Shown piece after piece: positions 1 through 64,000 of a stretch of 64,000 nt of DNA. Position 1 is the first letter of the stretch, and every line of letters begins with the position of its first letter. The notes below the pieces were generated by a model. It was not told where the DNA came from. It made no database searches and saw only the letters and a list, made by a program, of their open reading frames with translations. The DNA lies in contig CALSQR010000001.1 of the NCBI GenBank assembly GCA_943788505.1, forward strand, positions 1,054,001 to 1,118,000, written 5' to 3'. Source of the stretch: an uncultured bacterium. Its GTDB lineage: Bacteria; Bacteroidota; Rhodothermia; Rhodothermales; UBA10348. The position numbers were made by a program, and so were the translations under genes.

Positions 1-81
1 GAAAAAGCCGATGTGTGGATTCATCGACTACTCATTGTTGTGGTTGCCGCCGCAGCCTTTAAATTCCTTTTTGCTAATTGA
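1..81 (+). CDS. C-terminal tail of a membrane protein (truncated by window edge)
   Basis: Frame 1 is open from the first base to a TGA at 79-81 and gives 26 residues. They contain a run of aliphatic residues (LLIVVVAAAAF) followed by KFLFAN, which looks like a last transmembrane helix with a short tail. The rest of the gene lies outside the window, so the family cannot be named. A last helix of a transporter of the TauE/SafE type would look like this, but that is only a guess. Confidence 0.4.
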   Translation, partial: EKADVWIHRLLIVVVAAAAFKFLFAN

Positions 82-159
82 CCCCGTCAAACTACCTGTT
101 GTCCAAGGTATAGAAAAGTGCGTACCTCCGATCAACTCAATCGACCTGCAAAACCTGTC

Positions 160-816
160 ATGAATCCTTCCTTGCGCCCCGCCCTGCTTGGGTCATTCTT
201 TGCTATCCTGATAGTTATTGCCACTGGATGTGCTGCATCTGATCCAATCAGAAGTCCTTCCCTGGCGACCATGGCGCAACCAGCACCAGATTCGTTTGAT
301 GTCCGCATGGCAACCAGCCAAGGAGAAATAGATTTTCGATTCTATCGGGACTGGTCCCCAGCCGGCGTCGACCGAGCATTTTACCTTTTCCGGAATAATT
401 TTTATGAGGGTGCACGGTTCTACCGGGTAATTAACGGATTTGTCGCCCAGTTTGGCGGGTCGGGTGATGCGGAGGTTGATTCGATTTGGCGCACAATGGT
501 CATCAATGATGAACCTGTCCGTCAGAGTAATCTCCGAGGAACGATCTCTTTCGCTCGAGCGGGACGTAAAACACGTTCTTTCACGATGTACATCAACCTT
601 GTTGATAACGCGCGACTGGATTCTCTTGAAGCCGGTGGCGTCATCGGATATCCCCCTATTGGCCGAATTATCAACTCTACCATGACTACAGTAGATAGTC
701 TGTATTCCGGATATGGTGCCGCACCAATGCGCACTAACCTGTCGGCCGATGTGCTGCGCGAGTCTTATCCGCAGCTGGATTCTATCGCTGTCACCTCGGT
801 TACCCAGATGTGGTAG
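160..816 (+). CDS. Cyclophilin-type peptidyl-prolyl cis-trans isomerase, lipoprotein
   Basis: Cyclophilin-family prolyl isomerase, expected to help fold exported proteins. Visible family motifs are FYRVINGFVAQFGG (with the conserved Arg), GTISFAR, and a degenerate form of the SQFFINL motif (SFTMYINL, Gln replaced by Thr). The ATG at 160 is chosen over the GTG at 118 because it puts a lipoprotein signal directly at the N-terminus: a hydrophobic stretch ending ATGC, so the mature protein would start at that Cys and be membrane-anchored. It converges on the MscS gene on the other strand, with 37 bp between them. The Gln to Thr change may lower isomerase activity (inference). Confidence 0.85.
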   Translation: MNPSLRPALLGSFFAILIVIATGCAASDPIRSPSLATMAQPAPDSFDVRMATSQGEIDFRFYRDWSPAGVDRAFYLFRNNFYEGARFYRVINGFVAQFGGSGDAEVDSIWRTMVINDEPVRQSNLRGTISFARAGRKTRSFTMYINLVDNARLDSLEAGGVIGYPPIGRIINSTMTTVDSLYSGYGAAPMRTNLSADVLRESYPQLDSIAVTSVTQMW

Positions 817-853
817 AGGAAGCGTCCCAACGACTGGTTCAATCGAGATAATT

Positions 854-1906
854 TTATTTCAGAGGCTTCCAGTCCGGAGCGGGCGGGGTTGCGCCAGATT
901 GCCCGGCATTCGGCGATAGCCCTTTGGCTTCGTCGATGAAAAGCTGAAGATGCGGAAATGGGATTTCGATTTTCGCCGCCTTCAGTGCTTTGAAAATCTT
1001 CTCTGTGTACTCTGCTTTAATCGGCACTTCGATGGCCGAATTCCGAACATGGAATCGAAGCACCATATCGACGCTTGAGCTTCCCAACTCTACTACCACT
1101 ACTTCGACGGGGAAATCCGCAGCAATACGAGAGTCTGCATTGAGCAATTCGAGGACCACACTCCGTGCCGCATCAGTAGATTCCTTGTAGGCGATACTGA
1201 ACGGGACCTCGATTCGAAGCAGGCCCATGAGCGTATGATTGACCAGTTTCTGGTTGATCATCAAGACATTGGGCATCACCATGACTTCGTTGTTCAGCGT
1301 CCTGAGACGAGTGGAGCGAAGCGTGATATCCTGCACCGTCCCGTACGTGTCCTGAACAACGACCTGGTCTCCAACTCGAAAAGGGCGATCAATCATGATC
1401 GTGACGCCAGAAATGAAGTTTTCCAAACTGTCTTTGGCAGCGAAACCGAGAGCCAAACCGACGATGGAAAGTCCTGCCAAAAGAGCGCTGACGTCAATGC
1501 CGAACTGCGCCAGAACCATCACCGAAATGAATGCCCAGGCGACGATCGAGGCTGATTTGAGCAGCAAACTTTCCAGACCTGCATCGACATGCCTACTCGC
1601 CTTTAACACTCGGGCAAGGAGTGCGCGGACCACCCGATATACTCCATAGAGAAGAACGAATACCAAGAATGCAGTGATGAATTCCGGGAGTACGTTGTCC
1701 ACGAAATTTATAAAGATCACCTTCATCTGCTGCGAGAAAGAGTAGATGTCTCCTGAAGCAAGCAGATCCACCGCTCTACCCATTTCTTCTCCAGCACCGG
1801 CAACGGTGCCCGTACTATCACTGGCCACTGCAACCGTGTCTTGCACAGACTGCAATGAATCCTGAAAGTCGGCTTTCCCAGATAAGTTTGTCAGCAGAGC
1901 AAGCAT
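854..1906 (-). CDS. MscS-family mechanosensitive ion channel
   Basis: Small-conductance mechanosensitive channel protein that releases osmolytes when membrane tension rises. The 350-residue product has hydrophobic segments at about residues 70-95, 118-138 and 141-165. The last carries the Gly/Ala-rich pore helix pattern (AGLSIVGLALGFAAKD) followed by the family signature MIDRPFRVGD and the beta domain (TYGTVQDITLRSTRLRT). About 60 N-terminal residues precede the first helix. It is transcribed away from a second MscS gene that starts 186 bp away, so the two share a divergent promoter region. The pair is clearly paralogous but only distantly similar outside the pore and beta domain. Confidence 0.9.
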   Translation of the reverse strand: MLALLTNLSGKADFQDSLQSVQDTVAVASDSTGTVAGAGEEMGRAVDLLASGDIYSFSQQMKVIFINFVDNVLPEFITAFLVFVLLYGVYRVVRALLARVLKASRHVDAGLESLLLKSASIVAWAFISVMVLAQFGIDVSALLAGLSIVGLALGFAAKDSLENFISGVTIMIDRPFRVGDQVVVQDTYGTVQDITLRSTRLRTLNNEVMVMPNVLMINQKLVNHTLMGLLRIEVPFSIAYKESTDAARSVVLELLNADSRIAADFPVEVVVVELGSSSVDMVLRFHVRNSAIEVPIKAEYTEKIFKALKAAKIEIPFPHLQLFIDEAKGLSPNAGQSGATPPAPDWKPLK

Positions 1907-2092
1907 GAAAGATCTGAGTGAATAGAGGCATCAAGGCCCTGTCCAATAATTACTGGAGCAGAGATGAAATCGTCGCAAGCGCTCATTATACTATCATTAA
2001 CGATCATTTTCAGCAAAATGGCGATTCATATGCTAGGATGCAGTATCATCGCCCGCATCTGATCGAAATCACACACGTTCCTCGTGGCATTT

Positions 2093-3139
2093 ATGACGCA
2101 TCGATTCGCGAGACTCCTCCTTTTGTTGCTGCTATTAGCGGCCGTACCGGGATGTGGGACTGATCCGTCCGGGTCAACTTCTGAGCTGGACGTGGTGGCG
2201 GATTCTATCGCCGCGACGCAAGAGCCTGTTTCCGTTGATTCCTCATCAACAGGCAGGCGTGTGGGTGACATGACCTTGAATCAAGCTGGAGAGGCGGTGC
2301 AAGATTACGGGATGAGAGTTTTCTGGGCCGTTATCCTCTTCATTCTGACCTACCTGTTTAACAAGGGGATGGTGTGGCTACTCGAGCGGCTCTCTGAACG
2401 CAGCGCCGAACGTAGACTTTTCTACAAACGCCTGGTCCCGTTGGCACGGGTAATCATCTGGAGCATTGCCCTCTACTTTGTAATAAGAGTAGTATTTAAA
2501 ATCGATGCCCAGAATCTGCTTGCAGCCACCGCAGCCCTCGGCGTTGCAGTCGGTTTTGCTGCTCAAGATCTACTGAAAAATATTTTCGGAGGTCTCGTAA
2601 TTATTTCTGACCGCCCTTTCCAGGTTGGGGACAAAATTTCAGTGGCAGGCACCTACGGGGAAGTATCCTCCATAGGATTACGATCAACGCGCATCATCAC
2701 TCCGGATGACAATCTAGTCACGGTGCCCAATGCTCAGGTTGTAGACTCCCAAGTAGCCAACGCCAACGCGGGAGCCCTCGATTGTCAAGTTGTAACAGAT
2801 TTGTACCTGCCAGGCTGGATCGATGAACGCAAAGCCAAAGCACTTGCCTACGAAGCCGCGGCTTCTTCCAAATTCGTGTATCGCAATAAGCCCATCGTAG
2901 TCATCGTAAAGGATGAGTTTAAAGAGACTTTTCTGACGCATCTGAAGGTCAAGGCTTATGTATTTGACACACGATATGAATTCCTGTTGATGAGTGACAT
3001 CACGGAGCGGTGTCGAGAAGCATTTCGGGAAGCAGGCCTTCTTTCCAGAGAGGATGGAATGGCTGTCCTGAATCGCGGTGGTGCGCCAACGGCGTCCCGT
3101 TCAGAATCAATGTTGACAAGAGGAGCACCCGATGCTTGA
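2093..3139 (+). CDS. MscS-family channel with lipoprotein-like N-terminus
   Basis: Second MscS-type channel. Pore and beta-domain motifs are plain: AALGVAVGFAAQDLLKN, IISDRPFQVGD, TYGEVSSIGLRSTRI. The ATG at 2093 is preferred over the GTG at 2084 because it gives a compact export signal (MTHRFA, a run of eight Leu, then AAVPGC), an apparent lipobox ahead of the channel helices. Lipidated MscS proteins are unusual, so the Cys may simply end a cleaved signal peptide. The last 8 bp overlap the start of the large ATPase gene in another frame, so the two are probably translationally coupled and functionally linked. Confidence 0.88.
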   Translation: MTHRFARLLLLLLLLAAVPGCGTDPSGSTSELDVVADSIAATQEPVSVDSSSTGRRVGDMTLNQAGEAVQDYGMRVFWAVILFILTYLFNKGMVWLLERLSERSAERRLFYKRLVPLARVIIWSIALYFVIRVVFKIDAQNLLAATAALGVAVGFAAQDLLKNIFGGLVIISDRPFQVGDKISVAGTYGEVSSIGLRSTRIITPDDNLVTVPNAQVVDSQVANANAGALDCQVVTDLYLPGWIDERKAKALAYEAAASSKFVYRNKPIVVIVKDEFKETFLTHLKVKAYVFDTRYEFLLMSDITERCREAFREAGLLSREDGMAVLNRGGAPTASRSESMLTRGAPDA

Positions 3140-6100
3140 ATTGCAACAACACATTGATATGTTTCATCAGGCTGTCTCAGAAAGTGGCAGCCGATTTGCA
3201 AACGACCTCCGAACGCATCTTGCTGACCCGCTCCTGGATGCAGTTGATGACATCCTGAAGTCCGTACAGGTTCTTGAAGCAATCGACCTCAATGCACCCG
3301 AGGGTGTCAGTCGGGATGCCATTCTGGCCGTGACACGAGCACTTCAGACGGAGTTTCTCCCTGCCTATGGCAAGCTCTTGTCTTCAAGTAAGGGATTAAC
3401 CTTGTTGGCAGATGGATTTAAGACGTGGTCCACAGATGTAGAGTCCGCTTCCGATGCTCTGCCCGAAGTACTTACGCGGCCCGAGCCCGAGGCTCTGTAT
3501 GCTGCGTCAGCGAAGGATTCTGTCGTTCAGAGATCACGAAAATCGATGGTCCGAATGCAGCGCAAGCTGATGGAAAAGGACGCATCTCATGGTCAGAACA
3601 TACCGTTGCACGACATTGGCAAGGCCTATTCTCGTGTATGGTTACCCATCCAGTTCGGCAAAGTAATCGATGACGACAGACGCCGAATGGCGCAAGCCCT
3701 GTCATCCATCGAGCAACATACCTCGATCGTCTTTCATCTAGCCTTGCAGTGTGACTACCGATTAGCCTTGAGAGACCTTTCGGACGGTAATTCTACTGAA
3801 GAAAAACCACTTGGCCCGATTCTAGAGGCGTTTTCTGCTGCTTTGCAGAGTCTGAAACAGGTATTGACTGAATCCCCTCCTCGCCTGCGTCCGGTTTCAA
3901 TGGAGTCTGTCCGGGAGCGGTTGGAGAGAGCCTGGATTCCATTGGAAACGCAGATTGAGCAGTCTGATTCTTTTCTTTCTGCCATCCCATCTGCTTCATC
4001 TGAAGATTTGGCAATCAGAATAACTCGATTAGCTGGCAATGCTGATGCTTGGGAAGAATGGCTGCAAAGGTTGAAGGTGCGTCATGCCTATTTGTCGGAG
4101 CTGCTCACGTTTCGATTTGGTATCGATGAACTTGCCGAAGTACAGTCTCGGGCGCTGAGCCACAGGATTGGTGATTACATTTCTGAAGCTGTGCGCACCA
4201 CGTCTACTCGCCTAGAAGATGTATCAAGCCGAACGCAGGCCCTGTTTTCAGGTCCGGATTCGTCTCTCTTCGACAAGACAGAGAGTGGATTAAACGAACT
4301 GTCCGATGCTGGAACTCACGCGATTCAAACGAACTTCGTCGCTCCCATACAGGAACTAGCGCCGGTATCGTGCCTGAGCGAAGAAGCCGTACGGTTTCTG
4401 GAAGGCCTAGCTGCCCTCAGAGAAGAATTGCATCCAGACTTCCGGATGCATCCTATGCAGGATGAGGCTACGGATCGCATACATCCAGAAGCCGACGCGC
4501 GCGTTTTAAACCTCAGAGAATTAGCCCAGAAGGCTGCTGAGGAATTGAACGAAGATCGATTAGAAGCTCTTACGAAGTCGTGCAGAAACGGCCTAAGGGA
4601 TTTGGTCGAAGATGCCGGAGAACTCCCTTCCATCCTTTCCTTTTCTTTTCAATCCGTTGTGGAAGGGCAAGGTAGTAGGGACTCAGAAAAGGATGATGGC
4701 AAGGATTCCGGAGCTGAAATTGCCTTGGGTGGCATCTCGCGAACAATCGCGGCCATGAAATCCATTGAGAGTAAAGCAGGGGAAGAAATCGACGCAGCCT
4801 CCAAAGCTATGCACATAGAGGCTATTAGGGCATGGGGACGGCTTCATGAACGTGTCCGTGTAGAGCATCAGGTAGGGGGCTATGTCCTGGACGTAAAGTC
4901 CAAACTAGATTCCGAAGCTCGCCAGATAGGGCGTCAAGTTGCCCGGCAGCTTCGAGAAGCCAAAGTGTTGGCTGAGCGGTTCCTACGCCGAGGACAACGT
5001 CAAGCCAAAGACTTGATCGAAAAAGGGAAGGAAGCGGTTGGGTCGCCGTCTGTGACTCGAGCCTCATTCCATGAAACAGCTGTCGGATTGGCTGAGCTAG
5101 AAGCTGTTCTCAATAGCGTCCCTCCCGTTTATCGCAAGCTTTTCTCCTTCCAACCACTGAGCGATCCAGAACTATTGATCGGAAGATCAGACGGTATCAC
5201 GTTTGTCAAAAATCAGTTGGAGCAGTTCGAGATGGGAACGCCGCAGGCCACCATATTGGTTGGTGGGCCGAGTTCGGGACGAACCAGCTTGCTAAATGTG
5301 GTTCGAACTACCTTGCTTGTAGATCGTGATGTGAGATCTCTTCAACTTAATGAGAAGGTTGAATCATCTAGCGAAATCTTGAAGCTTTTCCGCTCAAAAC
5401 TGGGCTTATCATTACCTGATAATTGCGCCCTAGACGAGGCGGCAGATTTGATTCTGGACATGCAGTATGGTGAAGCTCAACCACCAATTTGCATCGTTGA
5501 ACATCTTGAGGCGCTCATGCTCCGTGGTATCGGGGGGTACCGTCTTTTGTCCGATGTCTTAAAGTTCATGTCGCGCACTGACACTCGGATTATCTGGATA
5601 AGTACGGTCTCATCGTTCGGATGGCAGTTGATGTCCACGTCTGATCCGGTGGCTGCCGCATTAGTCAACCGCTTTACCATGAATGAACTAGGGCGAGCTG
5701 ACCTAGAACGACTCATCATGGAGCGGCACAAAAAGAGTGGCGTGCCAATTGAATTTGTGCAGCCCGATGATTTGAATCCGCTTCTTCGCCGCCGTTTACG
5801 AAGAGTGCGCAGCAAGGAAATGAAACAAGAACTGCTCAAAGAGGCTTTTTTCGATCGCTTGTATTCGCAGTTCGGCCAAAACATCCAAATGGCGCTACTT
5901 CAATGGGTACGCTCTGTAGAGATGGAAGGTGATTCCGAGCGCATGCAGGTTCGAATGACGCAGCCGTTAAACCTGACGTTTTTCTCAGGCTTCCAGTTAG
6001 ATCAGGTTTTTGCCATGAAGGCACTACTCGAACATGGTCACCTTTCTATCGCAGAGTATGCTGCCATCGATCGGATCACGTATTCGCAGGCAATGTCTAT

Positions 6101-6266
6101 CTTTGAAACGTTGGGCAATGCGTTGGTCATCGAAGCAGTAGAGAGTGATAACCGATCCACGCTATTCCGCCATGTCGCGGTTCGCTCAGGCATTTCCTAC
6201 CGCATTCGGCCCCTTTTCACGCACGCTGCCATCCGACTGCTGAAGGAACGAAACGTTGTTCACTGA
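3132..6266 (+). CDS. Large helical protein with C-terminal P-loop ATPase domain (function unknown)
   Basis: The family is not recognised. The 1044-residue product has no signal peptide or membrane helix. Residues 1 to about 690 are rich in Glu, Arg, Ala and Leu and look almost wholly helical, with a strongly amphipathic stretch near 560-640. A P-loop NTPase domain follows: Walker A at 711-718 reads GGPSSGRT with Arg717 where Lys is expected, a Walker B-like strand ICIVEHLE lies at 786-793, and a sensor-1-like strand WISTVSS comes after it. The final ~120 residues resemble a winged helix. This layout recalls AAA/STAND ATPases. Its start lies inside the upstream MscS gene (8-bp overlap), which suggests a cytoplasmic ATPase partner of the channel. 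Function is inference. Confidence 0.7.
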   Translation: MLELQQHIDMFHQAVSESGSRFANDLRTHLADPLLDAVDDILKSVQVLEAIDLNAPEGVSRDAILAVTRALQTEFLPAYGKLLSSSKGLTLLADGFKTWSTDVESASDALPEVLTRPEPEALYAASAKDSVVQRSRKSMVRMQRKLMEKDASHGQNIPLHDIGKAYSRVWLPIQFGKVIDDDRRRMAQALSSIEQHTSIVFHLALQCDYRLALRDLSDGNSTEEKPLGPILEAFSAALQSLKQVLTESPPRLRPVSMESVRERLERAWIPLETQIEQSDSFLSAIPSASSEDLAIRITRLAGNADAWEEWLQRLKVRHAYLSELLTFRFGIDELAEVQSRALSHRIGDYISEAVRTTSTRLEDVSSRTQALFSGPDSSLFDKTESGLNELSDAGTHAIQTNFVAPIQELAPVSCLSEEAVRFLEGLAALREELHPDFRMHPMQDEATDRIHPEADARVLNLRELAQKAAEELNEDRLEALTKSCRNGLRDLVEDAGELPSILSFSFQSVVEGQGSRDSEKDDGKDSGAEIALGGISRTIAAMKSIESKAGEEIDAASKAMHIEAIRAWGRLHERVRVEHQVGGYVLDVKSKLDSEARQIGRQVARQLREAKVLAERFLRRGQRQAKDLIEKGKEAVGSPSVTRASFHETAVGLAELEAVLNSVPPVYRKLFSFQPLSDPELLIGRSDGITFVKNQLEQFEMGTPQATILVGGPSSGRTSLLNVVRTTLLVDRDVRSLQLNEKVESSSEILKLFRSKLGLSLPDNCALDEAADLILDMQYGEAQPPICIVEHLEALMLRGIGGYRLLSDVLKFMSRTDTRIIWISTVSSFGWQLMSTSDPVAAALVNRFTMNELGRADLERLIMERHKKSGVPIEFVQPDDLNPLLRRRLRRVRSKEMKQELLKEAFFDRLYSQFGQNIQMALLQWVRSVEMEGDSERMQVRMTQPLNLTFFSGFQLDQVFAMKALLEHGHLSIAEYAAIDRITYSQAMSIFETLGNALVIEAVESDNRSTLFRHVAVRSGISYRIRPLFTHAAIRLLKERNVVH

Positions 6267-6280
6267 TAGTGCGTGTTTGT

Positions 6281-7237
6281 CTATGCTGGATTAGCCAGAT
6301 ACCAGTCGTAGGTTCTCTTGAGACCTTGTTTCAGATCTACTTCTGGCTTCCATCCGAGCGCAAAAAGGCGATCTACGGCGACGAGCTTGCGAGGCGTCCC
6401 GTCCGGTTTCGATGTGTCATATCTGATCTCATTATCTGCTCCAACAGTAGCAGCTACTGCGCTTGCCAGATCAGCGATCGTAAGGTCATGTCCAACGCCA
6501 ACGTTCATCAAACCATCTGGCGCCGCATCGTAAAGCAAAGATTCCGGCGTTTTGAGAACATGAAGCACCGCCGCCGCCAAATCATCGACATATAAAAACT
6601 CCCTTTTAGGAGTGCCTGTACCCCATAGGGTTACCGGCTCGCCAGTCCCCTTTGCCTCGTGAAACTTGCGCAACAAGGCCGGTAGCACGTGGCTGGAATT
6701 CAAATCGAAATTATCACCGGGCCCATACAAGTTGGTGGGCATGAGGGAAACGAAGTCCGCACCATGTTGCTTTCTCAGCGCCTCGCATAGCTTAACGCCA
6801 GCAATTTTTGCGATGGCATACCACTGATTGGTTGGCTCCAGTTGCCCGGTCAGCAATGACTCCTCCCGTAGTGGCTGAGGGGCCATTTTCGGGTAAATAC
6901 AGGTTGATCCAAGAAAAATCAGCCGCTTGACACCAATCCGAAAGGCGCCTTGAATCAAGTTTTGCTGGATCTCAAGATTCTGATACAGGAAGTCAGCGGG
7001 GTAGGAATCATTAGCCAAAATACCCCCCACCTTGGCGGCAGCGACGATGACGTGATCAGGTCGTTCCGTCTCAAGAAAGTGCCGCACTGCTTGCTGATCT
7101 TGCAAGTCCAGCTCAGCCCTGGTTCGGGTCAATATTGAGCGATGACCGGCGTCTTTGAGGGCCCGCACGATTGCTGAGCCAACGAGACCTCGGTGACCAG
7201 CCACGAAGATGCGTTCGGTTGAATCTGAAAGATGCAT
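6281..7237 (-). CDS. fcl: GDP-L-fucose synthase
   Basis: NADPH-dependent epimerase/reductase that turns GDP-4-keto-6-deoxymannose into GDP-L-fucose for surface polysaccharides. The 318-residue product is full length for the family. It shows the Rossmann motif GHRGLVGSAI near the start, the catalytic Ser in LGSTCIYP, and the YxxxK pair in NQWYAIAKIAG. It converges on the large ATPase gene with 14 bp between the stops. The partner enzyme GDP-mannose dehydratase is not in the window. A GH95 fucosidase at 26-28 kb shows the organism also handles fucose from outside. Confidence 0.93.
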   Translation of the reverse strand: MHLSDSTERIFVAGHRGLVGSAIVRALKDAGHRSILTRTRAELDLQDQQAVRHFLETERPDHVIVAAAKVGGILANDSYPADFLYQNLEIQQNLIQGAFRIGVKRLIFLGSTCIYPKMAPQPLREESLLTGQLEPTNQWYAIAKIAGVKLCEALRKQHGADFVSLMPTNLYGPGDNFDLNSSHVLPALLRKFHEAKGTGEPVTLWGTGTPKREFLYVDDLAAAVLHVLKTPESLLYDAAPDGLMNVGVGHDLTIADLASAVAATVGADNEIRYDTSKPDGTPRKLVAVDRLFALGWKPEVDLKQGLKRTYDWYLANPA

Positions 7238-7265
7238 GCAGCGAAAGAATTCGAAATGATGGAGG

Positions 7266-8753
7266 TTAATTCGCCCAGCCAGGCAATAAACCTGGGACGA
7301 CCCCGAAAACCCATTGAGCCAGAAAATAGACCAGAACCGTGATAAGGATGGTGAAAAGCAGATTCATCCATATACCCGTTCGAGCCATTCTCGGAATAGA
7401 AACGAGATTGCTCCCATATACAATTGCGTTAGGTGGGGTTGCAACCGGCAACATGAAAGCAGCACTTGCAGCAATCGTAGCCGGCAGAACTAGTATAAAC
7501 GGATCCTGACCAATACCGACCGCAACAGACGCCATAACGGGTAAAAAGGCAGCGGTCGTCGCCGTGTTTGATGTCAGCTCGGTGAGGAAGATGACGAGTA
7601 TGGTCACCATCAGGACAATCAACAGAACGGGCCACTGCCCTACTCCTGAAATCAGGCCCCCAATCCATACCGCGAGCCCAGTACTATCAATGGCTGATGC
7701 CAATGAAAGCCCGCCTCCGAATAGTACCAGAATTCCCCAGGGTAAGGCACGAGCATCATTCCATTGCATCAAGAAGCGAGACTCCCACGTGGGGCCTGGT
7801 TTATGACCTGGAACAAGGAATAGAAGCAACGCCGCGAGTAGGGCTATTCCAGTGTCGGAAAGACCAGGAATGAGAGGCGAAAGAAGAGGCCGTGTAATCC
7901 AGAGAACGACAGCAAGAGAGAACACGCCAGCGACTGCTTTTTCATCTCTGGATGCCGATCCAAGCTTGTCTACCTCTTCGCTAATTAAAGCCTTCATCCC
8001 TTCAATCGGGCTATTTCCCAGCCTAAACAGGAAGCGTGTTAACAAGAACCATGTAATAGGCAGGCCAATAAGGATAATTGGAACACCAAGGCCCATCCAC
8101 TGCACGAAGCCGATCTCCACTTGGTAGGTCTCCTCCATGAAACCTGCCATCAGAGCATTCGGGACGGTTCCTATAAGGGTCCCCAGGCCGCCAATCGTGC
8201 AACTGTAGGCGATGGCCAGCATGAGAGCCGGGGCAAGATCGGGCATGTTCTCTTTACCTAGTCGATCCTGCGCCAAATGGATGATGGACAAGGCAATAGG
8301 CAGCATCATCATGGTGGTGGCCGTATTGGTCACCCACATACTCAATACCGCTCCGGCCACCATGAAGCCGCCAATAATGGACGATGGACGGGTCCCAACA
8401 CGGCAGAGTAAAAAGAGTGCTATTCGTTTGTGCAGACCTGACTTTTCCATGCCGATAGCCAACATAAAACCACCTAGAAACAGGTAAATAAGCGGATTCG
8501 CATAGGGTGCTGCTGCCTCACGAATGGAACTGATTCCAAGGATGGGAAACAGTAAAATTGGGAGCAGGGAGGTAATCGGAATGGGTAGGGCCTCGCTCAT
8601 CCACCAAATCGCCATCCACAACCCCATACCTGCTGTCAACCATGCATTGAAGCTTAAGGCGTTCGGAGGATCGGTTAAAAAGAATACTAGGAACACTAAG
8701 GGTCCTAGCACCAATCCAATACGCTCGCGCAGGTATGAGGGTGAGTCAGTCAT
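7266..8753 (-). CDS. SLC13/DASS-family sodium-coupled anion transporter
   Basis: Inner-membrane sodium symporter for di- or tricarboxylates or sulfate (DASS family). Many hydrophobic helices are present, with the two repeat-related SNT-type motifs VTNTATTMMMLP and SNTATTAAFLP that bind sodium and substrate carboxylates. The start is placed at 8753 (MTDSPSY), giving 495 residues. The open frame runs on to 8882, but that extension is Arg/Cys-rich and is just the reverse frame of the upstream gene. The ATG overlaps the stop of the decarboxylase gene by one base (TGATG), so the gene is the last member of a coupled four-gene operon and probably imports an acid that the operon uses. Confidence 0.9.
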   Translation of the reverse strand: MTDSPSYLRERIGLVLGPLVFLVFFLTDPPNALSFNAWLTAGMGLWMAIWWMSEALPIPITSLLPILLFPILGISSIREAAAPYANPLIYLFLGGFMLAIGMEKSGLHKRIALFLLCRVGTRPSSIIGGFMVAGAVLSMWVTNTATTMMMLPIALSIIHLAQDRLGKENMPDLAPALMLAIAYSCTIGGLGTLIGTVPNALMAGFMEETYQVEIGFVQWMGLGVPIILIGLPITWFLLTRFLFRLGNSPIEGMKALISEEVDKLGSASRDEKAVAGVFSLAVVLWITRPLLSPLIPGLSDTGIALLAALLLFLVPGHKPGPTWESRFLMQWNDARALPWGILVLFGGGLSLASAIDSTGLAVWIGGLISGVGQWPVLLIVLMVTILVIFLTELTSNTATTAAFLPVMASVAVGIGQDPFILVLPATIAASAAFMLPVATPPNAIVYGSNLVSIPRMARTGIWMNLLFTILITVLVYFLAQWVFGVVPGLLPGWAN

Positions 8754-10229
8754 CACGCACGGATTTCTGACGCGCTTCTTGAAGCGTTTGCGAGCTCCTC
8801 TGAAAGCTCTCGGGCCGTGTTCACAACTTGATCCCAGGCAGCATCGACATGGCGCTGCTGCATGTCTCTTCCCCCGACGCACATGCGGATAGTGTAGGTG
8901 CCCGCCAATCTTGTATGACTCAAATAGATTGATCCTGAGGCATTAAGCCGTTCCATCAACTGCTCAGTGAACTCGTCTCCCCTTTGATGGGTGAAGCACA
9001 CAAGGTTCAGTGTTCGAGGAACGACCAGATGGAAATCAAGATCATCGCCGATACGCTGCGCTAGATGCTCGGTCAAGCGAACGTGCTCTCGAATATGAAA
9101 CGCCAAGCCTTCCTGGCCATAGTGACGCAGAACGAACCAGAGTTTTAAGGCTCTCAACCGCCTTCCCAAAGGTATCTGCCAGTCCCGATAATCAATGGCT
9201 GCTCCACTCAAATGCTCAGCAGTGCGCAGGTATTCGGGCAGAATGCTCAGCGCCCCAACCAAAGCCGTTTTGTCCTTCACCCAGAAGCAGTCACAATCAA
9301 AATTAGTGAACATCCACTTGTGTGGATTAAAACAATAGCTGTCCGCCCTCTCCAGCCCTTCGTGGATCCATCGGAATTCCTCGCACATAGCAGCCGTACC
9401 GGCCATAGCAGCATCCACATGGATCCAGCAACCCTCAGCCGCGTCGATAATGGATAGTATGGGGTCCATTGCCATTGAGGAGGTGGTGCCAACAGTTGCG
9501 CTCACAAAAAACGGTGTCAGACCGTCATCTCGATCTTTTTGGATAGCAGCTTGGAGGGCATTTGCATCCATCGCAAAGCTCTCATTGGAGGGAATAAGCC
9601 GGAGCCGATCATCCCCTATCCCCGCTATTCGTGCTGACTTTTGCACTGAGCTGTGCGCTTGATCCGACGTATAAGCCACGAGCGTATTTGGCGCTCCCGA
9701 ACGATTTCCGACGCCTCCGGTTACTCGTTCCCTGGCTGCCAAGAGTGCGCACAGAGTCGCGCTAGAAGCTGTGTCCTGGATGACCCCTCCCCCATTTGTT
9801 GAGGAATGAAAGCTGCGAGGCAAGCCCATCATGTCAACCAACCAGTCCATGACAAGGGTTTCGAGTTCAGTGGTCGCGGGACTGGTCTTCCAAGACATGC
9901 CTTGTTGCCCCAAGCCGGCTGACATCATTTCCCCCAGAATCGACGGAAAAGACGTGTTGCTGGGGAAATAGGCAAAAAAAACCAGGTGACTGCCAGTGGG
10001 TGATACCGGGCATAATGAACTGATCGACATCCTGCATGATGACATCGAATGACTCACCGTGAATCGGTGGTTTTTCTGGCAGTGATTTTCGGATATCACC
10101 TGGCTCAATGTCGGGCAGAACACGTTGCGTCTCGACCCACTCATAGTAGTCCGCGATCCAGTCCACCATCTCCTTCCCGTACCGCCGAAACTCATCGGCC
10201 GTCATATGGTGATTCGTTTTGCGACTCAT
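8753..10229 (-). pseudogene. Aromatic-L-amino-acid decarboxylase, frameshifted in an A8 run
   Basis: PLP-dependent group II decarboxylase (DDC/tryptophan decarboxylase type) that converts aromatic amino acids to amines. The N-terminal part starts at 10229 (MSRKTNHHM) and is correct up to HWQSPGFF. The rest of the enzyme, from AYFPSNTSFPSILGEM on, is in another frame and continues to 8753, including the PLP-lysine motif NPHKW. The switch falls exactly on eight A residues at 9974-9981 (T8 in the gene). With seven, the reading frame joins as SPGFFAYFPSNTSF, the normal family sequence, giving about 491 residues. This may be a sequencing error, a recent mutation, phase variation or slippage. Overlaps of 4 bp upstream and 1 bp downstream show the gene was part of a coupled operon. 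Confidence 0.9.
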
Positions 10230-13200
10230 GCCTTCTCTCCGTCCATTTCGTTGTCTACTGCGTGATTTACGCTACCCTGTTCTGCGCGCACCATGGCCCG
10301 GTACATTAATTCGGCCGGATGGAGTGCTTTGCGGCCCGTACCCTCTGCAATCTGCTGCCGACAACTTACGCCAGGCGCTACAATCGTTGCATGACGCGGC
10401 GTATCCCAGATGGCCGGAAAAAGACGCTGCTTTCCGATTTGCATGGAGATGTCATAGTGCTCTGCTTCGAATCCGAACGAGCCGGCCATACCACAGCATC
10501 CTGAATCCACCTCGTTGACCGAGCATCCTTCGATATGCCCCAAAGCGCCGTGGGTACCACCCGTGCCGACGGCTGCCTTTTGATGGCAGTGACCGTGCAA
10601 CAAGACCTCATCATAACCGCTCATATCTGGGAGATGCTGGGCGTCTAAGGAAGCCATGAAATCATCAAATAAGATTGCGCGCTCGGCAACCAACGGAACA
10701 CGCGGATCGCCAGGCAGCAAACGATGATATTCATCATCGAAAGAGAGGATACAGCTCGGCTCAAGACCAATAATTGGGAGACCCTCCTTGGCATACGGAG
10801 CTAGTTTATCTAGTGTCTGGGACGCTTGCTTGCGCGCTACATTGACCAATCCCTTCGAGATCGCAGGGCGCCCACAACAATGATGGCCAGGTAGAATGAC
10901 GTCAAACCCACACGCCTCCAGCACGAGAACGGCTGAGCGCGACACATCGGGATAATGGTATGTGTTGAAGGTGTCGTTGAAAAGGACAACTCGGGGGCGT
11001 GCTGCAGCTCCATTAATTGGCTGGCCCTGCTTCTTTCGATGTTTGGCGAACCACTTCGTAAATGGTTGCTTGGCAAAAGGAGGCAGGGTGCGCTTTGAGG
11101 AAATGCCCCAGGTTGCTTCCAGACTTTTTCGTATGCCTGCCTTGCCGGCCATTTTGTTTGCGATGGGTGCCAAGAAGCCACTGAAGAGGCGGGCCTGGCG
11201 CGCGGCGCGGGCGAAGAACTTCGATCTGAGAGGCGTTCCGTTTGCGCGATGATAGCGGTCTAGAAATTCTACTTTGATGGTCGCCATGTCGACAGATGAA
11301 GGGCATTCCGAGGCGCAAGCTTTGCACTGAAGGCACAGATCCATCGTCTCGTATAGGCGCTTGTCTGTCAGCAGATTCGGATTCAAATGGCCACTGAGCA
11401 CGTTTCGAAGCGCGTTTGCGCGGCCCCTCGTGGAGTGTTCTTCCTCTCGGGTGGCCATAAAAGACGGACACATGGTTCCGCTTCCGAGCTTACGGCACAC
11501 GCCCGCCCCATTGCACATTTCGACTGCCGAGGCAAAACCCAGATCATCTGAAAAATCAAGATTCGTTCTGAGCTCCTGCGCGTGGTACTCCGATCCAAAT
11601 CGTAAGTCAGCGGTCATGGAGCCAGCGCCTGTGATGATCCCCGGATTCAGCAGATGCTCTGGGTCGAAGAGATCCTTCGTCTGCGCGTAAAGCTCATAAA
11701 GCCCCTCTCCAAAGAAGGCCTTGTTGAACCCACTGCGGGCTCTACCATCCCCGTGTTCGCTGGAAAGCGAGCCGCCGAACCCTTTCAGTTTTTCGATGGC
11801 AAACTCTACGATATCCGGCAAGTGAGCGATCTCGGCGGCCGCCTTGGTATTCACCATGGGGCGAATGTGCACACAACCGGCGCTTGCATGCGCGTAGTAG
11901 GCAACTTGGAGGCCGCGATCGTTGCAGAATCGTTCGACATCGGTTACGTACTCAGCTAGGTGTTGGACTGGCACGGCCGCATCTTCGATGAACGGAATAG
12001 GCTTGTGATCTCCACGGACACTCATCAAAAAGCCAAGGCCCATCTTGCGGACCGACCAGACATCTGCCTGCCCACTCTCGTCTACAACGGATACGATGCG
12101 GGTGAACGGCGCCCCCTGCCGACGAAGCAATTCCTCGAGCGAATCAATACGCGAGCGGATCTCCTCCTGTGTCTCGCCTTGAAACTCCGTTATAAGAATG
12201 CAATTGGGTTCGCCCTCGACGAACTGCTCCAACTTCTTGCGCCACATAGGAGACTGCCGGCACATCGACATCCCAAGATGGTCTAGCAGCTCTACCGCCG
12301 ACGGGTCGGACTCTAGAATCAACTGAACCGTTTCTAGGGCCTGAACGATGTCATCGAAATGGACGATGGCAAGTCCGGTCTGCTTTGGTAGCGGGACCAA
12401 GTCCAGGGTGACCGATTCGATCAGGGCCAGCGTTCCTTCAGCGCCACATACAATCCGTGCAAGATTGCGCCCTTCTGGATGAGGCAGGCGGAAGCTCAAT
12501 TCTTCCTGGACCAACCGGTCTAGATTGTATCCTCCACAGCGGCGCCAGTGCTTGGGTGTGTCTTCTTGGATGATGCGCCGGGCGCCGTCGTTTGCGAGCA
12601 TGGCTGAAAGCCCAGCGTGAATACGACCTTCGAGTCCCGGTTGACCCACGCGAGCTCGAAAAGCGGCCTCGTCGAGGTTACCGAATGAAGTTCTTGTACC
12701 ATCTGCGAGGACGACATCCATGGAATGAACGTGGTCCGCCGTCATACCATAACAAATGGAGTGGCTTCCCGTGGAGTTGTTCGAGACGATGCCGCCCATT
12801 GCTGCGCGGTTCGACGACGCTGGGTCAGGACCGAAGAGCAATCCTTCTGTCTTCAAGACACGGTTGAGGTCATCAAGGACAACGCCTGGTTCAACCGTGA
12901 CACGACGTGCTTCTGTGTCCAGATCGAGGATGGAATCAAGATGTTTGGTCACGTCCATGATGATAGAGCGGCCTATCGCCTGACCGGCTAAACTACTTCC
13001 AGCAGCACGTGCCGTGACCGGCACTCCGTATTCGGAAGCTGTTTCCATAACGGCCTGCATGTCGTCCCGATGACGAGGCACGACCACCCCAAGCGGCTGG
13101 ATCTGATATATACTTGCGTCGGTGGAATAGAGCGCGCGTTGATAGTCATCGGTACGAAGGGCATCGCCCAGGCGCGCCGAGAGGCGCGCCATGCAGGCCT

Positions 13201-13258
13201 CCACGCGTGCCATATCCACATCGGTGGACGTAGGAGCCGATTCGATCGTATCGCTCAT
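10226..13258 (-). CDS. FAD-linked 2-hydroxyacid dehydrogenase fused to Fe-S reductase domain
   Basis: Membrane-associated oxidase of D-2-hydroxyacids (D-lactate, glycolate or 2-hydroxyglutarate class), 1010 residues. Order of domains: N-terminal FAD-binding PCMH domain (PVTARAAGSSLAGQAIG, GGIVSNNSTGSHS), FAD-oxidase C-terminal domain (SSEHGDGRARS), two ferredoxin-like Cys clusters (CNGAGVC and CLQCKACASEC), and a heterodisulfide-reductase-like part with CCG motifs (HHCCGRP, SGCCGMAGSFG). It is effectively GlcD and GlcF in one chain, as in YdiJ-type proteins. The gene overlaps the aminotransferase upstream and the decarboxylase downstream by 4 bp each (ATGA). With a glyoxylate aminotransferase beside it, glycolate is an attractive substrate, but sequence alone does not settle this. 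Confidence 0.88.
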   Translation of the reverse strand: MSDTIESAPTSTDVDMARVEACMARLSARLGDALRTDDYQRALYSTDASIYQIQPLGVVVPRHRDDMQAVMETASEYGVPVTARAAGSSLAGQAIGRSIIMDVTKHLDSILDLDTEARRVTVEPGVVLDDLNRVLKTEGLLFGPDPASSNRAAMGGIVSNNSTGSHSICYGMTADHVHSMDVVLADGTRTSFGNLDEAAFRARVGQPGLEGRIHAGLSAMLANDGARRIIQEDTPKHWRRCGGYNLDRLVQEELSFRLPHPEGRNLARIVCGAEGTLALIESVTLDLVPLPKQTGLAIVHFDDIVQALETVQLILESDPSAVELLDHLGMSMCRQSPMWRKKLEQFVEGEPNCILITEFQGETQEEIRSRIDSLEELLRRQGAPFTRIVSVVDESGQADVWSVRKMGLGFLMSVRGDHKPIPFIEDAAVPVQHLAEYVTDVERFCNDRGLQVAYYAHASAGCVHIRPMVNTKAAAEIAHLPDIVEFAIEKLKGFGGSLSSEHGDGRARSGFNKAFFGEGLYELYAQTKDLFDPEHLLNPGIITGAGSMTADLRFGSEYHAQELRTNLDFSDDLGFASAVEMCNGAGVCRKLGSGTMCPSFMATREEEHSTRGRANALRNVLSGHLNPNLLTDKRLYETMDLCLQCKACASECPSSVDMATIKVEFLDRYHRANGTPLRSKFFARAARQARLFSGFLAPIANKMAGKAGIRKSLEATWGISSKRTLPPFAKQPFTKWFAKHRKKQGQPINGAAARPRVVLFNDTFNTYHYPDVSRSAVLVLEACGFDVILPGHHCCGRPAISKGLVNVARKQASQTLDKLAPYAKEGLPIIGLEPSCILSFDDEYHRLLPGDPRVPLVAERAILFDDFMASLDAQHLPDMSGYDEVLLHGHCHQKAAVGTGGTHGALGHIEGCSVNEVDSGCCGMAGSFGFEAEHYDISMQIGKQRLFPAIWDTPRHATIVAPGVSCRQQIAEGTGRKALHPAELMYRAMVRAEQGSVNHAVDNEMDGEKA

Positions 13259-14403
13259 GCAGCTGTTTCCTTTGATAGAACGTCTTCCATTGCGGCTAGC
13301 AGCAACCGCACATTTTCGGGGCGACTATTAAAGCCCATCATCCCAACACGCCAAACTTTGCCTGCAAGCTGACCAAGTCCCCCTGCAATTTCAATATTAT
13401 ACTCGTTCAATAATGTTCGCGCGACGCGTCCTGAATCTACGCCATCGGGGACCCGAACGGTTGTCAGACTCGGTAGACGAATTTCCTCGTCTACATGGCA
13501 CGAGAGACCGATAGCCTCCAGCCCATTCCAGAACATACGAGCATTATCCTCATGACGCTGCCACCGTGCCTCAAGCCCTTCTTCGGCTACTAAACGAAGC
13601 GCTTCTCGAATTCCATAATTCATGTTGATCGGCGCTGTGTGATGATACGTTCTGGCCGACCCCCAATACTTACCTACGAGGGACATATCCAGATACCAGT
13701 TCGGTACAGGCTTTGTCCGCCTGGCTAGACGATCGATCACTTTCTGATTCAGCGTGAGGGGTCCGAGTCCAGGAGGGCAGCTCAAACACTTTTGCGTGCC
13801 TGAATAGGCAGCGTCGATGCCCCATTCGTCGATAAACAATTTCACACCGGCTAGACTCGTAACGGTGTCAACAACCAAAAGACAATCGAATTCGTCACAC
13901 AATGCACGAACACCCTCTAGTGGCTGACGCGCTCCGGTGGATGTTTCTGCATGTACTAGTCCCAATACTGACGGTCGGGCCGTTTCCATTGCCTTTCTGA
14001 TCGTATCCAGATCAAACGACGTTCCCCACGGTGCATCCATTCGGTGAACGACGGCTCCGTAGCGCGAGGCCATGTCTACCATCCGCTCCCCGAAATATCC
14101 ATTACAGCCCACCAGAACTGACTGACCTGGCTCCACCGTATTGGCTACGGCAGCTTCCATGGCGGCACTTCCCGTCCCCGAAACAGGGATGGTAACCTGA
14201 TTGTCTGTTTGCCACGCGTAACGAAGCAACTCCTGAACTTCGTTCATGAGCGCAACAAACGTAGGGTCTAGGTGCCCTACTTGTCGGTTTGACATCGCCC
14301 GAAGAACTCGTGGGTGCGCGTTGGAAGGTCCTGGACCCAGCAGAAGCCGAGGTGGCGTGTCTAGATCCCGGGTAACGATGCGGTGAGCGTCAGAGACTGG
14401 CAT
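13255..14403 (-). CDS. Alanine/serine-glyoxylate aminotransferase family protein
   Basis: PLP-dependent class V aminotransferase that moves an amino group from alanine or serine to glyoxylate, making glycine. Visible motifs are LLLGPGPSNAHPRVL near the N-terminus, PVSGTGSAAMEAA for cofactor phosphate binding, and the PLP-lysine site YSGTQKCLSCPPG. Length 382 is normal for the family. It is the first gene of the operon: its end overlaps the FAD/Fe-S dehydrogenase by 4 bp. The upstream 122 bp separate it from the divergent MBL gene and must hold both promoters. Known relatives differ in donor choice, so alanine and serine cannot be told apart here. Confidence 0.9.
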   Translation of the reverse strand: MPVSDAHRIVTRDLDTPPRLLLGPGPSNAHPRVLRAMSNRQVGHLDPTFVALMNEVQELLRYAWQTDNQVTIPVSGTGSAAMEAAVANTVEPGQSVLVGCNGYFGERMVDMASRYGAVVHRMDAPWGTSFDLDTIRKAMETARPSVLGLVHAETSTGARQPLEGVRALCDEFDCLLVVDTVTSLAGVKLFIDEWGIDAAYSGTQKCLSCPPGLGPLTLNQKVIDRLARRTKPVPNWYLDMSLVGKYWGSARTYHHTAPINMNYGIREALRLVAEEGLEARWQRHEDNARMFWNGLEAIGLSCHVDEEIRLPSLTTVRVPDGVDSGRVARTLLNEYNIEIAGGLGQLAGKVWRVGMMGFNSRPENVRLLLAAMEDVLSKETAA

Positions 14404-14525
14404 AGAGTAAAACTGTTGAAGAGGAAGGCTGTATTTTAGCTCTCCGAGGTTAGGGCGCAGGCCAACCTTTGTCCAGTAGATTCCTTACAGAATCCCACCC
14501 TTTTTTAATCGATTCCCGATCCATC

Positions 14526-15380
14526 ATGGCTCGCATTGGCTCCTATAATCTTCATACCATCGAAACGGGCCGCTTTGGCCTGGACGGTGGCGCCATGTTC
14601 GGCATCGTCCCTAAGCCGTTGTGGGAAAAGCGTATCGGGGCGGATGAGTTGAATCGGATCCCTCTGCATGCTCGGTGTTTGCTACTTGAGGGAAACGGCC
14701 GGTTGATTTTAATTGACAACGGCATCGGCTCCAAGCAAGACGAGAAGTTCAACAAAATCTACGCCGTAGATACCTCAACAATGGAGCTAGATGCTTCATT
14801 AGCCGCCATTGGTGTTCACAGGAACGACATCACCGATGTAATCCTGACCCATCTTCATTTCGATCATTGTGGGGGAAGCACTGAAATCGTTGATGGCAGG
14901 CTACAGGTTGCATTTCCGGCGGCCACGTTTCACGTGCAAGATGCACATTGGGATTGGGCCATGGGCTCAAATGTGAGGGAAAAAGCCTCTTTTCTTCCTG
15001 AAAACCTCGACCCGCTGGCAGCCTCCGGGCAATTGAATCTCGTTTCGGGGCGTCATGACCTTTTTCCGGGTGTCGAAATGATTCCGGTCGATGGACATAC
15101 GAAGGCTATGCAGCTAGTGAGGGTTCACGACGAGCGTCATTCTTTACTCTACACGGCGGATCTGCTCCCGACACATGCCCACCTTTCTCCGGCGTGGAAT
15201 ATGGGCTACGATCTTTGGCCCATGACGACCATCGATGAAAAGGCACTGCTGCTTGAAGAAGCTATCCGTGGAGGTTGGCAGCTTTATTTTGAGCACGACC
15301 CAACAGTTAGCCTTTGCAGTGTGGTCGAAGGAAAACGAGGACCGGAAATCGCTGATGCCCGCCCCCTGTCCGATCTATAG
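14526..15380 (+). CDS. MBL-fold metallohydrolase
   Basis: Zinc hydrolase of the metallo-beta-lactamase fold, with the metal motif THLHFDHCGG and further ligands in DGHTKAMQ and LLYTADLLPTHAHL. The overall layout resembles the lactonase-like branch (AttM/YtnP type), but the substrate is unknown. The ATG at 14526 (MARIGSYNLHTIETG) is chosen; an upstream TTG at 14469 would add 19 residues with no family likeness. The protein has no signal peptide and so is probably cytoplasmic. It converges on the decarboxylase at 15417. Confidence 0.85.
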   Translation: MARIGSYNLHTIETGRFGLDGGAMFGIVPKPLWEKRIGADELNRIPLHARCLLLEGNGRLILIDNGIGSKQDEKFNKIYAVDTSTMELDASLAAIGVHRNDITDVILTHLHFDHCGGSTEIVDGRLQVAFPAATFHVQDAHWDWAMGSNVREKASFLPENLDPLAASGQLNLVSGRHDLFPGVEMIPVDGHTKAMQLVRVHDERHSLLYTADLLPTHAHLSPAWNMGYDLWPMTTIDEKALLLEEAIRGGWQLYFEHDPTVSLCSVVEGKRGPEIADARPLSDL

Positions 15381-15416
15381 GCTATCTCTGTACGCTATAG
15401 TTGACAGCTGGGCCGG

Positions 15417-17333
15417 TCAGTTTTGCGCTATCCACTCATCGGCGGCCGTTTCCAGCCGATCCAGGAAGTCGTCCAAGTACGTCTTCCCTCCTGCTTCCTT
15501 ATCAGCAACCCACCGATTCATGAACACCAGACGCAATACAGCGACACTGGACGCATCCTGTTCTAGGGATTGTAGATACTCATCTTGTCTGACAAGGGGC
15601 AGTTCCGTGGCCATTGTCGTCCTAGAAACCAGGTAGTCATATACCTGGATGCTCAAGACGTCTCGGACACCAAAACGCACGGCTAAGTGCTCAGTGAGGG
15701 CATTGAGGCTAGAAAGACTCCTCACGGATTCATCTTCAATGATGAGGCAGACAATATTGGTGTGGGGTCGATACAGTGATCTGACTCGACGCCGACTCGT
15801 TACTTTCGAATCGAATTCCCGAGCTATATCGCACAGAATCCTGAGCTGACGTCCGTATCCATCTTGGTCCAATGGGATGAGCTTATGACTGAACCAAACT
15901 GATGCCGCCACGGCTCCGGGCTTAGACCCTTCGAGAATGAACTTGCCCAATTGTGGGCGAGGTGCCTCCTCGTCGGTTGCGTTTTCGCGGTCAAGACAAT
16001 AGGGCGCATTTTCGGCCACTAAGTCTTTGAGATAGCCGTGTTTAATTACGATTGAGCCAGCGCCATATGGGATATACCCGGCCTTGTGCGGATCAACAGT
16101 AACGGAATCGACACGAGAAAACGAATGGAATGATTCGCCAATCCAGCGGTCCTCTGGCTCAGCTGTATTCACAGGATCAGCTCCACGCCGAAACATTGTT
16201 GCGAAATAGCCACCGTATGCACCATCGACATGAATCGGCGCATACGTGCCTTTTGCGGCCATCCGGTCCCGGACATCGGCTAATTCCCCTACTTGATCAA
16301 TCGATCCAAATTCCGTCGTGCCTACGACGAAGACGATCTGAATAATCGGGCAACGCTCCTCGGCACATTCCGTCAGAACCCGTTCCAGATCCTTCGGAGA
16401 CGTTCGAAACTCGTTGTCTACGTCCACTTTGCGATAGTTATCCCGTCCGAGCCCAAACAGACCTGCTGACCGGCGCCAGCAGTAGTGGGCCGTTTTCGGC
16501 ACAATGACCACTGGTTCAATCCATGGTGTTTCGAACATTTCCTCTACAGCCCTGCGGAAACGGGCATCCCCGATGTGGGAAATCAGACTACCTTCGAGTA
16601 ACGCCCAGCGCATTTCAGGATCGGATCCCTCAGAAAGAAACTCATTGAGCAACCATTCACCATCTTCGAGCGGCACGTTCAGAAACTCGTAGAGCGCGTC
16701 AGCTCCCTTTTGCCCTGTCTTCCCGTCATGTGTTCGACGGGCCATTTCAATGGCCAAGGGAAGAAAACGACCTGCCTTATGGAACCAAAGTGATTCATAA
16801 TTGGCAATCGTTCCGCCTGATGTCAGATGGCCAAACGATGTTCGGTCATCGAACCCAAATAACCGGGCAAACTGCTTGCCTACTTCTAATTCGTGACGGA
16901 TAGTCACTGGAGAAGCTTCGCTTGATACGTTGTTCGGGTTGTAGAGCAACGTGGCGAAATAGGCAACCAGCGAGGGGAGCGTCGTCTCTGAAATCATGTG
17001 CGCCATGTAGCGCGGGCTGAACACTGGAACGTCCAGCTTTAGGTCTGAAACCAGAGAAAAGAGCTCCGTAAAGAAAATCTCCCGGAAGTGGCTGGCGTCA
17101 GGGCCATTCGCCTTGCTGTAACCGATGGCCGGTGGGTCTTTCGGCCAGTAGTTGCGACGCCAAAAGACATGGTCGTTTAAAACCAGATGCAGCGCCTCAA
17201 ATAGAAAGGCCCGCTTCTCGGATTTTGGACCCAAAAAATACAAATCCAAGTCATGTTCGAATGCCGGATCCAAATCGGATGCAGACGCACCCACAGTGGA
17301 AGAATCCGGCGAAAGAAAGTCTTTGACATCCAT
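15417..17333 (-). CDS. PLP-dependent decarboxylase, tyrosine decarboxylase-like
   Basis: Group II PLP decarboxylase of 638 residues, close in length and N-terminal pattern (YFLGPKSEKRAFL, WRRNYWPKDPP) to bacterial tyrosine decarboxylases, which make tyramine from tyrosine. The PLP-lysine site reads SVTVDPHKAGYIPYG, and the substrate-site region HVDGAYGGYFATM is present. It differs from the shorter aromatic decarboxylase at 8.7-10.2 kb, so the window has two enzymes of this superfamily. Substrate could also be glutamate or another amino acid. It is monocistronic: the MBL gene is convergent and the next minus-strand gene starts 83 bp downstream of no shared overlap. Confidence 0.85.
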   Translation of the reverse strand: MDVKDFLSPDSSTVGASASDLDPAFEHDLDLYFLGPKSEKRAFLFEALHLVLNDHVFWRRNYWPKDPPAIGYSKANGPDASHFREIFFTELFSLVSDLKLDVPVFSPRYMAHMISETTLPSLVAYFATLLYNPNNVSSEASPVTIRHELEVGKQFARLFGFDDRTSFGHLTSGGTIANYESLWFHKAGRFLPLAIEMARRTHDGKTGQKGADALYEFLNVPLEDGEWLLNEFLSEGSDPEMRWALLEGSLISHIGDARFRRAVEEMFETPWIEPVVIVPKTAHYCWRRSAGLFGLGRDNYRKVDVDNEFRTSPKDLERVLTECAEERCPIIQIVFVVGTTEFGSIDQVGELADVRDRMAAKGTYAPIHVDGAYGGYFATMFRRGADPVNTAEPEDRWIGESFHSFSRVDSVTVDPHKAGYIPYGAGSIVIKHGYLKDLVAENAPYCLDRENATDEEAPRPQLGKFILEGSKPGAVAASVWFSHKLIPLDQDGYGRQLRILCDIAREFDSKVTSRRRVRSLYRPHTNIVCLIIEDESVRSLSSLNALTEHLAVRFGVRDVLSIQVYDYLVSRTTMATELPLVRQDEYLQSLEQDASSVAVLRLVFMNRWVADKEAGGKTYLDDFLDRLETAADEWIAQN

Positions 17334-17428
17334 ACGAAATACCTCCGACTAGAAGGTCACACCGCGGTGGTCAATTCACAATGGACACTACGTTAGGAAT
17401 GCCTGAATTTGAGATGATCGACCCACGG

Positions 17429-18544
17429 CTACGGCTGTATCACTGATGCTCCTACAGGCACTCTATTCTGATAGTCTAAGCCCAAGAGGTCGGCCACAGT
17501 TGCAGCTACTTGATTCTGGTACCACTGCCCTTGGACGGTTTCTTCCATAGGCGTAAAGCCCGGCCCCAGCATGGCCAGCCAGATGTTTTCTGAGCCCACC
17601 CAGTCGCCGCCATGTCCAATCCAGCGATCCTTGTCTCCGCGGCCATGGTCGGTAGTGATCACGAAAGCGGTCCGATTTGCATACTCCGGATCTGACTGCA
17701 CCCAGTCCCACAATTCACGAATCATCTCATCAGTTCGTTGTGCAGCATCGAGATAGTGACGGTATTCTGCGTCATGAGCAAAATCATCCGTTTCACCATA
17801 GGAGATATAAAGCAGTCTTGGACGGTCTTGCTTTAAGGATTCGAGCGCATAATTGTGTGTAAACACGTCAAGCCGAACAGAAGTCCATGGTGATGGGGTC
17901 TGCGCCTGTAGTTGATTTAGCCACGCTTCTTTTTCCGTTAACTCGCCGCTGGCAGCTTCAAATCCGGCGTTAACGGGGACACCGCTACGCTCTTCGTTGA
18001 TGATATAGGGAAAGACATCCCACGATCCGAAGGCGGTTACTTTTCCTTCGAATCCAGGCTGCTTGTTCACCCACTCCAACAGTGTTTCGTTGGCATTGGG
18101 GACTTTGTCATTTGAATCGATGGCCTCGTCAACAAATCCCGTCAGTATTTCGTTGTATCCGGGATATGAGAAAACCCGTGTGTTGGTCACATTAACATTG
18201 CTTCCAAGCGCACGATTGCCGTGGATTCGACCTTGCGAGGCAATTGTTGACCAAAAAAACGGCATCAACGCTTCTCGTCTTTCTTCGGGCGACTCTCTCC
18301 AGAAACGATCCCGAACAGCATCCACATCGGACGTGTATTTCGGGTTTTCGAGCAACCAAGCGTCAGCGCCTGTAAAGACCTCTTCCCATCGTAACCCATC
18401 CAGCGTAATTAATACGACGTTTTCAACCGGGAGTGACGCCTCTGTGGCTAGGACGGCAGGCTCACGCACATCAACTCCTTCATCTGTTTGTGCGCAGGCT
18501 GCAGCAAAAAAGAGTAGAGGTACCAAGAAGAGAAAACGACGCAT
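17429..18544 (-). CDS. Alkaline phosphatase-superfamily phosphodiesterase, lipoprotein
   Basis: Secreted metal-dependent phosphoesterase of the sulfatase/phosphodiesterase branch of the alkaline phosphatase superfamily. The N-terminal metal-site strand VVLITLDGLRWEEVF, the FSYPGYNEILTG segment, and the C-terminal metal motifs ITTDHGRGD and IGHGGDW are present. The start at 18544 (MRRFLFLV) gives a lipobox ending AAAC. An earlier ATG at 18568 adds only eight residues. It lies 79 bp downstream of the PhoD-like gene on the same strand, so both are probably co-transcribed for release of phosphate or phosphonate-like esters outside the cell. Confidence 0.85.
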   Translation of the reverse strand: MRRFLFLVPLLFFAAACAQTDEGVDVREPAVLATEASLPVENVVLITLDGLRWEEVFTGADAWLLENPKYTSDVDAVRDRFWRESPEERREALMPFFWSTIASQGRIHGNRALGSNVNVTNTRVFSYPGYNEILTGFVDEAIDSNDKVPNANETLLEWVNKQPGFEGKVTAFGSWDVFPYIINEERSGVPVNAGFEAASGELTEKEAWLNQLQAQTPSPWTSVRLDVFTHNYALESLKQDRPRLLYISYGETDDFAHDAEYRHYLDAAQRTDEMIRELWDWVQSDPEYANRTAFVITTDHGRGDKDRWIGHGGDWVGSENIWLAMLGPGFTPMEETVQGQWYQNQVAATVADLLGLDYQNRVPVGASVIQP

Positions 18545-18623
18545 TTTACTAGAGTATGTAAGGTTCATGATGTCAGATTCATGTCGTCGGTTTTGTGACG
18601 GCAGGGTACAGATCGCTCACTAT

Positions 18624-21314
18624 TTATCGAGAAATAGGGTCCATCAGTGGATAGGACCCCACTGGCAGATCAAACGAAGATTCCGTTCCGTCAGCCCACG
18701 CTAATTTAAGTCGATAGCCGCGGGATTTATCATAAATAGGAATTCGATACATGCCAGCGCCTGGTCGGATGGAGTATACGTGTTCTCCACTGTCAAGAAA
18801 GCTCACTTCGACTAATGGAGCCGCAGACGGATCGAATTCAATGCTCGCAAGATGATCGGCCGGCGCGCGGCCGTCGCCGTCATCCTGGTGGAACGTGATA
18901 GGCCAATCCTCAAACGGCCGCGCGCCGTCTTCCCATGGATTCACCCAACGCGGCCAAGCTTCCAGCACTATCTGCCGCGATCTCTTGTTCATTCTGATGA
19001 TTCCATAACCAGGCGTGCGGTCGTAAAGAGCTGTAGGCTCAATTCCTGAATGCACTGGGTTCGCAGCTGCAAGCACCGTCATGTGGTTTCCGAATCCGTC
19101 CAGATGATCGCCCGTGTACCAGGACTTGTTCGGGTCTCGAGTGGGGCTAACTTCTGGTGGAAACCAACGTCGAGGCCAAATATTGGCTATGGAAGGCACG
19201 ACAAAGCCATATCCCGCATCACCAAATGCGTCTTTGCCATAACGAACCGTACTACCGAGGTGCTGGTCTCCTGCAACGTGAAATGCCCGCGCACGACGCA
19301 TAACATCGACCACTTTATTGCGACCAGTTTGCGGCCAGCCGTTCGAATCCATATCCATTGCCTTCTTATACCCAGTCACGATTTCGCCAGGTGGCGGAAT
19401 AGGTAGACCAGGAATACCTGAGCCATTCATCTGCTCTACTGGAATGGAGGCAACATTGGCAAACAAAGTCGGGGATAGAAAGACCTTCATCCACGTGTCT
19501 GATTGCCAGTCTTTGGCCCAGTGGTCAAGGAAAGAAAGCTGACGTCCTCCGAGCAAGACAGCGTCAGGATGATCCGCGCTGAGGGCGGCATCCCAGTTTT
19601 TGTTGCGTGGCCAGCCATTCCAGACATCGGCTTCTGGTAGCAAGTCTCGGGGAGCACTTTTGAATTGCCGATCAGCAATGACAGCAAACGAGACGCCTCC
19701 GAACTCAACGTTGGTGTAAAACACCGAAATATCCTGCGCAATGGGTGTTGGGTCGAATGGATCGGGTAAATGAGATGTCTGTGTACGATGCACAGCATTC
19801 ACGAATTCAGCCGATTGGATGTACCCTCCATTATCTGAAGCCGGCGTGTGTGGTCCGGTGGCAGCTTTGCCCCCCGCTCCCCACACATTGCCGTGATACA
19901 CGTCGTGATCATCGGGAATTGCGACCGAAGGCAGACGCCTCGTCAGGTCACCAAATGCCCATAGGAAACGATTCCAATGGTAGAGGTAGTCAATAACCGC
20001 TGTATTTGTCGGTGTCCTGACGATACCTGCCAAACCGCTCTCGTATATCTGATCACCGGCGAAGAAAACCATATCTGGCTCGTGCCAGGCAACCTTATCT
20101 GCCGTCTCCTGATGGGGCCACCAGAAATGGTTTGAAGTCCAAGTGCCATCCCCACCGGAAATATGCTGGCAGTTCATGGCGGCAAGCACAAAGTCATCTC
20201 CTTCCACACCTGCATGAATAACGCCATCGTAGTGGTGAGTCACCGGCTGCATACCCTCCCAAAGAGAATAGCGGACACGAAAAGGCGTATCGCCATCGCG
20301 GTCCCAGCCATCAACCCTAAATCCAATCGTGTACCCATTGGTATTAAGCTCACCCGATGCAACCGTAGTCCACTCGGTGCCTTCTTGTATCTGAAGCTCT
20401 GCCACTTTCGAATCATCTTCACCCAGTGGGCCCATCTGGGAGGTCATCTTAAGCGTGCCCTCGCTTAGTGTGTATTGAACACCAAGTACTGGGCCGAACG
20501 CGCGATGAGGATCGGATTCAACTTTAGTCCCTTCGAGAACCCAATCATCAAACCAGTACCCTTTTCCCTCGGATGATGGGCTCCCATGGGAGACAAGTGC
20601 CACATTGCCCGTAAAATATTTGGCGTCCAAGCCTGTATAAACAGCATGTGAGAGTACTTCTTCGGTTGCTGGGATAAATGCTTCCATTACTAAGTCATAC
20701 CCCGAATCCGAAGGCGTGGCCATTGCTCGCAAACCAAGATCCTGGATGCTGTCGACAGAGCCTTCTCCTGAAATCGGTTCGATGAGCGGCCAATCCTCGA
20801 TCGAAAAATCAGCTCTAGCGCCGCGCTTGGCTTCTGGATTCTCGTTGTCCCGCAATATGATACGGCCAGTGCCATCCACCCCAGCAAATAGCCCTCCACC
20901 TGGAGCTGGCCAATGATGGACCAAAGCAGAAATGCGGTAATCTGTCTCTGTTCCGCCAGCACCCAGCAGAAAACCAGTCCAGGTGCTGTCTCCTGCGCTA
21001 TCAGGTACACCAACGGGCCCCGTTCGCACACTCATGTTCATACTTCCATCTTCTTCACCCAACCAGTGGGTCAGAAGATGGACGGTACGCATCGGTTTGG
21101 CTGCACGACCTTCCACACTTTGGAGGCGGCCATTCTTTAACTCCCAATCAAGCATTCGATTGGCGTAGAATTGCGGACCAATCCAAACCCTATCCGGTGA
21201 GCCGGTAAAATCTATCTCAAAAGCATTTTCAGGGTCCGCGCAGCCCGCTACGAGCAGGAATGTGAGAAGTACCGTAAGCGAACACACACGACGGGCAGAA
21301 AAAGTGAGGCGCAT
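18624..21314 (-). CDS. PhoD-like alkaline phosphatase/phosphodiesterase, lipoprotein
   Basis: Extracellular phosphodiesterase/phosphatase of the PhoD family. Metal ligands are visible in PDMVFFAGDQIYES, AIPDDHDVYHGN and HVAGDQHLGSTV. About 300 residues before the catalytic domain look like an added beta-rich region, making the protein (896 residues) longer than typical PhoD (about 500-600). The start at 21314 (MRLTFSARR) is preferred over 21356 because the signal then ends with the lipobox VAGC. It heads a likely two-gene unit with the phosphodiesterase. No Pho box could be recognised upstream. Confidence 0.87.
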   Translation of the reverse strand: MRLTFSARRVCSLTVLLTFLLVAGCADPENAFEIDFTGSPDRVWIGPQFYANRMLDWELKNGRLQSVEGRAAKPMRTVHLLTHWLGEEDGSMNMSVRTGPVGVPDSAGDSTWTGFLLGAGGTETDYRISALVHHWPAPGGGLFAGVDGTGRIILRDNENPEAKRGARADFSIEDWPLIEPISGEGSVDSIQDLGLRAMATPSDSGYDLVMEAFIPATEEVLSHAVYTGLDAKYFTGNVALVSHGSPSSEGKGYWFDDWVLEGTKVESDPHRAFGPVLGVQYTLSEGTLKMTSQMGPLGEDDSKVAELQIQEGTEWTTVASGELNTNGYTIGFRVDGWDRDGDTPFRVRYSLWEGMQPVTHHYDGVIHAGVEGDDFVLAAMNCQHISGGDGTWTSNHFWWPHQETADKVAWHEPDMVFFAGDQIYESGLAGIVRTPTNTAVIDYLYHWNRFLWAFGDLTRRLPSVAIPDDHDVYHGNVWGAGGKAATGPHTPASDNGGYIQSAEFVNAVHRTQTSHLPDPFDPTPIAQDISVFYTNVEFGGVSFAVIADRQFKSAPRDLLPEADVWNGWPRNKNWDAALSADHPDAVLLGGRQLSFLDHWAKDWQSDTWMKVFLSPTLFANVASIPVEQMNGSGIPGLPIPPPGEIVTGYKKAMDMDSNGWPQTGRNKVVDVMRRARAFHVAGDQHLGSTVRYGKDAFGDAGYGFVVPSIANIWPRRWFPPEVSPTRDPNKSWYTGDHLDGFGNHMTVLAAANPVHSGIEPTALYDRTPGYGIIRMNKRSRQIVLEAWPRWVNPWEDGARPFEDWPITFHQDDGDGRAPADHLASIEFDPSAAPLVEVSFLDSGEHVYSIRPGAGMYRIPIYDKSRGYRLKLAWADGTESSFDLPVGSYPLMDPISR

Positions 21315-21740
21315 AGTTGATTCAAAAAGCTGCGTAAGCGAGGATGTGAAAATCAAAGTGGGCCAAGTAAACCATCAATTGTACGGATAAAGCGGTGCAC
21401 CTAGCCATTCAAAGTAAGACTCCCAGTCAAACTGGGCGATAGTCTGAGCTCTAGACCCCCTTATAGCCCACAACCTACAGGTTTGCCTGTCTGGAAACGC
21501 CATTGTTCCTCGTGTAGGAAAATACCCGTCATGCAGACTTCTTCTTCCCCCCACCCGTGCCGCCGGGAATTCGTACAGGTGCTTCGCTCTCCCTTCAATA
21601 CACTTTGATCGGTGCCGCACAGGGTATGCTTCATCACGCCTCGCCCCAGGTTTGACGAAGAAGGCTCTCCTGCGTAACCTTCTCGTTCCAGCAGGCGCTA
21701 CTGCCTGCATTACGGCAACGGGATTCCACATCGACTCGAC
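21315..21740. other. Hairpin-rich intergenic region between divergent phoD-like and apbE genes
   Basis: A 426-bp gap without a convincing gene. It contains a series of short perfect or near-perfect hairpins: CCCAGT/ACTGGG at 21422-21436, CAGG/CCTG at 21478-21489, GGAAAC/GTTCC with a bulge at 21493-21509, GAAGG/CCTTC at 21660-21682 and GCAGGC/GCCTGC at 21691-21708. A 118-codon frame on the minus strand (21375-21731) is Arg/Trp-rich and does not look like a protein. The pattern suits a structured RNA or the remains of one, such as a decayed group II intron, but no known RNA family was recognised. Confidence 0.35.
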
Positions 21741-22736
21741 ATGAACCCTACACGACGCAAATTCTTATCGACAGCCAGCAAGACCCTTGGAGGATTGGCC
21801 GTAGTGCAGTCATTCCCCGGATGGGCTTTTGCGACCCGTGCTCCGCAGATCAACTTGATTCACAGAAGCTCTTGGGCGATGGGAACCCCCATCCGTCTTT
21901 CGATGCTCGAATCGGAATTTGATTCTGCTGCGGCTGACGATGCATTCGGTACAATGCAGGAGATAGACCGCGTGTTGACGGTTCATGATGAGAAGAGCGT
22001 GCTGATGGCGATGAATAGTCAGCCGGGCGTTTGGACGCCCGGCTCGCAATTACGTGATGTCGCGAATGCAGCACTCCAATTCGGTGAACTATCAGACGGC
22101 GCAATGGACGTGACAATACTTCCAGCGATGCGTCGTTTTGGTTTTGTACCGGGCTCAGCCACGGACTCAGACCTGATTGACTTTCGCCAGATGGAAATCA
22201 GCGAAGCAGGCGTGCGCATGAAGTGTGAAGGAACCGGAGCTGATTTTGGCGGCATTGCTAAAGGGTATGGCGTTGATCAGAGCGTCAATGCCTTGAAGAG
22301 AAGCGGTTTGAGCACTGCTCTTGTTGATGCTGGCGGCGATCTGTACGCTTTGGGACGCCCGGAAGCAGAGCGGCCCTGGAAAATTGGGATCCGGCATCCC
22401 GAGCGCGAAAATGACTTGGTTGCGACCCTTGAGGTCGAAAACGAAGCCGTTGCGACGTCTGGAACCTATATGCAGCGACGCATGGTTGGTGGCCGAGACA
22501 TTTCTCATTTGATGAATCCAGTAACGGGGCAACCCGTGGAGCATGTAATCAGCGCCACGATGGTATCGCCCGATACGATGACGTCCGATGCCCTTGCCAC
22601 GGCGACGTCAGTTATGGACCGCGCAGCTGGTCAACAATTGATCGAGTCTCTCCCAGGCGCGGAGGGATTTTTGATCTATGCCGATGGCACACATTATATC
22701 TCGAAAGGACTTCGAATAAGGCTGACGATCCTCTAG
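21741..22736 (+). CDS. apbE: FAD:protein FMN transferase (ApbE family)
   Basis: Flavin transferase that attaches FMN to Thr of periplasmic electron-transfer proteins such as Rnf or Nqr subunits. The twin-arginine signal TRRKFLSTASKTLGG directs it to the Tat pathway. Catalytic-domain motifs include the Gly-rich DFGGIAKGYGVDQ, VDAGGDLYALG, HLMNPVTGQPV and the metal-site segment SPDTMTSDALATA. Length 331 is typical. No flavoprotein substrate gene is next to it. A strong hairpin terminator follows 38 bp after the stop. Confidence 0.93.
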   Translation: MNPTRRKFLSTASKTLGGLAVVQSFPGWAFATRAPQINLIHRSSWAMGTPIRLSMLESEFDSAAADDAFGTMQEIDRVLTVHDEKSVLMAMNSQPGVWTPGSQLRDVANAALQFGELSDGAMDVTILPAMRRFGFVPGSATDSDLIDFRQMEISEAGVRMKCEGTGADFGGIAKGYGVDQSVNALKRSGLSTALVDAGGDLYALGRPEAERPWKIGIRHPERENDLVATLEVENEAVATSGTYMQRRMVGGRDISHLMNPVTGQPVEHVISATMVSPDTMTSDALATATSVMDRAAGQQLIESLPGAEGFLIYADGTHYISKGLRIRLTIL

Positions 22737-22774
22737 GATTCTGCCCTGGGCTACATTTCTTTTCGGAACGGTGG

Positions 22775-22810
22775 ATAAGCCGGGTGCGTCAGTGCCCGGC
22801 TTATTCTTTA
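22775..22810. terminator. Intrinsic terminator, probably bidirectional
   Basis: A perfect 10-bp stem (ATAAGCCGGG at 22775-22784 with its complement at 22795-22804) and a 10-base loop, followed by TCTTTA. It lies between the converging apbE and aconitase X genes and would serve both; the AT-rich stem base gives U-rich tails on either strand. Confidence 0.8.
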
Positions 22811-22869
22811 TACAGGTTGCATCGTCCATGCCACTGTGAACGCCGGGTACGGCATCACGGCTAGCCCAT

Positions 22870-23313
22870 TCAAGCCTCTGGCGTGACCACAATTGTTCCG
22901 TCTTCCTCGATCCTTACCTGATCGCCTGTCGCAATTGATTCGAAATCATCCCGAGACACGGCAATCATAGGGAAGCTGCTTTCATACATCTCATCAGCAA
23001 CGACGGAGGCCAATGCTAGAAAAACATCTGCTCGGTCAGTAATCAACGCAGCAGGGGCAACACCTTTTCTAACAGACTCTAGGAGAATCGCTGTGGTCGT
23101 CGAAGATCCGCGCGTGAATGGCAAGACCAGGATTCGTCCCGCTCCAATTTGTCCAGAAAGTGGATGACGACGATCAATGATCTCGCCGGTGGTCTGAGAA
23201 TATCCACCCCAGAATGAAAGAGGCTCGGTCGCAGCTAGCGCCTCCCCTTGCGCCACCCCTTCAATGATGATACGCCCTGCTATTCGTCGCTCTAATTGAT
23301 TCATACCGCCCAT
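22870..23313 (-). CDS. Aconitase X swivel domain subunit (DUF126)
   Basis: Small subunit of a two-part aconitase X. The 147-residue protein carries the family core HPLSGQIGAGRILVLPFTRGSSTT, with the Ser-rich loop expected to bind substrate, and ends with the swivel barrel. Its start overlaps the end of the large subunit gene by 13 bp, so the pair is coupled. Bacterial aconitase X enzymes with known function dehydrate cis-3-hydroxy-L-proline; archaeal ones act on phosphomevalonate. The substrate here is not decided by sequence. Confidence 0.88.
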   Translation of the reverse strand: MGGMNQLERRIAGRIIIEGVAQGEALAATEPLSFWGGYSQTTGEIIDRRHPLSGQIGAGRILVLPFTRGSSTTTAILLESVRKGVAPAALITDRADVFLALASVVADEMYESSFPMIAVSRDDFESIATGDQVRIEEDGTIVVTPEA

Positions 23314-24566
23314 GGTCCCTCCTCCCGAATGATCCGCCCTTGAACGGCCGACTCAACACAATCAGACAACCGTCCATATACCACATCAACGCCTAATAAC
23401 CCGGGCGAATAGTAGGCATATTTAGCTGAGTTTGTCATGAGGTGCTTCACGCGCTCGGGAAGCATAGGAGATGTGAGCGGACACGTATCTACCGTGATTC
23501 TAGCACCAAATGCTTCAATGGGTTCTAATAGCCCGACGTGCCCTGCAATCATGCGAACTGAACGACTGCAGGTGACCAGAAACTCGACTCCCTCAGCACA
23601 TTTTCGCCCCTTAACCAACGGTGCCAATGCTTTGAATTCGTCGATTGAAAAGTGCGGACTCCCGAGGACAATCATATCTACTTTCGACCCGTCTGACGTA
23701 GAAAGGTCTTGGTAGGATGCCCGCAATTCATCCATATTGATGTCAGTGATCCGCTGTGGATCTCGTCCCAGAAAAGCCTCTTTTGTGGTCGGTGCCTCGG
23801 GCGTTACTCCAACGAGATGAAACATCGCAACGGCACCGGATGAGGCGGCCCCCGCACACACCGCCTTAAGTTGATCTTTATTGGGCTGCACCTCAAGGCC
23901 CTCCAATACAGGGATACCGTCGGGCGCGATGCGGCCAAGCAGATGACCTAATACAGGATAGAACGCGTCGTCCTCTTGGAGGGCGCGCGGGATACCTCGA
24001 AGACGGAGCAGTTCGGTGCCCGCGCGCCCCTCATCAAGATGTAATCCAGCCGCGGGTACACGTCCGGTAATGGCAGCACAAATGTCCAAAAGATCAGGAT
24101 AGCGTTCGGTCCGCGCACCAATGATCGAATTATAGTATCCGATTACATTGGATTCGCCGGCCGCAATTTGTTGGCCAAATACGGGGGCGTGTTCGGTTTG
24201 ATATGGCGCACAGGTCCACGTTGGAATGCAGCCCATGGCCTCGTAGGCGCGCATCTGGCGTGTGGCATTTCGTGCAACCTCAGCAGGCACCTCCCACTCT
24301 TCCCAGCCATGTTCATCCACGCCGCTCACATTAAGCGTCGATGGTACGCGCACTTTAGCGCCCAGCTCGGCCAGCCGCTCAGCATACTCCATCGTGGCGA
24401 CGCCCATATAGACCGTCGAATCAATGTGCGCCGCTGAAACATCCATGAAACGGTCTACACCGAACACCGGAAGCATCCGATGTAAAATGCGCATCGCCAT
24501 CTGTGAAGCTGGTCCAGCTTCACCTTCAAGCAAAGCTCGATCAAACTCACTTAGTTGTATATCCAC
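23301..24566 (-). CDS. Aconitase X catalytic subunit (DUF521)
   Basis: Catalytic large subunit (421 residues) of aconitase X, a dehydratase related to aconitase that carries an Fe-S cluster. Family segments are GCIPTWTCAPYQT, VIGYYNSIIGARTERYPD, GKRCAEGV-like KGRKCAEGVEFLVTC and VDTCPLTSPML, which hold the Cys residues expected to bind the cluster. It is the first gene of the two-gene unit. The M1 peptidase gene ends only a few bases upstream (stop at 24571), so all may lie on one transcript. Proposed role: catabolism of hydroxyproline-like compounds, by analogy with bacterial relatives (inference). Confidence 0.88.
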   Translation of the reverse strand: MDIQLSEFDRALLEGEAGPASQMAMRILHRMLPVFGVDRFMDVSAAHIDSTVYMGVATMEYAERLAELGAKVRVPSTLNVSGVDEHGWEEWEVPAEVARNATRQMRAYEAMGCIPTWTCAPYQTEHAPVFGQQIAAGESNVIGYYNSIIGARTERYPDLLDICAAITGRVPAAGLHLDEGRAGTELLRLRGIPRALQEDDAFYPVLGHLLGRIAPDGIPVLEGLEVQPNKDQLKAVCAGAASSGAVAMFHLVGVTPEAPTTKEAFLGRDPQRITDINMDELRASYQDLSTSDGSKVDMIVLGSPHFSIDEFKALAPLVKGRKCAEGVEFLVTCSRSVRMIAGHVGLLEPIEAFGARITVDTCPLTSPMLPERVKHLMTNSAKYAYYSPGLLGVDVVYGRLSDCVESAVQGRIIREEGPWAV

Positions 24567-24570
24567 GTTT

Positions 24571-26211
24571 TTACTTCTGCTCTAGGCTCCATGTGGCAAG
24601 AAGCCTAGTCTTGGGGTCAATGCGAACTTCTGTTGCCTTGGATTCTGTTGGCACTAGTACTTGTGCACTGCCACCAATAGGCATTTCGATTGTCGCTATG
24701 GCTGAAGAACCATCTTCAAAAACGACTTCGACATCCACCGTCAATTCAAATTCGTACGTCTCCTGAACCTGCGAGAAATTGACTTCAACACCGTCCTCAT
24801 CTTGCTGCCAGGATCCTTCCAAATGCGGAATGCCACCCTGAAATACCCACTGAGCGAAAAACTGCTCTAGGTCCATTCCCGATGCAGCTTCCATGTGACG
24901 GCGCAGATCCGCTGTCTGGGCGTTTTTGTTTATAAACTCGGCGTAGTAGGCTCTGATGCCAGCATTGTAGGCTTCTACCCCCATTTTCTCACGTAACATG
25001 TGAAGCGTCCAGGCACCTTTCTGGTACATCATCGCGCCTGAGACGTTATTCAAATCCTCGATGTATGGCCGCACCAAGGCAAAATCATAGTCATTTTCGT
25101 AAAAACTTATGACTCTCTGCCGCGACTGATGTAGCCCGGCTATGAAATCATCATGCCCGTAGAGGTGCTCGCGGAATAGCAATGTATAGTAGGTAGCAAA
25201 CCCTTCGCTGAGCCAGACATCATTCCAGTAGTATTCAGTGACTGCATTACCGAACCACTGATGAGCAATCTCGTGGATGATCACATGCTGCCAACGGCGC
25301 TCCCTATTGCCGGATACTGACTGATCGGAGTAAGCAGGCGTAGAGGCGGCTTCCATGCCACCACCCGGCGTCCCGTTCGAAACGATATTTGCCAGGCGGT
25401 CATTGACATACGGGCCAATCAGATCAGAATAGTACGCAAGCACTTTGGCAGAGGGCTCAGCAAAGTCATAAAACCCGGCGTCCCGATCCTGCCAGTACAC
25501 CCATGTCTCGACTGGCACGCCGTTCCATACGTCTACGACCTCGACAGCCATCTGGGCTACACCCACGAAGTAAAGCCACGGTGCCGTTGGTACGGGGTTT
25601 TTCCAATGAGTCATCCGACGGCCATCTCCCAAATCAGAGTGTTCTGCCAACGTCCCATTCGATGCGACCTGATACTTGGATGGCGCGATCACACGCATCT
25701 CCGTCATCGCCTTCTCGGATGGATGATCAACCACTGGCAACCAGTTCCGCACTTTAGAGGACCAGTTGTCGCTGAAAAACGTGCGGTCTCCATACTTATT
25801 TGGGCCGATAATCAGGCCCGTAGCCGGAATACCTTGGTAGTGCACCTGCACCTTAACCCGTTCACCAGCTTCGGCTTCACGTCCGAGATCGATGACTACT
25901 GCATTGTCCGCGTGTGCAAAATCCAGGGCCACGCCGCCGGACTCTACACCCTGAACAACCATGCCCTTTCCTTCGAGCTCTTCGGAGCGATTGATCAGGT
26001 CCAGACGCAGACGCGAGCCGGCTTCTACGAACCGGACGTCGAGCGTTGTTGTCCCATGAATCACATCATCAACATCCGTCACTTCGAGTTCAAAGACGTA
26101 ACCGATGACATCAACTCCCGGATTTATCGGGTACGAATCAGAATAGTCCTGAGCTTGGGTGCCGACTACCAGAAAACAGACTAAGAGAAAAGAAAAAATG
26201 CGCGACATCAT
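24571..26211 (-). CDS. M1-family metallopeptidase, exported
   Basis: Zinc aminopeptidase of the gluzincin M1 family, 546 residues. The zinc site HEIAHQWFGN plus the third ligand in WLSEGFATYY are intact, and GGGMEAAST is a variant of the GAMEN substrate-binding motif. An N-terminal signal peptide (SRIFSFLLVCFLVVGTQAQ) sends it out of the cytoplasm. Two adjacent ATGs at 26211 and 26208 are equally possible. It lacks the long C-terminal HEAT-like domain of large M1 enzymes. It follows the GH95 gene by 27 bp and probably shares its transcript. Confidence 0.9.
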   Translation of the reverse strand: MMSRIFSFLLVCFLVVGTQAQDYSDSYPINPGVDVIGYVFELEVTDVDDVIHGTTTLDVRFVEAGSRLRLDLINRSEELEGKGMVVQGVESGGVALDFAHADNAVVIDLGREAEAGERVKVQVHYQGIPATGLIIGPNKYGDRTFFSDNWSSKVRNWLPVVDHPSEKAMTEMRVIAPSKYQVASNGTLAEHSDLGDGRRMTHWKNPVPTAPWLYFVGVAQMAVEVVDVWNGVPVETWVYWQDRDAGFYDFAEPSAKVLAYYSDLIGPYVNDRLANIVSNGTPGGGMEAASTPAYSDQSVSGNRERRWQHVIIHEIAHQWFGNAVTEYYWNDVWLSEGFATYYTLLFREHLYGHDDFIAGLHQSRQRVISFYENDYDFALVRPYIEDLNNVSGAMMYQKGAWTLHMLREKMGVEAYNAGIRAYYAEFINKNAQTADLRRHMEAASGMDLEQFFAQWVFQGGIPHLEGSWQQDEDGVEVNFSQVQETYEFELTVDVEVVFEDGSSAIATIEMPIGGSAQVLVPTESKATEVRIDPKTRLLATWSLEQK

Positions 26212-26238
26212 GATGAGATGAGTTGGTGAAAAGATGTG

Positions 26239-28721
<2,483 letters not shown>

Positions 28722-28722
<1 letters not shown>

Positions 28723-30344
28723 CAGTTTTCAATCGGAGGAGTTAGCGTATCGACGGTTTCAATGGTCATCGGCATCGGGCCAGCAGGCATACCGCGTTCA
28801 GCCTTCTGCGCTTCAACCATCGCTCGAACATCGGCCAACAGAGCGCGGGCATCGAAGATTATTCCATCCTTAATTGTGTACTTCACCCCACCGACTCGTT
28901 CTACTTCGCGAGTATCATCATTGAGGCGAATCCAGCCCGTGCCGTAGAGCACTTTTAGGTTTTCGATCGGATTTTCCGGGACGATCACCAGGTCAGCCTT
29001 CTTTCCTACTTGGATCGTTCCAATCTCATCGTCCATCCCGAGAGCCTCGGCGGCCTGATTTGTGGCACTTCGAATGACTTCGAGGGGGTGGAAACCAGCC
29101 TCGCGCATCAGTTCCATCTCCTGGATGTAGCCAAACCCGTATAGATTATAGATATAGCCAGAGTCCGACCCTAGGGTGATCCGGCCACCGCGATTTTTGT
29201 ATTCGTTGATGAAGGTCATCCAGAGCTCATAATTCTCCTTCCAGTCCATCTCGTTTTCGGTCGTCCAGTAGAACCAATACGACCCGTGGGCTGCCCGGCT
29301 CGGACGATAAAAGTCCCAAAGGGCCGGCAACGTATAGATGGAATGCCACTCTTTCCGGCTTTGCGCCTGAAGATCCCGACTGGCCAAATACGGAATAAAT
29401 GTGGGGTCGATGGTGAAGTCCATCGACAGCAGCGAATCCATCACCATGTTCCAATGGTCAGAAAACGGTGGTGCAGCCTGCTTCCATAGGCGTCCTGCCT
29501 CCCCGAAGCGGTGCGCTTCATTCATGTAGTTATAATCCACCGGATAATCCTGAATGACGCGACCCTCAAAAAGCGCCTCCGGAAGTCCGTACCAATGCTC
29601 CATGGAGGTCAGACCTAGGCTTGCCGTCCGTAAGACATTCATCCGGGTCACGTCCAACTGCGCGTGGTGTTCGGTTGATCGAAGGCCTTGTTTACCCGCT
29701 TCGTCCAGAGCTGCTTCCATGATGGGAGGAGCTGCTCCAAAGAATTTGATGCCCTGCACTCCCATGTCAGCTACCATACGAACCCACTCCCGAGCATCAT
29801 TCGGCGTAGCGATAGGCCGGTCAAAACCACGGCCAAAAATGGGATAGGCCTGAATTCGTGGGGATGTAATTTCGTTGGCGTCCGATAGGCGCTGCATCTC
29901 TAAGATCCATTCGGGTCCCCGTGAACCCACCACGCGCGTGGTCGTGATGCCATGAGCCATCCACAGCTTAGTCACGTATTCGAGCGGCGTGCCTTGGCCA
30001 GAATCCTCGGTGTGAGGGTGGCCATGCATATCGATGAAACCTGGCAGAACGTACATCCCTTCTGCGTCGATCTCACGCGTCCCTGGTGCCGGGCGGCGGT
30101 CTGGATCAATGGGGAGGCCTGGGTATCCGACATTTCGAATTTCTACAATCCGGTCGTTTTCGATTACGATATCAACTGGGCCTGTGGGCGGCGCACCGGA
30201 ACCCTCGATCATTATCGCTCCGCGAATAACTAGCCGATCAAACGGCCCATCACCATCAGAGGGAGAGACGAAATCAGGAGATACTTGGGCGTTGGCGCTG
30301 AAAACCAACAACAGAGTAAACAGGAGGGAGGTCAGGATTCGCAT
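28722..30344 (-). CDS. Amidohydrolase-family protein, exported
   Basis: Metal-dependent hydrolase of the amidohydrolase superfamily (imidazolonepropionase/prolidase-like branch), 540 residues. The first metal ligands are in GFIDMHGHPHTED; later ones are in STEHHAQLD and TLGSDSGYIYN. The beta-sandwich part ends with IGTIQVGKKADLVIVPENP, which is typical. A signal peptide (RILTSLLFTLLLVFSANAQ) indicates periplasmic or outer location. The substrate cannot be read from sequence; cyclic amides and dipeptides are common in the branch. It is the first of a run of three exported hydrolases. Confidence 0.88.
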
Positions 30345-30446
30345 AGTGGCGGGGCGAGGCTAGTGGTAAGCAAGGCAAATGGGTCCGATAAGGAGCCCCC
30401 AATGTACGCGATGACTATCAAAACCCGAACCAACGCCAGCGACCTT

Positions 30447-31898
30447 TCAAACTCCTCCAATACAGACATATTTGGTTTCGAGATATTCCTCGATGCCCAT
30501 TCTGGATCCTTCCCGTCCCAGACCAGATTCCTTGACTCCCCCAAAGGGCGCTACTGCCGTTGATGTCACCCCGGTATTGACACCTACGATTCCATACTCG
30601 AGCGCTTCAGTGATGCGCCAGATCCGGGCATTGTCGCAGGTATAGACATAGGCTGCGAGGCCGTAAGGCGTGTTATTGGCTCGATCAATGACTTCAGACT
30701 CCGTTGAAAAAACAGATACGGCAGAGACAGGCCCAAAAATTTCCTCATTAGTGATGTCCATGTCATCGGTTACGTCCGACAGTAGTGTGGGCGTAAAAAA
30801 CGTTCCTCCCAGGTCGTGGCGCTTGCCACCTGTCCGGATCTGCGCTCCCGCTTTCACCGCGCCGCCAATGAGACGCTCCACTTTGTCGATGGCTGCGTTA
30901 TTGATAAGGGGCCCGATCTCAATTTGGTCATCTACACCCGGACCGACCTTTAATGCTTGTGTTCTACCTGTCAGGCGAACGATGAACTCTTCCGCAACGT
31001 CCCGATGGACGAATATGCGGTTCGCACACACGCAGGTCTGACCCGCATTTCTGTACTTCGAGGCCACTGCACCTTCGATGGCCGCATCAAGGTCTGCGTC
31101 AGAAAACACAATGAATGGAGCATTCCCCCCCAACTCAAGGGATACCCGTTTAACCGTATCGGCGCATCCTTTTAACAAGATCTTGCCGACGGCGGTTGAC
31201 CCAGTAAACGAAAGCTTTCTCACGACGCTACTGGCCATCAAGGTCTTTCCGACCACATCCGGCCGGCTGGTCGTAATGACATTTAGGACACCGCTCGGAA
31301 AACCCGCGTCTTCGGCCAACCGTGCTAAAGCGAGCGCAGAAAGCGGCGTCAATTCTGATGGTTTGACAATTACTGTGCAGCCTACGGCCAAGGCAGGTGC
31401 CACTTTTCTGGTGATCATCGCAGACGGAAAATTCCATGGCGTGATGGCCGCCACGACGCCGATGGGTTGCCTTAGCGCCATGATTCTCTTGTCGGCGGCG
31501 TGTGAGGGGATTACATCTCCGTAGGCCCGACGTGCTTCCTCGGCAAACCATTCGACAAAGGATGCGGCATACGAAATCTCCGCTTTGCTCTCCGCTAGAG
31601 GCTTACCCTGCTCAAGTGTCATGAGCATGGCCAAGTCGTCGGCATGTTCCAGAATTAGTTCATGCCAGCGTTTCAACAAATTGGCCCTTTCTCCAGCTAG
31701 ACGTTCCTTCCATTCACGAAGCGCACCTTCGGCCGCATCAATGGCGTCTTGCGTATCTGAGTCATCCAGATCGGGTACCGTAGCTATCTCCCTCCCATCA
31801 GCCGGGTTCAAGACGGCGAAGCGTGAGCCCGACCGGGCATTGACCCAGTAGCCATTAATGAAGGCATTGTCCCTTAGAAGTTCTGCCACTGCAATCAT
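30447..31898 (-). CDS. gabD: NAD(P)-dependent succinate-semialdehyde dehydrogenase
   Basis: Aldehyde dehydrogenase family enzyme, 483 residues, oxidising succinate semialdehyde to succinate, the last step of GABA breakdown. Motifs: ITPWNFPSAMITRK for cofactor binding, FTGSTAVGK, catalytic Glu in LELGGNAPF, catalytic Cys in GQTCVCANR, and the late EIFGPV and GLGREG. The GQTCVCANR and MALRQPIGV patterns point to GabD rather than other aldehyde dehydrogenases. It is separated by about 100 bp from the amidohydrolase gene. A glutamate decarboxylase-like source of GABA could be the 638-residue decarboxylase at 15.4 kb, but this is speculation. Confidence 0.9.
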   Translation of the reverse strand: MIAVAELLRDNAFINGYWVNARSGSRFAVLNPADGREIATVPDLDDSDTQDAIDAAEGALREWKERLAGERANLLKRWHELILEHADDLAMLMTLEQGKPLAESKAEISYAASFVEWFAEEARRAYGDVIPSHAADKRIMALRQPIGVVAAITPWNFPSAMITRKVAPALAVGCTVIVKPSELTPLSALALARLAEDAGFPSGVLNVITTSRPDVVGKTLMASSVVRKLSFTGSTAVGKILLKGCADTVKRVSLELGGNAPFIVFSDADLDAAIEGAVASKYRNAGQTCVCANRIFVHRDVAEEFIVRLTGRTQALKVGPGVDDQIEIGPLINNAAIDKVERLIGGAVKAGAQIRTGGKRHDLGGTFFTPTLLSDVTDDMDITNEEIFGPVSAVSVFSTESEVIDRANNTPYGLAAYVYTCDNARIWRITEALEYGIVGVNTGVTSTAVAPFGGVKESGLGREGSRMGIEEYLETKYVCIGGV

Positions 31899-31997
31899 GG
31901 TTTACCTGCTTCTTGGTTGGAATCAAACTGTTAAACCCTATAGTTTGCCGTTTCCGGCACACACTCTTTCCATTCCGCTTACAACTCTACCTCATTG

Positions 31998-34292
31998 ATG
32001 GTTCGCATTCTGGTCTGCTGCCTGCTTTTTCTTCTTTTCACTGCTCCAACGAGCCATGCACAGTCCCAAATCGGTGTGCGCGGGATCGTAGTCGATGCCG
32101 AATCGGGCGCACCCATGCGGGATGTCCAACTTTTTCTTTCTGATGGCTCTGGGAGTATTTCGGACCGAGATGGGCGATTCAGTTTACTGACAGACTCGAC
32201 GGAGCCAGATTCACTCACTGCCCGCTATGTGGGATACGAAGATGTCCGCTCCTGGGTAATTCCGCGAATGCTGCCCGGTGAATTGGTAGTAATCAGTATG
32301 CGCTCGCTGCCGATAGAAATGGTAGGAATCGTTATATCCGCGACGCGGGAAGGGCAATCGAGCGGGGATGTGGCGGCCTCGATCGGCCGGATCGGAGAGG
32401 GTGTAATCTCAGATCGAATCCCGGCTCACCCGGCTAGGATCATGAACCGTATTCCTGGAGTCTGGGTCAATGCCACGGAAGGAGAAGGACACATGACTGC
32501 CATTCGGCAACCGCTGTCCACATTGGCCCACTACCTGTTTCTCGAAAATGGTATTCCAACACGTTCTACGGGTTTTTTCAACCATAACGCCCTTTTTGAA
32601 GTCAATATCGCCCAATCATCTGCGATCGAAATAATCAAAGGCCCTGGCACAGCGATGCATGGTAGTGACGCCATTGGCGGCGTGATTAATGTCGAAACAG
32701 GTTCTATCCCCGAATCATCGGGTGGGGACGTAACCATCGAAGGTGGATCATTCGGATTTCGCAGAATGCTAGCCTCAGGATCTCGTGTCAGTTCACAGTA
32801 TGGCCTTCGTCTGGATCTAAACATCACCGATTCCGATGGATGGCGGAGAGGAACGGCCTACAAGCGACAAAGTGGAACGTTGACGTGGCGTCAATCAACC
32901 GGTCATTCTTCCACGCTCCGTACGGTCGCGGCGTTTACGCGCGTTGAGCAGCATCCTGCCGGAATCGCGGCCATCTCAGAAGAGGATTACCTCAAGGATG
33001 GACGCATTCACTATACGCCAATCTCGTTCCGAAACGTCACGGCACTGCGGCTTTCGAGCAGCTGGAATCGAGCTTCCACTTCTTCGCTCTGGACCGTCAC
33101 GCCCTTTTTCCGCTACTCGGCGATGGATCTTCTTCCAAACTGGGCGCTGTCATTCGACCCGGCAACATGGGAGACTCAAAATTTGTCATTTGGCGCTCAG
33201 GTACGGTATCGATATGACCTTACGCCGCTACGGACGCGCTTAATCGCCGGCGTTGATCTAGACTACAGTCCCGGATGGCGCAAGGAAACGGAAGTAGACC
33301 CCGAGCGAGTAAATGGCGTATTCATAGACTACACAGAAACATCCCCCCAGTACGATTACGATGTGACGTACGCGCAGGCATCTCCATTTTTTCATGCTGA
33401 GTTCAGTCCAGTCGAGCGGCTGCGAATAAGCGCCGGTCTCCGCGTCGATTTGTCCTGGTACGACTACGAAAATCACCTGACTACCGTTCAGGAGGGATCC
33501 CACCGCAGGCCTGCATCCGGAACGGTCTCCTACCAGCAGGCTAGCCCTAAACTCGGCGTAACGTGGAAGGCTCTCGAAAGAGTTACTTGGTTTGCATCCT
33601 ACCGCCGCGCCTTCAGAGTACCGTCCGAACGTCAGATATTTCGGCAAGGCCAAGCCTCTGAGTCATTTGGTTTGAAGCCCGTTATCGCTGACAGTTATGA
33701 GTCCGGGATCCGATTGGCCGATCAACGATGGGGCCAGGCTGAACTCACCGTTTTCAACATGGTCAAGGCCAACGACATCGTTACGTTCAACTATGAGGAC
33801 GGGTCTAGAGGTAGCGTAAACACGGGGAAAACACGACATCGAGGCGTGGAAATGGGAGCTAATACGTCGATAAAGGATATTGTAACCCTCGCGGCAACAG
33901 TTACCCTGGCCGACCACGAGTATGTGGACTGGACGACGAACCTCGGCAACAACTATTCAGGAAATGGCATGGAAGTCGCGCCCCGAACTGTGGTTAATGC
34001 CGAAATGATCTTCCACCTACCTCTGTTCGATGGGATTGATATCGGGGCCGATGTAAGCAGCATCGGAGGATACTGGATGGATGCGGCGAACACGTCCAGA
34101 TACGGTGGCCACCAGGTGCTGAATATCAGACTGAATGCTTTCATCACGCCGGAGATAAACCTAGTTGCACGGGTTGGCAACGCAACAGACGTTCTGTACG
34201 CCGAACGTGCGACCACTCACCCATTCCGGGGCGATGAGTTTGCTCCGGGCGCGCCACGAAACATGAATGTGGCGCTGCGATACGCGTTTTAA
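31998..34292 (+). CDS. TonB-dependent outer membrane receptor
   Basis: Outer membrane active-transport receptor, 764 residues. After the signal peptide (VRILVCCLLFLLFTAPTSHA) comes a carboxypeptidase-regulatory-like domain (GIVVDAESGAPMRDVQLFL), a plug domain (RIMNRIPGVWVNATEGEG, IEIIKGPGTAMHGSDAIGG) and a long beta-barrel ending in aromatic Phe (NMNVALRYAF). The overall pattern is that of vitamin/siderophore receptors rather than SusC. The ATG at 31998 is used instead of the TTG one codon earlier. It stands alone, with no SusD partner, so its ligand is unknown. Confidence 0.92.
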   Translation: MVRILVCCLLFLLFTAPTSHAQSQIGVRGIVVDAESGAPMRDVQLFLSDGSGSISDRDGRFSLLTDSTEPDSLTARYVGYEDVRSWVIPRMLPGELVVISMRSLPIEMVGIVISATREGQSSGDVAASIGRIGEGVISDRIPAHPARIMNRIPGVWVNATEGEGHMTAIRQPLSTLAHYLFLENGIPTRSTGFFNHNALFEVNIAQSSAIEIIKGPGTAMHGSDAIGGVINVETGSIPESSGGDVTIEGGSFGFRRMLASGSRVSSQYGLRLDLNITDSDGWRRGTAYKRQSGTLTWRQSTGHSSTLRTVAAFTRVEQHPAGIAAISEEDYLKDGRIHYTPISFRNVTALRLSSSWNRASTSSLWTVTPFFRYSAMDLLPNWALSFDPATWETQNLSFGAQVRYRYDLTPLRTRLIAGVDLDYSPGWRKETEVDPERVNGVFIDYTETSPQYDYDVTYAQASPFFHAEFSPVERLRISAGLRVDLSWYDYENHLTTVQEGSHRRPASGTVSYQQASPKLGVTWKALERVTWFASYRRAFRVPSERQIFRQGQASESFGLKPVIADSYESGIRLADQRWGQAELTVFNMVKANDIVTFNYEDGSRGSVNTGKTRHRGVEMGANTSIKDIVTLAATVTLADHEYVDWTTNLGNNYSGNGMEVAPRTVVNAEMIFHLPLFDGIDIGADVSSIGGYWMDAANTSRYGGHQVLNIRLNAFITPEINLVARVGNATDVLYAERATTHPFRGDEFAPGAPRNMNVALRYAF

Positions 34293-34446
34293 GGTGTGTC
34301 ACCCAACTCGAAAATCCCCCGTGCTTTGCGAGAGAAAGTATGCTTTGAGCCTTTCCTAACAGCTACTTAACAAAGCGTTGGAAACAAGAAAGGGGTTTGG
34401 GGTACAAAGTTCCATTGCTAACTGCCAGTCATTACGAATAGAGTTC

Positions 34447-35754
34447 ATGGAAATCGAAACGCTGAAATATAAAGTCAAGGATATCTCCCTCGCCGAATGG
34501 GGACGTAAGGAAATCCGTCTTGCGGAAGCCGAGATGCCGGGTCTCATGGCCCTCAGGGAGGAATACCGAGGTCAGGAGCCATTAAAGGGAGCTCGAATCG
34601 CCGGTTGCCTCCACATGACCGTTCAGACGGCCGTACTCATCGAGACACTCATCGATCTAGGAGCTGAGGTTACTTGGTCTTCTTGCAACATCTTTTCCAC
34701 GCAGGATGAAGCTGCAGCAGCCATCGCAGCCGCTGGTATCCAGGTTTATGCCTGGAAGGGTATGAACGAAGAAGAATTCGACTGGTGTATTGAGCAGACG
34801 TTGTTCTTCGGCGACGAGCGCAAGCCACTAAATATGATCCTTGACGATGGCGGCGACTTGACCAACATGGTCCTAGATCACTATCCGGAATTCGTGCCCG
34901 GAATCAAGGGACTCTCAGAGGAAACCACAACGGGTGTGCATCGCCTGTACGAGCGCCAAAAGAATGGCACGCTTCCCATGCCTGCGATCAATGTTAACGA
35001 CTCGGTTACCAAGTCCAAGTTTGACAACAAGTACGGTTGTAAGGAATCCCTCGTGGATGCTCTACGTCGTGCCACAGATATCATGATGGCTGGCAAGGTT
35101 GCGGTCGTTGCCGGTTACGGAGACGTTGGCAAAGGCTCGGCAGCTTCGCTTCGTGGTGCTGGTGCACGTGTCATTGTAACCGAAATCGATCCGATCTGTG
35201 CCCTACAGGCCGCCATGGACGGTTTTGCTGTCAAGAAGATGGACGACGCGGTAAAGCAGGCAGACATTGTGGTAACCGCAACGGGCAACTTCAATGTGAT
35301 CACGGAGCGTCATTTCCGGTCAATGAAGGACAAAGCCATTGTGTGTAACATTGGCCACTTCGATAACGAGATCGATATGGTCTGGCTGAATACGCAGTAC
35401 GGAGATACAAAAGACACGATCAAGCCGCAGGTCGATCTATATACGATCGACGACAAGGAGATTATCATCTTGGCTGAAGGGCGCCTCGTAAACTTGGGCT
35501 GCGCTACCGGACATCCATCGTTCGTAATGTCAAACTCTTTCACCAACCAGGTACTGGCGCAGTTAGAGTTGTGGTTCAACGCAGACAAGTACGACAACGA
35601 AGTCTACACCCTTCCGAAGCACCTCGATGAGCGTGTGGCTCGTCTTCACCTTGCCAAAATCGGGGTGGAATTAGACGAACTTTCTTCGGCACAGGCTGAC
35701 TATATCGGGGTTACCCCTAACGGCCCGTACAAACCGGAATATTACCGGTACTAG
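34447..35754 (+). CDS. ahcY: Adenosylhomocysteinase
   Basis: NAD-dependent enzyme that splits S-adenosylhomocysteine into adenosine and homocysteine, keeping the methyl cycle going. The start at 34447 ([19 protein letters not shown]) is clear, since the longer frame from 34378 adds non-conserved residues. Motifs: [48 protein letters not shown], the NAD site [13 protein letters not shown], and the C-terminal KPEYYRY. Length 435 is typical. It is followed by a short direct-repeat cluster that begins in its stop codon and by a strong terminator. No SAH riboswitch was seen in the 150-bp leader. Confidence 0.97.
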
Positions 35755-35783
35755 GTAACTGGGTACTAGATACCGGGTACTAG
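35747..35783. repeat. Three GGTACTAG direct repeats at the ahcY stop codon
   Basis: GGTACTAG occurs at 35747-35754, 35762-35769 and 35776-35783, spaced 15 and 14 bp. The first copy holds the last Tyr codon and TAG stop of ahcY; the other two lie just after, before the terminator. They look like small tandem duplications of the gene end. Confidence 0.8.
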
Positions 35784-35802
35784 GTCGGACGATCTCTAGA
35801 AG

Positions 35803-35841
35803 AGCCCCGCTTTCGCCGTGTGCGAGAGCGGGGCTTTGTTG
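35803..35841 (+). terminator. Intrinsic terminator of ahcY
   Basis: A 14-bp stem with one wobble (AGCCCCGCTTTCGC at 35803-35816 and its partner at 35822-35835), a 5-base loop and a TTTGTT tail. The remaining 246 bp up to acnA (35842-36087) hold no gene that can be supported, only a C-rich stretch and the acnA leader. Confidence 0.85.
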
Positions 35842-36087
35842 TATGCGGCTCTTATGTATGTGCATCCTGATGCATTCCGCCACCGCCCGCCATTGCCCGC
35901 CCCATCGCTCGCCATCGCCGATGCTGCTGGTTGAGGCTTCGCTTCCCCACTTGCCTTCATTCGGTTTTCACTGCTTTTCATCCCCCGATGACTGCGAGGG
36001 CTGTTTTTGAGACCGCAAAACGTTCTGGTTTTCGGTATCTTTTAGGCTCTCTTTCAACCGGCCCTCCGGGGTCCAACCGCTACGGTT

Positions 36088-38841
36088 ATGAGCAACGCTC
36101 CCGACGCACAGAATTCTCCAAATAAAGACCTTTTCGGCACCCGCCAGACGTTTGACACCGGCTCCGGTACGGGCGTCCTTTACAGCCTGAATGCCCTACG
36201 GGATCAAGGCTTTGCCGGCATTGACCGACTTCCATACTCAATCAAAGTCCTGCTTGAGTGCGCTCTTCGCAATTGTGACGGATTCCTCGTCGAGAAAGCA
36301 GACGTTGAAAAGCTGGCGACCTACGATCCTACAAATCCGGCTCAGGTCGAAATCCCCTTCATGCCAGCTCGCGTCCTTTTGCAGGATTTCACGGGTGTAC
36401 CCGCCGTCGTGGACCTCGCCGCACTGCGTAGCGCGATGGCACGCCTCGGTGGCGACCCCGAGGAGATCAACCCCCGTGTTCCTGTTCACTTGGTAATCGA
36501 CCACTCTGTCCAGGTTGATGCCTTTGGACAGCCCGGGGCTCTTGCTACCAACGAAAAGCGCGAGTTTGAGCGCAATGCAGAGCGCTACGAATTCCTTCGC
36601 TGGGGACAGAGCGCGTTCGATAATTTCTCCGTTGTGCCTCCAGGAAGCGGCATTTGCCACCAAGTCAACCTCGAGTACATCGGCCGTGGCGCTTGGAGCA
36701 AAAAGGAAAGCGACGGTATGACCGTCTGGTATCCGGACTCACTCGTTGGAACGGACAGCCACACGACGATGATCGACGGCCTTGGTGTCGTTGGTTGGGG
36801 CGTGGGCGGTATTGAAGCAGAAGCAGTGATGCTGGGCCAACCGGTCTACATGCTGATGCCAGAAGTCATTGGTGTTCGCATTACCGGCCAGCTCCCAGAA
36901 GGAGCCACGGCCACAGACCTCGTGCTGCGCGCTACTGAAATGCTGCGTGAATACGGCGTCGTAGGCAAGTTTGTCGAATTTTTCGGCCCGGGCGTTTCTA
37001 ATATGACCGTGCCTGACCGCGCAACGATTGCCAACATGGCGCCTGAGTATGGTGCCACCATGGGCTTCTTCCCGATCGATCAGGAAACACTGAATTTCCT
37101 TCGCAGAACGGGCCGCGACTCAGAGCTCGTAGACGCCGTTGAGAGCTACACGAAAGCACAGGGGCTTTTCCGCACCGACGATTCGGCCGATCCGCTCTTC
37201 AAAGATGTCCTCGAACTAGACCTCTCTTCCATAAAGCCGGCTCTTTCCGGTCCCAAGCGTCCACAGGATCGTATCGAACTCCCAGCGATGCAGCAAGAAT
37301 TCCATGCTGCGCTCGCACGTCCAGCAGGGCCTCAGGGCTTCGGTCTTTCAGAGGAACGACTTGCACGCAAGGGCACCTACAAGGATGATCGGGGCAACGA
37401 AATGGAGATGGAGCACGGCGATGTCACCATTGCTGCAATCACATCATGCACCAACACATCGAACCCGACCGTCATGATTGGCGCCGGACTCGTGGCAAAG
37501 AAAGCCGTCGAACGAGGCCTCAAGGTCAAGCCATTCGTAAAGACATCACTGGCACCTGGCTCGAAAGTCGTAACTGACTACCTAGAAAACGCTGACCTAT
37601 GGCAGTATTTGAATGCCATAGGGTTCAACCTGGTTGGATATGGCTGTACTACCTGTATCGGTAACTCCGGGCCACTGCCCGAAGCAACGGCTAATGCCAT
37701 TAAGGAAGGTGACCTGATCGTATCGGGCGTGCTATCTGGCAACCGAAATTTTGAAGGTCGCATTCATCAGCTCGTGCAGGCAAACTACTTAGCCTCACCG
37801 CCATTGGTAGTAGCCTACGCCCTGGCTGGTACGGTAGACATCGACCTGTCGAAAGACGTGATTGGAACAGATTCTAACGGTATTGATGTCTATCTCAAAG
37901 ATATTTGGCCGACAACGGCTGAGGTTCTTGAGCTTGTAAACCGATGCGTCACGCCTGAAGCCTTTAAAAAAGAGTACGACGGCATTGAAGACTCCAATGA
38001 GCTTTGGAATGAAATCCAGATCCCGGAAGGATCCGTGTACCAGTGGTCAACCAAATCAACCTATGTTCAGGAGCCACCTTTCTTTACGGAGCTGACGTCT
38101 GAAACGCCAACTATCTCAACGATTAGTGATGCACGGGTATTGGCCAAAGTCGGTGATTCGACAACTACGGATCATATCTCTCCTGCTGGCGCCATCGCAC
38201 CCGACGGTCCGGCGGCTAAGTACCTGCTGGAAAATGGTGTCGACTATCTGGATTTCAACAGCTTCGGCTCACGTCGCGGAAATCACGAAGTGATGATGCG
38301 CGGAACGTTTGCGAACATCCGCATCAAGAACCACTTAGTACCGGGAATTGAGGGCGGAGTAACGCGGTATTTCCCCACAGACGAAACCATGGCGATCTAC
38401 GATGCTTCCATGAAATACCAGGAAGACGGCACTTCGCTCGTCGTTCTGGCCGGGAAGGACTACGGCATGGGCTCCAGTCGTGACTGGGCCGCCAAAGGCA
38501 CCCTCCTGCTTGGCGTAAAAGCCGTGATTGCCGAAAGCTACGAGCGAATCCATCGCTCCAACTTGATCGGTATGGGCGTTCTGCCATTGCAGTACCTGAA
38601 GGGTGACACCGCAGCCTCACTTGGCCTCGATGGAACGGAGTCCTTTTCCATTGCTGTCTCAAACGATGTAAAGGCACTTAGCACTATTCGGGTGACGGCA
38701 ACGAAGAGCGATGGTTCAGCTGTCATCTTCGATGCAGACTGCCGACTAGATACGCCTGTTGAAGTGGAATACTACCGTAATGGTGGCATCCTGCACTACG
38801 TGCTGCGAGACTTCCTCAACACTTCGAGTGTAACCGCATGA
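36088..38841 (+). CDS. acnA: Aconitate hydratase A
   Basis: Citric-acid-cycle enzyme that isomerises citrate to isocitrate with a 4Fe-4S cluster. The 917-residue product matches the AcnA/IRP type in length. Cluster Cys residues are in [13 protein letters not shown] and [13 protein letters not shown]; other landmarks are [22 protein letters not shown], the swivel-domain [13 protein letters not shown] and [14 protein letters not shown]. The end overlaps the next gene by 4 bp (ATGA). It is unrelated in sequence to the aconitase X pair at 23 kb. Confidence 0.97.
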
Positions 38842-40538
38842 TGCATTCATCCTTTCCGATCCGTATCGGCATTGCAACGGTCCTATGGCTAGCTCTTCCA
38901 CTAACAGCTTGCGCACAGATTGACAATCCATACGACTCGGGAGGGGTATTGCTGCCAGAACAGGCAGCGTATGATGTACAGCACTATGACCTCACCGTCC
39001 AGGCCTTTCCAGAGAGAAAAACATTGGCCGGTGAGGTTGTCGTTTCAGCCAAGATTGCGTCGCCTCTAAGCTGGTTTGTACTAGATCTCGATCCCTTGCT
39101 TGATGTGACAGGTACCTGGTTCCTGACCGATGAAGGCGATCAGGCTGTTGATCTTGAACGCCGAGGCGGAAGACTCTGGCTACGGGCGCTGCAAACGCTT
39201 CAACCGGGGCAAGACGTTCAATTCAAGGTCGCCTACGAGGGCGCTCCTCGCGTCGCGCCCAACCCTCCATGGGATGGCGGCATTCAGTGGGAGAAGACGC
39301 CATCTGGAGCGGACTGGATAGCTACATCGTGCCAGATGATTGGCGCCGACGTTTGGTAGCCAGTGAAGGACCATGTATCGGATGAACCCACCACCATGGA
39401 TATTCACATCCGGGTGCCTGAACCCTTAGTTGCAGCGTCAAATGGCCGCCTTCGAGAGGTTGAACCACATGCATATGGTACCCGCACCTACCATTGGCAC
39501 CTATCGAATCCGATCAATGTGTACAACGTCGCGCTCAATATTGCGTCGTACCGCATCATCGAAGGATCCCTAAAAAGCGTAGCTGGAGACACCTTCCCTA
39601 TTCAATTCTTCGTGCTCCCAGAAGACTATGAGAAAGGTGTCGTCTTGTTTGAAGAGATCAAAGACCATTTGAGATTCTACGAAGACATCCTCGGTCCGTA
39701 CCCGTTTCGCGCAGATAAATATGGAGTGGCTCAAACACCTCATCTTGGCATGGAGCACCAAACTATCATTGCATATGGAGCCGGATTCTCCAATACGGCA
39801 ATGACCAGAGGCAATGACTTAGGCTTTGATGCCCTGCATCACCATGAACTGGCCCATGAGTGGTGGGGCAACCTGGTGACGAATGCAGACTGGTCAGATA
39901 TGTGGCTACACGAAGGCTTCGGATCGTATATGCAGCCATTGTACCGAGAACGGCTATCTGGAGTCGACTCGTACAAAGAAGCGATGATGCAACAGCGCAG
40001 AGGCATAGCTAACCGCAAGGCGCTTTCCCCTGACTCAACCCTGAGCAGTCAGGAGATTTATGCAGGTCATGATATCTACTCCAAAGGTTCTTGGCTACTG
40101 CACACGCTGCGATACCTGGTTGGCGACGACCTGTTCTTCGACATCCTGCGCCGACAGGCCTATCCCGATCCCGCCATGGAGTCCGTCATAGATGGGTCGC
40201 AAGTGCGCTTCGGCACGACAACTGACTTCATTAGCTTGGCTGAGGGCATTGCCGACCAAGACTTAGGATGGTTTTTCGATGTGTATGCCCGTCAACCCCA
40301 TCTACCTCAGCTAGATGTAATCCGCGATGGGTCTACCGCGACGCTCAGATGGGATGTTCCAGGTACCGACCTGCCCTTCAGCATGCCCCTAGATATAGAC
40401 ATAGATGGCCGCCGTCAGCGCGTTGACATGCAGAACGGTATTGCCACAGTAGACGTCGGCGAAGCGTCCGAAATACTCATCGATCCTGACAACTGGATTC
40501 TTCGAGAAGGCAACCTGAAGCAGTCCGAATCGAACTAA
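38838..40538 (+). pseudogene. M1-family metallopeptidase interrupted by an in-frame amber codon
   Basis: Second exported M1 peptidase. One continuous frame of 566 codons is broken by a single TAG at 39357-39359 (codon 174). Just before it the sequence reads SCQMIGADVW and just after it PVKDHVSDEPTTMDIHI. In the family this joint is a conserved WWP followed by KDH, so TAG stands where TGG (Trp) is expected. The downstream part keeps the zinc site HHELAHEWWGN and WLHEGFGSYM. The start overlaps the acnA stop by 4 bp. Either the gene is dead by a point mutation, or the stop is read through; a restart at the GTG at 39363 would give a part without the N-terminal domain and signal peptide. Confidence 0.88.
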
Positions 40539-40611
40539 TGTAGCTGCGCGTTTAATCTAGAGCGTCCCGACCTGCTACTTATCGTCCCTAGACCAAAAGG
40601 TCCTTGACGGC

Positions 40612-42339
40612 TTAGTCCCGTACTTCTTCGAGGAGCATCAACCCCGAAGGGTGCGCTGTGAACGAAACCTGACCGTACGAAACAATAGAAATTGACCCGG
40701 TCATTGCATCGCGTAGTACGGTATCGTCAGGCCAAACGATGGATACATTGACGCGCGTCTTCCCAAGGGCTTTGTCAAGAATGACTACCTGATCAGTATC
40801 CATACCGATCTGTACACCTCGGTGGAAAGCCATCGGAGATTCTTGGACCATGTCATAGCCACCGCGCGCAATCGCTGGGTGAGATCCTCTAAAGAGCGAA
40901 AGTCTTCTAAAAACATCGACTAGGTCTTCGTCCGCTCCATCCCAGTCCATGGGAGCCATCGCCGCCAACCTGCTGTCCGAGACCTCAGGACCACTCTCTT
41001 GTCCGTTTTCATCTCCATAATAGATCACAAGAGGCCCTGCTGAGAGCAGAAAGGACGAAGCGTGCTCCTGAAATGATGAACGAGTGATTCTGCCTTCGCT
41101 AGGTGAGGAAACCGTCCGAAAAGGGGGTGCTTCTGTAGCCAATACCACGATCTCTGTACTGGCTTGAACCGCTTCTGAGAGTGCATCGGACGAGGAATTT
41201 GGACGGTGCTGAGCCATATGCCTATACGTGACTCCTTCAACCTGTGACGGACTCGAGTGCATTCCATCCGTGAGAAGCAGAAATGGTTGATCCGCTGACC
41301 ATTCGTCCTCTCCCGATGCAGCCATTTTTCCGGCGCGAGCACGAGCTACTTCCTGAGCCAACAAGGTCATGGCTGCCGGGTCAATATTGCCTGCCTCCCT
41401 AACGTAAAACCCATCTATCGGCCAGTCGCGCGCCCAATCTGCTAACCATTTCACAACGTGATTCGTCGCGGTACGCTGGGCCCCGTTCCGCTGGAAAAAA
41501 TCATCTAACTCCTGCTGCTCTACGGCAGTGCGTTCGGAACCCCATTTTAACGCCAGAAACGTAGGTAACGAGGACACTTCGATATCGGATCGAAGATCGG
41601 GAAGTCCTCGAACACACATTGTTTGATCATCCGCTCCGCATCCTTCATAACCAGCTACGTCTGCTCTAATCCACTCCGTCCCCCACCATCGCTCCCATCC
41701 ACTCACGGAGTCTTCCAAAGCCACTTGGTCGGAGAGATAGGACTGCCATCCTACTCGACTTGACGGTGTCCAAGACCGCCATGAATCGCCATTCAGACCA
41801 CCAAAATTGAAGGCTGCCATGTCATGCATGGTCGCGGGTCCAACGTGGTTAAGATCCACGTCAATAATGACTTTCATGCCCTTTTCCCGAGCCGCGACAA
41901 ACAGGGCTGCGAAGTCGGCTTCATTGCCATAGGCATTATCCAACGATGTGTAGTCCAATGGCCACGATCCGTCGTATCCATACTGTTGGACATCACCGTC
42001 TCCTCCACCAATCCAGCCATGAACCTGCTCATAGGGTGCAGAAATCCACAATGCATTGATACCGAGTGAGGAGAAATAGTCGTCATCCATCCAAGAAATC
42101 AGACCGGCAAAATCTCCGCCATCGAAATGCCCCGACGGATCCTTGTCATATGGTGATCCGTTCCCGTCTAGACCTCGGCCATATGCGAAATCGTTGGACG
42201 AGTCTCCATTGGAAAATCTGTCGGTAACCACACGGTAAACAGTAGCGTGGTCCCAAGAAAAATCAAAATTCTGGGCCTGGATGGTTGGGGCGTAAAACAC
42301 CGCCATCAACAGGATCAGCCGGCACGGTCGCATGGGCAC
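40612..42339 (-). CDS. GH13 alpha-amylase-like protein (MalS type) lacking catalytic residues
   Basis: Exported 575-residue protein with an alpha-amylase barrel, closest in pattern to periplasmic MalS (GHFDGGDFAGL, INALWISAPYEQVHGW, YGNEADFAALF). Region I is partly kept (DVDLNHVG, 160-167). In region II the nucleophile Asp is replaced by Arg314 (IDGFYVREAG). The acid Glu position near LLLTDGMHS (354-361) has no Glu. The region IV His-Asp is Phe423-Gln424 (SSFQEH). The frame is intact and the fold signals continue (VIYYGDENG). It is therefore probably not a hydrolase but may bind glucans. Function is inference. Confidence 0.85.
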   Translation of the reverse strand: MPMRPCRLILLMAVFYAPTIQAQNFDFSWDHATVYRVVTDRFSNGDSSNDFAYGRGLDGNGSPYDKDPSGHFDGGDFAGLISWMDDDYFSSLGINALWISAPYEQVHGWIGGGDGDVQQYGYDGSWPLDYTSLDNAYGNEADFAALFVAAREKGMKVIIDVDLNHVGPATMHDMAAFNFGGLNGDSWRSWTPSSRVGWQSYLSDQVALEDSVSGWERWWGTEWIRADVAGYEGCGADDQTMCVRGLPDLRSDIEVSSLPTFLALKWGSERTAVEQQELDDFFQRNGAQRTATNHVVKWLADWARDWPIDGFYVREAGNIDPAAMTLLAQEVARARAGKMAASGEDEWSADQPFLLLTDGMHSSPSQVEGVTYRHMAQHRPNSSSDALSEAVQASTEIVVLATEAPPFRTVSSPSEGRITRSSFQEHASSFLLSAGPLVIYYGDENGQESGPEVSDSRLAAMAPMDWDGADEDLVDVFRRLSLFRGSHPAIARGGYDMVQESPMAFHRGVQIGMDTDQVVILDKALGKTRVNVSIVWPDDTVLRDAMTGSISIVSYGQVSFTAHPSGLMLLEEVRD

Positions 42340-42493
42340 AAGGGAGATAGAAAAAGGTAGACAGCCGTTCTAAGGTACGGCAACCGATCGGTTCCATACG
42401 GCTCTGCACGCGCTTTTACCTTCGCTTCACCGGATACCGTTCGTGAAGGACGTCCTAAACCTCTATTCGTCTGGACAAAAGGCCAGATTACAA

Positions 42494-43138
42494 TCAAGCC
42501 AAAGCACGGCCCGACTGCCGAAAAATACCCGTGCGATTCACGTGCCCAACATATCGGCCAAGGACCCTTACCTCTTCGAATACATCCGGACGAATCAGGA
42601 TATCATCATACTCCTCATTGGCAGGCTCCAATCTCAGACCATCTCGGTCATAGAACACTTTTTTGAGGGAAGTTTCTCCATTAAAGAGAACCGCTCCAAT
42701 CCCACCATTTGGGATGTCATCGTCCATCAAGAGAACATAGTCCCCATCATTAATATCCACACCCATCATTGAATTACCTGACACCCGAATGGCAAAAATT
42801 CGATCTAATCCGGGAAATAGGGTTTCCAGTGTAATAGTCCCGAGATGCTCTTCCACGGCTTCCTGTAGCTTCCCAGCCGTGATGATTCCTCGTATCGGAA
42901 TTCCGATCGGCTCACCATCTTCTTCAACCTCTTCTGGGAAATAGAATCCATCATCCTGCCGCCTGAGAAACCCTTTCTTTTCAAGAGCCTGAAGATTCTG
43001 GGTTACGCTATTAGGGGATCGAAATCCAAACTCGTCGGAAATCTCCCGATACGTTGGCCAGTCTCCATCTCTGTCCACATAGTCCTTCAGAAAGTCCAGG
43101 AAAACTTCCTGTTTGTCAGTGAGTCCTCGGCGTGGCAT
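42494..43138 (-). CDS. lexA: LexA-family SOS repressor
   Basis: Transcription repressor of DNA-damage genes that self-cleaves with RecA. The 214-residue product has an N-terminal winged helix (PTYREISDEFGFRSPNSVTQNLQAL) and a C-terminal S24 peptidase domain. The cleavage bond is Ala88-Gly89 (GIITAGK), the catalytic Ser is Ser123 (VSGNSMM) and the Lys is probably Lys159 (GETSLKK). All catalytic parts are intact. A sigma70-like promoter and a tandem repeat lie directly upstream, toward recO. Most classical Bacteroidetes lack LexA, so its presence fits a Rhodothermota/Balneolota-like host. Confidence 0.93.
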   Translation of the reverse strand: MPRRGLTDKQEVFLDFLKDYVDRDGDWPTYREISDEFGFRSPNSVTQNLQALEKKGFLRRQDDGFYFPEEVEEDGEPIGIPIRGIITAGKLQEAVEEHLGTITLETLFPGLDRIFAIRVSGNSMMGVDINDGDYVLLMDDDIPNGGIGAVLFNGETSLKKVFYDRDGLRLEPANEEYDDILIRPDVFEEVRVLGRYVGHVNRTGIFRQSGRALA

Positions 43139-43194
43139 AGCTCTGCGTCGGTTAAGTCAAGAAATGATTGCGTCTAGAAACGGGTGCAACACAT

Positions 43195-43223
43195 ATAATA
43201 AACATATAACTAGACAAGGTCAA
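43195..43223 (-). promoter_or_regulatory. Predicted lexA promoter
   Basis: On the minus strand TTGACC (43218-43223) and TATTAT (43195-43200) are 17 bp apart, an ideal -35/-10 pair. The transcript would start near 43188, leaving a leader of about 50 bases before lexA. The -35 hexamer is part of the first unit of the GTCAAC repeat array. Confidence 0.6.
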
Positions 43224-43332
43224 CATCCAGGCAAAGTCAACAACCAGACAAGGTCAACGTTGGGAAGCGTCAACGTTGGGAAGCGTCAACGTTGGGAAGC
43301 GTCAACGTTGGGAAGCGTTAACGTTGGGAAGC
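43219..43332. repeat. Seven-unit GTCAAC tandem repeat between recO and lexA
   Basis: Five near-identical 16-bp units (GTCAACGTTGGGAAGC) run from 43253 to 43332, the last with GTTAAC. Two degenerate units beginning GTCAAC at 43219 and 43236 continue the array at a period of 17 bp toward lexA. Each of the first four perfect units holds the palindrome CAACGTTG. The last unit carries the recO stop codon, so the array seems to have grown out of the recO 3' end. The array may be a multi-site operator or just a slippage product. Confidence 0.92.
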
Positions 43333-44082
43333 AATCTGCGCAAAAACCCTGGCACTGCGTGTTGGATAGGCCTCTTCTAGATGATGCCGCAGGTATGTCA
43401 CGACCAAATCGTTCAATTCCATGGATGTGGAAGCGTCTAAATCCATGCGGAGTACATCGGATAGCTCTGCCCGAGACAACACGGCGAATGCCCTCAGAAC
43501 ACTTCTGGGAGTTCGATAAGCAGTCCATCCTTCATGACTTTGATGGTCGATGAGTCCAGAACGCAGATCCAAAATGCCGTACTCCTGATCCATTGATTTC
43601 ACGATACTGCCATCGAAGGATGGCCCAAAACCAAGAATTGTAGCCAGACGAATCTGGAAAAAAGGCCACACATTCGAAGCACGATCCGGCGTTCCATCGA
43701 GCGCAGTGAGGGACGCCGTAAGAAGACCATACACATCGGCGTTCGCCTGTCCATCTGGAAGCAACGCCCCCACCAATTCGATCATTCGAAAAGCCGATTC
43801 CATTCGATCCAACTCCATTCGCAGCGTTGGAAGATGGGCTACATGGGACGCTTCTGACAAAATCTGCAAATCTCGGCCCGGACGGCAATGGATGATTGCA
43901 GCTATTCGAGACATTGGTTCTAACGTAGAGCCAAATCGAGATTTTGCTGCCCTCGCTCCTTTGGCCATCACTCCCATCTTGCCCTCTTCCCGCGTGAAGA
44001 GTGTGACGATCCGGCTGGTCTCGCTGTAATCAATCGTACGAATGACGATGGCTTCGGTATGCAATATGCCGCTTGGGGGCAT
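43318..44082 (-). CDS. recO: DNA repair protein RecO
   Basis: RecFOR-pathway protein that loads RecA onto SSB-coated single-stranded DNA. The 254-residue product begins with the OB-fold pattern LHTEAIVIRTIDYSETSRIVTLFTREEG and GVMAKGARAAKSRFG, typical of RecO, followed by the helical domain. The stop codon is inside the last unit of the tandem repeat. It is upstream of lexA on the same strand, 179 bp apart, placing a recombination mediator and the SOS repressor together. Confidence 0.92.
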   Translation of the reverse strand: MPPSGILHTEAIVIRTIDYSETSRIVTLFTREEGKMGVMAKGARAAKSRFGSTLEPMSRIAAIIHCRPGRDLQILSEASHVAHLPTLRMELDRMESAFRMIELVGALLPDGQANADVYGLLTASLTALDGTPDRASNVWPFFQIRLATILGFGPSFDGSIVKSMDQEYGILDLRSGLIDHQSHEGWTAYRTPRSVLRAFAVLSRAELSDVLRMDLDASTSMELNDLVVTYLRHHLEEAYPTRSARVFAQIASQR

Positions 44083-44145
44083 GGAGACACGTTTTGTTGG
44101 ATGATTGGATCTAAAACAGGTTACATCGGCAAGTTCGGTGTGTCA

Positions 44146-44868
44146 ATGAGCCAGACTATTCACCCCAATGCGTTTTCGATGCCTTTTTCCAAATTGCCTG
44201 ATTTGATAAAACGATACAGAATGCGTTGGAGCCTACTTCTCTTCCCATTGCGTGAGCGCCTTACATGCTCGGGAAAGGAAGCGACCGTTCTCGTAGCATT
44301 CCTGCTGCTTCTTGCTGGCAGTCACCTCTTCAGATACGTACGATACCATCAGCCATTGTTCGATGAAGACTATTACGCTGAAACAGATAGCCTATTCCGC
44401 GTGCTGTCCATGAGAGCAGATTCAATGGACGCGGTTGACACGGTCCACGTTGGGTTTGGCGTAATTCCTGGATCGATTCGATCAGCAGGAACAGATGTCC
44501 AGATGTGGGTTCTTCGCGACACGCTTGAAAAGCCAACAGCAAACTTTCCCATCGACATAAATGATGCTGATGCACGCACATTCCAGGCCTTGCCACGAAT
44601 CGGCCCAAAAATGGCGGAACGGATTGTTCAGTTCCGTACGGCAAAGGGGTCTTTTTCCTCTATCGAGGAATTGCTGGACGTTCGCGGTATCGGAGAGAAG
44701 ACCTTGGAACAGCTCAGGCCGCTGATCCGACTCGGTCCTGATCTACGTCAGGATTCGACGCAGTTTCTAGATTCGACGCAGGTTCTAGATTCGACGCAAG
44801 CTCCGGATTCGACGCAGGTTCAGGATCCGCTGCGTCCCCAGACAGGTCATCCTCCACCGCCTGGGTAA
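44146..44868 (+). CDS. ComEA-like helix-hairpin-helix protein with DSTQ repeats
   Basis: Membrane-anchored protein (240 residues from 44146) with one hydrophobic segment (VLVAFLLLLAGSHLF) and a ComEA-type double helix-hairpin-helix (INDADARTFQALPRIGPKMAERIV, then LLDVRGIGEKTLEQL), which binds DNA. ComEA relatives take part in DNA uptake. The tail has four six-residue repeats of the DSTQxx type, then a Pro-rich end. The open frame begins at 44059, inside the divergent recO gene; later ATGs at 44146 or 44179 are more likely starts. Its last 155 bp overlap the small membrane protein gene on the other strand. Confidence 0.78.
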   Translation: MSQTIHPNAFSMPFSKLPDLIKRYRMRWSLLLFPLRERLTCSGKEATVLVAFLLLLAGSHLFRYVRYHQPLFDEDYYAETDSLFRVLSMRADSMDAVDTVHVGFGVIPGSIRSAGTDVQMWVLRDTLEKPTANFPIDINDADARTFQALPRIGPKMAERIVQFRTAKGSFSSIEELLDVRGIGEKTLEQLRPLIRLGPDLRQDSTQFLDSTQVLDSTQAPDSTQVQDPLRPQTGHPPPPG

Positions 44869-44986
44869 ACGCTTCTCCAGCTTCCTCTTCTCTGGACAAA
44901 AATCGCCATACAGGGATGAGTAGCATCGCTGCCAAAGCAAAGAAGCCGACGAACGTAATAAGAATGACAGGCCAGAAATCTTTCAT
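44714..44986 (-). CDS. Small single-pass membrane protein overlapping the ComEA-like gene
   Basis: A 90-residue protein starting at 44986 (MKDFWPVILITFVGFF), with one membrane helix near residues 5-27 and an acidic tail (REEEAGEAF, VEDDLSGDAA). Its last third is a six-residue repeat (ASNLEP type) read from the complement of the DSTQ repeat. It lies 23 bp after the M50 protease gene and probably shares its transcript. The membrane helix and position support a real gene; the antisense overlap of 155 bp with a coding gene leaves some doubt. No family is recognised. Confidence 0.6.
   Translation of the reverse strand: MKDFWPVILITFVGFFALAAMLLIPVWRFLSREEEAGEAFTQAVEDDLSGDAADPEPASNPELASNLEPASNLETASNPDVDQDRVGSAA
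44752..44823. repeat. Four 18-bp tandem repeats coding on both strands
   Basis: Units begin GATTCGACGCAG/A at 44752, 44770, 44788 and 44806, exactly 18 bp apart. The plus strand reads Asp-Ser-Thr-Gln-x-x, the minus strand Ala-Ser-Asn-x-x-x. As the period is a multiple of three, both frames survive copy-number change. Confidence 0.92.
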
Positions 44987-45009
44987 GATTAGGCTCTGAC
45001 GATGTGGCG

Positions 45010-45699
45010 TCAGCCGCGTTCCATCACATGCTGAACTTCCTGTCTGGCCGCCATGAATACGAATACGGCAACGAGGGGCAAGGTCCACAAGCCCGCGAAC
45101 AGACCGTATATGGCAAAGATGAAGGCCATACCCTGTCCGATCAGACTCGCCACATGGGTCGCATTACGATAGTCCATTTGTGTAGCAAGCGCGGCACGCA
45201 ATACTCGGCCCCCGTCCATAGGGAAGGCTGGAAGAAGGTTGAAGACCACCAGTGCCAGATTTGTCCACATTAACATCGTGAGGACATTACCTCCTGGTGT
45301 CATGGCTTCCGCCATAGATCCAGGCATCTCAAGGGCGGAGTTGACCAAGAATAAAAGACCGGCGATAGCCAAGTTCACAGCTGGACCTGCGATCGCAATC
45401 AGAAACTCCTGCTTGGGCTCTCTAGGCATTCGTTGAAGCCTGGCAACCCCTCCAATGGGGTACATCGTTATGTCCAGGGTTGGGATCCCAAACTCCCGTG
45501 CCATGAAGGCGTGACCCAATTCATGTAATACCACACATCCAAAAATAGCGAGTATGAGTCCAACACCCATGAGTGCCGAAGGAATCGTAACTCCTTGATA
45601 CACATAAAAAACGAAGATGCCGACCAACATCAACAGAAATGTCCAGTGGACGAACATGTCGACGCCGCGGACAGTGCCAAATCGGATGCGTGAGGTCAC
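45010..45699 (-). CDS. Site-2 protease family (M50) intramembrane metalloprotease
   Basis: Multi-pass zinc protease, 229 residues. The zinc motif is VLHELGHAFMARE and the third-ligand motif is LLPAFPMDGGRVLRA; both are intact. It lacks the CBS domains or PDZ domain seen in other branches. It starts with the typical IRFGTVRGVDMFVHWTFLL. Proteases of this kind cleave membrane-bound substrates such as anti-sigma factors, but no target is shown here. The small membrane protein gene follows 23 bp later. HtpX lies upstream on the same strand. Confidence 0.9.
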   Translation of the reverse strand: MTSRIRFGTVRGVDMFVHWTFLLMLVGIFVFYVYQGVTIPSALMGVGLILAIFGCVVLHELGHAFMAREFGIPTLDITMYPIGGVARLQRMPREPKQEFLIAIAGPAVNLAIAGLLFLVNSALEMPGSMAEAMTPGGNVLTMLMWTNLALVVFNLLPAFPMDGGRVLRAALATQMDYRNATHVASLIGQGMAFIFAIYGLFAGLWTLPLVAVFVFMAARQEVQHVMERG

Positions 45700-45750
45700 G
45701 GATGATGCCGGTTAAGAATCAGGAAGTGAAAATGTGTTGGATGCAGTTGT

Positions 45751-46578
45751 TCACGCCTCCATTTCAAGAAGACGTTCTATGCGCATTTCGGTGGGTGGAT
45801 GGGTAGAAAAAAGACTTTTAACGCCCTTCATGGAGCCTGCAAATGGGTTCACGATGAACATATGTGCGGTGGCGGAGGATGCATCCATCTGGATGTGTTC
45901 AGCCCCAGACTGAAGCTTTTGCAAGGCTGACGCAAGCGCTTTGGGTTTGCCGCAGATGAGGGCCCCATCGCGGTCAGCCGCGAACTCGCGAGACCTAGAA
46001 ATGGCCATCTGAATCATCATGGCAGCAATTGGAGCAAGAATAAGCATCAATAATGATGACACTACGCTCCCCCTATCTCGGTCCCCGCCGAAGAAAAATG
46101 CGAATCGGGCCAACATCGTTATGGCCGCCGCAATCGTCGCGGCAATCGAGCCTGTCAAGATGTCGCGATTCTGAATATGGGCTAATTCATGAGCAATCAC
46201 ACCTTCCAGCTCATCCCGGGAAAGGAGACGCACGATCCCGTTCGTAACGGCCACTGCAGCATTTTCAGGATTCCTGCCAGTGGCGAATGCATTCGGTTGA
46301 TCAGATGCTATGACGTAGACCTTTGGCATTGGGAGGCTAGCAGCCTGCCGCAGGCTGTCGACAAGTTCGATTAGCTCTGGGGCCTCATCGGCGGTCACTT
46401 CCTTAGCTCGGTACATTTTCAGGACGATGGAGGCACTGAACCAGTAGCTTCCAAAATTCAGTAACACGGCAATTCCGAAGGCGATGATCATTCCTTGATC
46501 ACCTCCGAATGCTTGCCCAAGAAGAGCAAATAAAACGATTAGGGCCGCCATCAAGGCGGCAGTACGCATTGCATTCAT
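45751..46578 (-). CDS. htpX: Protease HtpX homolog (M48)
   Basis: Membrane zinc metalloprotease that degrades misfolded membrane proteins. The 275-residue product has two N-terminal helices, the zinc motif VIAHELAHIQNRD, a helical hairpin (TGSIAATIAAAI), then SREFAADRDGALICG with the third ligand, and ends with FSTHPPTEMRIERLLEME. All hallmarks of HtpX are present. It sits 51 bp upstream of the M50 protease gene, so the two are likely one unit concerned with membrane protein quality. Confidence 0.95.
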   Translation of the reverse strand: MNAMRTAALMAALIVLFALLGQAFGGDQGMIIAFGIAVLLNFGSYWFSASIVLKMYRAKEVTADEAPELIELVDSLRQAASLPMPKVYVIASDQPNAFATGRNPENAAVAVTNGIVRLLSRDELEGVIAHELAHIQNRDILTGSIAATIAAAITMLARFAFFFGGDRDRGSVVSSLLMLILAPIAAMMIQMAISRSREFAADRDGALICGKPKALASALQKLQSGAEHIQMDASSATAHMFIVNPFAGSMKGVKSLFSTHPPTEMRIERLLEMEA

Positions 46579-46720
46579 GTTGAATTGGGGTTGGCTCCGA
46601 CGAACTGGGCCATACGATGGATACGCTCTGTTTGTGTCAAACAGTAAGCTTGTTTTAAAAAGAAATCGACACGGTCGCTAGAGCCCGAAACGTCGAATTG
46701 TAATGCGTCATTATGACGAA

Positions 46721-47533
46721 TTATCCCAACAATTCGGTCACGACCAGGATGTCATAAATGGCGTGTGTCCAGGCAGCGATCCCAAATCCTCTGACCAGAA
46801 ATATCCCATTCAAAACTAGACCAAATAGGAAACGGAAAGAGAACGAGGCAAGAGTAAATGAATCCCCAAAGGCGCCCACATAATGCACTGCGCTGAATAT
46901 CAAGGCGCCAACAATTGCTGCAATGATATAGGCCATAGCCGGTTTTTTAAACAATGACTTCATGACCCAGAACATGCCTCCGACTAAGACCACTCGGAAA
47001 ACGAGTTCTTCATACAGTCCAGCACCAATCGAAAGCACAAACATCAAAGACGTCGAAAGCGACTCCACTCCATCTTGAACAGGAGCAATCAATAGGTTGG
47101 TACTCAGATCCGGTGCCGCGGAAAAAATGAGCCCAACCACCGTCGAGACCAGCAGGGCCACAACCACGGTATACAACGCACTTTCACCAATCATCCAGCC
47201 GAACCAATCAGAACGAAACGGCAATTTGAGCTTTCGCTCTCTGATGAAAATGAAAACGCCGATTAGCAGAACCGGGATACCTAGCGCGAAGAGCCCTGTA
47301 CCTCCGATAGCCGCTAGAAGTTGTTTTGTCCACAGATCCGCTCCTACCCGCACTTGAGCAGCCGGATCCGTGTTTACAAGAAGTATGAACCCTTCGTACA
47401 GAATGAACAACGGCAGTGCGGCTAGAAAACCGTACGTGCCACTACTGGTGACGCGCCAATACCCCTTACGAGGGGCAGCCTCAGCCTCCGCAGAAATGAC
47501 AGGGTCAAGGGGTTCCAAACTGTCCTCAATCAA
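46721..47533 (-). CDS. CPBP-family (CAAX-type) intramembrane protease
   Basis: Multi-pass membrane protein, 270 residues, of the CPBP/Rce1 family. The conserved Glu-Glu-x3-Arg motif appears as YEELVFRVVLV and the second as FSAVHYVGAF. No ATG is available at the start. A TTG at 47533 fits, overlapping the LysM gene stop by 8 bp, so coupling is probable. The family's bacterial members process membrane proteins or peptides; the substrate here is unknown. A short palindrome (CGTCATTATGACG at 46706-46718) lies just after the stop. Confidence 0.85.
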   Translation of the reverse strand: MIEDSLEPLDPVISAEAEAAPRKGYWRVTSSGTYGFLAALPLFILYEGFILLVNTDPAAQVRVGADLWTKQLLAAIGGTGLFALGIPVLLIGVFIFIRERKLKLPFRSDWFGWMIGESALYTVVVALLVSTVVGLIFSAAPDLSTNLLIAPVQDGVESLSTSLMFVLSIGAGLYEELVFRVVLVGGMFWVMKSLFKKPAMAYIIAAIVGALIFSAVHYVGAFGDSFTLASFSFRFLFGLVLNGIFLVRGFGIAAWTHAIYDILVVTELLG

Positions 47534-48536
47534 TCAAGTGAATGGAAATACGAGATCCTGGTGCAGGTCTTCCAAGAGCCTCCGCAACTGCGTCCGAAAG
47601 TTCAACCATCCCCAAACTGGAATCCATTGATCGATCAGCCACTGTAGCAAATACATGATGGTCACCAGCCTGAGCGCTAACGAGCACAATGCTACCCATC
47701 GGTAGAGAAGGATGACTTACGATGTAGTCAGCATCATTGTAAAATCGCCCTGAAACCAGCATACGTTCATTCATGTCGTGAGGATACACGACTGCTGGAA
47801 ATACTCCAGCCTCTGGGAACCGCCCTTCGTCAGTAAACCCGACCACTGATGATGGGATTTTAAGCGACTGTCCTATACGCAGCGAGGAGCTAGTGAGCGT
47901 ATTAGCTTTCAGAATCGCATCCACCGACACACCCTGAGCCCTAGCAATACCAAATAGCGTATCACCACCGCGAACGGTGTATCGGGATATCGTTCGGTTC
48001 GATGGCACGACTATTTCTGCGCCGGCGGGTATGGAAAGCGGTAGATCAGAATTCAATTCCCACAGGGAATCTGGCGGAATGGCAAAACGGATTGCAAGAG
48101 AGTAAAGGGTCTCACCCTCTCCGACAATGACACCCGAATAGGTTTCGTCCAGCACCCGAACCGCGCCGGGCACTCGTGGCGCTATCTCAAGATTATTTGC
48201 CAATAAACCTGCGGACTGTACTGAAGAATCTGGGGTGGCCTCCGAGGCCTTGTTTTCCTGTATCAACTGGCCAGAAACAGTATTTTCCAGGGCCTCGGGT
48301 GGGTCCACGAATAATCGCATACCGGCCCGCAACGCATTGGAGTCAAGCTCATTCCACGCCCGCAAATCAGCGACGTCCACCGCGTATTCACGTGAGATGC
48401 TGAAGAGCGTTTCTCCCGGTTCAACGATGTGCGTACGCCGGTCTTGCGCTTCGGCTTCCAGAACCGTCAACGCCGTGAGCCCAACGAAGAGAAGCATAAA
48501 CAACATGATTCGTTGCGAACAATAAACCATTACCAT
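47526..48536 (-). CDS. LysM-repeat cell wall protein with RlpA-like C-terminal domain
   Basis: Exported peptidoglycan-binding protein of 336 residues. A signal peptide is followed by three LysM units (VEPGETLFSISREYAV, VGEGETLYSLAIRFAI, VRGGDTLFGIARAQGV). The C-terminal part (FPAVVYPHDMNERMLVSGRF to VELSDAVAEALGRP) looks like a double-psi beta-barrel of the RlpA kind, though the usual Asp-His pair was not clearly found. The gene overlaps the TPR gene by 7 bp and the CPBP gene by 8 bp. A role in wall binding or septal peptidoglycan handling is inferred. Confidence 0.82.
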   Translation of the reverse strand: MVMVYCSQRIMLFMLLFVGLTALTVLEAEAQDRRTHIVEPGETLFSISREYAVDVADLRAWNELDSNALRAGMRLFVDPPEALENTVSGQLIQENKASEATPDSSVQSAGLLANNLEIAPRVPGAVRVLDETYSGVIVGEGETLYSLAIRFAIPPDSLWELNSDLPLSIPAGAEIVVPSNRTISRYTVRGGDTLFGIARAQGVSVDAILKANTLTSSSLRIGQSLKIPSSVVGFTDEGRFPEAGVFPAVVYPHDMNERMLVSGRFYNDADYIVSHPSLPMGSIVLVSAQAGDHHVFATVADRSMDSSLGMVELSDAVAEALGRPAPGSRISIHLID

Positions 48537-48853
48537 TCTCCCATTTCTGCTTCTAGCAAAGCCGACTGTAGTTCAGAGCGTGCATGTAAGTCCTTTAAAC
48601 GAGTAGCTATGCCAATGCCATCCCGATAAACTGATACTGCTTCTTCGATGCGCTCAAGTCTCTCTAGAAGTTTGCCCAAATGGTAATACAAACCAACATA
48701 GGAGGGATCGGACTCTCGCAGCGATTCAAAGTGCTGCCGACCCGACTCCAACTCACCCAGCTTGACATACTCTGAGGCCATAGCGAACCGAATGAAGGAG
48801 TCCGAGGGGTCCTCTTGGTGCCATTCAATCAATTGATTCAGACGACTTCTCAT
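48530..48853 (-). CDS. Small TPR-repeat protein
   Basis: A 107-residue protein made mostly of tetratricopeptide repeats (DSFIRFAMASEYVKLGELESG, VGLYYHLGKLLERLERIEEAV), expected to mediate protein contacts. It has no signal peptide and is likely cytoplasmic. It starts 54 bp after the TPM gene and overlaps the LysM gene by 7 bp, so it belongs to the same run of minus-strand genes. Confidence 0.85.
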   Translation of the reverse strand: MRSRLNQLIEWHQEDPSDSFIRFAMASEYVKLGELESGRQHFESLRESDPSYVGLYYHLGKLLERLERIEEAVSVYRDGIGIATRLKDLHARSELQSALLEAEMGEW

Positions 48854-48907
48854 CAGAAAACGACGCTCTCCACTACTGATATATGCTTGAACGTGGGATA
48901 TCCTCGA

Positions 48908-49720
48908 CTACCAGCCTCCGCCGGCTCCACCTCCACCGAATCCGCCACCGCCAAATCCGCCAAACCCACCGCCACCAAATCCGCCACCACCACCGAATCC
49001 ACCACCACCACCGAATCCACCACTACCGCCAAACCCTCCACGATGATGTGAACCCGGCAAGCCACCAAAGAAAATGATGGGAAGTCCACCACGGCGACCT
49101 TTGCGGTATCCATTTGCCCCTCCGCCACCACGATGTCTTAGCGCTGTAATGATGAAGTAGATAAAAATGATTACTAGATAGAAGAGAACTGGACTTTGGC
49201 GACCCTTCCGGGAGGATTGAGCTGGTAGCCCTTCGAACTCTCCTGCCGCAGCAGCCATAATCAATTCGACGCCGGCATCAATACCAGAATAAAAACGGCT
49301 TTGTTTAAATGCAGGAGTCACTACCTCTCTAATAATCCGACCCGCCAACGCATCGGGAAGAACTCCTTCCATGCCATAGCCGGTCTCTATCCGCACCTGC
49401 CGTTCCGCTTTAGAGACAAGCAGAATGACTCCGTTGTCACGCCCTTGCTGGCCGACACCCCAACTACGCCCTACCCGCAGCGCAAACTCTTGGGCATCTA
49501 GTCCTCCTAAGTCTGCAACAGTGAGCACGACAACCTGCGTAGACGTGCTGTCGTTATAGGCCCGAAGTTTGCGTTCTAGCGCCTGTTCTTCAACCGGCTT
49601 CAGGAAATCCCCGAAGTCATTGACCAGTCTTCCTGAATGTTCAGGGACCTGGGCAACCGCTTCACCGCATAGTCCGGCAAGCAGAAAAATGGCAACCAAA
49701 AAGGAAAATGTCCGCTTCAT
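48908..49720 (-). CDS. TPM-domain protein with glycine-rich tail (YgcG type)
   Basis: Exported membrane protein, 270 residues from 49720 (MKRTFSFLVAIFLLAG). The TPM phosphatase-like domain is visible (LVNDFGDFLKPVEEQALERKL, GRSWGVGQQGRDNGVILLVS, RQVRIETGYGMEG). One membrane helix follows (PVLFYLVIIFIYFIITAL). The tail is almost all Gly, Phe and Ser (GGFGGGG type repeats). The start at 49795 (TTG) is rejected. It comes 71 bp after the LemA gene; the LemA-TPM pairing is common in bacteria and is thought to act in the envelope. Confidence 0.9.
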   Translation of the reverse strand: MKRTFSFLVAIFLLAGLCGEAVAQVPEHSGRLVNDFGDFLKPVEEQALERKLRAYNDSTSTQVVVLTVADLGGLDAQEFALRVGRSWGVGQQGRDNGVILLVSKAERQVRIETGYGMEGVLPDALAGRIIREVVTPAFKQSRFYSGIDAGVELIMAAAAGEFEGLPAQSSRKGRQSPVLFYLVIIFIYFIITALRHRGGGGANGYRKGRRGGLPIIFFGGLPGSHHRGGFGGSGGFGGGGGFGGGGGFGGGGFGGFGGGGFGGGGAGGGW

Positions 49721-49791
49721 GCTCACGATGGATCGTTTAGCAGGCAGATCATGCACGATGCATAGGTCCCCGCAGAACGTGCTTGAACGGA

Positions 49792-50388
49792 TCAATTGAA
49801 GTCGACAGTAGGAGCATCTTCAGCTCCTTTCTGTGCTTCAAACGGTGTTTTACGGTCAAATCCGGTAATGGAAGCAATGATCGAGCCCGGGAATTGGCGC
49901 ACTTTCCCATTGTAAACCGCAACCTGATCGTTGTAGTCTCGCCGCGCGACGTTAATCCGATTTTCCGTACCCTCTAGCTGAACTTGAAGATCCCTAAATG
50001 CCTCTGTAGCACGAAGTTGGGGATAGTTTTCGGAAACAACTAACAGCCGGCCTAATGCTCCTGAAAGTGATTCCTGTGCAGCCATAAATGACTCCATTTT
50101 GGCCGGATCAGATAGATCGCCGGGAGACAGATTGACAGAAGTAGCACGTGCTCTTGCCTCTGTTACGGCAGTTAATGTTTCCTGCTCAAAGTCTGAGGCA
50201 CCACGAACGGTGTTTACAAGATTGGGAATAAGGTCTGCTCTTCGCTGATACTGTGTTTCCACGTCTGCCCAAGACCTTGTTACGGCTTCATCGGCAGTAA
50301 CCATTCCGTTGTAAGAACCAATGCCTGAGAAAAAGGCGAGTCCAATAATGAGTAGTACAACTCCGACTACAACAAGCGCAGATCTCAT
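49792..50388 (-). CDS. LemA-family protein
   Basis: Membrane protein of 198 residues with one N-terminal helix (ALVVVGVVLLIIGLAFFSGIG) and a long helical domain typical of LemA (ADVETQYQRRADLIPNLVNTVRG, ENYPQLRATEAFRDLQVQLEGTENRI, ARRDYNDQVAVYN, with the late FPGSIIA). Its exact job is unknown; it often occurs beside TPM proteins and sometimes with HtpX, both of which are close by here. It is the first gene of the minus-strand envelope run. Confidence 0.93.
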   Translation of the reverse strand: MRSALVVVGVVLLIIGLAFFSGIGSYNGMVTADEAVTRSWADVETQYQRRADLIPNLVNTVRGASDFEQETLTAVTEARARATSVNLSPGDLSDPAKMESFMAAQESLSGALGRLLVVSENYPQLRATEAFRDLQVQLEGTENRINVARRDYNDQVAVYNGKVRQFPGSIIASITGFDRKTPFEAQKGAEDAPTVDFN

Positions 50389-50516
50389 AGTTCGTATTCC
50401 GTTGAGTGATGTTAGATATCTAACCGGTGCCTATTCACCGGCGCACAGCCCGGCGCATTCTGATTCGAAGCTCCGGCTTTGCTGACCCTGCATACGGAAG
50501 GATGAACCGAGGGTTT

Positions 50517-51104
50517 CTATTGCCCGTCCATACCCGGAATCCGGAATTTTTGACCGATACGACCAATTTGCTCAGGGTCGATGTCACCCACGATGTTTAC
50601 AAACATCGCCTGCTGCTGCCCTGGCTCTACCGACATCACAACCATACCATCCACATTATCACCGGACATGCGGACATACATGTGAACCACTTCATCTACT
50701 TCCCTAAATCGTACTACGACTACCCATCCATCATCAATCAATCGTTCACCCATGCGTGAAGCCCGTTTATCGAAATCGTTCAGACTGTTCGGCTCCAGCA
50801 CGTAGCCTCGTACATAGACGCCGCTCAATCTGAGTAGCAGATCGGCCAACTCAGGATCCTCGCTGCGCGAAGCAGCCGCGACGAGCTTCATTAGCCCTCC
50901 CTCGACATTTACTTCCACAACGGGAGCTTCGTCGAAAAAGGCGTCCAAATCTCCCAACTCTTCCAGATTGACAAATCCCGAAGGTCGTGACGATGATTGG
51001 GCGGTCGCCTCGTTAGCGCTAGACCAGACAAGTAGCATCACCACTACAAAGAGGAAATAACGGAATGGGTTCATCACGGATTCGCGTTGCAGTTTCATGA
51101 TCAT
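50517..51104 (-). CDS. DUF4252-domain exported protein
   Basis: A 195-residue protein with an export signal (FRYFLFVVVMLLVWSSANEATAQ) and the DUF4252 pattern (VNVEGGLMKLVAAASRSEDPELADLLLRLSGVYV, then DGWVVVVRFREVDEVVHMYVR). DUF4252 proteins occur mostly in Bacteroidota next to ECF sigma factors; function unknown. The ATG at 51104 overlaps the anti-sigma-like gene stop by one base (TGATG); 51074 is another possible start. Likely a product of the same operon and a readout or effector of its signal (inference). Confidence 0.85.
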   Translation of the reverse strand: MIMKLQRESVMNPFRYFLFVVVMLLVWSSANEATAQSSSRPSGFVNLEELGDLDAFFDEAPVVEVNVEGGLMKLVAAASRSEDPELADLLLRLSGVYVRGYVLEPNSLNDFDKRASRMGERLIDDGWVVVVRFREVDEVVHMYVRMSGDNVDGMVVMSVEPGQQQAMFVNIVGDIDPEQIGRIGQKFRIPGMDGQ

Positions 51105-51655
51105 CAGTTTTCAATTGCGGTGTTCATGCCGCGAGACATGGGAGCGACTACTAAGGGTCCAATAACATCCTGTCGAACAGTGGAAGCCGTCGTGCGGCCT
51201 GCATCTGATAAATAGGCAAGGGCCATTTTTACATCCGATAGTGCTTGCACGACGTCTGCTTGTTGTTGAATAGCTGGGCGTTTGATCATCGTGGACGATA
51301 CCACTACAATCAGCAGCAACGCCATGGCAAGTGCGGGCCGTAGTCCTGCACCCGCCATCTTGCGCCATCCATCCTTCAGCCGCGCCGGAATAGACTGGAT
51401 CCAGTCCTTGCGAACATGTGCCATGACGTTCCGAGTTACCGCATCCGGACAGCTTGCGTCGGATTGCGAAGAAAAAGCATCAGTAATGGACCTAGCCATC
51501 TCAACTTCGGCTGAAAGCATGGCATGCGACGCTAGCAACGCATGGAAACGCTCGGCATCCTCCGATTGGAGGTCGCCATCGATGAAGGCTTCCACCCTAT
51601 CATCGAACCAGAGTAGATCCTCTGGGTCAGGGATGTTTAGTTCAGGCATAGTCAT
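51104..51655 (-). CDS. Putative anti-sigma factor
   Basis: A 183-residue protein with one central membrane helix (ALAMALLLIVVVSSTMI) and an N-terminal cytoplasmic part (AFIDGDLQSEDAERFHALLASH) that resembles the anti-sigma N-terminal helices. No His-x3-Cys-x2-Cys zinc motif is visible. It overlaps the sigma factor gene by 14 bp and the DUF4252 gene by one base, an arrangement usual for a membrane-bound anti-sigma factor. The call rests mainly on position and topology. Confidence 0.75.
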   Translation of the reverse strand: MTMPELNIPDPEDLLWFDDRVEAFIDGDLQSEDAERFHALLASHAMLSAEVEMARSITDAFSSQSDASCPDAVTRNVMAHVRKDWIQSIPARLKDGWRKMAGAGLRPALAMALLLIVVVSSTMIKRPAIQQQADVVQALSDVKMALAYLSDAGRTTASTVRQDVIGPLVVAPMSRGMNTAIEN

Positions 51656-52163
51656 GTCGATGCACCTCTCCTAAATCTTTACGCAGCGCCTTCCGGGCTC
51701 TGTGCAAATACACTTTAACAGTATTCAACGGGAGGTTCAGCACGTCGCTGATTTCCTCGTATTTGTATTCCTGGATTTCGCGGAGAACGACAATTGAGCG
51801 GTGAGGCTCTCCGAGTCGTTCAAGTGCTTGTTCAAGTCGTTCGTTGAACAAAGCAGCTGCAGCGTCCCCATATGGAGATCTACCAGAATCCGGTAGGGAA
51901 TCCACTATAGAACCCTCTTCATCATCTACACTTCGCCTGACCTTGCGCTTTCGCATTTGATCGATGCACGCATTACGGGCTACACGCAGAAGCCACGAGA
52001 GCACGCGCCTCTCTTCAAGCGCTGTTCGATGCTCCCACAACCGAATAAACGTATCCTGCGTCACGTCCGCTGATGCCGCCGGATCGCCCAGCATATGCAG
52101 AACATAGCTGTAGACCCGATGGCGATGCGTTTCCACGCATGATTTGAACTGGATTGGATTCAC
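51642..52163 (-). CDS. ECF-subfamily RNA polymerase sigma factor
   Basis: Alternative sigma factor of 173 residues. Region 2 is seen in VYSYVLHMLGDPAASADVTQDTFIRLWEH and region 4 in LGEPHRSIVVLREIQEYKYEEISDVLNLPLNTVKVYLHRARKAL. The start is a GTG at 52163. It heads a coupled three-gene unit with the putative anti-sigma factor and the DUF4252 protein. A 232-bp gap separates it from the divergent S41 protease gene, where it may control its own promoter. Confidence 0.93.
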   Translation of the reverse strand: MNPIQFKSCVETHRHRVYSYVLHMLGDPAASADVTQDTFIRLWEHRTALEERRVLSWLLRVARNACIDQMRKRKVRRSVDDEEGSIVDSLPDSGRSPYGDAAAALFNERLEQALERLGEPHRSIVVLREIQEYKYEEISDVLNLPLNTVKVYLHRARKALRKDLGEVHRHDYA

Positions 52164-52395
52164 CGGTTGGCGGCTATTCAGAAAGATCGTTCTCCTTGCT
52201 ATCCGTCCTCAAAACGGATTGGCGGGATCAAAGGTTACAAGCTGGCACAAAGTGTCTAAAAAGAGTCGATAAAGGGCTGATCAAGCAATATTGATCTGCC
52301 TGTATTCGAAACAAAACAGGCCTTGAGTCGAATCAGTTGGACCCCCGCGCGCAGTTACGCGCACTCAACGAAGGCTTTTCATTCAGGACATCTGC

Positions 52396-54093
52396 ATGTT
52401 TTCAGGCTTTAAGAAGCTCATACTTCCCTTTTCGCTCGTACTCGCACTCGGAACCGGGCTCGGCTTTTCACTGGACAATTGGTTCAGTGAGGACGACACG
52501 TACGAGCAACTCCAGAAGATGGAAGACACCTTCCTGCTGATTGACCGGCAATATGTAGAGGAAGTAGACCCATCTGCGCTTGCTGAAGCAGCCATTCTGG
52601 CTATGCTCAAAGAGCTCGACCCTCACTCTGCCTATATCGATGCAGAATCCATCGGACGGGTCCAGGAAGATTATCGAGGCACGTTCGGTGGCATAGGAAT
52701 CTGGTTTGAGGCCCCGCTTTCTGATACGGCGAAAGTCACATCGACCATTCCAGATGGTCCATCTGAAACGGTGGGCCTCATGGCTGGCGACCGCATGATC
52801 GCGGTGAATGATTCTTCCATCATTGGGATGGGTAGTCTTGAGATTCAGGACCTGATTAAGGGCCCAATTAACACGAAGGTAGAACTCACGATCAAGCGGC
52901 CCGGTGTACGCAATCCCATCGATTTCAGCATCACTCGTGCTACTATTCCGCTGTATTCGATCGATTCGAGCTACATGATGGACGACGTCACGGGGTACAT
53001 TCGGATTGGACGGTTTGCCTTGACAACCCACGATGAATTCCTAGAGCATGCAGCTCGCTTAAAGGGTCAGGGCATGGAGCGTCTCGTGCTCGACCTGCGA
53101 GGTAATCCGGGCGGTATCAAAAAGACCGCCGTGGAGATTGCCGACGAGATGTTGGGTGAATCCGGCATCATTGTTACAACGGAAGGTCGAAATCCACGAG
53201 AAAACGAAATTGATCGTATCGAGGCAGGTGGCTTATTGACGGAGGAGCCGGTCATCATCCTTGTCGATGAAAGCACCGCTTCTGGAAGTGAAATCATCGC
53301 TGGAGCTGTCCAGGACCACGACCGTGCCCTTATTGTTGGTCGGCGTACGTTTGGCAAAGGACTCGTTCAACGCCCATTTCAATTGCGCGATGGAAGTGTC
53401 GTTCAGATGACTGTAGCGCGCTATTTCATGCCTAGTGGTCGGCTGATTCAGACGCCATATACCACGGGCGAGCTTGATGATTACTACTCCGACAAGTTCA
53501 GTGACTTCGAGGATGCGACCTATCACCCGGCAGAATACCTAGCCGATATTCCTGATTCTCTGCGTTTCACCACGGAGAATGGACGACCAGTGTTCGGAGG
53601 CGGTGGCGTGATGCCGGATATCGTCATTCCCCCAGATTCAACCTCCGAGTTGAATGCACCTATCGTACAGGAATCTATTCGACGCGGGTGGGCTTTCCTT
53701 TTCGTAGCAGAACGCTTTAATAAAGATGGCCTGGCTATTCGCCGCGAATGGGCTCAGGAAGCTGACAGGTTCTATGCCGAATACGGGATCACGGAAGCCA
53801 TGTGGCAAGACTTCCTAGAACATGCCAGTGAGAACGGGTTGACCATTGGATCGGCCGTTGACCCGGATTCTGAGGAAACGGTGTTCACGCAGTCAGACCT
53901 TGATTCCTCGCGAGCTACGCTCGAGATCGTTTTAAAGGCTAGGGTGGCACAGCGGCTGTATCGAAGCGAAGCATGGTATCCAGTGTTCAACACGATCGAT
54001 CCGATGATCAAACAAGCTTTACAGCTTTGGAATCATGCTGAATCATTAGCCACTACAAGAACCCTCGATCCTTCCTCAACCAACGGTCGATAG
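52396..54093 (+). CDS. S41-family C-terminal processing peptidase
   Basis: Carboxy-terminal processing protease (CtpA/Prc family), 565 residues, acting outside the cytoplasm. It has a signal/anchor at the N-terminus (LILPFSLVLALGTGLGFSL), a PDZ domain (FGGIGIWFEAPLSDTAKVTS, VNDSSIIGMGSLEIQDLIKG), and the protease domain with Ser in ESTASGSEIIAGAVQD and Lys in RRTFGKGLVQ. The stop is directly followed by the ATG of the alcohol dehydrogenase gene. It may process exported proteins. Confidence 0.92.
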   Translation: MFSGFKKLILPFSLVLALGTGLGFSLDNWFSEDDTYEQLQKMEDTFLLIDRQYVEEVDPSALAEAAILAMLKELDPHSAYIDAESIGRVQEDYRGTFGGIGIWFEAPLSDTAKVTSTIPDGPSETVGLMAGDRMIAVNDSSIIGMGSLEIQDLIKGPINTKVELTIKRPGVRNPIDFSITRATIPLYSIDSSYMMDDVTGYIRIGRFALTTHDEFLEHAARLKGQGMERLVLDLRGNPGGIKKTAVEIADEMLGESGIIVTTEGRNPRENEIDRIEAGGLLTEEPVIILVDESTASGSEIIAGAVQDHDRALIVGRRTFGKGLVQRPFQLRDGSVVQMTVARYFMPSGRLIQTPYTTGELDDYYSDKFSDFEDATYHPAEYLADIPDSLRFTTENGRPVFGGGGVMPDIVIPPDSTSELNAPIVQESIRRGWAFLFVAERFNKDGLAIRREWAQEADRFYAEYGITEAMWQDFLEHASENGLTIGSAVDPDSEETVFTQSDLDSSRATLEIVLKARVAQRLYRSEAWYPVFNTIDPMIKQALQLWNHAESLATTRTLDPSSTNGR

Positions 54094-55194
54094 ATGTTTC
54101 GCGTCCCTACGCATGTCATGATGGAGCCTGGTTGCGTTGGCGAACTGCCTTCGTACTTGGAAGCTCGGTTTCCGGGCAAGATGTTGGTTGTGACTGACCA
54201 AGGTGTGCGGCGGACGGAATGGTTTACCGAACTGGAATCCGGGTTGCCGGATGGTGCGCGCATTGTCGATGGCATCGAAGTGAATCCTAAAGCTGATACC
54301 ATTGATCGGTTGGCCAGTGAAGGCAGACAAGCCGATATTGAGGTCGTTGTAGGCGTTGGAGGTGGCAGTGTATTGGATGCGGCGAAGGCCATAGCCATGT
54401 TGCTTACGAACGATGGCAGTATTGCTCAATACGAAGGTCGGAACCGGTTCAGCAATCCTTCTGCGCCGTTTATTGCCGTCCCAACAACTTGCGGCACGGG
54501 GTCAGAAGTTACATGGGTTTCTGTGGTCAGCGTTCCGTCTACTGGCAGCAAGATTAGCGTCAAGGGAGACGGGATGTTTCCGAAAGCGGCGTTCGTTGAT
54601 GCTGACGTCCTAGCAACGCTACCAACTCCGCTAATAGCCTCTACCGGCATGGATGCGATGACCCACGCCATCGAGGCGTTCATTAGCCGGGTCAATAATC
54701 CAGCCTCAGATGCCCTCGCCCTGCAGGCCATCCGACTGTTAATTCAGCACCTCGGGCCGTGCGTACGCGAACCCAACCTTGGAGATCACCGGGCCCACGT
54801 GATGCATGCCTCTACCATCGCTGGGATGTCCTTCGGGAACGCCGATGTGGGAGCCGTACACTGTCTTTCCGAAGGAATTGGTGGGCTACTTGACCACCCG
54901 CACGGATTGCTGAACACCTTGCTTCTCGTTCCTGTATTGCGCTATCAATTTACTGAGATTCGGGACCGTCTGAAGATAATCTCTACATTTTTAGGCGCTC
55001 CTCGTCCAGAAGCGCTACTTGATCGGCTCGATCACATGATTTCAGGCTTTCCGATAGGATCGTGGGCAGATTTGGCCATTCCTACAGATGCTTTTGGCGA
55101 TATCGCCTCCTCAGCGGCCGCCAACGGCTCAAATTCCGCCAATCGGCGAACCATGCAAGCAATAGACTACTTCCGGATTCTCGAGTCACTATAA
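54094..55194 (+). CDS. Iron-containing alcohol dehydrogenase
   Basis: NAD(P)- and metal-dependent dehydrogenase (type III ADH), 366 residues. Motifs: VVGVGGGSVLDAAKAIAMLL for cofactor binding, VPTTCGTGSEVTWVSVVS, MDAMTHAIEAFIS, and metal ligands in HASTIAGMSFGNADVGAVHCLSE and LDHPHGLLNT. The start abuts the stop of the S41 protease gene with no gap. Alcohol or lactaldehyde substrates are common; the specific one is unknown. Confidence 0.92.
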   Translation: MFRVPTHVMMEPGCVGELPSYLEARFPGKMLVVTDQGVRRTEWFTELESGLPDGARIVDGIEVNPKADTIDRLASEGRQADIEVVVGVGGGSVLDAAKAIAMLLTNDGSIAQYEGRNRFSNPSAPFIAVPTTCGTGSEVTWVSVVSVPSTGSKISVKGDGMFPKAAFVDADVLATLPTPLIASTGMDAMTHAIEAFISRVNNPASDALALQAIRLLIQHLGPCVREPNLGDHRAHVMHASTIAGMSFGNADVGAVHCLSEGIGGLLDHPHGLLNTLLLVPVLRYQFTEIRDRLKIISTFLGAPRPEALLDRLDHMISGFPIGSWADLAIPTDAFGDIASSAAANGSNSANRRTMQAIDYFRILESL

Positions 55195-55323
55195 ACGGGC
55201 GGCCGGCCTGTATCATTTTTCATCGTTTCAGGAGATTTGAGTGTAACCCTAATGGGTGAGCCTACGTTGAGGGAGCAATAGCACAACCCTTAACGAATGA
55301 ATCCGGGTTTACCCGGCCTCCCC

Positions 55324-56337
55324 ATGAAAGCGTTTCGCTACCTCCTACTTGTTGCCCTCTTTTTCCCGATTTCCTCCAGTGCCCAAAACAGCTTGGACCT
55401 GATGGTCAAGGGCGTCGGGCTTTCTATTGGAGACTCTGAAGAAGTAACCGGCCTCCGGCTCAACTTCCGGGATCGCCACATGCGCCGCGTGACGGGGATC
55501 AACGCGACAATCTGGATGCCATACGATGAACGCGGCGGGGACGTCAAGGGCCTAGCACTCGGACTACCCCTAACAGGCGCGGACAATATTGAAGGTATCG
55601 CTTCTGGAATCCTGGGTGTCGGAGCCAACGAGTCCTTGACCGGCATTGCTTTTGGTGGTCTAGGCGCAGGGGCTGGAAAAGACTTGAGGGGAATTGCCTT
55701 CGGCGGTCTCGGTGTTGGCGCAGGACGTGACGTAAAGGGAATTATGTTTGGCGGCCTCGGTGCTGGCGCTGGACGAGATATGACCGGCATTGCCTTTGGT
55801 GGTCTAGGCGCAGGCGCCGGACAGGACATGAAAGGCATCGTCTTCGGCGGCCTAGGTGCGGGCGCAGGTCAGGACATGACGGGGATCGTGGTTGCTGGCA
55901 TGGGTGCTGGTGCGGGCCGGGACTTCAAAGGAATAGCTGTTTCAGGCATTGGTCTGGGCGCAGGACGTGATTTTACCGGCATTTCGATCAGCGGACTGGC
56001 TGCTGGAGCTGGCGGTACCCTCAAGGGTCTTCATGTTGCTGGACTTGCCGTCGGAGCAACAACGGTAAGAGGTATCATTTTGGCTGGATTTGCAACAGGA
56101 GGGCATGATGTGAAGGCCTTAACTATTTCTCCCGGCTACTTCCGTGTCGATGAGGGCGGAACGCAACAGGGCCTTTCGATCGCTGCTTTCACACGAATAC
56201 AAGGGGAGCAAGAAGGCTTCACCGTCGGTATCGTGAACTGGGCACGCAACCTGAGTGGCGTGCAGATCGGGCTACTTAACTATGCAGGCAACAAACGCAA
56301 GATGAAGTGGATGCCTTTAGTCAACTTCGCCAACTAG
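55324..56337 (+). CDS. Exported Gly-rich repeat protein (LA_2272-like surface repeats)
   Basis: Exported protein of 337 residues. After the signal peptide (KAFRYLLLVALFFPISSSAQ) comes a non-repeat section, then eleven tandem 16-residue units of the form GIAFGGLGAGAGRDMK; the final units diverge. Such short Gly/Leu/Ile repeats resemble those annotated as LA_2272-like surface repeats. A regular beta-solenoid or surface structure is likely. A start at 55297 is also open, but a CCGGG/CCCGG hairpin lies between the two ATGs and the signal peptide starts at 55324. Function unknown. Confidence 0.82.
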   Translation: MKAFRYLLLVALFFPISSSAQNSLDLMVKGVGLSIGDSEEVTGLRLNFRDRHMRRVTGINATIWMPYDERGGDVKGLALGLPLTGADNIEGIASGILGVGANESLTGIAFGGLGAGAGKDLRGIAFGGLGVGAGRDVKGIMFGGLGAGAGRDMTGIAFGGLGAGAGQDMKGIVFGGLGAGAGQDMTGIVVAGMGAGAGRDFKGIAVSGIGLGAGRDFTGISISGLAAGAGGTLKGLHVAGLAVGATTVRGIILAGFATGGHDVKALTISPGYFRVDEGGTQQGLSIAAFTRIQGEQEGFTVGIVNWARNLSGVQIGLLNYAGNKRKMKWMPLVNFAN

Positions 56338-56340
56338 CCA

Positions 56341-57738
56341 TCAAAGTTCTAGAACTTGGCCCGGCGTCGGCGTGTGGACTTCAATATCCGGATGGTGAAA
56401 CCGAATATTCTCGGCCATCCATGCTTTGGCTTTCGCCTCGCCGTGAACGAGTACGATTTTTGAAGGACGCAGCTTATCCACCAGTTTCAGAAGATCCCTT
56501 CTATGACTATGGCCTGAGAATCTAAACTTGTCAACATCGCACATGACCGGCTGGGGTCCACGCGCTGGATGCAATACGACGTCTGTGCCTTTGCCCTCTA
56601 GCCTCGCCTTGATCAAGAGGTCTCCCGGTGAGTCTTCGCGAGCGTAGCCCACGAAAAATACCCCGTTCTTTTCGTTGCTGACAATCTGTCGAGCAATCTT
56701 GTTTGAGATGGTCTGCTCGAACATCATCCCCGATCCAACGCACATTATGCCTGGCTGCTTAAGCGCCTCGTTCAGACCTGATTCCGATCGTGGGAGCCGC
56801 TGCTGAGGGACACCATATACCTGAAATTCCTCATTCAACCTAGGCGTCGACATCCGAGTTTTGTCATACACATCGGCGATGGCGCGCATCATGCCCGCTG
56901 TATAGACCGGTACATCCTGGTGAATCAGCCCACGCTTTTTGTAGCGGTCGATGAGCGCCAGCATTTCCTGCCCTCTTCCGAGCGCAAATACGGGCATCAG
57001 GACGGTTCCTCCGCGGTTAAGGACGGTGGAAAGCGCCTCACCCAATCTCTTTTCTTCTGACCGCCGTGTCACAGTTTCAGCCACAGGGTCAGCACCTAGC
57101 GTGCTTTCAAGCACAAGAATATCGACCTGTTCATCCGGATAACTCGCTCCGGGAATAATTGTCTGTGACTGAACGCCCGTATCGCCAGTGAAAAACAGAT
57201 TTCTCTGTTCTCCTTTGTCTACGAACCGAACCATCACTCCGACAGAACCAAGTACATGCCCGGCGTCATAGAACTCCCCGGAAATCTCAAAGCCCGCATT
57301 ATACCCGGATAGATCAAATTCATTTTCCAGAGGATGGGCCATGTACACGTAAGAACTAGCCTCGACATCGTCCTCGTCAAACAAAGGATCTACAGTAGTA
57401 GACCCTTCCTTCACTTTACGGCGCTGCAGACGTGCTGATGCAGGCAGCAAAATATTGGCCAATTGGCGGGTTGCCGAAGTCATATGAACCTGCACGTGCG
57501 GAAATCGCTGAACCACCATCGGAAGAGATCCGAGATGGTCATGATGCCCGTGCGTAACGACGGCGTGATCCACAGGCCAATCCGGATGATCGGCAATCCG
57601 ATCCAAATCCGGCATGCTTGCAGTGCCCTCTTTTTCAGGATCAGCGCCTGCATCTAGCAGAATCCCAGAGCCATCTGCCATCAAGTAGTGGCAACTCGCA
57701 CCGATCTCTTCTGTCTCTCCCAGCGTTGTAAATATCAT
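56341..57738 (-). CDS. MBL/beta-CASP-fold RNA-processing nuclease-like protein
   Basis: Metallo-beta-lactamase-fold protein with a beta-CASP cap, the architecture of RNA endo/exonucleases related to CPSF73. The 465-residue product carries the metal motif VTHGHHDHLGSLP, DAGHVLGSVGV, FFTGDTG, and the C-terminal FSGHSHRRDLLKLV and VLVHGEAKA. No RNA-binding KH domain is present. It lies convergent with the repeat protein (3 bp apart) and follows the aldolase gene on the same strand, so it may be co-transcribed with it. Confidence 0.88.
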   Translation of the reverse strand: MIFTTLGETEEIGASCHYLMADGSGILLDAGADPEKEGTASMPDLDRIADHPDWPVDHAVVTHGHHDHLGSLPMVVQRFPHVQVHMTSATRQLANILLPASARLQRRKVKEGSTTVDPLFDEDDVEASSYVYMAHPLENEFDLSGYNAGFEISGEFYDAGHVLGSVGVMVRFVDKGEQRNLFFTGDTGVQSQTIIPGASYPDEQVDILVLESTLGADPVAETVTRRSEEKRLGEALSTVLNRGGTVLMPVFALGRGQEMLALIDRYKKRGLIHQDVPVYTAGMMRAIADVYDKTRMSTPRLNEEFQVYGVPQQRLPRSESGLNEALKQPGIMCVGSGMMFEQTISNKIARQIVSNEKNGVFFVGYAREDSPGDLLIKARLEGKGTDVVLHPARGPQPVMCDVDKFRFSGHSHRRDLLKLVDKLRPSKIVLVHGEAKAKAWMAENIRFHHPDIEVHTPTPGQVLEL

Positions 57739-57757
57739 GGAGTAACCAGGGTGCGCC

Positions 57758-58432
57758 TTAGGCGCCTGCGCCGTTGGACGACCCGGCGGCCTCGTAGGCC
57801 TTCCAGTCCGCGAGGAATTTTTGCAGTCCGCTATCTGTCAGGGGATGCTCAATGAGTTGACCAATAACACTGAAAGGAATGGTGGCAACGTCTGCACCCA
57901 TGAGAGCGGCTTCCGCAACGTGCATTGGATGCCGGATGGAAGCTGCAAGAACTTCTGTTTCGTACCCATAATTGGCATAGATCGTGACAATCTGTTCAAT
58001 CAAATCCATTCCCGACGTGGAAATATCGTCGAGGCGACCAATAAATGGGCTGATGTAGGTCGCACCTGCTTTCGCCGCAACCAGGGCCTGCGTTGGAGAG
58101 AAACAAAGCGTACAGTTCGTCTTGATTCCTTCCCCGGTGAATGTCTTTATCGCCTTGATGCCATCGGCAATCAGAGGGACTTTCACGACGACGTTATCGT
58201 GCAGCGCCGCTAGTTCACGCCCTTCCCGAACCATGCCTTCGTAGTCGGTCGAAATAACCTCTGCAGAAACATCGCCATCAACGATTTCACAGATTTTGAC
58301 GATGTGGGCATGGAAATCCGATCCACCGACTTTTCTCATCAAGGAGGGGTTCGTTGTCACGCCATCAAGGACACCCATGTCATTGGCTTCCCGGATTTCA
58401 TTCAGATCTGCTGTGTCAATAAAAAACTTCAT
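57758..58432 (-). CDS. fsa: Transaldolase / fructose-6-phosphate aldolase family
   Basis: Small class I aldolase of 224 residues, the length of the FSA/TalC type. It starts at 58432 ([15 protein letters not shown]), a hallmark beginning. The open frame to 58561 only adds unrelated residues. Schiff-base Lys is in [12 protein letters not shown]; other motifs are [10 protein letters not shown] and [12 protein letters not shown]. The enzyme either moves a dihydroxyacetone unit between sugars or splits fructose 6-phosphate; the two activities cannot be separated by sequence here. Confidence 0.9.
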
Positions 58433-58656
58433 GATGGAAGACGAACCGTTCTGTATTGGGGTTGGATCGATGGGGAAATCGGTTTTGGCCGGGTAAGCGC
58501 ACCAAAACTTTTCCATCCACAAATGTACAGATGCTGACCGCAAGGCTCCACCGGAGATCATGCAGATCGCATCAATTGAAAGTGCAGGTTTGACCGCTGG
58601 GGATCATGTACTAAGAATGCTTTCGATGCCGAGTGCACCGAGAAGTCATTCTCGGA

Positions 58657-58749
58657 TCAAGCAATTTGCCCGACGATGGCGAATACCACGAAAACGCCGA
58701 CAATAATCATGATGGCCATGATAATCTGCTTTTTGAGCTTTTTGTTCAT
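58657..58749 (-). CDS. 30-residue single-pass membrane peptide
   Basis: A short frame starts at an ATG at 58749 and ends with TGA at 58657. The product begins MNKKLKKQII, and residues 9-29 are entirely hydrophobic, ending VGQIA: a basic N-terminus with one membrane helix. Its composition is very unlike random frames nearby. No family is recognised. The gene lies in the 580-bp gap between the aldolase and DUF5916 genes; the rest of this gap (58433-58656, 58750-59012) shows no other gene. Confidence 0.5.
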   Translation of the reverse strand: MNKKLKKQIIMAIMIIVGVFVVFAIVGQIA

Positions 58750-59012
58750 GCTGGGTACCGGTTGATTTCCTGTATAGTGGCGTCTGGCGCTTACATGTGC
58801 AAGAGGCTAGCGCATAAAATTGGCAGCCATCTTCGAAATCTGCGAATAAAGGATGTAGAAAGGGTATAAATCAGTGCCCATGACAACCTTTTGCTTCTTT
58901 ACCCCATCTAGTATGTAACCCGCCTCCGGATGGTCCGTAGTGCGGTGAGAGAGGGAGGAGTTTTACAAACCTTCTTCGTTCTGTCGACCCGTCAACTCAA
59001 CGACCTAGAACG

Positions 59013-61352
59013 ATGACCCAATTAAGCGGCGCACACGTGCCTGTGCTGAATGCGTGTGCTAAAAAATTAGCATTATCAGTACTGATCCTGACTGTTTTCA
59101 GCCTTTGTCTGGCTGAGGCAGCCATAGCCCAGCCTTACGTGGCCGAGCCAGCTGATTCCAAGACGTTCGAGGCCAACCTGTTGCCATCGATCGATATCCC
59201 TTTTATAACCAGAGGCGTGAACATAGACGGAATCTTGGATGAAGGGCTGTGGCGGGAGGCCGTCCTCGCTCAAAATTTCTCAGAGAGCAGTCCTGGCGAG
59301 CGGACAGAACCCCCCATTGGAATCAAGACTCTTTTGGCCTACGACGAAGAATTCCTGTACGTCGCCTACATAATCAACGATGATCCCGCTGAGATCAGGG
59401 CCAACTTCAGTGACCGTGATAATATCTGGCAGGATGATTATGCTGGAATGTTGCTGGACACAAATGGTGACGGTCAGACAACCTACTTCATTTCGGCAAA
59501 CCCCTACGGTATTCAGGGGGATACCCGAAGCAGTGGAAACAATGAGGATGTCTCTTTTGATCTGATATATGAATCGGCCGGTACACTGACAGAGAATGGC
59601 TACCAGGTTGAAATGGCGATTCCGTTCCGAAGTCTTCGATTCCCGGAAGCCGACATCCAGGAATGGAGGGCAACGTTTTGGATTACGCGACCCAGGGACG
59701 ATCGTAACACATACTCCTGGGCAGGAATGGATCGGTCGAATCCATGCATGTCATGCCAATTTGGGTATCTACGCGGCATGTCCAATATCAAACGCGGAAG
59801 GAATCTCGAAATTCTACCAGCCATTACAGGTAGCCAAGCGGGTGGGCGCACTTTCTCCGACCCGTCAGCCGGATTTGACAATGGCCGAGCCACAGCCGAA
59901 CCATCGATCAATTTGAAGTATGGACTGACCTCTGACCTGCTCCTCGATGCGACGATCAATCCGGACTTCTCGCAAATCGAGTCCGATGCGGCACAAATCG
60001 ATGTCAACTCGCCTTTTGCCCTTTCCTATCCAGAACGACGCGCCTTTTTCCAAGAGGGTGCCGATCTGTTCCAGACTCGGATTGATGCTGTTTATACTCG
60101 CTCAATTAATGATCCAATTGCGGCAAGCAAGCTGTCAGGTCGCTTTGGTGGCTGGACCGTTGGCTATATCGGTGCACGAGATCAGACATCACCCATTCTG
60201 CTTCCATTTGAGGAATCATCTGCCCTAATGACCGGCGGCAAAAGTGTCTCCAATATTTTCCGTGCCCGGCGCAGCTTCGAAAACTCATCCTATATAGCAG
60301 GACTGGTTACCGACCGCCGCCTTGATGAGGGTGGAAGCGGCTCCGTTATGGGCATAGATGGCAATCTGCGTTTCCGGACCAAGTATTACTTCTCGTGGCA
60401 GGCGTTAGCTAGTAGGACGCAGGAAGCTAACGACGCCTCCCTCTCCACTGGACTTGATGGCCTCACATTTGATCGCGGTCGATACACAGCTGCACTTGAT
60501 GGTGAACAATTTTGGGGTCATGGACTCAACACAAATTTTGGCCGAGGGGGACGCAACTGGGGGTATGACCTCATCTGGGAACAGTCAACGCCGACTTTTC
60601 GGACCGACAACGGATTCGTAACCAGTAACGATTCCCGTCGTGCTCATGCCATGACGCGCTATTCGATTTTCACGGACAACAGTCGTTTCATGAATCGGGC
60701 GAACTTCTGGGTAGGCGCTAATCGGTTCTGGAATTTTGACAACGTGCGAAAAGATGAGTCGCTGTTTGCCGGTTTCAACATCATGCTCAAACGCCAGACC
60801 CGCCTGAATGCAAACATTTTCACGTCGAACGAACTATTCGCAGGTGTAGAATTTACAGGTATCGAGCGCGCTAGGCTTAATCTAGAATCTAACTTCAGTG
60901 AACAGGTGCAGGCTGCTTTGCAGATGAATGTGGGCGATTCCATTTATCGAAATCGGTCCAATCCACGGATGGGTGGCTTGATGGATGTGGGCGCTCGGCT
61001 GACCATCAAGCCCACGTCGCGTATGACACTATTCACGAATCTTAACTACTCCAGACTACGTGATCGCACATCGGGTGAGAACTATTTCAGCGGCTACATT
61101 GCTCGTGCTCGGGTGAACTATCAGTTCACTGGTAAGCTGCTCTCGCGCGTCATCGTACAATACAATGATTTTGCGGAGCGCCTCGAGGTGGACCCACTCG
61201 TGACGTACCGTGTGAGTCCTTTCACTGTATTCCATGTGGGATCGACTCATCGCTTCCAGGATTTCCCAGGCGATTTAGGAGATCAGGCAATGATCTTCCA
61301 GCAGACGGAGCGGCAGATTTTCTTCAAATTCCAATATCTGTTCAGGATGTAA
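59013..61352 (+). CDS. DUF5916-domain protein with CBM9-like N-terminal domain
   Basis: Exported 779-residue protein. After the signal peptide (residues 17-40, ending EAAIAQ) comes a carbohydrate-binding family 9-like domain (VNIDGILDEGLWREA, FLYVAYIINDDP) and the DUF5916 region (DATINPDFSQIESDAAQIDVN, SYPERRAFFQEGADLF), followed by many amphipathic beta-strands. The end, FQYLFRM, is a typical outer-membrane beta-barrel terminus. Function is unknown; a barrel with a sugar-binding cap suggests a surface role with glycans. It is followed by a strong terminator and a paralog. Confidence 0.87.
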   Translation: MTQLSGAHVPVLNACAKKLALSVLILTVFSLCLAEAAIAQPYVAEPADSKTFEANLLPSIDIPFITRGVNIDGILDEGLWREAVLAQNFSESSPGERTEPPIGIKTLLAYDEEFLYVAYIINDDPAEIRANFSDRDNIWQDDYAGMLLDTNGDGQTTYFISANPYGIQGDTRSSGNNEDVSFDLIYESAGTLTENGYQVEMAIPFRSLRFPEADIQEWRATFWITRPRDDRNTYSWAGMDRSNPCMSCQFGYLRGMSNIKRGRNLEILPAITGSQAGGRTFSDPSAGFDNGRATAEPSINLKYGLTSDLLLDATINPDFSQIESDAAQIDVNSPFALSYPERRAFFQEGADLFQTRIDAVYTRSINDPIAASKLSGRFGGWTVGYIGARDQTSPILLPFEESSALMTGGKSVSNIFRARRSFENSSYIAGLVTDRRLDEGGSGSVMGIDGNLRFRTKYYFSWQALASRTQEANDASLSTGLDGLTFDRGRYTAALDGEQFWGHGLNTNFGRGGRNWGYDLIWEQSTPTFRTDNGFVTSNDSRRAHAMTRYSIFTDNSRFMNRANFWVGANRFWNFDNVRKDESLFAGFNIMLKRQTRLNANIFTSNELFAGVEFTGIERARLNLESNFSEQVQAALQMNVGDSIYRNRSNPRMGGLMDVGARLTIKPTSRMTLFTNLNYSRLRDRTSGENYFSGYIARARVNYQFTGKLLSRVIVQYNDFAERLEVDPLVTYRVSPFTVFHVGSTHRFQDFPGDLGDQAMIFQQTERQIFFKFQYLFRM

Positions 61353-61408
61353 GTCTGATTGAGGAAGATTTTCGGTGATTCTACACCTACGCACCGCCCA
61401 TTGAATAG

Positions 61409-61447
61409 CGCGGCGGGATTCGAGAGAATCCCGCCGCGTGTTGTAGT
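61409..61447. terminator. Intrinsic hairpin terminator
   Basis: A perfect 13-bp G+C-rich stem (CGCGGCGGGATTC at 61409-61421 and its complement at 61426-61438) with a GAGA tetraloop, followed by TGTTGTAG. It lies between the two DUF5916 genes. The T run is weak, so it might also be a stabiliser of mRNA ends. Confidence 0.75.
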
Positions 61448-61477
61448 TTCGTGCCGATTCTAAACCACCCCAGCTCT

Positions 61478-63850
61478 ATGACCCGGTTCCAGACCAACTT
61501 CATTGTCTCAGCATTGCTTTTGGTTGTCATTGCTGCTACATCGTCCACTGCCTTCGGCCTTCAAACCCAAGACGCGTCGGCCGTTTCCCCCCAAGACCCG
61601 CTAGCTCAGGACATTCCCCGGATCGAATCGCAGGATATTGCGGTGGATGGCTTTCTGACTGAAGATGTGTGGAATGATGCTGCCATTTTTAGCCAATTCT
61701 GGCAGTTTCTGCCCGTAGATGGTCGTCTGGCTCAAGATTCTACCCATGTGCTCGTCTGGTACTCACCCACTGCAATTCACTTTGGCATTCGAGCATGGGA
61801 AGAACACACCGAAGAAATTCGGGCTACCCTCGCGGATCGAGACAAGATTAGTGGTGACGACTACGTTCATATCGTACTCGATACGTACAATGACAAGCGA
61901 CAAGCCTTCGTAATTGGAGTCAACCCGCTCGGACAACAATCCGATGGCATATTGAGCGATCGGACAGGAGGCAGCGGATCGGGGCCCTACAACATCGATA
62001 GCAGTCCAGACTTTGTGTATGAGTCCAAGGGGCGTTTGACGGACTACGGGTATGATGTTGAGATCAGATTGCCGTTCAAAAGCATTCGGTACCAAGGCTC
62101 GTATACCCAAGACTGGGGATTCAACGTGATCCGTCGCATCCAGCACTCCGGCTACACCAGCACCTGGACGCCTTCCAAGCTCGACAATGCGTCATTTATG
62201 TCGCAAAATGGTTCGATAACCAACCTGACAGACCTTCGAAGAGGACTTGTTCTCGATATCAACCCCGAGTTTACCGGCGGGGCAAGTCGACCTGCCGGTG
62301 CCGATGCTTCTTTCAAAGAGGACTTTACTGACCCGCTAGGACTGAATGTTCGCTGGGGCATCTCCAGTAACCTGACGCTGAACGGCACATTAAATCCAGA
62401 TTTTAGTCAAGTAGAAGCTGATGTCGCGCAGATAGAATTTGACCCCCGTCGCCAAGTGTTTTTCCCAGAAAAACGCCCCTTCTTCCTTGATGGTATCGAG
62501 ATGTTTTCGTCTCCCACCAACTTGGTGTATACGCGAAGAATAGCTAATCCGCTTAGCGCTGCCAAGGTGACCGGCAAGACGGGCAGCACGAATGTGGCCT
62601 TCCTGTCGGCGGTGGACAACAAGGAGCTACATTTGAGTGACCTAGACGCACGCTATTTTAACGCCGTCCGTGTCCGCCGGGACTTGTCCGGTCAGAATAC
62701 GATTGGACTGGTCTATACGGACAAGGTCGATGGCAATCACTGGAACCGCGTCGCAGCGGTGGACGGTCGAATGACGTTCTCGGATATCTACTCCGTGACG
62801 TGGCAAACTGGAATGAGCTTTACTGCGGATGAAGGCTCTACAATTAGCGCGCCCATGTGGAATATGAGCGCCTTGGCATCAGGCCGAAAATGGGGCGGCT
62901 CCTTCAGTTCTACTGGATTCCACACCGACTTTAATTCAGAATCAGGGTTTATCCAGCGAACAGGAGTCGTTCACATCAACATGTCCCCTACCAGACGTTG
63001 GTTTGGGGCTGAGGGTCGTTTTGTTGAGTCGTACAGCCTGGGCATCTCTCTCGATGGCACCTGGGATTATGATCGCTTTACAAATGGAAATGGCCCTAAC
63101 GATCGTAAAATCCATTTCAATTCCAATTACAACTTCCGGGGTGGATGGTCTGGACTCACGTCTGTTTTCTACGAGTCATTTCTGATGCCAACCGGCCTGT
63201 ACGACAATTACGTGTTGGAAAATCCAGCCCAACCAGGGACGTACATCGGATATGAAGGCGTTGATCGGCTCATCAATCTTGGGTTCTGGTCCCGATTGGC
63301 AACACCCAGACTCAACAACTTTTCTGCGTCGCTCTTTGTGGTTGCCGGACTCGATGACAACTTCTACGAGTGGGCACGAGCAGACATCTACTTCTACACC
63401 CTGACGCTGAACTACCATCCGACGGATCAGCTGCGGGTCAACTTGCTCTATAATTATCAGCATTATATCCGTCATTCCGACAAAAGCACAGTGGCTCTTC
63501 GCCGCGTCCCGAGGCTCAAGGTCGAATACCAGCTCTCCCCTTCCCTTTTCGTGCGCCTCGTAGGGCAGTACAATTCGATGTTTGTCGACGAGCTTCGTGA
63601 CGACTCCCGAACAGATCAACCCATTCTGATTCGTAATCCATCAACGGGTGAACTCAGTCCCACCAGTAAACGCAGGACAAACAACCTCTCGGTCGATTGG
63701 CTGCTTTCCTATCGCCCCACGCCAGGCACTGTCCTCTTCTTGGGATATGGCAATTCATCCAGAGAACCGGATACGTTCCGTTTCCGCGATCTTCAGCGCC
63801 TGAATGATGGCCTCTTCTTTAAGCTGAGCTACCTGTTCAGGGTGAAGTAA
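61478..63850 (+). CDS. DUF5916-domain protein (paralog)
   Basis: Second DUF5916 protein, 790 residues from the ATG at 61478 (MTRFQTNFIVSALLLVV); the GTG at 61451 adds only nine residues. It has the same layout: signal peptide, CBM9-like domain (IAVDGFLTEDVWNDA, IHFGIRAWEEHTEE), DUF5916 core (NGTLNPDFSQVEADVAQIEFD, FFPEKRPFFLDGIEMF) and beta-strands ending LSYLFRVK. It is diverged from its neighbour, so the duplication is old. Separate transcription is likely given the terminator in between. Confidence 0.87.
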   Translation: MTRFQTNFIVSALLLVVIAATSSTAFGLQTQDASAVSPQDPLAQDIPRIESQDIAVDGFLTEDVWNDAAIFSQFWQFLPVDGRLAQDSTHVLVWYSPTAIHFGIRAWEEHTEEIRATLADRDKISGDDYVHIVLDTYNDKRQAFVIGVNPLGQQSDGILSDRTGGSGSGPYNIDSSPDFVYESKGRLTDYGYDVEIRLPFKSIRYQGSYTQDWGFNVIRRIQHSGYTSTWTPSKLDNASFMSQNGSITNLTDLRRGLVLDINPEFTGGASRPAGADASFKEDFTDPLGLNVRWGISSNLTLNGTLNPDFSQVEADVAQIEFDPRRQVFFPEKRPFFLDGIEMFSSPTNLVYTRRIANPLSAAKVTGKTGSTNVAFLSAVDNKELHLSDLDARYFNAVRVRRDLSGQNTIGLVYTDKVDGNHWNRVAAVDGRMTFSDIYSVTWQTGMSFTADEGSTISAPMWNMSALASGRKWGGSFSSTGFHTDFNSESGFIQRTGVVHINMSPTRRWFGAEGRFVESYSLGISLDGTWDYDRFTNGNGPNDRKIHFNSNYNFRGGWSGLTSVFYESFLMPTGLYDNYVLENPAQPGTYIGYEGVDRLINLGFWSRLATPRLNNFSASLFVVAGLDDNFYEWARADIYFYTLTLNYHPTDQLRVNLLYNYQHYIRHSDKSTVALRRVPRLKVEYQLSPSLFVRLVGQYNSMFVDELRDDSRTDQPILIRNPSTGELSPTSKRRTNNLSVDWLLSYRPTPGTVLFLGYGNSSREPDTFRFRDLQRLNDGLFFKLSYLFRVK

Positions 63851-63867
63851 CGCGCCAGCGCCCCTAG

Positions 63868-63919
63868 GCGCACCATAGCGCACCATAGCGCACCATGGCG
63901 TCTACCAATGCGCACCATA
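63868..63919. repeat. Short GCGCACCATA repeats after the second DUF5916 gene
   Basis: Three contiguous 10-bp copies at 63868-63897 (the last ending G) and a fourth at 63910-63919. They lie in the gap between the DUF5916 stop and the partial gene at the window end. Confidence 0.85.
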
Positions 63920-63939
63920 GCGTTGGGCTCACCGGCAGA

Positions 63940-64000
63940 CTACTCCCCGCGAATCGCATCGAGCCGCTCGCGGACCGTATCTGATGATGTCTGGCCTGGG
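63940..64000 (-). CDS. C-terminal tail of a gene cut by the window end
   Basis: On the minus strand the sequence is open from the window edge to a TAG at 63940-63942 and reads PGQTSSDTVRERLDAIRGE at the C-terminus. The charged helical end looks protein-like. It is too short to name. Confidence 0.4.
   Translation of the reverse strand, partial: PGQTSSDTVRERLDAIRGE

Follow-up and report, generated by a model that had tools for sequence, protein, structure and literature searches.

What role could a large soluble ATPase-like protein have beside MscS, the textbook passive tension valve? The question is raised by two overlapping genes in the window, the whole 64,000-nucleotide stretch of DNA that was analysed. 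The genes at this locus and the junction between them, in window coordinates, are the following.

854–1906, minus strand: mscS1, an ordinary MscS channel, divergently oriented
2093–3139, plus strand: mscS2, an MscS-family channel of 348 amino acids; ATG at 2093 (or GTG at 2084), TGA at 3137–3139
3121–3139, plus strand: coupling junction, with AGGAG at 3121–3125, the ATG of the ATPase gene at 3132–3134 and the TGA of mscS2 at 3137–3139
3132–6266, plus strand: gene of the predicted AAA+ partner; ATG at 3132, soluble protein of 1044 amino acids

The two genes overlap by 8 bp (3132–3139, ATGCTTGA) and the AGGAG sequence lies 6 nt before the ATG of the ATPase gene. The open reading frames are those described in the initial annotation, which had reported a second MscS gene overlapping a 1044-residue soluble protein by 8 bp. 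Homologues of the ATPase retain both the reading frame and the domain structure throughout the phylum Bacteroidota, which places this pair of reading frames far beyond chance.

From the overlap, a partnership between channel and ATPase had also been proposed, and the gene neighbourhoods in other genomes bear this out: the homologues are not found away from mscS. At 74 of 79 Bacteroidota loci mscS is located directly beside the ATPase homologue on the same strand. At the other five the ATPase gene is truncated by the end of its contig, and mscS is thus the neighbour at all 74 loci that can be tested. The gene order is inverted between lineages with the pair still together, and the gaps are mostly between −11 and +13 bp. 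From one family to the next the flanking genes change; inside a family the locus is syntenic. At the level of the order, MscS of the mscS2 type and the ATPase are each found in 40 genomes, 38 of which are shared; in the four unmatched genomes (G407, G451, G449 and G417) the place of the missing partner lies beyond the contig end. The pair also occurs, overlapping or 2 bp apart, in Novosphingobium, in Caulobacter (with two mscS genes) and in the haloarchaeon Salinirubellus, these relatives from outside the Bacteroidota coming from the plasmid collection, and it persists at less than 25% identity. In Salinirubellus the pair is minimal, with proteins of 331 and 269 amino acids. Coupling of the channel and the ATPase is strongly supported by this adjacency in both orders, by co-occurrence, by the existence of a dedicated MscS subfamily and by the presence of the pair in Alphaproteobacteria and Archaea.

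The product of mscS2 matches PF00924 (E = 1.1e-20), with the β domain at residues 159–225, behind a TM3 pore helix. Its N-terminus resembles a signal peptide with a lipobox and is followed by a three-TM MscS core, while PF21082, the model for the canonical MscS C-terminal domain, finds no match in this protein. As membership rests on the β domain and PF21082 is unmatched, we place mscS2 among the MscS-family channels, in a divergent subfamily. PF00924 is matched by all 48 paired MscS proteins, and PF21082 by two of the 48 compared with eight of ten unpaired ones. In the tree the paired MscS proteins form one group separate from 14 unpaired MscS proteins (support 100/99). mscS1 falls outside this group and is kept as a neighbour only in the genus and in part of the family.

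Structure prediction gives the partner an ORC/Cdc6-like AAA+ module, including a winged helix, which follows a conserved helical region of about 640 amino acids. The regions and motifs are as follows.

3132–5051, plus strand: helical region, residues 1–640, including a helix of about 110 residues (522–636)
5112–5966, plus strand: predicted AAA+ domain of the ORC/Cdc6/TnsC type, residues 661–945, from Foldseek and VIA-align
5262–5288, plus strand: Walker A position, residues 711–719, GGPSSGRTS, with Arg717 instead of Lys
5487–5510, plus strand: Walker B position, residues 786–793, ICIVEHLE, from the alignment
5724–5741, plus strand: RHxxSG motif, residues 865–870, nearly invariant across the family
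5967–6263, plus strand: predicted C-terminal winged helix, residues 946–1044, ending in a conserved RN[IV]xH, from the model and fold alignment

The AlphaFold2 model (mean pLDDT 90) contains helices from residue 2 to residue 636, followed by the AAA+ domain and then the winged helix. The winged-helix-like end noted in the initial annotation is present both in this model and in the fold alignment, and the long helical region is present as well, with a length of about 640 rather than about 690 residues. The AAA+ domain resembles 7jgr_A (Foldseek E = 6e-7) and the Cdc6 chain 7jgr_G (VIA-align Z = 15.8, r.m.s.d. 3.5, 243 aligned residues); the best ORC/Cdc6 chains reach Z scores of 14–16 and span residues 661–1021 of the ATPase. 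The window protein matched nothing above the cut-offs in Pfam, NCBIfam or PADLOC and a PDB sequence search with this single protein gave chance matches only, while a PDB search with the family profile gave weak P-loop matches to ORC/Cdc6 and ABC-F. That no named family fits, as was first stated, is therefore correct at the Pfam and NCBIfam cut-offs, but the fold is predicted to be AAA+. The profile hits to ClpC (L133) and to P-loop fragments in G396 and G270 were treated as false positives.

Modelled alone, the helical region has a pLDDT of 92.8 and a pTM of 0.85. It is homologous to the middle region of relatives that are fused to an exchanger (99%) or to an SLC12-like transporter (97.6%), as judged by hhalign. 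Against the PDB it gave no Foldseek match below 0.001 (the best being BDLP at 0.02), and VIA-align Z scores of up to 13 were obtained with helical bundles, vinculin/α-catenin and dynamin-like stalks. Such matches may reflect a mere common arrangement of helices and no family was assigned. Hydropathy indicates no TM segment in the window ATPase. The Alphaproteobacterial relatives do contain TM segments, and their helical region has no detectable homology to that of the Bacteroidota. Short members of the family (about 380–433 amino acids) and the archaeal member lack a helical region.

The unusual P-loop GGPSSGRT, on which the initial annotation had remarked, is genuine: Arg717 takes the place of the Lys in the Walker A consensus GxxxxGK[ST]. 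It is not conserved, as among 79 scorable sequences this position is occupied by Lys in 48, by Arg in 19 and by nine other residues in 12. Arg717 is lineage-specific and not a hallmark of the family. The Lys was lost at least three times, and is absent from the whole order to which the window belongs and from a second clade. The window protein also departs from the Walker B consensus hhhhDE with its catalytic Glu (ICIVEH): the acidic residue is retained, with a His in the position of the catalytic Glu. In most homologues the residue after the E or D is N, H, G or S. Since the Walker A Lys is not conserved, many family members are probably nucleotide binders with little or no hydrolysis.

Relatives of about 1500 amino acids carry an N-terminal Na+/H+ exchanger domain (PF00999, E = 1e-19 to 3e-22), and at six loci trkH and trkA belong to the same operon as such an exchanger-fused relative. 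A relative of 1703 amino acids starts with an SLC12/amino-acid permease domain (E = 5e-48) and is followed by a 244-amino-acid MscS. Being fused to these transporters, the module probably links the release of solutes by MscS to the transport of cations. The gene pair together with the transporter fusions points to an undescribed machine that controls salt and water balance. A TrkH-like gene is also found at locus L060 (1739–3163), about 3.5 kb from mscS; it was not counted as evidence.

We propose, giving it an even chance of being correct, that the gene pair encodes one unit acting in turgor and ion homeostasis, in which the AAA+ protein would dock onto the cytosolic side of the dedicated MscS and set the activity of the channel through its ATP/ADP state. 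By analogy with TrkA/KtrA, the partner would most likely sense nucleotides, hydrolyse them weakly or not at all, and regulate both the channel and the transporters. Physical contact, nucleotide sensing, the direction of control and gating of the channel by the partner are what we infer here from genomes and models. In the lineage of the window, where Walker A has lost its Lys and Walker B its catalytic acid, the protein would probably bind nucleotide weakly or serve as a non-hydrolysing scaffold. Loss of the Lys in this order and in the second clade argues against an obligate ATP cycle, and these lineages may no longer sense nucleotides. The long helical region of the window protein could be a lever or a tether, but a lever would not be general, as the short and archaeal members lack this region. 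AAA+ proteins of the ORC/Cdc6-like clade mostly act on DNA, which counts against a role in channel control. More doubtful is a widespread machine for osmotic control in Bacteria and Archaea, in which the AAA+ protein, perhaps as a ring, would sit under the dedicated MscS and convert energy state or mechanical strain into opening, and would through its fusions unite the channel with Na+/H+ exchangers and SLC12-like transporters in a single volume-regulating complex. Both MscS and TnsC, a related AAA+ protein, are heptameric.

The strict one-to-one pairing, the translational coupling, the large helical scaffold and the tolerance of motif decay in some lineages would also suit an assembly or quality-control factor that folds, inserts, clusters or remodels MscS and the transporters and has no part in gating, comparable to chaperone-like AAA+ proteins or to proteins of the MoxR type. 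An active remodeller would nevertheless require intact Walker A and B motifs, and a partner covalently joined to transporters is more likely to act stoichiometrically than catalytically; we consider such a role unlikely. The ORC/Cdc6/TnsC fold with its winged helix could instead belong to a transcription regulator that responds to whether MscS is open or closed and signals to DNA via the winged helix, like ORC-type or STAND regulators. Its recognition helix, however, is neutral rather than basic, with a median net charge of 0 over 80 sequences, the Alphaproteobacterial versions contain TM segments and in two subtypes the module is located inside a membrane transporter polypeptide, and we regard this possibility as quite improbable. 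A defence or cell-death module, in which the NTPase would sense phage and open MscS as an effector pore, is very improbable. The combination of NTPase and pore does resemble pore-effector defence systems, and eight of the 37 C-terminal modules have a weak match to mad8 in PADLOC (best E = 8e-7), but the window protein itself matches none (0 families). The loci are surrounded by housekeeping genes and occupy a single conserved site in up to 34 genomes from a neighbouring family; no relatives were found in phage records or viral contigs by single-protein scans at the sensitivity used, and no close relatives of the window protein on plasmids in the plasmid collection. Together with the ion-transporter fusions, this core-genome position speaks against the STAND-like defence or stress switch that had been suggested initially. 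That the two genes are adjacent through vertical inheritance of an operon, with no functional partnership, as synteny within families might suggest, is scarcely credible and is contradicted by the inverted order between lineages, the differing flanks and the presence of the pair at less than 25% identity, in Alphaproteobacteria and Halobacteria.

In the open literature, searched without subscription journals and preprints, there is no description of an MscS–AAA+ pair, and an article on NTP-dependent conflict systems (eLife 2020, e52696; PMC7159879) makes no mention of MscS or ion channels. If a regulatory unit of channel and AAA+ protein is correct, part of the MscS family would be under the control of a protein, and perhaps of a nucleotide, so that not all its members would be passive valves. 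With its two genes the pair would also offer a concrete system in which to test the coordination of turgor release with ion uptake in microbes, and the ORC/Cdc6-type AAA+ fold would be found outside DNA transactions, with recurrent loss of catalytic residues.

With Escherichia coli MscS and MscK the mscS2 product shares the MscS β domain and pore helix, but the paired MscS proteins form a group of their own, mostly without a PF21082 match, and are always accompanied by an AAA+ gene. With AAA+ ATPases of the ORC/Cdc6/TnsC type, the window protein has the AAA+ domain, lid and winged helix in common; it differs in having neither the Lys of Walker A nor the Glu of Walker B, in its neutral recognition helix, in its large N-terminal helical region and in having a channel gene as its partner. 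Resemblance to STAND NTPases is confined to weak P-loop matches, with nSTAND3 and AAA_16 below threshold in most homologues and AAA_16 above the cut-off in the Caulobacter relative alone; none of the usual STAND effectors or sensor repeats were found and the context here is ion transport. CPA-type Na+/H+ exchangers and SLC12-like transporters provide the N-terminal domains of two subtypes, but to our knowledge the known members contain no AAA+ module and are not paired with MscS. TrkA/KtrA, the RCK regulators of TrkH/KtrB, have an RCK Rossmann fold and not an AAA+ fold (a Pfam search of the window protein gave no TrkA_N domain), and the channel here is MscS. They too are separate cytosolic proteins, nucleotide-binding as is presumed for the partner, and each is encoded by a gene adjoining that of their dedicated ion channel, and the subtype of about 1500 amino acids shares its operon with trkH and trkA themselves.

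The gene pair mscS2 and ATPase (its AAA+ partner) lies in the window beside an ordinary MscS gene, mscS1.

854–1906, − strand: mscS1, divergent from mscS2
2093–3139, + strand: mscS2, MscS channel by PF00924 (E = 1.1e-20)
3132–6266, + strand: ATPase ORF of 1044 amino acids; a separate AGGAG precedes its ATG by 6 nt

These coordinates bear out the 8 bp overlap between mscS2 and the ATPase ORF described in the initial annotation (ATGCTTGA in the window sequence), and the Pfam match confirms that mscS2 encodes an MscS channel. The 1044-residue protein itself has only a sub-threshold Pfam match to AAA_16 (residues 682–731) and no match of weight in NCBIfam or PADLOC. Within the genus, and in part of the family beyond it, mscS1 and mscS2 are arranged divergently (window 854–2092), which suggests a common control region for both channels. 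In G450 (L064 6922–8040) the mscS1 orthologue is broken into two ORFs of 203 and 167 residues, representing either a frameshift or a pseudogene.

With the window protein as query, an ATPase homologue is found in 72 of 394 genomes of the Bacteroidota. About 80 locus surroundings were fetched and searched with profiles of both MscS and ATPase. The gene neighbours agree with the partnership suggested initially: a same-strand mscS directly adjoins the ATPase gene at 74 of the 79 loci that contain one (73 of 78 distinct loci, as L007 and L064 are from one genome), mostly with a 1–11 bp overlap or a gap of <15 bp, while at the other five (L062, L131, L011, L014 and L019) the ATPase ORF is cut by the contig end. 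The order is mscS–ATPase in the Rhodothermales, the window's order, and ATPase–mscS elsewhere, so that the association has outlasted rearrangement; passive linkage of the genes is one of the rival readings. Among 114 Rhodothermales genomes, an mscS2-type channel (>300 bits) is present in 40, the ATPase (>150 bits) in 40 and both in 38. In the four odd genomes (G407, G451, G449 and G417) the place of the absent partner falls beyond the contig end, and genomes of this order without the ATPase contain only distant MscS proteins (≤135 bits). Judged from gene neighbours and co-occurrence, the pairing is obligate. At two further loci (L129 7941–10021 in G434 and L130 9031–11191 in G426) a short, very divergent ATPase-like ORF (profile E ∼1e-8) is followed by a divergent mscS, arranged in the window's order; they may represent one more subtype or a pair in decay.

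The pair is not limited to Bacteroidota. A tblastn search of plasmid records with homologue L105 finds an AAA family ATPase gene, followed after 2 bp by a mechanosensitive channel gene, in Novosphingobium pentaromativorans US6-1 pLA3, and a 331-residue hypothetical protein with a 4 bp overlap with a mechanosensitive channel gene in the haloarchaeon Salinirubellus sp. SYNS196. The latter pair is the smallest form, and its P-loop (GDPFSGRES) also carries Arg. The Novosphingobium sequence in turn identifies a Caulobacter plasmid with the order ATPase, mscS, mscS (L138 4713–9135), where the second of the two consecutive mscS genes is of the ordinary type.

The paired channels form a group of their own. 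In a maximum-likelihood tree, which is midpoint-rooted and has long branches and few unpaired rows, a branch with support of 100/99, present in 100% of bootstrap trees, separates 32 paired MscS (those of the Alphaproteobacteria and the archaeon included) from 14 unpaired MscS, among which are E. coli MscS, mscS1 and the window genome's other mscS. The beta domain is present in each of the 48 paired MscS that were scanned, whereas the C-terminal domain model PF21082 matches 2/48 of them compared with 8/10 unpaired MscS, making the cytosolic end the most visible difference. This end would be a plausible docking place for the partner. Paired MscS N-termini are signal-peptide or lipobox-like, followed by a long Thr/Ser/Asp-rich linker; the N-terminus in the window (2093–2170) contains LAAVPGC, and many relatives have a similarly placed Cys. 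Lipidation at the N-terminus would be unusual for a channel.

An AlphaFold2 model of the window protein (64 homologues, mean pLDDT 90) matches ORC/Cdc6/TnsC AAA+ proteins over residues 661–1021 (Foldseek E = 6e-7; VIA-align against 7jgr_G, Z = 15.8, r.m.s.d. 3.5, 243 aligned). The recognition helix of the C-terminal winged helix is neutral; a transcription regulator is one rival reading of the partner. The P-loop (GGPSSGRTS) confirms the noted Arg717, but this residue is not conserved: in 79 scorable sequences the Walker A position is Lys in 48, Arg in 19 and Ala, Met, Leu, Val, Ile, Thr, Asn, Gly or Gln in 12. In the module tree (AAA+ domain and winged helix) the window's order (21 rows) entirely lacks this Lys, a second clade has Ile, Thr, Ala or Asn, and Arg occurs at two separate placements within a third family, so that the Lys was lost at least three times. 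The Walker B acid is kept, while the catalytic Glu is replaced by Asn, His, Gly or Ser in most aligned sequences. From these patterns, Arg717 is a real, lineage-specific feature and belongs to a degeneration of catalytic residues that has happened repeatedly. Invariant or nearly so are Pro664, Tyr667, Gly716, Gly802, Trp822, Trp831 and an RHxxSG motif.

The partner occurs in four architectures.

Type (a): ∼1000–1100 aa, the window form
Type (b): ∼380–433 aa, without the helical region (L074, L076, L098, L106, L112; also the 331-aa archaeal form)
Type (c): ∼1500 aa, N-terminal Na+/H+ exchanger domain, middle region, AAA+ module; in one operon with mscS, trkH, trkA and a ∼420-aa multi-TM protein (L075, L079, L080, L082, L089, L117) or without trk (L087)
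Type (d): ∼1700 aa, SLC12/amino-acid-permease-like transporter, helical region, AAA+ module, then a 244-aa (∼245-aa) MscS (L125 7802–13644 in G236, L127 9342–15139 in G219, L128 179–6147 in G406)

The exchanger domain of type (c) matches PF00999 in four of six proteins tested (E = 1e-19 to 3e-22), and its middle region is homologous to the helical region of the window protein (hhalign 99%). The second, ∼420-residue membrane protein, which has no Pfam match, is encoded at 7/7 loci and trkH with trkA at six. In type (d), the transporter part matches PF00324 (E = 5e-48) and PF03522 (E = 7e-7), and the helical region is again homologous to that of the window (97.6%); G219 and G406 contain both types (a) and (d). 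We know of no other transporter fusion of this kind. As all proteins joined by the module transport ions or solutes, the fusions are the strongest hint of its function.

We propose that the partner is a cytosolic AAA+ regulator that may bind the MscS cage and control the channel. In some lineages this control would follow nucleotide state, possibly as a sensor, while in others, including that of the window, the partner is probably degenerate and non-hydrolysing. The fused versions would link cation transporters to the MscS channel. An assembly factor for the channel is a rival to such regulation. The defence switch considered initially is disfavoured: the pair keeps its position on the chromosome, with the genes for amidase, uridine kinase, RecQ and pantothenate kinase close by (shared by between 24 and 34 related genomes, according to the gene), no relatives are found in phage records or viral contigs at the sensitivity used, and PADLOC matches are weak.

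The single domains all belong to known superfamilies. The open literature, as searched here, contains no description of an obligate MscS/AAA+ pair, a dedicated MscS subfamily or exchanger and SLC12-like fusions. The precedent for the proposed regulation is TrkA acting on TrkH, where ADP closes the channel and ATP opens it (PMC6987127). Should the gating reading hold, the mode of control would resemble that of RCK-regulated K+ channels, with both the fold and the channel unrelated to theirs.

Follow-up and report, generated by a model that had tools for sequence, protein, structure and literature searches.

The gap between recO and lexA in an uncultured Rhodothermales bacterium carries two fused tandem arrays, which we read, with a probability of about three in four, as a species-specific minisatellite that probably has no operator role and leaves lexA controlled as it is in the organism's relatives. 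The arrays lie in the 64,000-nucleotide stretch of DNA that was analyzed (here called the window), and both flanking genes are on the minus strand. The recO gene (43318 to 44082) scores 114.9 bits against TIGR00613 (cutoff, 48.7) and contains the Pfam domains RecO_N and RecO_C. The lexA gene (42494 to 43138) encodes a protein of 214 aa with the Pfam domains LexA_DNA_bind (PF01726; 65 bits) and Peptidase_S24 (PF00717; 61.7 bits), which falls just under the cutoff of the TIGR00498 equivalog model (109.9 bits against 110.95).

On the plus strand, GTCAAC starts at 43219, 43236, 43253, 43269, 43285, and 43301 and is followed by GTTAAC at 43317, giving spacings of 17, 17, 16, 16, 16, and 16 bp. TRF resolves this region into an array of three 17-bp units at 43208 to 43258 (GTTGACCTTGTCTAGTT type on the minus strand; 3.0 copies, score 74) and an array of five 16-bp units at 43253 to 43332 (GCTTCCCAACGTTGAC on the minus strand; 5.0 copies, 98% matches, score 153). 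An earlier note on this DNA had described seven GTCAAC units, five at 16 bp and two at 17 bp. The number of seven stands, with six exact units and one GTTAAC, but since the GTCAAC at 43253 to 43258 is common to both TRF arrays, the 17-bp units are three and not two. Four of the five 16-bp units are identical, and the recO-proximal one has a single substitution; the 17-bp units vary in 4 of their 17 columns (2, 4, 7, and 11), and GTTGAC (GTCAAC on the plus strand) is invariant among them. The recO-lexA gap of the window contains seven TTGAC words, of which six belong to the array. TRF scored no higher than 58 when the window was dinucleotide shuffled 30 times and no higher than 41 when only the array was shuffled 200 times, and the array is confirmed as a true head-to-tail tandem repeat, beyond chance.

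The array extends from the 3' end of recO to the lexA promoter, as the earlier note had stated, with the recO stop in the unit at one end and the -35 hexamer of lexA in the unit at the other. The stop codon of recO, a TAA on the minus strand (43318 to 43320), lies inside the lexA-distal unit, and the first 15 coding-strand bases of this 16-bp unit are the last 15 bases of recO, stop included. The first copy thus retains the coding end, so that RecO is unaltered by the additional copies. At the opposite end, the predicted sigma-70-type promoter of lexA (43195 to 43223, minus strand) consists of a -35 hexamer TTGACC (43223 to 43218), a 17-bp spacer, and a -10 hexamer TATTAT (43200 to 43195). This pairing, which agrees with the claim that the unit nearest lexA contains the -35 hexamer, is the sole promoter-like site within 43100 to 43400 (0.1 expected), and no terminator-like site was found.

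The likely LexA operator of lexA is a different sequence, which adjoins the array and lies outside it. The LexA motif of the Balneolaeota is given in PMC7739468 as the direct repeat TTACACATATTTTWTACATA, and predicted promoters were tested there by gel shift. At 43187 to 43206 (plus strand), overlapping the -10 hexamer, the predicted box CAACACATATAATAAACATA matches this motif at 15 of 20 positions, against 9 of 20 at best within the array (43208 to 43340). The exact direct repeat ACATATAA N3 ACATATAA, with an 11-bp distance between its copies, spans 43191 to 43209, and 0.12 such repeats would be expected by chance with up to three mismatches. Shuffles of the organism's own lexA upstream region attain a best score of 15 (mean, 11.4), so that the motif match at lexA is by itself weak; over 50 lexA loci, the mean best score is 13.7, compared with 11.0 in shuffles, although several divergent rows exceed the shuffles only slightly or not at all.

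Related elements recur at other SOS genes, where the best scores are 13/20 at recA and 16/20 at an imuB-like gene (IMS Pfam domain, 27.8 bits; cutoff, 23.2), whose box-like upstream element overlaps a TTGACA. The score of 13 at recA falls in the range of some shuffles, and the recA box is backed by the conservation of a GTGTCACATATATTRCACA-type element ahead of recA in each of the six genus genomes that gave a recA match. A search of the whole genome with the longer pattern TATATGTNTNNTATATGTG and up to two mismatches found the lexA site alone (reversed control, 2). The shorter pattern TGTNTANTATATGTG, adopted after that search and allowed one mismatch, found four places (reversed control, 1), namely, lexA, recA, the imuB-like gene, and one that a mechanical ORF list assigns to the inside of a long ORF. 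As in the Balneolaeota described in PMC7739468, the box at lexA is accompanied by related elements at recA and at a Y-family polymerase-like gene; the host here belongs instead to the Rhodothermales, and the box is predicted from sequence. In the recA leaders of five of six genus genomes (L081, L083, L084, L085, and L086), a TCAAC N4-5 GTTGA inverted repeat, one arm of which is imperfect in L081, stands between the LexA-box-like element and recA and could be a hairpin or the site of a second regulator.

These results bear on the proposal of the earlier note that the array is an iterated operator, in which LexA or another dimeric regulator would bind the palindrome CAACGTTG. Although this word is a perfect 8-bp palindrome and occurs four times in the array, we consider such a role highly improbable and reject the array as an iterated LexA operator. 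The unit is unlike the LexA box of the lineage and does not recur at the SOS promoters of recA and the imuB-like gene: CAACGTTG is absent from the 300 bp upstream of the organism's own recA and from 340 bp around the start of the imuB-like gene, upstream of which there is one stray GTCAAC that is not part of a CAACGTTG. Genome-wide, CAACGTTG occurs 57 times, including the 4 in the array, against 34 occurrences of the reversed word. Furthermore, steps of 16 and 17 bp rotate each unit away from the helix face of the one before it, a poor fit to a stacked operator, and the array is not conserved among relatives. Given that the likely LexA site is a different, adjoining sequence, the repeat is most likely of the ordinary kind, not a new control element.

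The comparison with relatives drew on 59 genomes, and the region upstream of lexA was examined in 50 of them; the other nine were left out for having no match (G013), a partial match (G026), or a weak, split, or divergent lexA (G028, G037, G042, G045, G046, G052, and G056). Loci L038 to L055 were left out of the counts, those compared being the same records as the G genomes. The array was found in 0 of the 50 relatives examined, including 0 of 6 genus siblings, and a search for the unit pattern matched one of seven genus genomes, the organism's own. At 42 of 50 loci (own included), recO lies directly upstream of lexA on the same strand; the exceptions are L030, with recO on the other strand, and L009, L036, L065, and L072 to L075, with no recO match directly upstream, and the recO tail of L026 as read looks wrong. 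The recO-lexA gaps of relatives contain at most two TTGAC words each, against seven in that of the window, and a TRF score of at least 50 is reached in 4 of 42 gaps (the window, L011, L013, and L027). In L027, from an order-level relative (G047), the array is independent and unrelated, with a 13-bp unit repeated 3.1 times from -13 to +26 of the recO stop. Two observations concern lexA itself: three genomes of one order-level genus have two adjacent same-strand lexA-like genes (G029:C28, G043:C59, and G053:C39), a possible regulator duplication, and the lexA of L227 (G006:C140), at a contig end, has an early in-frame TAG, which would reflect either a mistake in the draft assembly or a disrupted gene copy.

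The promoter itself is shared. In each of the six genus siblings, TTGCNN-17-TATTAT or TACTAT lines up with the TTGACC-17-TATTAT of the window, and among more distant relatives TTGAC is frequent at -35, with no array present. We propose that the 17-bp units are older, diverged copies of the native lexA -35 hexamer and the first part of the spacer and that the 16-bp units arose recently as copies of the final 15 bases of recO and one further base. Both would have been copied by slippage, and the two arrays would then have met, joined at their common word GTTGAC. The sequence TTGACCTTGTC, with which two of the three 17-bp units begin, also opens the lexA promoter region in L025 and L071, two distant relatives, as would follow from the 17-mers being copies of the -35 region. 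Since the siblings have TTGC and not TTGAC at -35, the native TTGACC ancestor is deduced from the more distant relatives only. The earlier view that the array grew from the recO stop thus suits only the 16-bp units, the 17-bp units resembling copies of the lexA -35, and both origins are conjectural. Downstream of the array, LexA would bind its box over the -10 hexamer and spacer and repress its own gene until RecA triggers self-cleavage; the array, upstream of this switch, would at most supply a better -35 hexamer. A better or preserved -35 is possible and is the sole functional effect at which the sequence hints; the array would otherwise be neutral.

The setting of the array in its own genome is in keeping with a minisatellite. 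With up to two mismatches, the 16-bp unit is found at the five array places and at two others, compared with 3 for the reversed control; a genome-wide repeat family was rejected, the unit being not above control level outside the array. Noncoding arrays with periods of up to 30 number 29 in 1.264 Mb of the organism's genome, where such arrays are thus ordinary, against 19 in 1.518 Mb from relatives. Several findings count against this reading, besides the TTGC of the siblings at -35: no other noncoding array listed for this genome has a TRF score as high as 153; GTCAAC is retained in all units while the remainder differs, the lone variant GTTAAC being conservative; and the array RNA is predicted to fold more stably than its shuffled versions (z, -2.84 and -2.13).

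Arrays that contain a stop codon were also counted, with ORFs called mechanically (at least 90 aa, longest first). Among noncoding arrays with periods of up to 30, they make up 7 of 12 in the 464 kb sampled first, of which the window is part (1.30 expected), 2 of 8 (0.69 expected) and 1 of 9 (0.92 expected) in two later samples, and 3 of 17 in the held-out total (1.52 expected; P = 0.19). The pooled count, 10 of 29 against 2.82 (P = 0.00012), includes the sample that prompted the idea, and the pooled count for relatives is 3 of 19 against 2.47. Stop-codon-spanning arrays are not claimed as a genome-wide class, the excess not having been replicated in the held-out sequence. Elsewhere in the window, a 14-bp array of 2.9 copies (35743 to 35783) crosses the stop of an ORF (34378 to 35754) that looks by sequence like an adenosylhomocysteinase gene, and a GCGCACCATA array (63868 to 63923) begins 18 bases past the stop of a large ORF (61451 to 63850). 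In L166, from the order-level relative G036, two 14-bp arrays (6253 to 6299 and 7792 to 7824) have heptamer-like units containing CGTTGA, and one of them includes a stop codon.

Could the array nevertheless act in cis on lexA? Through its units, lexA may have gained or retained a -35 close to the consensus (TTGACC), along with spare -35-like hexamers upstream, and its transcription may so have risen; copy number or sequence drift would then tune the SOS set point. Of the six bases of the -35 hexamer, five are consensus here, compared with three in every one of the six siblings at an equal 17-bp spacing, and the array contains six TTGAC words; only one of these words, however, has a -10 at the correct distance, and other relatives have TTGAC at -35 and no array, so that we judge such tuning unlikely. 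A more far-reaching version, in which growth of the -35-bearing units serves as a mutable rheostat, slippage raised by DNA damage and repair stress shifting lexA promoter strength and the SOS response tuning its own set point, strikes us as very unlikely.

The folding of the array RNA raises the idea of an RNA element, to which we give little credence. Within the recO mRNA, the array would fold into one 8-bp hairpin after another, each CAACGUUG pairing with the adjacent one, and would shield the recO 3' end or hinder read-through into lexA. Its minimum free energy of -34.7, compared with a shuffle mean of -26.08 (z, -2.84), is matched by 1 of 200 shuffles, but any tandem self-complementary word folds likewise, and the absence of a terminator-like site and of conservation argues against such an element. 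Least credible of all is a cluster of methylation sites influencing lexA transcription. GTYRAC, which we take to be a HincII-type site, is present in all seven units, the variant included; however, the window has 57 such sites, with 7 of them in the array, and the organism's genome gave no match to the HincII endonuclease family in a search whose control also gave none anywhere.

We therefore return to the minisatellite, a type of locus with precedents in other bacteria. Bacterial minisatellites and VNTR loci include intergenic arrays touching gene ends, e.g., the MIRU of Mycobacterium. The present array shares with them short head-to-tail units, near-identical young copies, lineage specificity, and a position at a gene end; it differs in that its units would derive partly from the -35 region of a promoter and in that it is known from one genome. 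A limited literature search found no tandem array at a recO-lexA junction. The TAACTGA direct repeats of marine Beggiatoaceae (PMC4679880) are likewise intergenic and were proposed to be regulatory, but there one word occurs at many loci, whereas the unit here is confined to one.

If the array is a minisatellite only, its lesson is one of caution, in that an eye-catching array of palindromes can adjoin a master regulator and yet be lineage specific, the likely operator being an unremarkable direct repeat next to it. Were it true that the array sets the strength of the lexA promoter, it would represent a mutable control over mutation itself. Probably, a lineage-specific minisatellite here adjoins an otherwise conserved, LexA-controlled promoter, and the more useful by-product of the analysis is that, in a Rhodothermales genus, the predicted LexA box and the sigma-70-type promoter of lexA are consistently arranged, and recA and the imuB-like gene have related elements.
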